Shown piece after piece: positions 1 through 36,619 of a DNA stretch of 36,619 bases. This DNA comes from Anaerolineae bacterium (lineage in GTDB: Bacteria > Chloroflexota > Anaerolineae > Aggregatilineales > Phototrophicaceae). The stretch spans positions 1-36,619 of the forward strand of contig JABWBO010000032.1 in NCBI GenBank assembly GCA_013360465.1, written 5' to 3'. A program made the translations under genes and the position numbers. The notes below the pieces were generated by a model. That model saw only the letters and a program-made list of their open reading frames with translations, was not told the DNA's origin and made no database searches. Each line of letters begins with the position of its first letter. The stretch's first letter is position 1.

Positions 1-61
1 AGGCGATTTTGAGGTCCTGAGATGCGAATTTGACATCAGATGAAGAACCATGTACAGTGGG
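1..61 (+). other. probable leader-proximal flank of the CRISPR array
   Basis: These 61 bases precede the first repeat and contain no repeat at the expected 72-74 bp spacing, so the array starts at 62. They are more AT-rich than the repeats. Given the repeat orientation they should be the proximal part of the leader. No promoter can be identified in so short a piece, and the upstream part and any cas1/cas2 genes lie outside the window. Confidence 0.5.
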
Positions 62-1343
62 GTCAGGCGTCGGGCACGCCCCTTCGGGGGATTGAAACCG
101 TCCACCCGGACGCCGGCATCAGTACGAACGAAGTGTCAGGCGTCGGGCACGCCCCTTCGGGGGATTGAAACAATAAACCTCCGGCGGGGGTTTCCCGCAA
201 TAAGACTCGTCAGGCGTCGGGCACGCCCCTTCGGGGGATTGAAACAAATACACGTTAAGTTCCCTTTCGCTTCTTTGACTCGTCAGGCGTCGGGCACGCC
301 CCTTCGGGGGATTGAAACCTTCCATGAAGGCTTCGATTTCTTCGATATCGAGTGTCAGGCGTCGGGCACGCCCCTTCGGGGGATTGAAACTAGATACTTA
401 GCTGACTTGGCTAATCCAGCCCGAGTCAGGCGTCGGGCACGCCCCTTCGGGGGATTGAAACATTCAATGTACCGTACCACTCGTTAATTGATTCGCCGGG
501 TCAGGCGTCGGGCACGCCCCTTCGGGGGATTGAAACGTTCGACTTGGATTTGACCTCCGACAGAGAAAAAGAACCGTCAGGCGTCGGGCACGCCCCTTCG
601 GGGGATTGAAACGCAGAGCAGCAGCGCTCATAGCCACCCCATAATCCGGTCAGGCGTCGGGCACGCCCCTTCGGGGGATTGAAACCTACTGGCATTGGAA
701 TGTTCGCTGTCCTGTTGTGATGCCCGTCAGGCGTCGGGCACGCCCCTTCGGGGGATTGAAACACCGTATAGTCAATTGGGTAACAGGATGAGAAAGACGT
801 CAGGCGTCGGGCACGCCCCTTCGGGGGATTGAAACTTTTTGACGGGGGGTATCATCGCATCGCCAGCCTAGGTCAGGCGTCGGGCACGCCCCTTCGGGGG
901 ATTGAAACCAATCGAGAAGCCGGTAGACGCATTCCCCGCACACCATACGTCAGGCGTCGGGCACGCCCCTTCGGGGGATTGAAACACAATCACAGCAAAC
1001 AACAGCACCAACTTCTTGTTCATTTGTCAGGCGTCGGGCACGCCCCTTCGGGGGATTGAAACGATTCCATTGTCCAGCACAATAAGACCGTCGTCTCGTC
1101 AGGCGTCGGGCACGCCCCTTCGGGGGATTGAAACAAAAAGGGTCATTGGGCTTCAGCTTTTGGCTGTTGCGTCAGGCGTCGGGCACGCCCCTTCGGGGGA
1201 TTGAAACTCGGAAAAGGATCCGCACATCCTGATTTTTTCTGAGTCAGGCGTCGGGCACGCCCCTTCGGGGGATTGAAACAGAACTCGCTTGGCTGCTCCG
1301 AACCATTAACCGCGTGTCAGGCGTCGGGCACGCCCCTTCGGGG
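62..1343 (+). CRISPR. CRISPR array, 17 full 37-bp repeats plus a truncated terminal repeat
   Basis: Seventeen repeats that appear identical start at 62, 135, 209, 282, 354, 425, 500, 576, 649, 726, 799, 872, 949, 1026, 1098, 1171 and 1243. The eighteenth (1316-1343) keeps only its first 28 bases. Each begins GTCAGGCGTCGGGCACG and ends GGGGGATTGAAAC. Spacers are 34-40 bp and all differ. The repeat contains CCCC-TTCG-GGGG, which in RNA is a short stem closed by a stable UUCG tetraloop. The ATTGAAAC end gives the usual 8-nt crRNA 5' handle, so I read transcription as left to right with the leader at or beyond 1-61. The truncated repeat at the right end fits the trailer end. No cas genes are in the window, so the subtype cannot be set; repeats with this 3' end occur in several type I and type III systems. 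Confidence 0.98.
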
Positions 1344-1731
1344 TAGTTGGGTGAGATTATCTCCACACAGAAGGGGCAGGCGGGATAGAATATGAAGTAT
1401 GCGAAACACCCCACCCCACCCGACCCTCACTGGACACTTTGGCGTGTGTGAACGCAGAGTGCAAGGGCTATGCACAGCCAGGGCTGAACAACCGGATGGT
1501 GCGCACCCGGAGACCAAGCTGGCGCTCGGTTGGTGGGCGCTGACCATCTACAACTGGGTACGCATCCATAGCGCGCTGCGGTTGCGTCTGCCCCCTGCTG
1601 AGGGTAAAAAAAGCGTCCTCAGCGCACTCCGGCGATGGCGGTCGGTCAGACCGACCGCATTTACTCCCTCCGCGACCTGCCGCTCACTCCCTTGTATCTC
1701 CCCCCCTTGCGGAGATAATCTCACTGAACTA
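1344..1731 (+). mobile_element. decayed insertion-sequence remnant, copy A, with terminal inverted repeats
   Basis: The stretch is bounded by imperfect 21-bp inverted repeats: left 1344-1364 (TAGTTGGGTGAGATTATCTC plus C) and right 1711-1731, whose complement begins TAGTTCAGTGAGATTATC; two positions differ. Inside, plus-strand codons keep transposase-like fragments: WWALTIYNWVRIHSALRLRL around 1530-1590 and, after a frameshift, TPAMAVGQTDRIYSLRDL around 1625-1680. These resemble the C-terminus of an IS1-like DDE transposase. The N-terminal half is missing and the frame is broken, so it cannot move by itself. A related remnant in the opposite orientation lies at about 16531-16755. It begins inside the last CRISPR repeat and ends 8 bp from the rhaM stop codon. 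No target-site duplication is visible. Confidence 0.8.
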
Positions 1732-1739
1732 CCACCGCA

Positions 1740-2060
1740 TCAGTCGGTGTGGAAGACTTCTTCCAGCGTGATCATGCTCTGATCTGGGCGACCGCTGATG
1801 GCTTCAAAGTACGGACCCATGAACTCCTGCCACTGGAGGTTGATCGCTTCCTGAGCCATGCCATCCAGCGAAGCAACGAAGCTCTCCTCGGCCTCGAAGT
1901 AACCGAACAGCAGTCCGTCATCGCGCATGAACAGGCTGTAATTGCGCCAGCCCGTCCGCCGCAGCGCCGCCAGCATCTCCGGCCACACCGCTTCATGATG
2001 CCGCTTGTACTCGTCGATTCGGTCTTTCTTCACCTGAAGCAAGAATCCGACACGCTGCAT
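1740..2060 (-). CDS. rhaM: L-rhamnose mutarotase
   Basis: A 106-residue protein, the usual length for the L-rhamnose mutarotase family (RhaM/RhaU), which interconverts the alpha and beta anomers of L-rhamnose in the cytoplasm. The N-terminal pattern around residues 17-28 (EYKRHHEAVWPE) lines up with E. coli RhaM and places the catalytic histidine at H22; NYSLFM near residue 40 and the C-terminal LEEVF also match. A Shine-Dalgarno-like AGGAGAG lies about 7 nt upstream of the ATG. It is the last gene of the minus-strand transport operon, 15 nt after the isomerase gene. A rhamnose mutarotase beside a two-permease ABC importer matches the rhizobial rhaSTPQU arrangement and is the best evidence that the substrate is rhamnose or a related deoxy sugar. 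Confidence 0.92.
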   Translation of the reverse strand: MQRVGFLLQVKKDRIDEYKRHHEAVWPEMLAALRRTGWRNYSLFMRDDGLLFGYFEAEESFVASLDGMAQEAINLQWQEFMGPYFEAISGRPDQSMITLEEVFHTD

Positions 2061-2075
2061 GGCTGCTCTCTCCTG

Positions 2076-3527
2076 TCAATTGACCACCGCTAAATCAATG
2101 TTGAGCAGGCGCGCCAGCTTGCGAATCCGCGCCAGTTGATGCCCGATGCCGAGCGCGACATGATGGGTCGGGCCATGTTCGCACCAGCGATTCATGAAGG
2201 TCGCCGGATCTAGGTCGAACTTGAGGCGCGAGTTGGTATTGCCGATCTGCATGGTGTCACCGGGGATCGACTCGCCCTCCGCCGCCAGCATTTTCAGATT
2301 CCCTTCGGCAGTCTGCGTCAGGCAGAGGAGGGTGATCGGACCCAGCCTGACCTTCATCTCGACCGATAACCCATAGCCGCGCTTGCCGTGATACAGCCCC
2401 AGCCCGCGCAGCACAGGTTTCCCTTCGGCGATGGCGATGTGTCCGGGACCATCATGCCCCATCAGGATGAACTCCTCGTTGAAGTCGAGGGCGTAGAATT
2501 CGGTGTAGGATCCGCCGGCATTCAGGCGATCCATGATGAGCATAGCCACGCACGTCTTCAGATCGCCCTCGCCCGACGCCGGAATGCCGCGTGCCGTGAG
2601 CAGCGAATTGCCGACGATCAGGCTCGCGCCGAGTTCTTCATTGGCGTTGGCGTCCAGTCCGCGATAGTAGTAGGTCAGGCCGTTGAGGTGGAAATCGGCG
2701 ACCAGCTTGTCCAGCCCGACCGCCACCCGAGCCGACCAGCGCAGCGCCTCCGGGGTGACATCCTGCGAGATGCGGTCACGTCCCCGCCCGACCACATCGA
2801 AGACGCCCTGGATCTCCGCGATCTTAGCGTCGATTTCGGTCTCGCCGGCGGCGGCGACGCGGGTATGCAAATCGTCCATTTCCAGGACTTCGATGTGCGC
2901 GCCAAGCTGCGCGTGGTGCATAGTGAAGTCGGAATACATGTCCAGCATCCCCGGATAGGTGTGCCCCAGGAAACCAATGCGGCTGTACGACAATTCGCGC
3001 AGCACGCTGGCAGCATCGACCCATTCGCCGATCTCACGCCAGGCTCGCTCGTGATAGTGCATGGCGTGTCCTTCGCTGGGATGCAGCAGTCCGGTCACCA
3101 CATTGAACTGCACCCGGCTGCGGGCAAATGCGTTGGCGATCTCCGGCACGCAGCAGGCGCAGCAGTTTGCCAGCCACTCCGCCGTATCGGTATCGAGGTA
3201 GTTCAGGGCGGGCGTGGGCTGCAAGTTGAGGATCAGCACCGGGGCCTTGCGCCGCTGGACGGCAGGCAGCACCTGCGACGAGGTGGCATAGGTGCCGACA
3301 TAGCACACTATCAGATCGACATTGTGGCTGGCGAAAAGATCGCCGGCCTGCTGTGCGCCGGGCGCGCTGTCCATCAGTCCCGCCGAAATCACGTCTGCGC
3401 CCATCGCCGTCAGGCGCGTTTCGACGTCCCGCTGATACCCTTCGAGGCGTTCCTTCAGTCCGTCGAACTGCGACCAGTACGCCGCCAGTCCGATCCCGAA
3501 TACGCCAACTTTCGCTTTGATGGTCAT
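2076..3527 (-). CDS. L-fucose/L-arabinose isomerase-family sugar isomerase
   Basis: A 483-residue protein of the AraA/FucI-type ketol isomerase superfamily, which interconverts aldoses and ketoses with a divalent metal, usually manganese. The N-terminus has Rossmann-like strands (KVGVFGIGLAAYW). Candidate metal ligands are E320 (ASGEGD), D348 (LDFNEE) and H455/H456 (GPTHHVALG), following the Glu-Asp-His pattern of fucose isomerase. It is not related to the TIM-barrel rhamnose isomerase RhaA, so if the substrate is rhamnose this would be a substitute enzyme. It starts 3 nt after the SGNH hydrolase gene ends and precedes rhaM, so it is cotranscribed with the importer. L-arabinose, L-fucose or L-rhamnose are all possible substrates; the family call is firm, the substrate is not. 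Confidence 0.85.
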   Translation of the reverse strand: MTIKAKVGVFGIGLAAYWSQFDGLKERLEGYQRDVETRLTAMGADVISAGLMDSAPGAQQAGDLFASHNVDLIVCYVGTYATSSQVLPAVQRRKAPVLILNLQPTPALNYLDTDTAEWLANCCACCVPEIANAFARSRVQFNVVTGLLHPSEGHAMHYHERAWREIGEWVDAASVLRELSYSRIGFLGHTYPGMLDMYSDFTMHHAQLGAHIEVLEMDDLHTRVAAAGETEIDAKIAEIQGVFDVVGRGRDRISQDVTPEALRWSARVAVGLDKLVADFHLNGLTYYYRGLDANANEELGASLIVGNSLLTARGIPASGEGDLKTCVAMLIMDRLNAGGSYTEFYALDFNEEFILMGHDGPGHIAIAEGKPVLRGLGLYHGKRGYGLSVEMKVRLGPITLLCLTQTAEGNLKMLAAEGESIPGDTMQIGNTNSRLKFDLDPATFMNRWCEHGPTHHVALGIGHQLARIRKLARLLNIDLAVVN

Positions 3528-3530
3528 GGA

Positions 3531-4370
3531 CTATCCTTGTGAGTAATGACTGGACAGGCGATCGAGCAGATGAGCGACAAGGCGCGCATGACCGTCTGCG
3601 TTCGGGTGCAGCCCATCCGGGCAGTAGAGGGCTGCATCGGGCTGCGCATCGAAAAGCTGAAAGGCATCCACGCCGATCACCTGCGCCCGATCGGCGGTGG
3701 ACAGCGCGACTTGGGCGTACTGGCGCAGCACGGCATTGCTCCAGGTCAGGCGCATGGCGCTGATGTCGGGGTGGGCGTTGACAAGGGGTTCGATGACGGG
3801 CGTCGGCGTCAGCACCAGCACCCGCGCGCGGGTGTGCCGCTGAAACGCCCCGATGATGCGCGCGAGATTGTGCGCATACTCCCCCAAGCTCACGAGGGTC
3901 TGCCCCAGCGCGCCATCGAACTGTTTGCAGTCGTTCACGCCGTACTTGATCAGCACGAGGTCGGGCTGGACGCTAAGGAATTGGGTGTAGGTCAGCTCGA
4001 CGCCGTGCGTTGAGGTGTAGCCGGAATAGCCGCGATTCACTACCTCGACCCCGTGCGGTGCGAGCAGGTGGCGCAGCAGGTGCGCGTAACCGCGGCGGTA
4101 GGCGGTGATTGAGTCGCCAATGCACAGCACGCGCTGTCCCGGTGACAGCAGCGCGCGCAGCGCCGTGACACCAGCATGGGCGTGCAAGGGCTGCACTGTG
4201 TGCGCCAGTTCCGCATCGATAGCTGCCTGATAGTCCGTCAGCGCGGCGCTCTCGACGCCGTACATCAGCGCCGCCGCCGCATCAGGAATCGCCAATCCGA
4301 GCGCCGACGCCACCGCGTGGACGTTGAAATCGATCAGCAAGCGCGTCGCATCGGAGAGATGCGCCGTCAT
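3531..4370 (-). CDS. SGNH/GDSL-family hydrolase (probable carbohydrate esterase)
   Basis: 279 residues with the four SGNH blocks in order: GDSIT with nucleophile S87, the glycine block NRGYSG near 112-117, YGVND with N146, and PDGLHP with D252 and H255. Members remove acetyl or other acyl groups from sugars, lipids or polysaccharides. The first 80 residues are an extra segment before the catalytic fold. There is no signal peptide, so it should act in the cytoplasm on an imported ester. Its ATG overlaps the stop codon of the preceding permease gene in an ATGA arrangement, indicating translational coupling to the transporter. A role deacetylating an imported sugar is inferred from context; the true ester is unknown. 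Confidence 0.85.
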   Translation of the reverse strand: MTAHLSDATRLLIDFNVHAVASALGLAIPDAAAALMYGVESAALTDYQAAIDAELAHTVQPLHAHAGVTALRALLSPGQRVLCIGDSITAYRRGYAHLLRHLLAPHGVEVVNRGYSGYTSTHGVELTYTQFLSVQPDLVLIKYGVNDCKQFDGALGQTLVSLGEYAHNLARIIGAFQRHTRARVLVLTPTPVIEPLVNAHPDISAMRLTWSNAVLRQYAQVALSTADRAQVIGVDAFQLFDAQPDAALYCPDGLHPNADGHARLVAHLLDRLSSHYSQG

Positions 4371-5410
4371 GACTGGCTTCCCTCCGCTGGTGATACCCGC
4401 GCCACCTCCGGGACGAGGCGGCTGGAACGCAGGAAGCGCATGATATTGAAATTGCGCTGCCGGATCTGATCCAGCCCGACCGCCAGCAGCAGCACCAGCC
4501 CCAGCGCGATATTCTGCGCATCGGTCGAGGTGCTGAGCAGCTTCATCCCGTTCATCAGCGCCGAGAGGATGAGTACGCCGAGCATCGTCCCGATCAGCGT
4601 GCCTTTGCCGCCCGCCAGACTGATCCCGCCCAGCACTGCAGCGGTGATCACCGTCAGCTCCATGCCCGTCGCCGCGCGCGGGTCAGCGGCATACAGCCGG
4701 GAGGTGAGCAGCACACACGCCACCCCGGCGCTCAGCCCGGACAGCATGTAGGCGATCATGCGGTAACGGCGCACCGCCAGTCCCGCCAGATTGCTCGCCT
4801 GATAGTTGCCGCCGATCGCGTACATCGCCCGACCGTAAGGCGTGAACTGCATCACCAGCAGAGCCAGTACGAACAGCGCCAGCATGACGGCGACCGGCGT
4901 ATCCAACCCCAGCACCCGTCCCTCACCGAACTGGGTGAAGAGGGTGTAGGCGTCGGTCTGCGTGCCCTGTAAGTCGAAGACCGGGATGGTCAGCCCGTCA
5001 GCAAGGACGAAGGCGACACCGCGCGCGATCGACAGCATACCGAGCGTGGTGATCAGCGGGTTGATGCCGACATAGGTCACCAGGAAGCCGTTGATCAGTC
5101 CGACCAACCCGCACACCAGGATTGCCGCCCCCGCCGCCGGCAGGATGCCCCACGCTTCCTGGTACACCCCGACGATCACCCCACCCAGCGCCAGCGTCGA
5201 GCCAATCGACAGATCCAGCCCACCACCGATCATCAGCATGGTAGTGAAGATGGCCAGGATGCCCACCGTCGTGATGTCCAGCAGGGTATTTTCCAGATTC
5301 CGTGTGGTGAAGAATACGGGTGACGCCGCGCTCATGACGACGACGATGATCACCAGCATGACGACCAGGCTGGCGATCTCCTGCACGCTGCGCATCTGCA
5401 CCGACCTCAT
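4367..5410 (-). CDS. sugar ABC transporter permease (RbsC/AraH type), second permease
   Basis: A 347-residue polytopic membrane protein with roughly eight to ten hydrophobic segments, of the carbohydrate-uptake family 2 permeases (RbsC, XylH, RhaP/RhaQ). Typical motifs are GGGLDLSIGSTLAL near residues 63-76, YVGINPLITTLGMLSI, YAIGGNYQASNLAGLAVRR and ITAAVLGGISLAGGKGT. It overlaps the ATPase gene upstream and the SGNH gene downstream by 4 nt each (ATGA). It is clearly a paralogue of the permease at 6921-7934, so the importer probably has a heterodimeric membrane channel, as in the rhizobial RhaPQ and the LsrCD systems. The N-terminal MRSVQMRSVQ is a short duplicated hexad (MRSVQ twice), and the second methionine is an alternative start. 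Confidence 0.92.
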   Translation of the reverse strand: MRSVQMRSVQEIASLVVMLVIIVVVMSAASPVFFTTRNLENTLLDITTVGILAIFTTMLMIGGGLDLSIGSTLALGGVIVGVYQEAWGILPAAGAAILVCGLVGLINGFLVTYVGINPLITTLGMLSIARGVAFVLADGLTIPVFDLQGTQTDAYTLFTQFGEGRVLGLDTPVAVMLALFVLALLVMQFTPYGRAMYAIGGNYQASNLAGLAVRRYRMIAYMLSGLSAGVACVLLTSRLYAADPRAATGMELTVITAAVLGGISLAGGKGTLIGTMLGVLILSALMNGMKLLSTSTDAQNIALGLVLLLAVGLDQIRQRNFNIMRFLRSSRLVPEVARVSPAEGSQS

Positions 5411-6924
5411 GATTGTCCTCCTGCCGCAGCGTGCAGCAGCTTTTCCTGAGTGGCGTCGGACTGGGAGAATTCTCCGGTCAGCCGCCCTTTGTAAATGGTC
5501 AGGATGCGGTGGCTGACCGAAAGCACTTCCTCGATATCCGATGAGACCATGAGGATGGCAAGCCCTTGCGCGGCCAGCGCTTCCAGTTGATCGTAGATGT
5601 CGGATCGTGCCCCCACATCGACGCCCCAGGTCGGCTCGTTGAGCAGCAGCACCCGCACATTCGCCTCCAGCCAGCGCGCCAGCACCACCTTTTGCTGATT
5701 GCCCCCACTGAGATAGCGCGTGTGCGTCTCAATGCCGCCCGCCATACGGATACCGAGCTGATCCACCCAATTGCGGCTGTGCTGCATCTCCAGCCCGCGC
5801 TGGAATGCGCCGAAGCGGGTGAGGACACGCCAGTTGGAGAGCGTGATATTCTTGCGCACGCTCATGTCCAGCACCAGACCGTTGACCTTGCGGTCGAGCG
5901 GGACAAAGCCGATCCCGGCGCGCTGACCGTCCTGCGGTGAGGCGATGCGCGCGGGCGTGCCATCGACCAGGATCGTCCCGCTGTCGGACTTGATCGCGCC
6001 GAAGATCGCCTGAGTCAGCAGGGTATGCCCGGCCCCCAGCAGGCCGAACAGTCCGACGATCTCCCCCGCCCGCACCTGCAGATCGATGGTGTTGAAGGCC
6101 CCTGCTTTGCTCAGCCCGCGCACTTCCAGCGCCACCGCGCCGGGGGTGATCGCCTCGGACTGCGCCCGCACCTCGGCGCGATCCTCAATGCTGCGCCCAA
6201 CCATCATCTGCACGAGGGACTGATGCGTCACCTCGGCGCGCGGATTCGTTCCGACATGTTTGCCGTCACGCAGCACGGTGATGCGCCCGGCGATCTCGAA
6301 CACCTCATCCAGACGGTGCGAGATGTATATGATCCCGACGCCGCGCGCCTGCAAGCCCCGGATGATGCCGAATAAGCGCTGCACCTCCGGCGGGGTGAGG
6401 GCGGCGGTCGGCTCATCCATGACGATGATGCGGGCTTGACGGCTGAGCGCCTTGACGATCTCGATGATCTCACGCTCGACCACGCTCAGATCGCGCATCT
6501 TCGTGGTGGGGGCAATATCCACGTTCAGCAGCGCCAGGGCTTCATGCGCCTGGCGGTTCATCTGCTGCCAGTCGATCAGCCAGTTGAGCGCGCCGCCCCG
6601 CCGCGGCAGCGCGCCGAGCAGCAGATTTTCTGCCACAGACAGCTCTGGCGCGTAATGCAATTCCTGATAGATCATGCGGATGCCGAGATTTTCCGCGTCA
6701 CGCGGCGCGTCAATGTTCACGGGCTGGCCGTCGATGAGGATCTCGCCGCCGTCACGTCGGTAATCGCCGTTGAGGATCTTGATCAGCGTCGATTTGCCTG
6801 CGCCGTTCTCGCCGAGCAGCGCCAGCGTCTCACCCGCGAACAGATCGATCGATACATCGTCCAGCACCTTGACGCCGTAAAAGCTCTTTACAATATGCTG
6901 CATCGTCAACAGAGGCGCTGTCAT
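5407..6924 (-). CDS. sugar ABC transporter ATP-binding protein (RbsA/RhaT type)
   Basis: 505 residues with two fused nucleotide-binding domains, the standard length for RbsA, XylG, MglA and RhaT. The first domain has a canonical Walker A (GENGAGKST, residues 38-46), a signature-like LSVVEREIIEIVKAL and Walker B with MDEPTAAL. The second has a degenerate Walker A (GLLGAGHTLL, as is normal in this family), a good signature LSGGNQQKVVLARWL, and NEPTWGVDVGA, where the Walker B aspartate usually seen before EPT is asparagine. The second site is therefore probably weak or inactive for hydrolysis. It overlaps both flanking permease genes by 4 nt. It energises uptake of the sugar delivered by the binding protein at 8135-9151. 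Confidence 0.93.
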   Translation of the reverse strand: MTAPLLTMQHIVKSFYGVKVLDDVSIDLFAGETLALLGENGAGKSTLIKILNGDYRRDGGEILIDGQPVNIDAPRDAENLGIRMIYQELHYAPELSVAENLLLGALPRRGGALNWLIDWQQMNRQAHEALALLNVDIAPTTKMRDLSVVEREIIEIVKALSRQARIIVMDEPTAALTPPEVQRLFGIIRGLQARGVGIIYISHRLDEVFEIAGRITVLRDGKHVGTNPRAEVTHQSLVQMMVGRSIEDRAEVRAQSEAITPGAVALEVRGLSKAGAFNTIDLQVRAGEIVGLFGLLGAGHTLLTQAIFGAIKSDSGTILVDGTPARIASPQDGQRAGIGFVPLDRKVNGLVLDMSVRKNITLSNWRVLTRFGAFQRGLEMQHSRNWVDQLGIRMAGGIETHTRYLSGGNQQKVVLARWLEANVRVLLLNEPTWGVDVGARSDIYDQLEALAAQGLAILMVSSDIEEVLSVSHRILTIYKGRLTGEFSQSDATQEKLLHAAAGGQS

Positions 6925-7934
6925 GATCGATCTTTCACCGCAGCGGCCAGCTTCTGGCGAATCTGGTCAAAGCCGACCGCCAGCAGCAGCACCGACCCGC
7001 TGACCACATCCTGATAAAACGACGATACCCGCGTCTGCACCAAGCCGTTGTCCAACACACGCAGGATGAACACGCCGACGAGCGTTCCGATCAGCGTCCC
7101 CTTCCCGCCACTCAGACTGGTGCCGCCCAGCACGACCGCCGCGATCACCGTGAATTCCAGTCCGACAGCGGCGCGCGGCGCGCTGGAGGCAAGCTGGGAG
7201 GCGATGACGATCCCGGCCAGCCCGGACAGTAACCCGGAGAGGGTGTAGACGATGAGCAGGTGACGGCGCACGGCGATCCCGGCCAGGCGGCTGGCTTCGG
7301 CGCTCCCGCCGATGGCGTACAGGTTGCGCCCGAACTGGGTGAAGTGCATCACCACAAATGCAGCGGCGAACAGCGCAATCATGAGCAGCAGCGAGGCGGG
7401 AATACCCACCACGTCCCCACGCCCCAGAAACTGAAATGCCGGGTTCGAAAGCTGATTGGTCTGGCCACTGCTCAACACGAAGGCCAGCCCGCGCACGATT
7501 GAGAACGAAGCCAGCGTGGTGATCAGCGGGTTGATGCGCATAACCGCGACGAAGAACCCGTTGATGAACCCGACCAGCACACATGCTCCCAGTCCGATGA
7601 CTGTCGCCAGCCCCAGCGGGACATCGGCTTGCAACCACAGGATACTCGTCACCACGCCGGAGAGCGCCGCGACCGAACCAACCGAGAGATCGACCCCGCC
7701 GCTGATCAACACCATCGTCATGCCGATCGAGACGATGCCGACCACGCCAAGCGTGCGTCCGACATTCAGGAAATTGTCCAGGGTGAGGAAGAAATCGGAC
7801 TGCGACGCAAATATAAGACAGATGAGGATGAAAGTGGCGAACAGGTTGAGCGTCGTCAGCCGTTCCCCTTTCAGCAGCGCAGCCAACCGCAGCGGCTGGG
7901 AGCGCGACCGTTCGGCGGCCACTGTGGTATTCAT
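6921..7934 (-). CDS. sugar ABC transporter permease (RbsC type), first permease
   Basis: A 337-residue polytopic membrane protein of the RbsC/RhaP family. It has SGGVDLSVGSVAALSG near residues 80-95, MRINPLITTLASFSI, YAIGGSAEASRLAGIAVRR and IAAVVLGGTSLSGGKGTLIG, the same ordered motifs as the second permease downstream. The first 30 or so residues are cytoplasmic and basic before the first membrane segment. Its gene is the first after the binding-protein gene, separated by 200 nt that hold a strong hairpin, and its last codon overlaps the ATPase start (ATGA). Two different permeases beside one ATPase indicate a heterodimeric channel. Confidence 0.93.
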   Translation of the reverse strand: MNTTVAAERSRSQPLRLAALLKGERLTTLNLFATFILICLIFASQSDFFLTLDNFLNVGRTLGVVGIVSIGMTMVLISGGVDLSVGSVAALSGVVTSILWLQADVPLGLATVIGLGACVLVGFINGFFVAVMRINPLITTLASFSIVRGLAFVLSSGQTNQLSNPAFQFLGRGDVVGIPASLLLMIALFAAAFVVMHFTQFGRNLYAIGGSAEASRLAGIAVRRHLLIVYTLSGLLSGLAGIVIASQLASSAPRAAVGLEFTVIAAVVLGGTSLSGGKGTLIGTLVGVFILRVLDNGLVQTRVSSFYQDVVSGSVLLLAVGFDQIRQKLAAAVKDRS

Positions 7935-8077
7935 AAGCGTAATATCCCTCTAAAAATGCGTTGCCAGTATTCCGCCAGAAGGGGCAGTCTGCTTCGAGGA
8001 TCCAGCCTTGCCCCTGCGACACCAGACCGCGATGACATGCTGGCAGGCTTCATAATTGGTTTGCACGCACTGATAAG

Positions 8078-8104
8078 CGGGGCGCTGAGTTGCTCAGCGC
8101 CCCG
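8078..8104 (-). terminator. strong hairpin between binding-protein and permease genes
   Basis: A perfect 12-bp stem (arms 8078-8089 and 8093-8104, core GGGGCGCTGAG) with a 3-nt loop lies 31-57 nt downstream of the binding-protein stop codon in the direction of transcription. No run of U follows, so it is not a classical intrinsic terminator. In comparable importers such hairpins protect the 3' end of the binding-protein message or cause partial termination, so that more binding protein than permease is made. That role is inferred. The rest of the 200-nt gap (7935-8134) has no convincing reading frame. Confidence 0.6.
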
Positions 8105-8134
8105 CCCCCCTGCACACAGGTCAGTCAGCAGGCG

Positions 8135-9151
8135 TTACGACACCGGGCAGGCGTCGGGCCAGCTCTCACCGTAATATTCGCACAGGTTATCTTTGTTGAT
8201 GAAGACGTGATCGACGTAGATCGCCGGAGGAACGGGGCGGCATTCGAGCAGATCGAGCATCGCCGGGATCAGATACGAGCCGTAGTTTTCCGCAAAGTAG
8301 CCGGTCGCACCCAGATAGCGGCTGTTTTCCGCCAGCATCGCTTCCTGTCCGGACGGGTCAGCGCCCTGGCCAACGACCATGATCTGGTCGGCGCGCCCTG
8401 CCGCTTCCGCCGCCGCAATCACGCCGAGCGCGGTGCCGTCGTTGATGGTCACGGCAACGATGTGTTCGGCATCGGGGATGGTCGGCAGAATGTCGCTGAC
8501 CACCTGGAAGGATTCTTCCTGGGTATTCTTGCTGTCAAGCAGGAAGATCATGTCTTCAGCGACGGGCACGGTGAGGTTGTCTTGCAGGCCTTCGATCTGA
8601 CCCTGCATACGGGCTGCCGGGATGGGTCCAGACTGCGGTAGTTCCAGGACGAGCAGCGCATCGACATCGCCGTCCCAGTTTTCGTTAACCCAAGCCGCCA
8701 GCGCTTCACCAGCCAGGCGGCCGGCATTGTAGTTATCGGCACCGAAGAAGGTCGCGCCGGGCATCGGGATATCGATGGCGATCACCGGAATCCCTTCACG
8801 GCGGAAGCGGCTCATGATGACGTTGCCGAAGGCTTCGTCGGTCTGGAATTCGATCACGCCATCGACGCCCTGCGCGATGAAGTTATCGGCGTTAGCCAGC
8901 GCGGTCGCGCCGTCGAGACGGTTATCCGCCAGCACAACTTCGACATTGCCCGCTTCTTCAGCAGCCGAGAGGATGCCGTCGCGCACGAGCTGCGTGAAGA
9001 CGATATCTTCGGTCAGATTGGCGAAACCGATCGTATAGGAGTCCTGGGCGGTGGCACAGGTCGCGTTGTCCTGCGCGAAGGCAGTCAGCGGCAGCAGCAT
9101 TCCCGCCACGAGCGAAACGACCACGATAATCGAAAGCAACTTACGGAACAT
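8135..9151 (-). CDS. periplasmic sugar-binding protein of the ABC importer
   Basis: 338 residues from the chosen start, with an N-terminal signal peptide (basic MFRK, hydrophobic core, probable cleavage after AFA near residue 26) and a type I periplasmic-binding fold of the RbsB/RhaS class. Typical segments are IGFANLTED, ADNFIAQGVDGVIEFQ, IPVIAIDIPMPGATFFG, VVGQGAD and PVPPAIYVDHVFI. The frame could open at 9202, but the Shine-Dalgarno GAGGAG (complement of 9159-9164) is 7 nt from the ATG at 9151 and only 1 nt from the ATG at 9157, so I start at 9151. It captures the sugar outside the membrane for the downstream permeases. Its nearest relative here is the C-terminal half of the divergent regulator at 9343. 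Confidence 0.93.
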   Translation of the reverse strand: MFRKLLSIIVVVSLVAGMLLPLTAFAQDNATCATAQDSYTIGFANLTEDIVFTQLVRDGILSAAEEAGNVEVVLADNRLDGATALANADNFIAQGVDGVIEFQTDEAFGNVIMSRFRREGIPVIAIDIPMPGATFFGADNYNAGRLAGEALAAWVNENWDGDVDALLVLELPQSGPIPAARMQGQIEGLQDNLTVPVAEDMIFLLDSKNTQEESFQVVSDILPTIPDAEHIVAVTINDGTALGVIAAAEAAGRADQIMVVGQGADPSGQEAMLAENSRYLGATGYFAENYGSYLIPAMLDLLECRPVPPAIYVDHVFINKDNLCEYYGESWPDACPVS

Positions 9152-9342
9152 AGACATTCTCCTCAGAAATATTGTCACGAGTACCAAGCAAAAGGTGAAC
9201 ACCCTATCGACGGAGCAAAAAATCCGTGAACTTTGTCGAAGCTTGTCGATATTTGTTCAATTTCTTCGATAACGGTAGCATGATCATCAGAAAATGTCAA
9301 ATTTCCCAATTCGTGCTTGCACAGAACACTTAAATATCGACA
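9152..9342. promoter_or_regulatory. divergent promoter region with repeated TCGACAA-type sites
   Basis: This gap separates the importer operon from its divergent regulator. On the minus strand a perfect -35 TTGACA (complement of 9295-9300) is followed after 17 nt by a weak -10 TACCGT (complement of 9272-9277), giving a start near 9265. Downstream of that start lie TTGTCGA (9233-9239), TTGTCGATATTT (9243-9254) and TATCGAC (9205-9211). The 12-mer at 9243-9254 recurs exactly inverted as AAATATCGACAA at 9332-9343, touching the regulator's ATG. Such spaced inverted copies suit a repressor acting on both genes, probably by looping or blocking. A related TCGACAA lies at 13441-13447. Binding by the DeoR-type regulator is inferred. 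Confidence 0.55.
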
Positions 9343-11106
9343 ATGAATGACACCCATGACCCTGCTGAAAGTTGGACTCCGCGAAAGGACAGCCAACGAT
9401 TGAAAAGTCTGACGACGTATGAACGGCGCCAAATGATCGTCCGTATCCTGGAAGAGCAGTCCGGCATTAAGGTGACTGAACTGGCTGAACAGCTCAACGT
9501 GTCTGAAGGGACGATTCGCAACGATTTATCTGCGCTGGAGGAAGAAAACCAGATCATGCGCGTGCGGGGCGGCGCGGTGCCGCGCATGCAGCGCATCTCC
9601 GGTGGACACCAGTACGAGGAGCGCGTGCGGGTCAACGCCGACGCCAAAGAGCGCATCGCCCGCTGGGCGGCCAACATGGTCGAGGATGGCGATACCATCC
9701 TGCTCGACGCCAGCACCACCGTGGTGCATATGGTCGATTATCTCCAGACGCGGCGAGACTTAACGATCATCACCAACGGCTTGGAGACAGCGCGCCGCCT
9801 GAGCGCGCTGCGCGACAGCACGGTGATCGTGCTGGGCGGCATCCTGCGGCGCGACGGGATCACCCTGTCCAGCCTGCTCAGCGCAGCCATGCTGGACGGA
9901 CTGCATGTACGCACCGCCTTCGTCTCGTGCGCGGGCTTCTCGCCGACGGACGGGCTGACCGAGACCGATGTCGGGCAGTCCGAGTTGAAAGCAGCGATGC
10001 TGAAGACGGCGCAGCGGGTGGTGGCGCTGGTTGACAGCAGTAAATTCGACCGGGTGGCGCTGAGCTGTTTCGCCCGCCTGTCGGAGATCGATCACGTCTT
10101 CACCGATACCACTGCCCCAGCGCATATCCTGGATCAGGTGCGTCTGGGGGGCATCCCGGTCACGGTGTGCGGCGACCAGACCACGACGACCTATACCCCG
10201 GATCAGCAGACACGCTACCGCATCGGCTTCGCCAATCTGAGCGAGGAAATGCCCTTCGGGCGGGATGTGCGGCGCGGGCTGGAGCTGGCCGCACGGCGGC
10301 ATCAGGAACTTGAGCTGATCGTCGCCGATAACCAACTGAGCAGCGAGCTGGCGCTGATGCTGGCGGATAACTTCATCGCCCAGCATGTCGATCTGATGAT
10401 CGAGTATCAGATCGACGAAACGGTCGGCAGCCAGTTGAATTACAAATTCTCGCAGAGCAATATCCCGTTGATCGCCATCGACATCCCGATCGTCGGCGCT
10501 ACATTTTTCGGCGTTGATAATTACAAGACTGGATTCCTGGCTGGGATCGAACTGGGCAAGGCGGTGCAGCAGGAGTGGAGCGGACCCATCGATGCCCTCG
10601 TCATCATGGAACACCCGCGCGCCGGGGCGCTGACCGCGACGCGCATACAGGGACAGCGTGACGGGCTGGAGTCGGTGATCGGGACGGTCGCGCCGGATAA
10701 AGTGATCACCCTGGACTGCGGCAACACCAGCGAGGTGAGCGAGCATCAGATGGCGCGCACCCTCGATACCATTGCGCGCGGCAGCCGCATCGCGGTCATC
10801 TGTTTCAACGATGACGCTGCCATCGGAACGCTGGAAGCCGCGAGCAAAACCTTTCGCCTCTCCGACGTGCTGATCGTCGGGCAAGGAGCCGACCGACGGC
10901 TGCGCGATGAACTGCGGCGGGGCGGTTCATCGCGCATCATCGGCTCAACGGCCTTTCACCCGGAACGGTACGGCGAACGGCTGATCGAGATCGCCCTGGC
11001 AATCCTGCACGGCGAGCCTGTGCCGCCCGCCGTGTATATCGATCACACGTTCATCTCCGCCCGCAATGTCGATCTCTATTATCCTGACGACAACGGGCGC
11101 TATTGA
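9343..11106 (+). CDS. DeoR-family regulator fused to a periplasmic-binding-protein-like domain
   Basis: 587 residues in two parts. Residues about 25-285 are a complete DeoR regulator: winged helix (YERRQMIVRILEEQSGIKV, VSEGTIRNDLSALEE, RVRGGAVP) plus the DeoR phosphosugar-type effector domain (DGDTILLDASTTV, LTIITNGLETA, VLGGILRRDG, ALVDSSKFD). Residues about 292-587 are a type I binding-protein domain without signal peptide, homologous along its length to the adjacent importer protein; shared segments include IGFANL, ADNFIAQ, IAIDIP, GATFFG and VGQGAD. The DeoR family is normally about 250 residues, so this is a true fusion with two candidate sensor domains. ATG at 9343 lacks a clear Shine-Dalgarno; TTG at 9400, 10 nt after AAAGGA, is a possible start. 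It probably represses the flanking sugar operons. Confidence 0.92.
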   Translation: MNDTHDPAESWTPRKDSQRLKSLTTYERRQMIVRILEEQSGIKVTELAEQLNVSEGTIRNDLSALEEENQIMRVRGGAVPRMQRISGGHQYEERVRVNADAKERIARWAANMVEDGDTILLDASTTVVHMVDYLQTRRDLTIITNGLETARRLSALRDSTVIVLGGILRRDGITLSSLLSAAMLDGLHVRTAFVSCAGFSPTDGLTETDVGQSELKAAMLKTAQRVVALVDSSKFDRVALSCFARLSEIDHVFTDTTAPAHILDQVRLGGIPVTVCGDQTTTTYTPDQQTRYRIGFANLSEEMPFGRDVRRGLELAARRHQELELIVADNQLSSELALMLADNFIAQHVDLMIEYQIDETVGSQLNYKFSQSNIPLIAIDIPIVGATFFGVDNYKTGFLAGIELGKAVQQEWSGPIDALVIMEHPRAGALTATRIQGQRDGLESVIGTVAPDKVITLDCGNTSEVSEHQMARTLDTIARGSRIAVICFNDDAAIGTLEAASKTFRLSDVLIVGQGADRRLRDELRRGGSSRIIGSTAFHPERYGERLIEIALAILHGEPVPPAVYIDHTFISARNVDLYYPDDNGRY

Positions 11107-12240
11107 TCAGAAGCGAATCGTGAAGCGCTGCACGGCATCCTCGATCACATCAACGCCCAGTCCGTATCCCGGCGGCGCATAGATCCACCCGTCAACATGG
11201 GCCGCCGGCTGCCTGACCAGTTCATGGTGCATGGCGTTGACGACCGGCTTCAGTTCAAACATCGTGCGCAGCGGGGCGCACAGCGAGAGGTGAATGCTGG
11301 CCGCTGTGTTGATCGCGCTGCTGAAGCTGTGCGCGTCGATGGCGATATTGTGCCGCGCCGCCATCTGGATCACCTTCCACATGCCGGTCACCCCTTCCGC
11401 GCGCCCGGCGTCGATCAGGATCACATCGGTCACGTCGGCGTCGAGCAGCCGCTGGTAATCGTACGCGTTGAAGAAGCGCTCGCCAAAGGCGATGCGCATG
11501 TGCGGCACAGCGGCGCGTAAATGACGGTAGGCGTTGAAATTGTCGGGATGGAATGGGTCTTCCATCCAGGTGAGGGTGTATTCGCTCATCTTCTGCGCGG
11601 TATATACGGCGCGCGGAATATCCCAGCGGCAGCGCGCGCCCACATCCACGATGAACCCGGCATGCGGACCGATCGCCTCGCGCACCGTTTTGACGAAATA
11701 GATATCACGTTCCGGGTTAACGCCCAGGTTGGACTCGCCTTTCTTGCCGAAACCGACCTTCACGAACTGGTAGCCTGCTTTGATATGCCCCGCCAGCTCG
11801 TCGGCCATCGCCTCGATAGACGACGCTTTCGGGTGCGAGCTGGCGCACACCGGCAGGCGATCGGTGAGCGCGCCGCCGAGCATCTGCGAGAGGGTGAGCC
11901 TGAGGAGTTTGCCTTTCAAATCCCACAGCGCCATATCGATCGCGCTGATAGCGAAGGCGGCAATGCCGCCGACATCGCCATACCACCAGACGCGCTCGCG
12001 CATAGCCTGCCAGTGGGTCTCGATGTCGTAAGCCTCCTTGCCGACGATCAGGTCTGCCAGTCCGTGCCGGATGAGCGCATCGGTGGCGGCGGTTGCCTCG
12101 CGGAAAAGGGTGAAGCATTCCCCCCATCCCACCGTACCATCCTCCGCTTCCACACGCACGATCACGATGTAGCGCGTCGAGAAGTTATCGACGGCTTCGA
12201 GAAATTCGATCGGGAATATCTCCAGCTTGCGGATGATCAT
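11107..12240 (-). CDS. mandelate racemase/muconate lactonizing enzyme family protein (probable sugar-acid dehydratase)
   Basis: 377 residues of the enolase superfamily. Candidate metal ligands are D199 (VDVGARC), E227 (WMEDPF) and E254 (AFGERF); D277 (LIDAGRAEG) with H304 (DAHSF) form the usual His-Asp pair, and E329 (FELK) is present. In the KxK position it has K161-V-G163, so the second lysine of the mandelate-racemase pattern is missing. Members abstract the proton alpha to a carboxylate, commonly dehydrating aldonic acids. The frame is open to 12528, but that extension reads like an antisense shadow of the upstream gene, so I start at the ATG at 12240, 5 nt after the preceding stop. Its stop abuts the stop of the convergent regulator gene (TGATCA, 11104-11109). 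Confidence 0.88.
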   Translation of the reverse strand: MIIRKLEIFPIEFLEAVDNFSTRYIVIVRVEAEDGTVGWGECFTLFREATAATDALIRHGLADLIVGKEAYDIETHWQAMRERVWWYGDVGGIAAFAISAIDMALWDLKGKLLRLTLSQMLGGALTDRLPVCASSHPKASSIEAMADELAGHIKAGYQFVKVGFGKKGESNLGVNPERDIYFVKTVREAIGPHAGFIVDVGARCRWDIPRAVYTAQKMSEYTLTWMEDPFHPDNFNAYRHLRAAVPHMRIAFGERFFNAYDYQRLLDADVTDVILIDAGRAEGVTGMWKVIQMAARHNIAIDAHSFSSAINTAASIHLSLCAPLRTMFELKPVVNAMHHELVRQPAAHVDGWIYAPPGYGLGVDVIEDAVQRFTIRF

Positions 12241-12245
12241 CGCGG

Positions 12246-13379
12246 TCAGCTTACTTTGTAGCGGGCGATGTAATCCCGGTCGAGAGTGATCCCAAACCCC
12301 GGCAGGTCGGACAGGGTATAGTATCCGTCCTGGAGCGGGCGCGGCGCGCTCTGGATATCCCAGAAGATGGGGTCGCGATCTTTGTGGAAGCACTCGACAT
12401 AGGTGCCGTGCGCCACGCTGCCGAGCAGATGCGCCGAGATCTGCGCCTCCTCGTGATGGGCCATCTGCACCCCATACAGGCTGCACATCGCGGCCACCCG
12501 CCGCCAGACGGTCGGACCGCCGCCCCACGACGAGTCGAAGTTGCAGAAATCGATCGATCCGCCGTCGATCAGGTCGCGCACGCCATCGATGCGGTATTCG
12601 CTTTGCCCCGCCGTCACTGGGATGCCAGCCATCGCGCGCACATCGCGCAGCCAGCGCTTGTCGTTATACCAGCGCACCGGTTCCTCAAACCACTCCAGCG
12701 TGATGCCGGCCTCGTGCGCCAGTCGCACAAAGCGGATCGTCTGCTGCAAGTCGTACCCCTGATTGGCATCCACCATCAGCCGGAAAGTCGGACCGCCGAC
12801 CGCGACGGCGATCCGGAGCCGTTCGAGGTCTGTTTCAGGGGTCGCCCCGCCGACCTTGAACTTCATGCCGATTACGCCGTAATCGACATAATCCTGCACT
12901 TCGCGGGCTAGTTCGTCATGGGTCTGCCCATAGTAGCCGCCAATGGCGGTCATCGGGAGGCGCTGGGTATATCCGCCCCAAACACGGTAAAGGGGCAGAT
13001 TGAGCGCCTTGCCCACTGTATCCCAGATGGCGGTATCGACGGCGGAGATCGCCTGCATCACCACGCCGCGATCGCGCAGGATGTCGTAGGTCGCGGGTTT
13101 CATCGTCTCCCAGCAGCCTTCGGTGTTGAACACATCCATCCCGATCAGCGCGGGGGCGAGTTCGTCATGGATGATTTTGAGGATGACCGGCTGCTCCTCA
13201 TCAGTATCCCCCGTATAGACCTCCCCGATCACCCCCTGGTGCGTCAGGATGCGGGTGATGATCGTGCAGCGGTTCTGCATCGAATACTTGCTGCCCCGGT
13301 ACACCTTGTTGAGGGGAACTCGTATCGCTTCCGTCTCGATAGCCTGTATGGTGAGCGATCCCGGTTGCTGCCATGACAT
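12246..13379 (-). CDS. mandelate racemase/muconate lactonizing enzyme family protein, KxK type
   Basis: 377 residues of the enolase superfamily, with the full mandelate-racemase-like catalytic set: K173-F-K175 (GMKFKVGG), D204 and N206 (MVDANQGYD), E232 (WFEEPV), E261 (TAGQSEY), D282 (NFDSSWGG) and H308/H309 (QMAHHEEAQ). Such enzymes racemise or dehydrate hydroxy acids; in a sugar locus an aldonate dehydratase (for example rhamnonate or fuconate type) is the likeliest role. It is the first gene of a two-gene minus-strand operon with a second, diverged enolase-superfamily gene 5 nt downstream, and is divergent from the cupin-oxidoreductase operon across a 99-bp promoter region. Exact substrate not determined. 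Confidence 0.9.
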   Translation of the reverse strand: MSWQQPGSLTIQAIETEAIRVPLNKVYRGSKYSMQNRCTIITRILTHQGVIGEVYTGDTDEEQPVILKIIHDELAPALIGMDVFNTEGCWETMKPATYDILRDRGVVMQAISAVDTAIWDTVGKALNLPLYRVWGGYTQRLPMTAIGGYYGQTHDELAREVQDYVDYGVIGMKFKVGGATPETDLERLRIAVAVGGPTFRLMVDANQGYDLQQTIRFVRLAHEAGITLEWFEEPVRWYNDKRWLRDVRAMAGIPVTAGQSEYRIDGVRDLIDGGSIDFCNFDSSWGGGPTVWRRVAAMCSLYGVQMAHHEEAQISAHLLGSVAHGTYVECFHKDRDPIFWDIQSAPRPLQDGYYTLSDLPGFGITLDRDYIARYKVS

Positions 13380-13410
13380 AGGAGTTTGCCTTCTGAATTA
13401 AGCTTCCACT

Positions 13411-13474
13411 TTGACAAAACTGTGGAATGACGCTAGGATTTCGACAAGTATAGATAATTTTCAACAGAAACCAA
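13411..13474. promoter_or_regulatory. back-to-back promoters with a shared TCGACAA site
   Basis: For the plus strand, TTGACA (13411-13416) and TAGGAT (13434-13439) are separated by 17 nt, a good sigma-70-type promoter for the cupin operon. For the minus strand, TTGGTT (complement of 13469-13474) and TATACT (complement of 13447-13452) are 16 nt apart and would serve the dehydratase operon. TCGACAA at 13441-13447 lies at the predicted plus-strand start and touches the minus-strand -10, so one bound repressor could block both. The same core recurs around the regulator and importer genes (9205-9343), suggesting a common regulon. Confidence 0.55.
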
Positions 13475-13478
13475 CAAA

Positions 13479-13850
13479 ATGGATCAGATTTTGTTACAGA
13501 ACTTTAGCGATATGGACTGGCAGCCCCACCCCATCCTGACGGGCGTCGCCACCCGATTTGCCGCACTGGCGCTTCCCGGTCATCCCGTGGTCGATACGCT
13601 GGTTGCGCAGGTCGCGCCCGGCGGCATCCTGCTCCGTCACAGCCACCCGGAGACGTGCGAGATCGCCTACGTGCTGAGCGCGTCCGGACAGATGCGTGAA
13701 GGAGAGCCAGGCGACGAGCTGGTACGTGCGCTCACGGAGGGTTGCGCCCTGTTCATCCCTGCTGGCGTGCCCCATCAGATCGAGAATACCAGCGCGGAGG
13801 TGATGTTCATCTTTGCCGTACATACCCGAAAGGTGGAATCGAATGCCTGA
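13479..13850 (+). CDS. cupin-domain protein
   Basis: A 123-residue single-domain cupin. The first motif is H-S-H-P-E-T-C-E near residues 49-56 (HxHx4E), the second ends PAGVPHQIEN near 95-104, giving the usual three His and one Glu metal ligands. No DNA-binding domain is attached, so it is a small metal-binding enzyme or sugar-binding protein, for example a sugar isomerase or epimerase-like cupin, rather than an AraC regulator. It heads a four-gene plus-strand operon and overlaps the next gene by 8 nt. No clear Shine-Dalgarno precedes the ATG, so the message may have a short or weak leader. Specific reaction unknown. Confidence 0.85.
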   Translation: MDQILLQNFSDMDWQPHPILTGVATRFAALALPGHPVVDTLVAQVAPGGILLRHSHPETCEIAYVLSASGQMREGEPGDELVRALTEGCALFIPAGVPHQIENTSAEVMFIFAVHTRKVESNA

Positions 13851-14925
13851 GAAAGCCGCAATCGCCATCGTTGGGACGGGATGGTGGGCGACGACCGCCC
13901 ATCTCCCGGCGATGACGGCGCATGATCGCATCGGCAAGATCATCCTGGTGGATCACAAGCCCGAAGCAGCGCGCGCCGCCGCCGCGAAATATGGCATTCC
14001 GCTGGCGCACTGCTTCACCAGCGCCGCCGAAGCCAAAGCCGCGCATCCTGATCTTCAGGGAGCGATCGTCGCCACTACCCACCACGCCCATTATGCCGCC
14101 GCGAAAGACTGCCTCGATCAGGGCATGCACCTGCTGCTCGAAAAGCCGATGACCATCTACGCGCGCGATGCCAAAGCCCTGGTCGATCAGTCCGCCGCCG
14201 CCAACCTCACGATCCTGATGGGCTACACCTTCCCCTGCCTGCCCCCGGTGATGCAGGCTAAACGCTACATCGATGAGGGACTAATCGGCGACATCGAATA
14301 CGTTGCGTGCAGCATGTCGTCGGTGACCTATGATCTGCTGCTCGGCCACCCGGAGCGCTTCGAACCAGCCAGCGGTTTCGCCGTGACCGGCCCAACTCCG
14401 CAGACCTACAGCGAGCCGACTGTGTCCGGGGGCGGGCAAGGCGTGCTGCAAATCACCCATCTGGCGGCGATGATGTTCCACCTTTCCCCAGGGATGCGCG
14501 CTGAGGTGGTCACGGCTTTCATGAACAACCTGCACGCCAAAGTCGATGTGATCGACGCGATGGCCGTGCGTATGAATACCGGCGCGCTGGCGACCGTGGG
14601 CAGCAGTGGGAATCTGCGCCCTGGCGATCCCGGCTCCGTTGAAGTTCACCTGCACGGCAGCAAGGGGCGGATCATGGTCGATGGCTTCACAGGTGAGTTC
14701 TTCATGCACCTGCACGACGGGCGACAGGAACACATCCCGCGCCACCATCCGGCGTACCCCGGTGATGTGCCGGTGTCGAAATTCGTCGAGATCCTGCTCG
14801 ACGGGGCGGAACCGCTCTTCCCCGGCGCGGTGGACGGGTTGTACACGGTAGAGCTGCTCGAAGCGGCGGCTCGGTCGGCGGCACAGGATGGGCAACGCGT
14901 ATTCGTCCGCGATCTCTATAACTGA
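13843..14925 (+). CDS. Gfo/Idh/MocA-family NAD(P)-dependent oxidoreductase
   Basis: 360 residues from the chosen start. The N-terminal Rossmann fold has AIVGTGWW (residues 8-15), then the family EKP motif at 100-102 (LLLEKPMT) and a C-terminal alpha/beta substrate domain with GQGVLQITHLAAMM. Members oxidise or reduce sugar hydroxyls, inositols and related polyols. The frame extends upstream to 13813, but the ATG at 13843 sits 6-7 nt after AAGGTGG and directly before the dinucleotide fold, so I use it; it overlaps the cupin stop (ATGCCTGA). With the following isomerase and SDR it forms a sugar oxidation module divergent from the two dehydratases. Confidence 0.9.
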   Translation: MPEKAAIAIVGTGWWATTAHLPAMTAHDRIGKIILVDHKPEAARAAAAKYGIPLAHCFTSAAEAKAAHPDLQGAIVATTHHAHYAAAKDCLDQGMHLLLEKPMTIYARDAKALVDQSAAANLTILMGYTFPCLPPVMQAKRYIDEGLIGDIEYVACSMSSVTYDLLLGHPERFEPASGFAVTGPTPQTYSEPTVSGGGQGVLQITHLAAMMFHLSPGMRAEVVTAFMNNLHAKVDVIDAMAVRMNTGALATVGSSGNLRPGDPGSVEVHLHGSKGRIMVDGFTGEFFMHLHDGRQEHIPRHHPAYPGDVPVSKFVEILLDGAEPLFPGAVDGLYTVELLEAAARSAAQDGQRVFVRDLYN

Positions 14926-14937
14926 AGGGATGATCTT

Positions 14938-15774
14938 ATGCGCCTGAGTGTCGCCAATTACTCGTTCGAAGTCCTGCCCCTCGAAGCCACGCTGATGGTC
15001 TGCCATTCGCTTGGCTTTCATACAGTGGATATCGCCGGCTTTTATCAGCGCGGCAAATGCAGTTTTCAACCGGAGTCAGTCGCCGCCGATCCGCAGGGGC
15101 AGGCAGACATCCTCACCCCCCTGCTCGCCAAGTATGGGCTGGGTGTCAGCGACTTTTTCCCGCAGTTTGGCGCTGCGCCGTCGCTGCACTCGCTCAACGA
15201 CCCCGATTCAGCCGTGCGCGAGGAGAATTTGCGTTACGTGCGCGGTGCGGCGCAGTTCTGCAAGCTGATCGGCGCACCCGGTATGACGATTCTACCCGGC
15301 GTTGACCACTTGTCGCGTGCGCTGGCGGACAATCTCATCGTCTCGGTGGACTATCTGCGCCAAGCGGTGGACATCGCTGGCGAATACGGCGTTGAGGTGC
15401 GCTTTGAGCCGCACATGGGGTCTGTGGCCGACACGCCAGAGCTGGCTCTGTACCTTGTCGAGCAGGTGCCGGGCCTGCGCGTGACGCTCGACATCGCCCA
15501 CTTCATGCTTCAATACATCCCGATGGAGCGCGTGTATCCCCTGCTGCCCGTGACCGGGCATGTGCATGTGCGGCAGGCCAGACCGGGCAAACTCCAGGTG
15601 GCCCACGCCGAAGGGGTGATCGACTTCCCGGACGTGATCGCGCGGCTGAAGGCGGACGGCTATGGCGGCGCGTTCACGGTCGAGTATGTATGCGCTGACT
15701 GGTTCGAGGTCAACCGGAATGACACGCTGTATGAAAGTGCCGTCGCGCTGGAGCAGCTCGCTCCCTACTTTTGA
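14938..15774 (+). CDS. sugar phosphate isomerase/epimerase-family TIM-barrel protein
   Basis: A 278-residue xylose-isomerase-like TIM barrel (IolE/Hpr epimerase class). Candidate metal ligands appear in order: E in RFEPHMGS near 160, D in TLDIAHF near 185, H in GHVHVRQA near 205 and E in TVEYV near 243. Members isomerise or epimerise keto sugars, inosose or related compounds in the cytoplasm. It starts 12 nt after the oxidoreductase with GAAGGGATGATC upstream and is followed 9 nt later by an SDR, so all are one operon. Pairing of this family with a Gfo/Idh/MocA oxidoreductase is common in catabolism through 3-keto sugars, which is a plausible but unproven role here. Confidence 0.88.
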   Translation: MRLSVANYSFEVLPLEATLMVCHSLGFHTVDIAGFYQRGKCSFQPESVAADPQGQADILTPLLAKYGLGVSDFFPQFGAAPSLHSLNDPDSAVREENLRYVRGAAQFCKLIGAPGMTILPGVDHLSRALADNLIVSVDYLRQAVDIAGEYGVEVRFEPHMGSVADTPELALYLVEQVPGLRVTLDIAHFMLQYIPMERVYPLLPVTGHVHVRQARPGKLQVAHAEGVIDFPDVIARLKADGYGGAFTVEYVCADWFEVNRNDTLYESAVALEQLAPYF

Positions 15775-15783
15775 GGTGAACTT

Positions 15784-16530
15784 ATGCAGCTCAGTGATCG
15801 GGTAGCAATCGTCACCGGCGCGGCGCGGGGGATCGGCGCAGCGACGGCGGCGCTGCTAGCGCAGCACGGCGCGCATGTGGCTGTATCGGATATTGATGCT
15901 GATATTGCCGACGGGGTGGTCAGCCAGATCATGGCGCAGGGGCATAGCGCCGCCAATTTCCCGTGTGATGTCTCCCGTCCAGACCAGGTTGAGACGCTGG
16001 TGGCGCAGGTGATCGCGCGCTGGGGCAAGCTCGACATTCTGGTGAACAACGCGGGCATCTGTCCGCGCATCCCGGTAGAGGAGATGACCGAGGAGTGGTT
16101 CGACCGCATCACCGGCGTCAATATGAAGTCGGTATTCTTTCTCACCCGCGCCGCCGCCGAAGCGATGAAGTTGAACAGGTTTGGCCGGGTGGTCAATGTC
16201 AGCTCGACCGGGGGGCGCGTGGGCGGCGTGCATAATGCCACGGTCTACAGCGCGACTAAAGCGGGCGTGCTGTCGATGACCAAATCGCTGGCACGCCACT
16301 ATGCGCCGTTCAACATCCTGATCAACGCCGTCGCCCCTGGCGCGGTCGATACCCGGATGTTCGAGTCGATTCCGGCAGATGGGGTGGCGGACTATGTGGC
16401 GACGGTACCGCTTAAGCGGTTGGCGCAACCGATTGAGATCGCGCACAGCATCCTGCCGCTGTGTCTGCCGGACATGACCTGGGTCACCGGCGCGACGCTC
16501 GACGCCAACGGTGGGGTCGTCATGATGTGA
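15784..16530 (+). CDS. short-chain dehydrogenase/reductase (SDR), complete catalytic set
   Basis: 248 residues of the classical SDR family. It has the cofactor loop TGAARGIG at residues 11-18, NNAG at 88-91, serine near 140-141 and Y155-x3-K159 (YSATK). DIDAD after strand two, with an aspartate, favours NAD over NADP. It most likely oxidises a sugar or sugar-derived alcohol produced by the neighbouring oxidoreductase and isomerase. It is the last gene of the cupin operon. An IS remnant begins immediately after its stop codon and supplies a 7-bp hairpin that could aid termination. Confidence 0.92.
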   Translation: MQLSDRVAIVTGAARGIGAATAALLAQHGAHVAVSDIDADIADGVVSQIMAQGHSAANFPCDVSRPDQVETLVAQVIARWGKLDILVNNAGICPRIPVEEMTEEWFDRITGVNMKSVFFLTRAAAEAMKLNRFGRVVNVSSTGGRVGGVHNATVYSATKAGVLSMTKSLARHYAPFNILINAVAPGAVDTRMFESIPADGVADYVATVPLKRLAQPIEIAHSILPLCLPDMTWVTGATLDANGGVVMM

Positions 16531-16755
16531 TGCCTGTAGGGGTGCGCTGAGGATGCTTTTTTACCCTCAGCAGGGGACAGGCAAAACCGCAGCGCGCTAT
16601 GGGTGCGCATCCTGTACAGCCCTGGCTGTGCATAGTCCTTGCGCTCTCTGCGTTCACACACGCTGAAGCGTCCAGGGAGGGTCGGGTGGGGCGTTTCGCA
16701 CACATTCATTCTGTCTCGCCTGTCCCTCCTGTGTGGAGATAATCTCACTGAACTA
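16531..16755 (-). mobile_element. decayed insertion-sequence remnant, copy B, inverted relative to copy A
   Basis: Read on the minus strand this copies the start of the element at 1344-1731. It begins with the same terminal repeat (complement of 16735-16755, TAGTTCAGTGAGATTATCTC plus C), continues with a shared stretch coding VCERR and a C-terminal transposase scrap (HSALRFCLSPAEGKK), and breaks off after CCTCAGCGCACC near 16541. It lacks about 70 bp present in copy A, the transposase end and the second terminal repeat. A 7-bp stem (GCTGAGG 16546-16552, CCTCAGC 16565-16571) with a 12-nt loop lies just after the SDR stop and may act as a weak terminator. Copies A and B face each other across the sugar locus. 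Confidence 0.75.
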
Positions 16756-17071
16756 CCCTCAACCCTGTGGGGGTCCTTTAGCACATCTGAATGAGAAACG
16801 GCGATCTTGACCTGGTGCGACCACACCTGGGACTGCGCCGTTCAGGATTTCGTTTTCGATCTGTCAAAAGCTATCAACTCATCCTTCACCCGGTCGAAGA
16901 AACACGGTCACATGATTTTGGCACAGCGATTGATCCATAACTCACTTTATCATAAGGAGGGTGAAGTCGAGCAGTTGGCGGCGGTCGGTTAAGCAGATCG
17001 CCTATCCTGTCCAATCTCAAGGTTGCAGTACAGGGTATGAAACTCGAACGCAGTTGGAAGGAAAGAGAATA
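16756..17071. other. intergenic region ahead of the nar operon
   Basis: About 316 bp between the IS remnant and the sensor kinase start. Short reading frames exist but have no recognisable protein. AAGGAGG at 16954-16960 directly precedes GTG (16961), which is in frame with the kinase, but zero spacing makes that start unlikely. The stretch should contain the nar promoter; TTGGCA near 16919 is a possible -35 but I see no good -10 at the right distance, and no convincing FNR palindrome or paired NarL heptamers. Confidence 0.4.
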
Positions 17072-19009
17072 ATGAGCCTGCGGGTAGGATTGGGCTTTCT
17101 ATTTCTCGCCGTCTTCCTCCTGATTTCAGCCTCATTTGGGGTTACCTCATGGATTATGAATACCCAGAGCCATGATGCGTCAGTCATCAACCTCGCCGGC
17201 AGACAGCGGATGCTCCTGCAGCAGATCACTCAGGATGTGCTGCAAATTCAGCATCGTGGAAGCCAGACCGATCGTCAAGGTCTGAAAAGATCAATTGACA
17301 TCTTTGATCAGACCTTACGGGCACTGATCGGCGGCGGTGAAGCCCCCTATCTTCCGGGTCAGGTATTCAGCCTGCCTGCCACACGGTCTCCGGACGTTTT
17401 GGCTAAGCTGCGCGAGGTGCAGAGCAACTGGATCACTTTCCGCGCGCATCTGGATACGATTGCAACAGAAGCGCCGGGGAGCGTCAGCTTCTCGGCTGCT
17501 GTGCAGCTTGTCCAACGCGGGTCTCCCGTTCTGGAGCAGCAAGCCGATGCTGTGGTACGTATGTATGAAACTGTATCCACGCAGAAAGTGGTGCGCTTGC
17601 AGTGGATTCAGATCGTCTTTTTCATCTGCGCGCTGGTCCTTCTAACCACAGGGTCTCTGGCAACAATCAGGATGGTTGTTGATCCGCTGGGCGCATTGGA
17701 ACGTGCCGCTGAGCGAATCGGCAGCGGGAAACTGAATGAGTCCGTCACACTCGCCGGTCCACACGAACTGATGGCACTTGCCCACAGTTTTGATGAAATG
17801 AGAGTGCAACTCAAGGCATCAAAAGAGGGATTGGAAACACGGGTAGAGCGCAGAACGCGGGAATTAGCCGCGCTCTACGAAGTGATACAAGAGATTTCTT
17901 CCCGCCTGGAACCTGATTACGTGTTGCGTTCGGTGACGGACAAAGCCCGACAGCTGCTTGATGGCGAGGTCGCGTTCATATGTTTGCTGGACGAGACGAG
18001 CGAGACCTTGAGGCTGGAGGCGATCAGCGGACCCCATGAGACCGTGATAGGGGCAAGTGTCTCTTCTCAGCAACCGTTCGCGCGTCAGGTACTGATGCGT
18101 GAAGCAGCGCTGTCGTGTAACACGGTCGGATGCGAAGGGTCCTGCGGCATCATAGCGCCGCGTTTCCGCGCCAGCCACCTGGCATCGCCTTTGAGAGTGG
18201 GGACATGTACCATCGGTGCGCTGTGCGTGGGCAGTTCAAAAGCAGCGACCTTTTCGGGACAGGAAGCACAACTGCTCACCAAGCTAGCCAATTCAGCTGC
18301 CATCGCACTGGAGAACGCGCGCCTTTACCAGCAAGCCGAGCGCGTGGCGATGCTGGAAGAGCGCCAGCGCATCGCCGCCGAAATGCACGATGGGCTTGCA
18401 CAGAGTCTCAGCTATCTGGAACTCAAAACGGAACAACTGTCCGATTATCTAGAGACCGGGCGTGATGCGGAGGCGACAGCCGAACTCCAACGGATACGCA
18501 GCGCTCTGCACCAGTCCGGGCATGAGGTTCGTCAGTCGATCACCAGCCTGCGGGAGGGATCCCTGCTGCGCCAATCCTTGCAGGACCGGCTGACCAGCGC
18601 GGCTGATGAATTCGTCAAGGCAGGCGAGACGCCTATCGATTTGCGCATTGAGCTTGATTCCTCCCTGGCGATACCGCCCGACGAAGCGGAACAGGCGTTT
18701 CGCGTTGTTCAGGAAGCATTACAAAACGTCCGCCGCCATGCCCAGGCACGACTTGTTACTATTCGCCTTGAAAGTCGTGAGACCCAGTTCGCGATCAGGG
18801 TGGAAGATGACGGAGTTGGTTTCGACCCCGAAGCGCCGTCACTGGATGGTAACGACCATTTTGGAATCAGCATCATGCGGGCAAGGGCAGCGCGGATCGG
18901 TGGTCAGATCACGCTCCGCTCGCAACCTCATAAAGGCACACAGATGACGCTTGCCTGGTCTGCCCAGAATGGCGCGAATGGAAGCAAGCCAGGGGGTCAA
19001 ACGCGATGA
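17072..19009 (+). CDS. NarX-like nitrate-sensing histidine kinase
   Basis: 645 residues from the ATG at 17072, chosen because GGAAGGAAAG lies just upstream and the first membrane segment (residues 7-28) follows at once. Between the membrane segments (second at about 179-198) the sensor region opens with a NarX/NarQ-type P-box (VINLAGRQRMLLQQI, 38-52), where nitrate binds in relatives. Then come HAMP (about 200-252), a GAF-like domain (about 270-418) with a cysteine cluster C349, C354, C358, C379 and C385, a HisKA_3 dimerisation region with phospho-acceptor H439 (AAEMHDGLAQ), and a HATPase domain (QEALQNVRRHA, DDGVGFDP). It overlaps the response regulator gene by 4 nt. It should sense nitrate at the membrane and control the downstream nar genes. 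Confidence 0.9.
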   Translation: MSLRVGLGFLFLAVFLLISASFGVTSWIMNTQSHDASVINLAGRQRMLLQQITQDVLQIQHRGSQTDRQGLKRSIDIFDQTLRALIGGGEAPYLPGQVFSLPATRSPDVLAKLREVQSNWITFRAHLDTIATEAPGSVSFSAAVQLVQRGSPVLEQQADAVVRMYETVSTQKVVRLQWIQIVFFICALVLLTTGSLATIRMVVDPLGALERAAERIGSGKLNESVTLAGPHELMALAHSFDEMRVQLKASKEGLETRVERRTRELAALYEVIQEISSRLEPDYVLRSVTDKARQLLDGEVAFICLLDETSETLRLEAISGPHETVIGASVSSQQPFARQVLMREAALSCNTVGCEGSCGIIAPRFRASHLASPLRVGTCTIGALCVGSSKAATFSGQEAQLLTKLANSAAIALENARLYQQAERVAMLEERQRIAAEMHDGLAQSLSYLELKTEQLSDYLETGRDAEATAELQRIRSALHQSGHEVRQSITSLREGSLLRQSLQDRLTSAADEFVKAGETPIDLRIELDSSLAIPPDEAEQAFRVVQEALQNVRRHAQARLVTIRLESRETQFAIRVEDDGVGFDPEAPSLDGNDHFGISIMRARAARIGGQITLRSQPHKGTQMTLAWSAQNGANGSKPGGQTR

Positions 19010-19689
19010 ACAGCATCGAACGAATCCGGGTATTGTTAGCCGATGACCATGCGCTCTTTCGAGAGGGTTTGGTGGGAATCATATCCGCCCAACCGGGCAT
19101 GGAGGTCGTCGGTGAAGCCAGTGATGGACTGGAGGCACTGGTGAAAGCGCGCGAGCTGGCGCCGGACCTAATCCTGATGGATATTGGCATGCCGGGCTGC
19201 GATGGGCTGGAGGCTACGCGGTACATCAAGCGCGAACTCCCCGCCGTGGTCATCGTGATTCTCACCGTGCATGACGAAGAAGAGAAGCTCTTCGAGGCTA
19301 TCAAGAACGGCGCACAAGGCTACCTGCTGAAGAATATTCGCTCTCATACCATGCTGGAACTGGTGTGGGGGGCGGTACACGGCGAAGCTGCCATTACACC
19401 GATCCTGGCAGGTCACATGTTGGAGGAATTCCGGCGGTTAAGCCGGATGGCTCCGCTGGACAGCGGCGAGGACGTCGTGGCGCTCACCTCGCGCGAGCAA
19501 GAGGTGCTGGGTCTGGTGGCGGCGGGAGCCAGCGACAAGAAGATTGCGGACGCGCTGTTCATCAGCCGGCACACCGTCAAGAGCCACATGCGCAACATCC
19601 TGGCGAAACTGCACGTCAACAGCCGGCGCGAAGCTGCCAGGTACATCCGGCACAAGGGCGGACCTGGGCTGACCGACACGGCGCATTAG
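19006..19689 (+). CDS. NarL/FixJ-family response regulator
   Basis: 227 residues: an N-terminal receiver with D13/D14 (LLADDHALF), phospho-acceptor D59 (LILMDIGMPG), the threonine in ILTVHD and the lysine in YLLKNI; then a C-terminal LuxR-type helix-turn-helix (LTSREQEVLGLVAAGASDKK, ISRHTVKSHMRNILAKL). The ATG overlaps the kinase stop (ATGA), so the two are translationally coupled and form the NarX-NarL-type pair. It should activate the nitrate reductase genes downstream when phosphorylated. One NarL-consensus heptamer (TACCCCT, 19793-19799) lies in the gap that follows. Confidence 0.93.
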   Translation: MNSIERIRVLLADDHALFREGLVGIISAQPGMEVVGEASDGLEALVKARELAPDLILMDIGMPGCDGLEATRYIKRELPAVVIVILTVHDEEEKLFEAIKNGAQGYLLKNIRSHTMLELVWGAVHGEAAITPILAGHMLEEFRRLSRMAPLDSGEDVVALTSREQEVLGLVAAGASDKKIADALFISRHTVKSHMRNILAKLHVNSRREAARYIRHKGGPGLTDTAH

Positions 19690-19771
19690 TCCTTGAGCGG
19701 TCACGCCCTGCAAGTGGGCAGGATCAACGATCCCGGCAGGACTCGATTTCGCCGATGATGTTCCGCAGTAT

Positions 19772-19799
19772 AAGAACTAGTTCTTTTTGAGTTACCCCT
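19772..19799. promoter_or_regulatory. 14-bp palindrome and NarL-type heptamer after the response regulator
   Basis: AAGAACTAGTTCTT (19772-19785) is a perfect palindrome followed by TTTT, and TACCCCT (19793-19799) matches the NarL heptamer consensus TACYYMT. The palindrome plus T run could form a small terminator, or be an operator separating the regulator pair from the structural nar genes. The partner heptamer expected for a 7-2-7 NarL site is absent. The rest of the 19690-19898 gap has no clear gene. Confidence 0.35.
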
Positions 19800-19898
19800 C
19801 CGCAAGATCATCCTTTTCTCACCCCTGGACAAATACTTACGAGGGATGCGCGCCCTTGGCTCTTGCCGTATCGTGAGTATGAAGGTGGAGAAAGTAGC

Positions 19899-20261
19899 TT
19901 GGAAAGCCGGCGCGTTTTACTTCTGAGTGTCCAACCTCTGCTGAGTGAGAGCCTTGCCCAGGTTCTTGGCAGAGTAGAGGCTGTTGATCTGATCGGCCCA
20001 TATGTGTTGAAGGACTACACGCTAACCCAGCTGGCTGATGAGAAGCCGGATATGGTGCTGATCGCTGAACAGGAAGATGAGCGTGAGGAAGAGACTCGTT
20101 TCGTGGCTCGAATCCTGGAATATTACCCTAACCTGCCCGTTATCCAGGTCGGTTTGAATTCGAGTGTTATCCGGGTTTACACATCACACACCCTGCCGGC
20201 GCGCAGCGCCGATTTGATTGACACGATCCACAGCCTACCCAGCCGTCAACATGGATGTTGA
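19899..20261 (+). CDS. small receiver-like protein lacking phosphorylation residues
   Basis: 120 residues from the TTG at 19899, which has a strong Shine-Dalgarno GGTGGAG 8 nt upstream; a TTG at 19863 in the same frame lacks one. The pattern of strands and helices resembles a response-regulator receiver (RRVLLLSVQPLLSESLAQVL, then EKPDMVLIAEQ, then NLPVIQVGLN). However, the acidic pair after strand one is SV, the phospho-acceptor position after strand three is AEQ, and the conserved lysine near the end is not seen. It is therefore a possible pseudo-receiver that cannot be phosphorylated in the usual way. It lies between the regulator pair and the cytochrome, in the same direction. Function unknown; protein-protein signalling in nitrate control is a guess. 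Confidence 0.6.
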   Translation: MESRRVLLLSVQPLLSESLAQVLGRVEAVDLIGPYVLKDYTLTQLADEKPDMVLIAEQEDEREEETRFVARILEYYPNLPVIQVGLNSSVIRVYTSHTLPARSADLIDTIHSLPSRQHGC

Positions 20262-20397
20262 GAGAATAGGCGGTCGATGCACCAGGCAGCGCTGTAAAGG
20301 AACAATGCGGTGGAAACTGCCGGCGTGACCGTTCAGATTCGTTCATAACGCGGATAACCTGCTTGCACTTGTGCCGGGTGCGACTGGAGGGGATTAG

Positions 20398-21363
20398 ATG
20401 GACGAACTAAAAGAGCAGCCCTGGCTCCCTTGTTCTTGCGCTGTTACGTCCGGGCTGTTGATATTCGCCTGCGGCGCTCTCCTGGGCTTGGTGTTCGCTA
20501 TAACGCGGACTGGGCAGAGTGGCTCAGGGTCCGTAGAGAGTGCAGCCTCTCCCACCCCCGTTGTTCAGTCCGTCAGCGCAGTTGTGCCGCAGGCAGGCGG
20601 GGAAGGTCAGACGATCTTCCAGCAGAAATGCACTGCCTGCCACACAATCGGCAGTGGTGACCTGGTGGGACCGGACCTCGAAGGGGTAGTCGCCCGGCGG
20701 GATGAAGACTGGCTGACGCGCTGGATTACCACTCCGGACCAGATGCTAGCTGAAAACGACCCCATTGCGACACAGCTGTTGCAACAGTACAACAACATCC
20801 CGATGCCTAATCTGAGCTTGACACAAAGCCAGGTCGCCGCCGTGATTGCCTATCTCCAATCGACGGACCAGGGACAGTCCCTTCCCCCGGTTGTGGCAGC
20901 GCCTGCCCTGCCGCAGGGCGACCCGGCAGCAGGTAAAGAGTTGTTCACAGGCAACCGCCGTTTCCAGAGCGGCGGTCCGCCCTGCATGGCGTGTCATAGT
21001 GTGAGTGGAATCGGCGTACTGGGCGGCGGCGTGCTTGGTCCGGATCTGACTCAGGTTTTCAGCAAATACGGCGGCGAGACAGGACTCGGTACGTTTCTGA
21101 GTACCATGCCACTGCCAACCATGAATACGGTTTGGGGTCAGCGCCCATTGGCGTCGCAAGAGCAGGCTGATCTCATGGCTTTTTTGGGGCAGGTTGCCGT
21201 GTCAGAACGATCTCCTGAAGCCATCCTCCAGTTGAGCGCGCTGACGATCATCGGAACAGCCGCCGTACTCGCCCTGACCCATCTGATATGGAGATATCGT
21301 CTTGCCGGGGTGCGCCGTCCTCTGGTTGGACAGCGCTCGCGTGCTTTGACGGCGCAACGATAA
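20398..21363 (+). CDS. membrane-anchored dihaem cytochrome c, NarC-like, of the nitrate reductase operon
   Basis: 321 residues with two covalent haem sites, C78-T-A-C81-H82 and C196-M-A-C199-H200, each in its own class I-like cytochrome c domain. M136 (IPMPNLSL) and M237 or M242 are candidate axial ligands. A hydrophobic N-terminal segment (about 16-36) and a C-terminal one (about 276-298) anchor it, with the haem domains outside the cytoplasm. GGAGG stands 7 nt before the ATG. It directly precedes narG, as the dihaem narC does in Thermus, where the cytochrome passes electrons to or through the NarGHI complex. The same role is likely here; enterobacterial nar operons have no such gene. Confidence 0.85.
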
Positions 21364-21397
21364 GCTAACCATTCGCCCTACTACGGAGGCAGTCACG

Positions 21398-24300
21398 ATG
21401 GGTTGGATTCAAGATCTGGTCAATCCCCAGGCGCGCGAGTGGGAGGAGTTCTATCGCAATCGCTGGCAGCATGACAATGTCATCCGCAGCACTCATGGTG
21501 TGAACTGCACCGGGGGCTGCTCATGGGCAGTGTTTGTCAAGGATGGGATCATCACCTGGGAAATGCAGCAGACCGATTATCCGCTGCTTGAAAGCAACCT
21601 GCCGCCCTACGAGCCGCGCGGCTGTCAGCGGGGCATTTCCGCGTCATGGTATGTATACAGCCCGATTCGCGTTAAGTATCCTTACATACGCGGTTCGCTG
21701 ATCGATCTGTGGCGGGAGGCAAAACAGCAGCACACGGACCCAATCGATGCCTGGGCATCGATTGTGGAGGACGACACGAAACGTGCCCGCTACCATCGCG
21801 CACGCGGCAAGGGCGGCTTCCGCCGCACGAGTTGGGATGAAGTGTTGGAGATTATCACCGCTGCCTGTCTGTATACCGCCAAGCAGTGGGGACCGGATCG
21901 CGTGTTTGGCTTCTCGCCCATTCCCGCCATGTCCTTCCTGTCCTATGCCGCTGGTTCGCGCTTCCTGCAGCTCTTCGGCGGCGTCAATATGAGCTTCTAC
22001 GACTGGTATGCTGACCTGCCCAATGCCTTCCCTGAGACGTGGGGCGACCAGACCGATGTCAGCGAAAGCGCCGACTGGTACAACGCCAAGTACATCATCT
22101 CAATGGGTTCCAACCTGAACATGACGCGCACGCCCGATGTCCACTTCATCTCCGAGGCGCGCCATGAGGGAGCCAAGTTTGTGGTCATCGCTCCAGACTT
22201 CAGCCAGGTCGCCAAATATTCCGATTGGTGGATTCCGATCCAGGCTGGGCAGGATACCGCCCTGTGGATGGCTGTTAACCATGTCATCCTCAAAGAGTTT
22301 TACGTCGAGCGCCAGGTCCCCTATTTTCTCAACTACCTCAAGCAGTACACAGATTCGCCTTTCCTGGTGGAGCTTGTGCCGGGACAAGACGGTTATCAGG
22401 CTGGGCAACTCCTGCGCGCCAATCGCGTGGCTCCCTACCAGGAGGTCGAGAACGGCGACTGGAAACTGCTGGTTTTCGACAACACGCGCGGACAGCCTCG
22501 TATGCCCAAAGGTACGCTGGGCTTCCGCTGGCAGCAGAAAGAGGGGCAGTGGAACCTCAAGATGGAGGATGGGCTGGACGACAGTCCGATTGACCCCACG
22601 CTAACCTTTAGAGACGAACACGACGAAATCGCTCAGACCGCCTTCTATGAGTTTGCCAAGGGCAAGGTTTCTTTGCGTGGGGTGCCCATCAAGTACATCG
22701 AGACCGGTGAAGGACGTGTGCCGGTGACGACTGTCTTTGATCTGCTGATGGCTCAATTCGGTGTGGATCGCGGGCTGGGGGGCGACTATGCCACCAGCTA
22801 TGACGAGGCGGACACGCCTTACACACCGGCTTGGCAGGAGCAGTACACAGGCATTGGGCGAGAAACTGTCACCCGCCTGGCGCGCGAGTTCGCCAGCAAT
22901 GCCGAAGCGACCGAAGGGCGCTCAATGATCATCATCGGCGCCAGCATTAATCACTGGTATAACAACAATCTGGCGTATCGCGCACCCATTACGTCGCTGA
23001 TTCTGTGTGGCTGCTGCGGGCGCAACGGCGGCGGCATGAATCACTATGTTGGTCAGGAAAAGCTCAGCCTGGTCGCCCCCTGGACAAGCCTGGCTTTCGC
23101 GCTGGATTGGACTAAGCCGCCTCGTCTCCAGCAGTCACCAACCTGGCACTATGTCAACAGCGACCAGTGGCGATATGAGGGTGATTTCACAGAGTATGCC
23201 CCGATCCCGCCGGAGACGCGCTGGGCGAAGGGACATGCTATGGACATGGAGATACAGGCGGTACATCGAGGCTGGATGCCCTATTATCCCCAGTTTAGCC
23301 ACAACCCGATGCAGCTGGTGACTCAGGCGGAGAACGAGGGGTCCCGAACTCACGAGGAAATCACCAGGTGGCTGGTGGACCAGCTAAAGGCAGGCAAAGT
23401 GAATTTCGCCGTCGAAGACCCCGACGCGCCGGAAAACTGGCCCCGTGTCTGGTTTATCTGGCGCGGCAATGCCATTATGTCCAGCGCCAAGGGGCACGAG
23501 TTCTTTCTGCGCCATTATCTGGGTACGCATGACAATATCGTAGCGCAGGAACACGCCGAGGGGCGGGTCAAACAGGCTGTCTGGCGCGAACCCGCGCCGC
23601 GTGGCAAGATGGACCTGGTGGTAGACATCAACTTCCGCATGGATACATCGGCGTTGTACTCCGACATTGTCTTGCCAACCGCCATGTGGTACGAGAAGAA
23701 CGATCTGAACACCACCGACCTGCACTCTTTCATCCATCCCCTGGGAGCCGCGATACCGCCGGTGTGGGAGGCAAAAAGCGACTGGGACATCTTCAAGTCC
23801 CTTGCCCGGAAGGTCAGCGAGATGGCCCCTTCCGTGTTCCCGAATCCGGTGAAGGACCTGGTCGCCACCCCGCTGCGGCATGACACGCCCGACGAAATGG
23901 CTCAGACGCACATTGCTGACTGGAAGACGGGCGAAGCTGAAGCCATTCCCGGCGTAACCATGCCGCACCTGCACGTCGTGGAGCGCGATTACGCCAACCT
24001 GTACAAACGATTTACGGCGTTTGGTCCGCAGGCGCGCAAAGATGGCATCGAAGGACATGGCGTTCACATCCCGATTGTCCAATTCTACGATGAACTGCTG
24101 CAAAACCCTGTCGGAGGGACGCCTGATCCCCGTCACATGCGCTGCGTGGAATGGGACGGACAGAAGTATCCCAGCCTGGAAGATGCGCTGGATGCAGCCA
24201 ACCTGTTGCTCTATCTGGCTCCGGAGACCAACGGCGAAGTCGCCTATACCGCCTTCAAAGCCGAAGAAAAACGGGTGGGGCTGCCTCTGGCTGACCTTGC

Positions 24301-25045
24301 CGAGAAGGTGCGCAGTGTGCGGATGACTTTCCATGACATCAGTCGTCAGCCCCGGCGCACGTTGATCAGCCCGTGCTGGACAGGCATAGTCAACGATGGA
24401 CGGGCTTACTCTGCCTGGTGCATGGACGTTGAGCGGTTAGTCCCCTGGCGCACGCTGACCGGACGCCAGCATCTCTACCTTGACCATCCCTACTATATTG
24501 ACTTCGGCGAACATCTGCCGACCTTCAAGCCCAAGCTCAACCCGATCAGGACCGGCGACATCGTTGAGAGCTTCCAGGATGACCAGAGCATCGTCCTCAA
24601 CTACATCACGCCGCACGGCAAATGGCATATCCACTCCACCTACTACGACAATCATCGGATGCTCACCCTGTCGCGCGGAATCGAGCCATGCTGGATCAAC
24701 GATAAGGACGCCGAAAGTGTCGGCATTCAAGACAACGATTGGGTGGAGGTCTACAACGACAACGGGGTCATGGTCACGCGGGCAGCCGTCAGCGCTCGCG
24801 TCCAGCAGGGGACCTGCATGATCTACCACTCGCCGGAGCGCACTATCTCTATTCCCAAATCGCAGATACGCGGCGGACGACGCGGCGGCGGGCATAACAG
24901 CCTGACGCGAACGCGCATCAATCCGGTGCAGCTGGCAGGCGGCTACGGGCAGTGGACCTACGGATTCAACTACTGGGGTCCCATTGGGATTATGACCCGC
25001 GACACCTACGCCATCGTGCGCAAGCTGGAAAAGTTGGAGTGGTAA
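21398..25045 (+). CDS. narG: respiratory nitrate reductase alpha subunit NarG
   Basis: 1215 residues, close to the 1247 of E. coli NarG, and colinear with it to the C-terminus. It holds the molybdenum bis-MGD cofactor and reduces nitrate to nitrite. Seen in the sequence: FS0 cluster ligands H33, C37, C41 and C76 ([19 protein letters not shown]), the molybdenum ligand D206 in YDWYADLP, and family blocks such as [45 protein letters not shown] and PWRTLTGRQ. The N-terminus is shorter than in E. coli and shows no twin-arginine signal. CGGAGG precedes the ATG. The frame is intact throughout. Confidence 0.98.
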
Positions 25046-25130
25046 AGAGACCCGATCCCGCTACCTGACTTGGCTGCCCGCGAGGATAGCAGCCGGACGC
25101 CGTGACTTCAAGCAGACAAGGAGTAAAGTG

Positions 25131-26639
25131 ATGGATATCCGCGCCCAGGTCTCGATGGTTTTCCACCTCGATAAGTGCATAGGCTGCCACACATGCAGTG
25201 TTGCCTGCAAGAACATCTGGACTGATCGCAAGGGCACCGAATATATGTGGTGGAATAACGTGGAAACCAAGCCGGGCACCGGCTATCCCACCCTATGGGA
25301 AGATCAGGAGAAGTATCACGGCGGCTGGGAACGAAAAAGCGGCAGCCTGAATCTTCGGCTGCACGGCAGGCTGGGCGGGCTGGCGAACATCTTTTTCAAC
25401 CCCTTCCTGCCGACCGTAGACGACTACTACGAGCCGTGGACATACCAGTACGATGAGCTTTTCAACGCCCCAGAGGGCGACGATCAGCCTACCGCGCGCC
25501 CTATCTCCATGATCACGGGTAAGCACATGGATATCGAAGCCGGGCCAAACTGGGATGATGACCTGGGTGGTTCGCCCGTGTACGCTGCCAACGATCCGAA
25601 TTTGGGCGAGCTTACCGAAGAAGAGCGAAGCCAGCTTAACGAGCTGGAACGGATGGTCTTTTTCTATCTACCCCGCATCTGCAATCACTGCCTGAATCCC
25701 GGCTGCGTTGCCGCCTGCCCCGCTGGCGCTATCTATAAGCGCGGCGAGGACGGCATCGTGCTGATCAGTCAGGAAAAATGCCGCGCCTGGCGTATGTGCA
25801 TCTCCGGCTGCCCCTATAAGAAGGTTTACTACAACTGGTCTACGGGCAAGTCGGAGAAATGCATCCTCTGCTATCCGCGCCTGGAAAGCGGACATGCCCC
25901 AGCCTGCTTCCATTCCTGCGTCGGACGTATTCGTTATCTGGGTCTCCTGCTTTACGACGCGGACCGTATTCATGAGACGACCCTGGCTCCCGATGATCAG
26001 CTTGTCGAAGCGCATCGGGCGATCATCCAGGACCCATTTGATCCCCAGGTAATCGCCGCAGCTAAAGCCAATGGCATCTCCGATGCGATGATCAACGCGG
26101 CGCAGCACTCGCCTGTCTACAAATTCGTCAAGAAGTGGAAGCTGGCTCTCCCCCTCCACCCGGAGTTTCGCACGCTGCCGATGCTCTTCTACGTGCCACC
26201 CATGCTGCCCGTGCTGGCAAAGCTGCGGGAGGGGCATTACGAAATCAGCGGAGTGGGCGATCAGGGATTAGCTCCCATGCTCAGCTCGCTTGAGCGGGCG
26301 CGAATGCCACTCCGTTACATGGCGCACTTATTTTCGGGCGGCAACGAGGAAATAGTCGCGGCAGTCTACCGAAAGCTCATCGCCGTGCGCATCGCCAAAC
26401 GCGCCCAACACGTCAGCGAGGCGACACCGGACGAGGTGCAGCAAGCCATGACCGTCGGAAATACAAACCCGGAGGAGATCGAAGCCATCTTCCAGTTGAC
26501 CTCGAAACCGACCTTTGAAGAACGTTTTGTCATCCCACCATTGGCGCGTGAAATGGCTGTCGAGGCGACCCTCGATCCGTTCACCCATAAGCCTGAGACG
26601 GGCTTCGGCTTCCGCAGAGCGCCGAAGCGGGGAGGGTAA
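25131..26639 (+). CDS. narH: respiratory nitrate reductase beta subunit NarH
   Basis: 502 residues carrying the electron-transfer iron-sulfur clusters of NarGHI. Cysteine groups are C16/C19/C22/C26, C184/C187/C192/C196, C217/C223/C227 and C244/C247/C259/C263. W220 replaces a cysteine in CRAWRMCISGC, the known feature that makes one cluster [3Fe-4S] in this subunit. AAGGAG is 7 nt from the ATG at 25131; the GTG three bases earlier is less likely. It follows narG by 85 nt and narJ starts 2 nt after its stop. Residues about 395-500 are the family C-terminal region. Confidence 0.98.
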   Translation: MDIRAQVSMVFHLDKCIGCHTCSVACKNIWTDRKGTEYMWWNNVETKPGTGYPTLWEDQEKYHGGWERKSGSLNLRLHGRLGGLANIFFNPFLPTVDDYYEPWTYQYDELFNAPEGDDQPTARPISMITGKHMDIEAGPNWDDDLGGSPVYAANDPNLGELTEEERSQLNELERMVFFYLPRICNHCLNPGCVAACPAGAIYKRGEDGIVLISQEKCRAWRMCISGCPYKKVYYNWSTGKSEKCILCYPRLESGHAPACFHSCVGRIRYLGLLLYDADRIHETTLAPDDQLVEAHRAIIQDPFDPQVIAAAKANGISDAMINAAQHSPVYKFVKKWKLALPLHPEFRTLPMLFYVPPMLPVLAKLREGHYEISGVGDQGLAPMLSSLERARMPLRYMAHLFSGGNEEIVAAVYRKLIAVRIAKRAQHVSEATPDEVQQAMTVGNTNPEEIEAIFQLTSKPTFEERFVIPPLAREMAVEATLDPFTHKPETGFGFRRAPKRGG

Positions 26640-26641
26640 TC

Positions 26642-27238
26642 ATGAGTAAGCAAGTTGCTGCGCGACATCTGATGAGCCTGTTCGCCGACATGCTGGACTA
26701 TCCACAGGCGAATCTGCGGGACAGAGTTCAGGAAGCCGAGGCGCTGGCAGGCGCTGCCAACGCTCAAGCCGGGCAGTTTGTCAGCGAGTTCCGCGCCTTT
26801 GTAGAAGAAACCCCGCTGGGTAGTTTGCAGGAAATCTACACGGGAACATTCGACCTGGATGCTGCCTGCCATCCCTATGTGGGCTACCACATGTTTGGCG
26901 AGACCTACAAGCGAAGCCCCTTTCTGGTGGGGCTTAAGGAGCGCTATCGGGCGCATAACTTCGCAGCACCAGCCAACGAGCTGCCCGATCATCTGGCGGT
27001 GGTGCTGCGTTTTCTGGCAGTGTGCGATGATGAGGAGCTGTCCCGCGAATTGATCGACCTGGGACTGCGCACCTGTCTTGAAAAGATGACCGGTGATGTT
27101 GATCCAGATGCATTGACTGAGGAAGGACAGGAACAACCGGAGATCAACCTCGGCGGCTTGAGGGTCTATAAGCAAGTCTTGCGGGCGCTCCAGCTCGTGC
27201 TGCAAGTTCAACCGCAATCCGTTGAGGCTTTACCTTGA
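26642..27238 (+). CDS. narJ: nitrate reductase molybdenum cofactor assembly chaperone NarJ
   Basis: 198 residues of the TorD/NarJ family. These chaperones bind NarG, help insert the molybdenum cofactor and delay membrane attachment; they are not part of the final enzyme. The sequence is mostly helical with family segments SLFADMLDYPQANL, YTGTFDLDAACHPYVGYH, RSPFLVGLKERY-like (here KRSPFLVGLKERY) and PDHLAVVLRFLA. It starts 2 nt after narH with GGGGAGGG upstream, so it is translationally linked. The C-terminus runs to VEALP with no recognisable extra domain. Confidence 0.95.
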   Translation: MSKQVAARHLMSLFADMLDYPQANLRDRVQEAEALAGAANAQAGQFVSEFRAFVEETPLGSLQEIYTGTFDLDAACHPYVGYHMFGETYKRSPFLVGLKERYRAHNFAAPANELPDHLAVVLRFLAVCDDEELSRELIDLGLRTCLEKMTGDVDPDALTEEGQEQPEINLGGLRVYKQVLRALQLVLQVQPQSVEALP

Positions 27239-27261
27239 TTAGGAACCCGACCCACTACGGG

Positions 27262-27283
27262 CACAGGGGGTACACAGGGGGTA
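27262..27283 (+). repeat. tandem 11-bp duplication at the narI ribosome-binding region
   Basis: CACAGGGGGTA occurs twice end to end (27262-27272 and 27273-27283), ending 6 nt before the narI ATG at 27290. Each copy carries a GGGGGT purine run that can serve as a Shine-Dalgarno, so the ribosome-binding site is duplicated; only the second copy is at a usual distance. Confidence 0.75.
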
Positions 27284-27289
27284 CAGACG

Positions 27290-27967
27290 ATGCTAAACAT
27301 AGTCCTGTTTATTGTATTTCCTTACGTCTCCGTTATCCTGGCTGTTGTGGTAGGGAGCTACCGCTACTTCTTTGATCGTTTCACGTATTCCTCCCAATCG
27401 TCGCAGTTCCTGGAGAATCGGAAGCTGTTCTACGGCTCGGTCCCCTGGCACTACGGCGTGATCCTGGTCCTCACGGCGCATGTCCTGGCGCTGCTCTTCC
27501 CTGCCGAATGGGGCATACTCATTGGCGTGCCGATCCGTCTGTACATCCTGGAGGTGACGGGATACATCCTGGCTGCAATTGCGATTCTGGGCATGACGAT
27601 GCTCATCGTGCGGCGGCTGACGGCGATACGCGCCCGCGTTGTGACCTCGCGCATGGACTGGGTGCTGCTGGCGGTACTGCTGGCACAGGTCGTGCTGGGA
27701 TTATGGGTCGCCCTGTTCTACCGCTGGGGAGCGGACTGGTATCTTCATACCGCCGTACCCTGGATTCTCTCTCTGGTGACGCTCAACCCTCAGATTCAGT
27801 ATGTCACGGTCCTGCCTGTGGTGGTTCAACTGCACCTGCTGGGCGGTTTCCTGGTGATAGCCCTGTTCCCCTTCACCCGCCTGGTGCATCTGATGACGTT
27901 CCCCATAACCTATCTATGGCGACCTTATCAGGTGGTGGTCTGGAACCGCCGGGCGCGAAAGCCATGA
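27290..27967 (+). CDS. narI: respiratory nitrate reductase gamma subunit NarI
   Basis: 225 residues, the usual size for the cytochrome b membrane anchor that takes electrons from quinol and passes them to NarH. Five hydrophobic segments are visible. The haem b ligands expected from E. coli NarI are present: two histidines in helix two (PWHYGVILVLTAHVLALLFP) and two in the last helix (VQLHLLGGF and TRLVHLMTFP). It is the last gene of the nar operon; no nitrate transporter (narK) follows. It converges with the uroporphyrinogen-decarboxylase-like gene across 43 nt with no obvious terminator. Confidence 0.96.
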   Translation: MLNIVLFIVFPYVSVILAVVVGSYRYFFDRFTYSSQSSQFLENRKLFYGSVPWHYGVILVLTAHVLALLFPAEWGILIGVPIRLYILEVTGYILAAIAILGMTMLIVRRLTAIRARVVTSRMDWVLLAVLLAQVVLGLWVALFYRWGADWYLHTAVPWILSLVTLNPQIQYVTVLPVVVQLHLLGGFLVIALFPFTRLVHLMTFPITYLWRPYQVVVWNRRARKP

Positions 27968-28010
27968 AGCCGGCGCGCCTGGCGTCGATCAAGCTGATTC
28001 GGTTCGTCCG

Positions 28011-29045
28011 CTAGAGATCGCGGAGGGTGCGCAGCACCGTCGCCATCGACTGCTGCCAGTTGACGGGAAGATGCTCAGAGACACCGAAGGCAAGCCCTCG
28101 ACCGTCAGGCGCGGCTTGCCGCACGCGCTCGCGCACAAGCTGGCTCAGTTCGTCCGCCGGCAGGAGGTAGCTGCCAATATTGAGATTCGACCAGAAGCGC
28201 TTATCGGGCCAGACGGCGCGCGCCTGCGCCAGCGTCAGATCGCCTTCCGGCGGAGCCGTCAGCGATTCGAGGACGTCCATCGGCGCCCGGGCGATTAAAT
28301 CCTTGCACGAAGACAGTTTGCCGTCGTAGTGGGTGCTGACAAACTTACCCGCGCTGTGCAGTATAGGGAATAACTCGTCGTAAACCGGCAGGATCAGTTT
28401 TTGATAACGCGCCGGACCGATCATATCGGCGGAGAAATTCTCTAGCAGATAGATCAGCCTGCCGGGTCCTGCCGCCGCTATCTCGATGGTTCGGCGGAAA
28501 TTGGCGAGCATCGCTTCGTACAGCGCCATCACTTCCGCTTCGAGATCGAACAGATGATAGCCGAGATTTTCCACGCCGGCGTAATCGACCAGGATGACCT
28601 GGATCGGTGTGCGCCCGACGTGAGCCAGCGCCACGCCGAAAGGCGGCAGAGCGCGCTCCTGCTCTAGAAAACGCTCGTAATCCGGCTCGATGACCGCGCT
28701 GCGGACGATGTGCGTCATGATGGCGTAATCGGCGGACGTTTCCAGCAGATACTTCTTGTGCCAGCCATCGACAAATGTCTCTTTGAGGTCGCCGACCGGG
28801 GTATGGAGGGTGCGCTGCTCGATCTCCACCCCCTGCTCGGTCCAGACCTTCGTCCGATATTCGACATCGGGATAGGTCGTCTTGACGGTCGGCAGATGCC
28901 AGGTGACGCCCAGTCCAAGATCGAAGAGCGGCTGCCAGCCGGGGTCGTCCGGCAGGTCACGCCACAGCCACTCGTAAATCGTGTAGGGGATGATGTCCGG
29001 GCGTTCGCCAGCCCAAAAGGCGTGCAGTCGTTCCTGAATGCTCAT
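28011..29045 (-). CDS. uroporphyrinogen decarboxylase (UroD/MtaA)-family protein
   Basis: 344 residues of the UroD superfamily, which includes haem-pathway decarboxylases and the corrinoid methyltransferases MtaA and CmuA. Recognisable segments are VILVDYAGVENLGYH, LPVYDELFPILHSAGKFVSTHYDG and SEHLPVNW. The zinc-binding HxC of MtaA-type enzymes is H-Y-D here (STHYDGKLSSC), though a cysteine follows six residues on. Haem synthesis is unlikely given the operon. This family often appears in carbohydrate clusters of uncultured bacteria without known function. It is the last gene of the seven-gene minus operon, 7 nt after the epimerase-like gene. Methyl transfer or decarboxylation of a sugar-derived compound is possible but unproven. 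Confidence 0.8.
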   Translation of the reverse strand: MSIQERLHAFWAGERPDIIPYTIYEWLWRDLPDDPGWQPLFDLGLGVTWHLPTVKTTYPDVEYRTKVWTEQGVEIEQRTLHTPVGDLKETFVDGWHKKYLLETSADYAIMTHIVRSAVIEPDYERFLEQERALPPFGVALAHVGRTPIQVILVDYAGVENLGYHLFDLEAEVMALYEAMLANFRRTIEIAAAGPGRLIYLLENFSADMIGPARYQKLILPVYDELFPILHSAGKFVSTHYDGKLSSCKDLIARAPMDVLESLTAPPEGDLTLAQARAVWPDKRFWSNLNIGSYLLPADELSQLVRERVRQAAPDGRGLAFGVSEHLPVNWQQSMATVLRTLRDL

Positions 29046-29052
29046 GAGTGCC

Positions 29053-30033
29053 TTACCTTGATACCACGATCCGCTGCCCTTGCTGTTGAATCCGACTCAC
29101 GCGGCTCAGCCCGGTGTAGACCACCATCGCCGCTTCATATTCGATCACTTCACCGGGTTGAATCACCCGCTGCCGTCCCGCTTCGATGGCTTGTTCCAGC
29201 CGCACCGGATAGCCAACCCAGGGTTCAATTGCCAGTTGATACAGTCCGCGCCAGCCGCCATACACCTGCCAGATCCACAGCGCGCGAAAGATATCTGCCG
29301 GGTACACCATGCCAATGCCGATGTGGCGCACCGTGTCGGTCAGCGCAAACCAGTTCTCGCTCAGTTCGGTGGCGTAGTGCCCGCCAAACACGTTTGCTTC
29401 GAACGGCTGCACCCGGCTGGCATCCACGCCGTTGGGCAGCCGGGACCAGGAGTACACCTGCCCCGCTTCGCCCAATGCTGGACCTGACGACTGCCCGACC
29501 CATCCGGTACAGGCGGGCAGATCAATCCGGTGGTTGGGTGTGATGGCAAACACCGGATGAATGCCCCAGATCAGATCGAGCGCGTCCAGTCCTAGATTGG
29601 TCAGCCTGTAGCGCAGGTGAATGACCGCCTGTTCCGGGTCAAGCCGCAGCCAGCGCTCGAAACGCAGCGGCAGCACCGCCGTCCCTACGCCGGTGTACAG
29701 ACCGTCGGGTCCATCGTCGCGCCATTCCCAGGGCAGCGCCCACAGCTCGCCCATGCCTGGCAGGCGCTCGCCGCGATACTCACACGGCTCGGTGGACGGC
29801 AGAATTTCGTCCCAGCCGCCGGGCCAGGTATCATCAAAGCTGGAACCGTATGGGATCGAGCGGGGTAGATTACGCGGGTGATGCCACAGGAGCTGCGTGT
29901 CGCTCGGTTTATGCGTGATGCTGTAGACCCGGGCGCCGGTTTCCGGCAGCACCACCACCTGAAGCTGCGGGTTGTCCAGCACCACCGCACGCAGCCCGTT
30001 GTACTGCCAGCGGCTGTCCAAACGGCTGCTCAT
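29053..30033 (-). CDS. aldose 1-epimerase-like (galactose mutarotase fold) protein
   Basis: 326 residues with the beta-sandwich pattern of aldose 1-epimerase-like proteins: VVVLPETGARVYSITHK near the start, DDTWPGGWDEILPSTEP near 67-83, and WGIHPVFAITPNHRIDLP near 158-175, where the histidine would lie in the sugar-binding cleft. The C-terminal part has AIEPWVGYPVRLEQAIEAG. The catalytic His/Glu pair of true mutarotases cannot be placed with certainty, so the protein may bind or epimerise a sugar, or be a carbohydrate-lyase-like relative. Its start codon abuts the stop of the SDR gene upstream (zero spacing). It presumably acts on the sugar released by the glycosidase of this operon. Confidence 0.75.
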   Translation of the reverse strand: MSSRLDSRWQYNGLRAVVLDNPQLQVVVLPETGARVYSITHKPSDTQLLWHHPRNLPRSIPYGSSFDDTWPGGWDEILPSTEPCEYRGERLPGMGELWALPWEWRDDGPDGLYTGVGTAVLPLRFERWLRLDPEQAVIHLRYRLTNLGLDALDLIWGIHPVFAITPNHRIDLPACTGWVGQSSGPALGEAGQVYSWSRLPNGVDASRVQPFEANVFGGHYATELSENWFALTDTVRHIGIGMVYPADIFRALWIWQVYGGWRGLYQLAIEPWVGYPVRLEQAIEAGRQRVIQPGEVIEYEAAMVVYTGLSRVSRIQQQGQRIVVSR

Positions 30034-30816
30034 CTAGACCACAATCCCCATCGCCGGCGCTAACCCCGCCGAAAATCCACCGTCAATCGTTAACATGCTG
30101 CCGGTGACAAACGCAGCGTCGTCTGACGCCAGGTAGACCACGCCGCTGGCAACTTCCTCCGCCGCGCCGATGCGCCCCAGCGCGTGCAGACGGGACGCCT
30201 GCTCCCGAATGTGCGGTCCCAGCGCAAAGAATTTTGCGTTCATCGGCGTCTCGATCCAGCCCGGGCAGATTCCATTGACGCGAATGCCCTCGATGCTGTG
30301 ATCCATCGCCAGGGCGCGCGTGAGCTGGGCAATACCGCCTTTGCTGGCGCAGTAGGCTGCGATACCCCCTTCGGCGAAAAAGCTGTTGACCGATGCCATA
30401 TTGACAATGACACCTCCCTGTCCCTGCTTGCGGAACTGAATCACGGCGTATTTGGCGCAGAAAAATGTGCCCTTGAGATTGACGCCGATCAGCCGGTCAA
30501 ATTCGGCTTCGGTGGTATCCACCGCGTTTTTTTCCAGCATGATCGCTGCGTTGTTGACCAGGATGTTCAGCTGTCCGAAGTGGCTCACGCTGTCCGCCAC
30601 CGCCCGCTCACAGTCTTCCACGCGCGATACATCCGCCGGAATGAATACCGCCGTGCCCCCCTGCTCGGTGATCGTCTGCACGGTCTCGGCGCCCATCGTC
30701 GGGTTGATGTCCGCCACCGCGATACGCGCGCCTTCCTGCGCCAGCCGCACCGCCGTCGCCCGTCCGATCCCCGACGCTGCGCCGGTGATAAGCGCCACGC
30801 GATCCTTCAGCCTCAT
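30034..30816 (-). CDS. short-chain dehydrogenase/reductase (SDR), complete catalytic set
   Basis: 260 residues from the chosen start, a classical SDR: TGAASGIG at 11-18, NNAA at 88-91, serine in NMASVNS near 141 and Y155-x3-K159 (YCASK). ADINP after the second strand suggests NAD. The frame extends to 30828, but the ATG at 30816 has GGAG 6 nt upstream and gives the usual MRLKDRVALITG start. It probably oxidises or reduces a hydroxyl of the sugar handled by this operon. It is followed without a gap by the epimerase-like gene and preceded by a second, atypical SDR. Confidence 0.92.
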   Translation of the reverse strand: MRLKDRVALITGAASGIGRATAVRLAQEGARIAVADINPTMGAETVQTITEQGGTAVFIPADVSRVEDCERAVADSVSHFGQLNILVNNAAIMLEKNAVDTTEAEFDRLIGVNLKGTFFCAKYAVIQFRKQGQGGVIVNMASVNSFFAEGGIAAYCASKGGIAQLTRALAMDHSIEGIRVNGICPGWIETPMNAKFFALGPHIREQASRLHALGRIGAAEEVASGVVYLASDDAAFVTGSMLTIDGGFSAGLAPAMGIVV

Positions 30817-30853
30817 CATTTGCTCCATTTCGTCTGAGTGTACAGAGAGTTCA

Positions 30854-31630
30854 TCACCCTTTCAGTCCGCCGCCAGCCGCCAGCCAACCGCCATCCACCA
30901 CCAGAATATGCCCGGTCACATAGGACGCTGCCTGCGAAGCCAGAAACACCGCCGCCCCGGCACAGTCTTCCGGCTCGCCCAACCGATTGAGCGGAATCTT
31001 AGCTAAGCGGCTGGCGCGCACCTCCGGGTTGGACAGCAGTCCCAGCGTCTGACCAGTCACGATGGTTCCCGGCGCGATGGCGTTGACCCGGATGCCATAC
31101 GGCGCCCATTCAATCGCTTGAGCGCGCGTCATGGCGCCGATTCCCCCGTTGCCGGTCACATAAGACGCCTGGTTCGGCACGCCGAAGAAATTCGAGAGCG
31201 ATGCGATGTGGATGATGCTGCCGCCCTGCCGCAGCATAGACTCGGCAGCCGCCTTCGCCAGAAAGAAGCGCGCTTTCAGGTTCAGCCCGATGACGGTTTC
31301 CCAATCGGCATCCGTCATTTCCAGCGCCGGCTTGCGCACGATCGTGCCCGATGACGTGACCAGGATGTCCAATCCGCCCAGCGCGCTGACTGCCGCTTCA
31401 ACCAGCTGCGCCGGCGCATCCGGCTGGCGCAGATCCACCGGCAGCACGACGGCTCGCGTTCCGGCTGCGCGCACCAGCGACGCCGTCTGTTCGAGTTCCG
31501 CTTCACTGCGGCTGGCAAGCGCCACATCCGCACCCTGCCGGGCAAGCGCAGCGGCGATGCCCTGCCCAATACCCCGCCCGGCGCCGCTCACCAGCGCCTT
31601 TTTGCCTTCCAGCGAGAACAGGTTGTTCAC
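30854..31630 (-). CDS. SDR-fold protein lacking the catalytic lysine
   Basis: 258 residues beginning at a GTG that overlaps the aminotransferase stop (GTGA). The Rossmann motif is present (SGAGRGIGQG, about 15-24), and S144 and Y157 are in place, but the YxxxK lysine is asparagine: Y157-V-T-G-N161 (SYVTGNGG). The NNAG motif is also altered to TSSG (LVTSSGTI). The fold is otherwise complete to the C-terminal VTGHILVVDGG. Loss of the lysine normally abolishes classical SDR catalysis, so this may be a non-catalytic partner of the intact SDR next to it, or use another chemistry. The gene is not otherwise degraded. Confidence 0.88.
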   Translation of the reverse strand: MNNLFSLEGKKALVSGAGRGIGQGIAAALARQGADVALASRSEAELEQTASLVRAAGTRAVVLPVDLRQPDAPAQLVEAAVSALGGLDILVTSSGTIVRKPALEMTDADWETVIGLNLKARFFLAKAAAESMLRQGGSIIHIASLSNFFGVPNQASYVTGNGGIGAMTRAQAIEWAPYGIRVNAIAPGTIVTGQTLGLLSNPEVRASRLAKIPLNRLGEPEDCAGAAVFLASQAASYVTGHILVVDGGWLAAGGGLKG

Positions 31631-32946
31631 AGCACGTCGCTGATCGCCAGCGCCAGCCGCTCGACCATCTCATCAATCTGCTCGCGGGTGATGATCAGCG
31701 GGGGACCGAACGACACCATGTCCGGCGCGCCGCGCACCACCAGACCGCGCTCACGCGCCGCTCGTTCGATGCGCCGACCGATGTCGCTGCGAGCGACGCC
31801 GCTGGTATTGTCCTGTTTGAACTCCACGCCCCACCACAGCCCCAGCCCGCGCACATCGGTGATCGCCGGGAAATGCAGCTTCAGCGACTCCAGCCTTTGC
31901 CCCAGGTAAGGTCCAACTTCAGCCACATGCGCCAGCAGATGACGGCTCTCAAAATAGTCCAGCACCGCCAGCCCCGCCGCGCACGCCAGCGGATTGCCGG
32001 CAAAAGTGTGCCCGGCGTTGAACTGCACCCGCGCCTGAGTTTCACCCCAGAAGGCATCCGCCACTTTGTCGGATACGATGGTCGCCGCCAGCGGCGCATA
32101 TCCGCCGCTCATCCCCTTGCCGGTACACAAAATATCGGGCCAGACGCCAGCCTGTTCGGCATAAAACAACGTACCGGTGCGCCCGAAACCGGTGATGACC
32201 TCATCGTAAACCAGCACAACGTTGTGTCGATCGCAGATTTCGCGGAGGGACTGGAAATAGCTCGCCGGGGGCCAGACCAGCCCCTCAACGTTCATCACCG
32301 GTTCGATCACCACCGCCGCCACCGTCTCTGGACCCTCGCGGCGGATCGCCTCTTCGAACTGCAACACACAGGAAATCGCGCACTGCCCGGCATCCAACCG
32401 CAGCGGGCAGTGCGCGAAATTGGGCGGATGCACATGCACCATGCCGCCCATCATCGGCTCAAACGTGGTGCGCCGCGCCTCCACCCCCGACGCGCTCAGC
32501 GCGCCCAGTGTGCCGCCATGATATGAGCCGTAGGTGGCGATGACTTTGAACTTCTCCGGGTGTCCGGTCTGCTTCTGATACTGCCGCGCCATCTTGATTG
32601 CCGCCTCGACCGCTTCCGAACCGCCGCTGGCGAACTTGACGACATTGAACTGCGGCGGCGTAAGCTGGCTGATGCGCTCCGCCAGTTGAATCGCCGGCGG
32701 GTTGGTGCTGGCAAGCGGCGGCGCGAACGTCAGCCGGTGGAGCTGTTCCATGATGGCTTCGATCACCGTCATGTTGTTATGCCCCACGCTGACGACAAAC
32801 ACGCCTGCAAGACCATCAATGTACTGGCGTCCCTGGTCATCCCACAGATAGATGCCCTCGGCGTGATCGACGACAAACGGATTTTCAGAGAAATCCTTCA
32901 TCTGCTGAAAATCGACCATCAAGCGCGACACCGGCTTTCGGGTCAT
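31627..32946 (-). CDS. class III pyridoxal-phosphate aminotransferase
   Basis: 439 residues of the class III (omega) aminotransferase family. The PLP lysine is K277 (CTGKGMSGG), preceded by D248 in VYDEVITGFGRTG; the phosphate-binding GSEAVEAA is near 109-116 and the GSYHGGTLGA loop near 140-149. Members move amino groups between amines or amino acids and keto acids or aldehydes; relatives act on beta-alanine, taurine, GABA or amino sugars. It lies 6 nt after the glycosidase gene and overlaps the atypical SDR by 4 nt. In this operon a keto sugar or aldehyde made by the SDRs would be a reasonable partner, which is inference. Confidence 0.92.
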   Translation of the reverse strand: MTRKPVSRLMVDFQQMKDFSENPFVVDHAEGIYLWDDQGRQYIDGLAGVFVVSVGHNNMTVIEAIMEQLHRLTFAPPLASTNPPAIQLAERISQLTPPQFNVVKFASGGSEAVEAAIKMARQYQKQTGHPEKFKVIATYGSYHGGTLGALSASGVEARRTTFEPMMGGMVHVHPPNFAHCPLRLDAGQCAISCVLQFEEAIRREGPETVAAVVIEPVMNVEGLVWPPASYFQSLREICDRHNVVLVYDEVITGFGRTGTLFYAEQAGVWPDILCTGKGMSGGYAPLAATIVSDKVADAFWGETQARVQFNAGHTFAGNPLACAAGLAVLDYFESRHLLAHVAEVGPYLGQRLESLKLHFPAITDVRGLGLWWGVEFKQDNTSGVARSDIGRRIERAARERGLVVRGAPDMVSFGPPLIITREQIDEMVERLALAISDVL

Positions 32947-32952
32947 GATGTC

Positions 32953-35562
32953 TTATCCCTTTCGAATCGTAGTCATCACCACGCCCGGTTTGAGCTGCGC
33001 CGCCGCCGGCAGCGTGATGAGCGTACCCCCCTCAACCGCTGCGTACTGAGCCGGCAGATCTGCGCCATCGAGCTGCACCGCCGTCACGCCCGGCAAGCCG
33101 ACACGCCAGGAACGCACCGTCTGCCGCCCATAGTCGCAGCGCATCTGCGCGCGGGTCTCATCTTGGCTGTACGTCCCCCAACCGGAGCCGGTTGACCAGA
33201 AACAGCGGAATGCCGCCGGCGACCACGCCGGTTTGAATCCGACATGATCCACCGTGAGATCGCACTCGAAACCGGACAGCGCCAGCAGCAGCCCCCACGA
33301 AGCCAACGCACGGGCGTAATGGCTGCCGCACTCGATCTCGTTCCAGGGGTTGCGCCGCTGTCCGTCATAGCGCGCCCGCGCCCCGGCTACGATTGCCAGA
33401 CCTTCTTCGATCAATCCCTCATACATCATATGGCTGGCGACCTGATACTCGATCCCCGTCCATACCTCGTCGCTGTAGACAAACGGCAGATCCGGACGAC
33501 TGCCGTTCGGCCAGGTACACAGGAGCAGCCCCGCCTCGTTACCCAGCGCGAACACCCGCTGCGCATTGTGATGATCGGCAAGCGAAGCCCGGAAATTGTG
33601 CCGATAAATCGCGCGCAGGGTCTCAAGCACATGATCGCGGTCAAGTATGGAGCCAATACCACACACCCGCGCCATCCACGCGCCGATCACCTGGTCAGAC
33701 AGGCAGCCGCTGCCATACTGGTACTTCGGAACGCCGGCGCGCTGCCCACCCAGGCTGCGATCAGTCTCGAACGGCGTGTAGCGGGCTGCCTCTGGGTCAA
33801 TTCGCTGCTCATAGTAGCTGCCATTGAACAGGTTCTGATCGGTCCAGCGCGCCCCGACTTCAGCCAGCGCGGCATAACGCTGGGCGGACGAGTCCTCACC
33901 CACCGCCCGCGCCATCTCCGCGCCGCAGCGCAGCGCCCCCAGATACCAGCTCTGCATCATGCTGTTGGGACCAAAGAACTCGATGTCGTAGGTGTTGTGC
34001 TGCAAACCCTCCATCACGCCGTCCTGGTTGTAATCCCAGTAGCGCCAGGCATATTCCAGCGACCGTTTAACACCGTGCCACAGCCCCCGCAGCCATTCGG
34101 TATCCCCGCTCAGCTTCCAGTCTCGGTAAACCTGCATCACCCCGCCCATCTGACCATCTGCCGCCGGGTGGAAGTCCAGCGGGGGCGATCCCAGCGGCAG
34201 CGACAGGCGGAAAATCATGCGCCCATCCTCAAACTGGTTGTAGACGTAGTCGTTATGGCGCATGGAGCGCTCGAGCTGTGGAAAGAGATAGGCGTGGGTC
34301 AGCGCGTAGTTCCAGACATGCTGGCACGATCCCTCGCAGCAGCCGGCGGTTGAATGGACGCCTTCAAACCCATAGAACGAGCCGTCTTCCAGAAGAGTCA
34401 CCGTCGGCGACTTGAGGATGGACATCTGGCTGGTGACCGCATCCACCACCTCCACAGGCAGTGTCGAGTCGAACAGCGCATCGTGAAATGCCTGCGTCTC
34501 GCGGCGCAGACGGGCTTCATGCTGGGCAGCGTAGCGCGCCACCTCGAGCGCATCGCCAAATCGCCGCGCGTAGGGTACTCGCCATGTGGCTGAATCCGGT
34601 CCGGCGGGGCGGTAGCTGTCCGCCCAGTACTTGATGAAGTGCGGGAAATGCCAAGCCATCAGCAGCGGCAGAGTCTGGCTCTCGCCCGGCTTCAGCACGA
34701 CATGCAGCGCCAGCGACCCGGTGTCGCTGACATTTTCGGGCGATGGATCGGCATAGACCCGATCAGCCAGCCGCCCGGTGCTGGAAAACTCGTCCCAGAA
34801 CACCTGCAAACTGTCGAACCATGCGCCCCGCAGCCATGCCGTCTGGTGGCTGATATCCTGCCAGGGGGTCGCCAGCGCCATCGTGCCGCCATAGGGTTTG
34901 TCGGGCGTGAAGTGTTCGCTGCTCATCACGATGGCTGACAAACCCGGCTCCTGGATGAAACGGTTGACGTTCTGTTTGCCCGTTCCCTTGAATTCGCCGT
35001 GTTCGACATAGCTGAAAGCGCCATAGCCCCGGTAGCCGACCGCGTTAAACAGGTTAGCCGCCAGCGACACCTCAACGTCCTCGCTGCCAGGATTCGTCAG
35101 CGTAAACGCAAAGATACCGACCGGCAGCCCGGAGTCTTCAACGTTCAATGGGATGAAGGGATTGTAAGCCATCAGCGATACCTGGACCGGCAGCGCCGGG
35201 TCTGCGAAATCAACCCAGGCAAACGGATACTCGCCGCGAAACGTGTTGCCCTGCATGTGGCGCAGACCAGCGCCAGTCTCGCGCCGCGCGCCAAAGCCGA
35301 AGCCGTAGTAGTTGCTGCCGATCACATCGCCAATCAGCGGCACATCGGGCCAGCTCTCCAGCACACGCGCGTCTACTGCGCCGCGCGCGGTACGGGTCCA
35401 GATCGAGAAAAAGGTATTGGGCAGCAGGCAGGACTTATTAGGACGGTGGAAGATCTCCCAATCGACCAGCGCGCCGCGCCCAGAGAGCGAAAAACAGCCG
35501 GTGCCGATGCCGCCAATCGGGAACGCGATGGTACGCAGTTGGGCATTGGAATAGAGGGTCAT
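32953..35562 (-). CDS. GH116-like glycoside hydrolase (GBA2/DUF608-type)
   Basis: 869 residues. The N-terminal half has the GBA2-type beta-sandwich start (IAFPIGGIGTGCFSLSGRG, residues 12-30). The C-terminal half is an alpha/alpha barrel with CEGSCQHVWNYALTHAYLFP, WDYNQDGVMEGLQHNTYD and FGPNSMMQSWYLGALRCGAEM. D526 in HNTYDIEFFGP is the likely acid/base aspartate by analogy with GH116; the nucleophile glutamate cannot be placed with certainty, as this branch has CEGSCQHVWNY where human GBA2 differs. There is no signal peptide, so it should act in the cytoplasm, for instance as a beta-glucosidase, beta-xylosidase or beta-N-acetylglucosaminidase-like enzyme. It lies 5 nt after the oxygenase gene and 6 nt before the aminotransferase. 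Confidence 0.88.
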   Translation of the reverse strand: MTLYSNAQLRTIAFPIGGIGTGCFSLSGRGALVDWEIFHRPNKSCLLPNTFFSIWTRTARGAVDARVLESWPDVPLIGDVIGSNYYGFGFGARRETGAGLRHMQGNTFRGEYPFAWVDFADPALPVQVSLMAYNPFIPLNVEDSGLPVGIFAFTLTNPGSEDVEVSLAANLFNAVGYRGYGAFSYVEHGEFKGTGKQNVNRFIQEPGLSAIVMSSEHFTPDKPYGGTMALATPWQDISHQTAWLRGAWFDSLQVFWDEFSSTGRLADRVYADPSPENVSDTGSLALHVVLKPGESQTLPLLMAWHFPHFIKYWADSYRPAGPDSATWRVPYARRFGDALEVARYAAQHEARLRRETQAFHDALFDSTLPVEVVDAVTSQMSILKSPTVTLLEDGSFYGFEGVHSTAGCCEGSCQHVWNYALTHAYLFPQLERSMRHNDYVYNQFEDGRMIFRLSLPLGSPPLDFHPAADGQMGGVMQVYRDWKLSGDTEWLRGLWHGVKRSLEYAWRYWDYNQDGVMEGLQHNTYDIEFFGPNSMMQSWYLGALRCGAEMARAVGEDSSAQRYAALAEVGARWTDQNLFNGSYYEQRIDPEAARYTPFETDRSLGGQRAGVPKYQYGSGCLSDQVIGAWMARVCGIGSILDRDHVLETLRAIYRHNFRASLADHHNAQRVFALGNEAGLLLCTWPNGSRPDLPFVYSDEVWTGIEYQVASHMMYEGLIEEGLAIVAGARARYDGQRRNPWNEIECGSHYARALASWGLLLALSGFECDLTVDHVGFKPAWSPAAFRCFWSTGSGWGTYSQDETRAQMRCDYGRQTVRSWRVGLPGVTAVQLDGADLPAQYAAVEGGTLITLPAAAQLKPGVVMTTIRKG

Positions 35563-35567
35563 AATAT

Positions 35568-36443
35568 CTATTCGTGGGCGCGGGTGATCATATTCTCTTT
35601 CACCACCAGTTCAATCACCGGTTCGCCTTCCTGGTCAACCCACACGCCGCATTGCGTCGCGCCCTCGCTGATGCCCAGATCCACGACACTGCCATCCATG
35701 CGCAGCACCGGATGATAGAATTCACCGACCTTCTGCGCGTCACCCACAATGTAGTGTCCGATGAGCGACCGGCGGAAGCGGTCGGTCGTCGTGTTGGCAA
35801 AGCTGCCGTGTACCAGCGAGCCGTTGAAAAACAGCACGTCACCGGCGCTCATCAGCACCGGCGTGGGTGTAACGCCCTCCGGCAGAGGCACTGTGACATC
35901 AGTGAAGCTCTGGGTGGTATCGGCAGGCACTGTGCATAGAATTTCCCAGTTCTGGCTGCCGGGCACTACCTGCATACAGCCGTTGGCTTCGTCGCAGTCA
36001 TCCAATGCCAGCCATGCCGCCATGCAGGTTCCTGGCTGCACCCTGAGGTAGAGCTGATCCTGGTGCAGCGCCTGTCCGCGCGCGCCCGGCGGCTTGAAAT
36101 ACAGCATGGTCTGCGCAGCATAAGGCTCCCTGCCCAGCAGCAGGGTGAGAATTTCATTCAGCCGCTCGTCCACCAGCCAGTCAAACGATGTCTTGTCCCA
36201 GCGGTGCATTTGCAGCATGCGAGGATACTGCTGGAGCGGATCCGGCTTTTCGTCAGGGATTGCAGCCCGCACAGTCGGGTCTGCCGTCCGTTTGATCGGC
36301 ACGCCGGCGAAGTCGCCGGGCTTCCGACCTTCCTCTCGCAGCGCCATGAAGTGCGCCCGAAACGTGGTCACTTCTTCTTTGCTGTACAACCCACGCGCCA
36401 CATAGTAACCATTTTCACCATAGAAAGCAGCCGGATCGGTCAT
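35568..36443 (-). CDS. phytanoyl-CoA dioxygenase (PhyH)-family iron(II)/2-oxoglutarate oxygenase
   Basis: 291 residues of the PhyH family. The iron-binding triad is H127-Q-D129 (ALHQDQLYL) and H212 (GSLVHGSFANTT), and arginines R222/R224 are placed to hold 2-oxoglutarate. Members hydroxylate lipids, amino acids, antibiotics or other small molecules, sometimes causing demethylation or ring changes. AGGAGG lies 7 nt before the ATG, a strong site for the first gene of the operon. It heads a glycosidase, aminotransferase and dehydrogenase operon, so its substrate may be a glycoside or methylated sugar; that is inferred from context only. Confidence 0.92.
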   Translation of the reverse strand: MTDPAAFYGENGYYVARGLYSKEEVTTFRAHFMALREEGRKPGDFAGVPIKRTADPTVRAAIPDEKPDPLQQYPRMLQMHRWDKTSFDWLVDERLNEILTLLLGREPYAAQTMLYFKPPGARGQALHQDQLYLRVQPGTCMAAWLALDDCDEANGCMQVVPGSQNWEILCTVPADTTQSFTDVTVPLPEGVTPTPVLMSAGDVLFFNGSLVHGSFANTTTDRFRRSLIGHYIVGDAQKVGEFYHPVLRMDGSVVDLGISEGATQCGVWVDQEGEPVIELVVKENMITRAHE

Positions 36444-36530
36444 GCCGCCACCTCCTGTATCGCACTCTATTCTCGGTCATCTACCTTAAGATAATGGCAG
36501 AGCCTTGGCTCACACTGCCGCTCAGAGACT
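36444..36530 (-). promoter_or_regulatory. leader of the oxygenase/glycosidase operon
   Basis: The stretch contains the Shine-Dalgarno AGGAGG (complement of 36451-36456) for the oxygenase gene, and upstream an AT-rich segment around 36480-36495 where a promoter could lie. I do not find a -35/-10 pair at good spacing, and none of the TCGACAA-type sites seen in the rhamnose-like locus, so this operon is probably under different control. Confidence 0.4.
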
Positions 36531-36533
36531 GTT

Positions 36534-36607
36534 TGAAAAGCCGGTTTTCACACAACCTCACCCCGGAAACCTGACGGTTTCCTGCCCCTCTCCAATTGGA
36601 GAGGGGC
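36534..36607. repeat. cluster of palindromes, probable interspersed intergenic repeat
   Basis: Three hairpins lie in a row at the right edge: TGAAAA/TTTTCA (36534-36550), GGAAACC/GGTTTCC with a 4-nt loop (36565-36582), and a perfect 24-bp palindrome at 36584-36607 with arms GCCCCTCTCCAA and TTGGAGAGGGGC. Tandem palindromes with CCCCTCTCC-type cores are common interspersed repeats in Chloroflexota and cyanobacteria, but no second copy is present here. The window ends 12 nt beyond, so its full length is unknown. Confidence 0.6.
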
Positions 36608-36619
36608 GGTTGAGCGCAG

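What the first reader, a model, noticed from the sequence alone, without database searches (positions are those of the whole stretch)
28011..36443. Operon of oxygenase, GH116-like glycosidase, aminotransferase, SDRs, epimerase and UroD-like protein
Seven genes with gaps of 0-25 nt or 4-nt overlaps form one transcript beginning with an Fe(II)/2-oxoglutarate oxygenase. I know of no described pathway with this set. The order suggests intracellular hydrolysis of a glycoside, oxidation and transamination of the product, and a possible methyl-transfer or decarboxylation step. No transporter is included. This is the best candidate in the window for an undescribed catabolic system.
Basis: partly seen in the sequence, partly recalled or inferred. 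Interest (0 to 1): 0.6.

Follow-up and report, generated by a model that had tools for sequence, protein, structure and literature searches.

The report
Uptake-and-breakdown gene block, sugar-linked amines
In an uncultured Chloroflexota bacterium the seven genes are one half of a sharply bounded 17-gene block that also encodes an importer, and the set looks built to take in and dismantle an unidentified sugar-linked, perhaps N-methylated, amine.

Summary
The seven genes are real, complete and operon-like. "No transporter" is a contig-end artefact: the contig stops 176 nt upstream of the oxygenase inside a high-copy repeat. Contig C184 of the same genome ends in the same repeat (58-bp identical overlap) and carries the divergent half: Opp-type importer, GATase, IclR, amidohydrolase, DUF6282, MmgE/PrpD, GH4. 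A near-identical genome has the 17-gene block on one contig; homology stops 4 and 26 bp beyond the outermost genes. Two genomes of a second genus keep 13 of the 17 genes, rearranged, at 63-75% identity, plus BHMT-like, SoxBDAG and DAO genes. Distant GATase relatives lie beside MttB genes in 6 of 12 stretches examined. GH116 is closest to exo-beta-D-arabinofuranosidase ExoMA2. Best reading: import and dismantling of a small amino glycoconjugate, possibly N-methylated. The substrate is unknown; no SoxA or MttB was found in the window genome, so a methyl step there is unproven. My literature searches found no such locus.

The parts
35568..36443 (-). PhyH-family Fe(II)/2-oxoglutarate oxygenase, first gene of the operon; H127-x-D129 and H212 present
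   Evidence: PF05721, 126 bits; motifs (motif meaning recalled); orthologs 66% in G042 and G052
32953..35562 (-). GH116 glycosidase, ExoMA2-like
   Evidence: (ExoMA2 8ic6, 490.9 bits, against 112.9 for the TxGH116 beta-glucosidase); ExoMA2 residues E431, H446, R483 and D557 (named in PMC10509167 passages) align to E400, H415, R452 and D526 here
31627..32946 (-). class-III (omega-type) aminotransferase with TGKG motif (PLP lysine, recalled)
   Evidence: (PF00202, 342.7 bits)
30854..31630 (-). KduD-like SDR; catalytic YxxxK reads Y157-VTG-N161; not found in the G042/G052 version
30034..30828 (-). SDR dehydrogenase with intact YxxxK
   Evidence: 75% in G042 and G052
29053..30033 (-). DUF4432-like protein with galactose-mutarotase fold
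   Evidence: sub-threshold DUF4432; model pLDDT 93.0, Z 30.8 to 3ty1, 301 residues, rmsd 2.9
28011..29045 (-). UroD-like protein, URO-D/MtaA fold, H239-x-D241 where MtaA-type enzymes have H-x-C (MtaA motif recalled)
36527..36619 (.). part of a high-copy MITE-like repeat inserted in the divergent oxygenase/importer spacer; likely cause of the contig break
   Evidence: 58-bp identical overlap with the end of contig C184; at least 40 near-full copies in the genome
28007..28010 (.). right boundary of the block: DNA homology to G064 starts at 28007; beyond lies narGHJI (by eye), not found in the G064, G042 and G052 stretches held

Best explanation
The seven genes are one half of a discrete 17-gene catabolic block. 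An Opp/Dpp-type ABC importer brings in a small charged amino glycoconjugate. Two glycosidases, GH4 and GH116 (neither with an export signal that I can see by eye), cut it inside the cell. The mutarotase-fold protein and an SDR oxidise the released sugar. The PhyH oxygenase, UroD-like protein, class-I GATase, MmgE/PrpD protein and class-III aminotransferase strip and rework the amine- and acid-bearing part. In a second genus the set includes a BHMT-like methyltransferase and a heterotetrameric sarcosine-oxidase-like enzyme, and distant relatives of the GATase/importer pair often lie beside MttB genes. The amine is therefore most likely N-methylated in at least part of the family. Shown: gene content, boundaries, importer, conservation, folds. 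Inferred: direction (breakdown), order of steps, every substrate, and the N-methyl part above all.
For: Importer half found in the same genome on a contig sharing a 58-bp repeat end with the window. Complete block on one G064 contig, DNA homology ending 4 and 26 bp beyond the outermost genes. G042 and G052, two genomes of one other genus, keep PhyH, GH116, AT3, SDR1, DUF4432-like, UroD, SBP, OppB, OppC, OppDF, GATase, MmgE and GH4 in a different arrangement at 63-75% identity. Purifying selection on 7 of 7 window genes. SoxBDAG, BHMT-like and DAO2 lie between PhyH and UroD in G042 and G052. Among 12 stretches fetched from 12 of the 27 other genomes with GATase hits, 8 carry importer genes and 8 carry MttB genes; in 6 MttB is the same-strand neighbour of GATase; AT3 in 3, MmgE in 3 (MttB checked by Pfam on examples). 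In 2 of 16 DUF4432 stretches, both from one genus, AT3, DUF4432-like, a UroD-family gene, MttB and a corrinoid protein are consecutive. In a further one (L103) DUF4432-like, GH116 and AT3 relatives lie within 7 kb.
Against: No SoxA was found in the window genome (a search without a positive control) and no MttB in any of the 4 block-bearing genomes (whose control rang), so N-demethylation has no candidate of known type there; BHMT was not searched genome-wide. The UroD-like protein lacks the H-x-C motif. MttB is very abundant in some distant genomes (22, 20 and 11 matches in the three tested), so some adjacency is expected by chance, and two of the 12 GATase stretches come from one genus. The block itself was found in only 4 genomes of two genera, two of them near-identical. 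PhyH orthologs occur without it in 45 of 48 loci scanned, though several of these are short contigs; UroD orthologs without it in 3 of 7 genomes; and a 72% GH116 ortholog lies beside sugar-ABC genes. No biochemical evidence exists.
Confidence: 0.47

Rival explanations
1. D-arabinofuranoside (D-arabinan) use: GH116 releases beta-D-arabinofuranose, the mutarotase-fold protein and SDRs feed an oxidative pentose pathway, and the other genes are accessory.
For: ExoMA2 is the best solved match by a wide margin and its four residues named in the paper passages are conserved. Mutarotase-fold protein, KduD-like SDR and an Amidohydro_2 protein fit a non-phosphorylative sugar route (fit recalled). GH172-family (DUF2961) genes are present in 4 of 4 block genomes.
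Against: GH183 endo-D-arabinanase (DUF4185) not found in 4 of 4 block genomes (its 14 control genomes rang in none, so the only sign that the search works is a sub-threshold match in G142). GH172 is on other contigs, or in G042 about 190 kb away on the same contig. The importer is peptide/opine type, not sugar type. No sugar-acid dehydratase of the usual kinds or aldolase was seen in the block. Does not explain aminotransferase, GATase, Sox or BHMT.
Confidence: 0.15
2. A specialised-metabolite biosynthetic block (amino-sugar or betaine product) with a dedicated transporter and glycosidases for maturation.
For: PhyH, class-III aminotransferases, SDRs and GATases are common in biosynthesis (recalled). 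Sharp boundaries and patchy distribution suit a mobile biosynthetic cassette. In G042 two glycosyltransferase-family genes follow GH116, though in G052 other genes do.
Against: The transporter is a binding-protein-dependent importer, regulators are IclR and GntR types, two glycosidases are present, and Sox/BHMT are degradative in the systems I know. No assembly-line enzyme or glycosyltransferase inside the 17 genes.
Confidence: 0.12
3. Co-located genes of several unrelated pathways.
For: Several members occur without the others elsewhere: PhyH, UroD, GH116. The block is known from two genera only.
Against: Thirteen genes kept together in two genera although the arrangement and flanks changed; block edges at gene ends.
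Confidence: 0.18

Closest known systems
D-arabinan utilisation locus of Microbacterium arabinogalactanolyticum (ExoMA2, GH116 subfamily 4; PMC10509167, passages)
   Same: GH116 closest to ExoMA2, catalytic and two substrate-recognition residues conserved; glycosidase without signal sequence near a putative importer
   Different: No GH183 found; peptide/opine-type importer; aminotransferase, GATase, PhyH, UroD, MmgE/PrpD and GH4 added
Glycine-betaine demethylation systems (BHMT or MtgBCDE, then dimethylglycine and sarcosine demethylation; PMC12478193, passages)
   Same: G042/G052 versions carry BHMT-like and SoxBDAG; distant GATase/importer loci carry MttB, some with a corrinoid protein and two with a pterin-binding protein
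   Different: No Sox or MttB found in the window genome; glycosidases and importer type differ
Opine-type uptake and oxidation loci (recalled)
   Same: GATase and AT3 relatives beside SoxA/SoxB-like amine-oxidase genes in G213 and G296 (L233, L244), with Opp-type importer genes in L233
   Different: Glycosidases and mutarotase-fold protein are not part of those

Membership tests
GH116 subfamily 4 (ExoMA2-like exo-beta-D-arabinofuranosidase) | closer to ExoMA2 than to GH116 beta-glucosidases | tested here: met
   490.9 against 112.9 bits; no tree was built
GH116 subfamily 4 (ExoMA2-like exo-beta-D-arabinofuranosidase) | nucleophile Glu431, acid/base Asp557, recognition Arg483 and His446 | tested here: met
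   4 of 4 aligned identical; residues named in PMC10509167 passages; the offset of 4 between chain and paper numbering is my reading
GH116 subfamily 4 (ExoMA2-like exo-beta-D-arabinofuranosidase) | activity on beta-D-arabinofuranosides | not testable with these tools
   no assay
D-arabinan degradation locus | GH183 endo-D-arabinanase present | tested here: not met
   0 of 4 block genomes (no control genome rang)
Betaine (N-methyl) demethylation locus | first methyltransferase (BHMT or MttB type) in the genome or locus | tested here: inconclusive
   window genome: no MttB and no BHMT-like gene in the block; genome-wide BHMT not searched. A BHMT-like gene is in the locus of G042 and G052
Betaine (N-methyl) demethylation locus | sarcosine/dimethylglycine oxidase module | tested here: not met
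   no SoxA in G000 at 1e-20 (no positive control in that search); SoxBDAG in G042 and G052
Uroporphyrinogen decarboxylase (URO-D) family | URO-D fold | tested here: met
   Z 22.5 to 1r3y, 291 residues, rmsd 3.5, tied with other URO-D chains
Uroporphyrinogen decarboxylase (URO-D) family | Pfam URO-D score over its cut-off | tested here: not met
   12.6 against 23.9 bits
MtaA-type Zn methyltransferases | H-x-C zinc motif | tested here: not met
   H239-x-D241, both invariant in 15 of 15 aligned; motif recalled
Aldose 1-epimerase / mutarotase | galactose-mutarotase fold with conserved His and Glu | tested here: met
   Z 30.8 to 3ty1, 301 residues, rmsd 2.9; H159 and E270 invariant in 17 of 17; their catalytic role is recalled and not mapped on the structures

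The most novel reading that the evidence does not exclude
The block encodes a so far undescribed pathway for glycosylated betaines: a sugar-linked quaternary amine is imported by an Opp-type transporter, deglycosylated inside the cell by GH4 and GH116, hydroxylated by PhyH and demethylated by interchangeable modules (MttB/corrinoid, BHMT plus SoxBDAG, or, in the window organism, a UroD-fold protein with an H-x-D site acting as a new kind of methyltransferase or lyase), and the primary amine is finally transaminated.
Probability: 0.15. Interest if true: 0.75.

Novelty: new variant of a known kind. Interest (0 to 1): 0.48.

Why it matters
It ties several orphan family members (UroD-like with H-x-D, DUF4432-like, PhyH, GATase, MmgE/PrpD) into one testable unit with defined ends and an importer whose binding protein can be screened against metabolites. 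If the N-methyl reading holds, it points to a class of natural amino glycosides and a demethylation route for which I found no description. It also shows how a contig end can hide the most informative genes.

Tried and rejected
'No transporter': rejected. Wide PhyH-based conservation of the block: rejected. The genome-contig scan with the PhyH alignment gave 65 loci. I scanned 48 for block genes; the other 17, L161-L177, at 24-34% identity, were not scanned. Only 3, all Chloroflexota MAGs, carry the block. The other 45, several of them short contigs, show only scattered low-identity hits, among them AT3-like in 5, GH116-like in 2 (L135, L136), and SDR- or Opp-like in a few; subgroups have neighbourhoods of their own. 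Plasmid searches: PhyH 2 records of about 48% identity whose stretches list no annotated features; UroD and GATase none. D-arabinan reading: weakened by the failure to find GH183. The UroD protein in the parallel operon of G213 is not detectably related to the window's UroD by BLAST (E 0.21), so that parallel is at family level only. In G042 and G052 an apparent 250-aa gene between AT3 and SDR1 was a wrong-strand frame; the gene there is a GntR regulator. In one search the L042 stretch was read in a frame with stops and gave nothing. The promoter/terminator scan gave counts close to chance (3 against a mean of 2.2; 8 against 5.5). Amidohydrolase and MmgE/PrpD comparisons with solved structures gave only distant matches. 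Neighbourhoods of GH116 were fetched for 18 of the 61 other GH116-bearing genomes of the order; the rest were not looked at. Papers: PMC10509167 and PMC12478193 seen as passages; all others only as search listings with starts of abstracts; two searches returned nothing. VIA-align gave second looks at Foldseek's own matches.
Full report
OBSERVATION. The seven ORFs are present as described on the minus strand. The spacings from the first gene on are 5, 6, -4, 25, 0 and 7 nt. Pfam assigns PhyH, GH116 (both domains), Aminotran_3 and two SDRs. The mutarotase-like and UroD-like proteins fall below Pfam's cut-offs. Predicted structures (pLDDT 93.0 and 94.4) place them with galactose mutarotases (Z 30.8 to 3ty1, 301 residues, rmsd 2.9) and with URO-D (Z 22.5 to 1r3y, 291 residues, rmsd 3.5, tied with other URO-D chains; the methyltransferase 4ay7 at Z 21.1, 286 residues, rmsd 3.9). 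Motifs: PhyH has H127-x-D129 and H212, the aminotransferase TGKG, SDR1 YxxxK, while SDR2 reads Y157-VTG-N161 in place of YxxxK (motif meanings recalled).

THE MISSING HALF. The window is a whole contig (C254, 36,619 b) that ends 176 nt upstream of the PhyH gene. A near-identical genome, G064 (its contig is JAEURA010000089.1, an Anaerolineae MAG, by length), has all seven genes in the same order at 93-99.6% protein identity. Divergently from PhyH it has SBP_bac_5, OppB, OppC, fused OppDF, a class-I GATase, an IclR regulator and an Amidohydro_2 protein, followed by DUF6282, MmgE/PrpD and GH4. The window's own genome carries the same ten genes at the end of contig C184. The ends of C184 and C254 share 58 identical bases inside an insertion of about 129 bp that G064 lacks. 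A 95-nt query from it gave 80 matches in the genome, of which 40 are near-full copies of 90-100% identity; only 40 of 136 candidates were scored, so this is a lower bound. The junction itself has not been seen on one read or contig of this genome.

A DISCRETE BLOCK. DNA homology between the two near-identical genomes (97.2-97.5% over most of the block, 92.4% in the alignment at the GH4 end) begins at window 28007, four bases beyond the UroD gene, and on the other side ends 26 bases beyond the GH4 gene. Beyond these points the stretches compared (28 kb of the window and 8 kb of C184 against about 5 and 7.7 kb of G064) show no match at E 1e-5; the only further matches are weak ones (68-71%) from C184's other Opp genes to the OppDF gene of the block. 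NarG and NarH, next to the block in the window, are not found in the G064, G042 and G052 stretches held. The block is therefore a unit of about 20 kb and 17 genes. dN/dS for the seven window genes against G064 is 0.03-0.22; UroD has a higher dS (0.20) than the others (0.03-0.11).

CONSERVATION. Of 154 genomes of the order, 62 have a GH116 match at 1e-60 and 7 have a UroD match at 1e-30, but only 4 (G000 and G064 of genus g1; G042 and G052 of genus g3) were found to have the block; GH116 neighbourhoods were fetched for 18 of the 61 other genomes. SDR2, IclR, Amidohydro_2 and DUF6282 were not found in these stretches. They add a GntR regulator and, directly after PhyH, a homocysteine S-methyltransferase-family (BHMT-like) gene with NC and CC motifs, SoxB, SoxD, SoxA, SoxG, a second DAO-family oxidoreductase and then UroD. 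Outside these genomes, PhyH orthologs (44-71% identity) are found in Chloroflexota and other phyla but without the block in 45 of 48 loci scanned. UroD orthologs in G001, G008 and G012 have no other block gene nearby, apart from weak Opp- or SDR-like hits, and a 72% GH116 ortholog in G142 sits beside a sugar-type ABC transporter. In G221 (L103) relatives of DUF4432-like, GH116 and AT3 (30, 41 and 38%) lie within 7 kb.

WIDER RELATIVES. The GATase has distant relatives in 27 other genomes of the 396 sampled in the class. I fetched stretches from 12 of the 27, two of them from one genus. Eight of the 12 hold importer genes related to the block's (L233, L235, L236, L237, L238, L239, L240, L243). 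Eight of the 12 hold MttB-family genes (L234, L235, L236, L238, L239, L240, L242 at its edge, and L244), in six of which MttB is the immediate same-strand neighbour of the GATase. AT3 is present in 3, MmgE in 3, Sox-like amine oxidase genes in 2. L241 has none of these near the GATase. MttB, corrinoid-protein and pterin-binding assignments were checked by Pfam on examples and extended by BLAST. In G213 and G240, of one genus, AT3, DUF4432-like, a UroD-family protein of another kind, MttB and a corrinoid protein are consecutive: two of the 16 DUF4432 stretches examined, out of 38 other genomes with hits. A caution: the three such genomes tested hold 22, 20 and 11 MttB matches.

MECHANISM. GH116 is by far closest to the exo-beta-D-arabinofuranosidase ExoMA2 (490.9 bits against 112.9 for a GH116 beta-glucosidase), and the two catalytic and two recognition residues that PMC10509167 names (passages) are identical in the alignment. 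In the four block genomes no GH183 endo-D-arabinanase was found (no control genome rang), while GH172-family genes exist elsewhere in all four, so D-arabinan use is not the simplest reading. Opp-type importer, GH4 and GH116, mutarotase-fold protein, SDR, aminotransferase, GATase, MmgE/PrpD and regulators of IclR/GntR type point to import and breakdown of a small, charged amino glycoconjugate. The BHMT/Sox set in G042 and G052 and the MttB company of distant GATase/importer loci suggest an N-methylated amine, with exchangeable demethylation modules. For the window organism this last step is weak: no SoxA found, no MttB, and the UroD-like protein has H-x-D rather than H-x-C. Nothing here shows the substrate, the order of steps, or that the direction is breakdown.

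VERDICT. Real, conserved in two genera, larger than described; assembled from known families; no matching description found. I rate it a new variant of known catabolic loci with a substrate that can be sought directly through its binding protein.

Noticed in passing
36527-36619 (and G000:C184:49748-49842): MITE-like repeat of about 129 bp whose ends read GAGACTGTTTG... and ...CAAACAGTCTC, with at least 40 near-full copies in the genome; here inserted between two divergent genes, where it might affect expression.
   Followed up: partly
30854-31630: KduD-like SDR whose YxxxK motif is Y-VTG-N, yet under purifying selection (dN/dS 0.05).
   Followed up: no
L093:6853-17411 (G213), L095 (G240): Parallel gene run: sugar-type ABC importer, corrinoid protein, MttB, UroD-family protein with H-x-C, DUF4432-like, class-III aminotransferase, AP_endonuc_2, Asp/Glu racemase (the importer and the last two checked in L093 only).
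   Followed up: partly
L062:1440-6199 (G064): Three URO-D genes and a B12-binding protein just outside the block in G064; no match to them in the 8 kb next to the block in the window genome.
   Followed up: no
21398-27967: Apparent complete narGHJI nitrate-reductase operon ending next to the block; identified by eye from the ORFs, NarG and NarH not found in the G064, G042 and G052 stretches held.
   Followed up: no
28011-29045: UroD gene has higher dS (0.20) against G064 than its operon neighbours (0.03-0.11), which may mean a separate history.
   Followed up: no
L134, L137, L147: Close PhyH relatives (59-63% identity) in named strains, Ktedonobacter robiniae, Ktedonobacter sp. SOSP1-85 and Aestuariimicrobium kwangyangense, outside any such block; possible sources for enzyme tests.
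   Followed up: no
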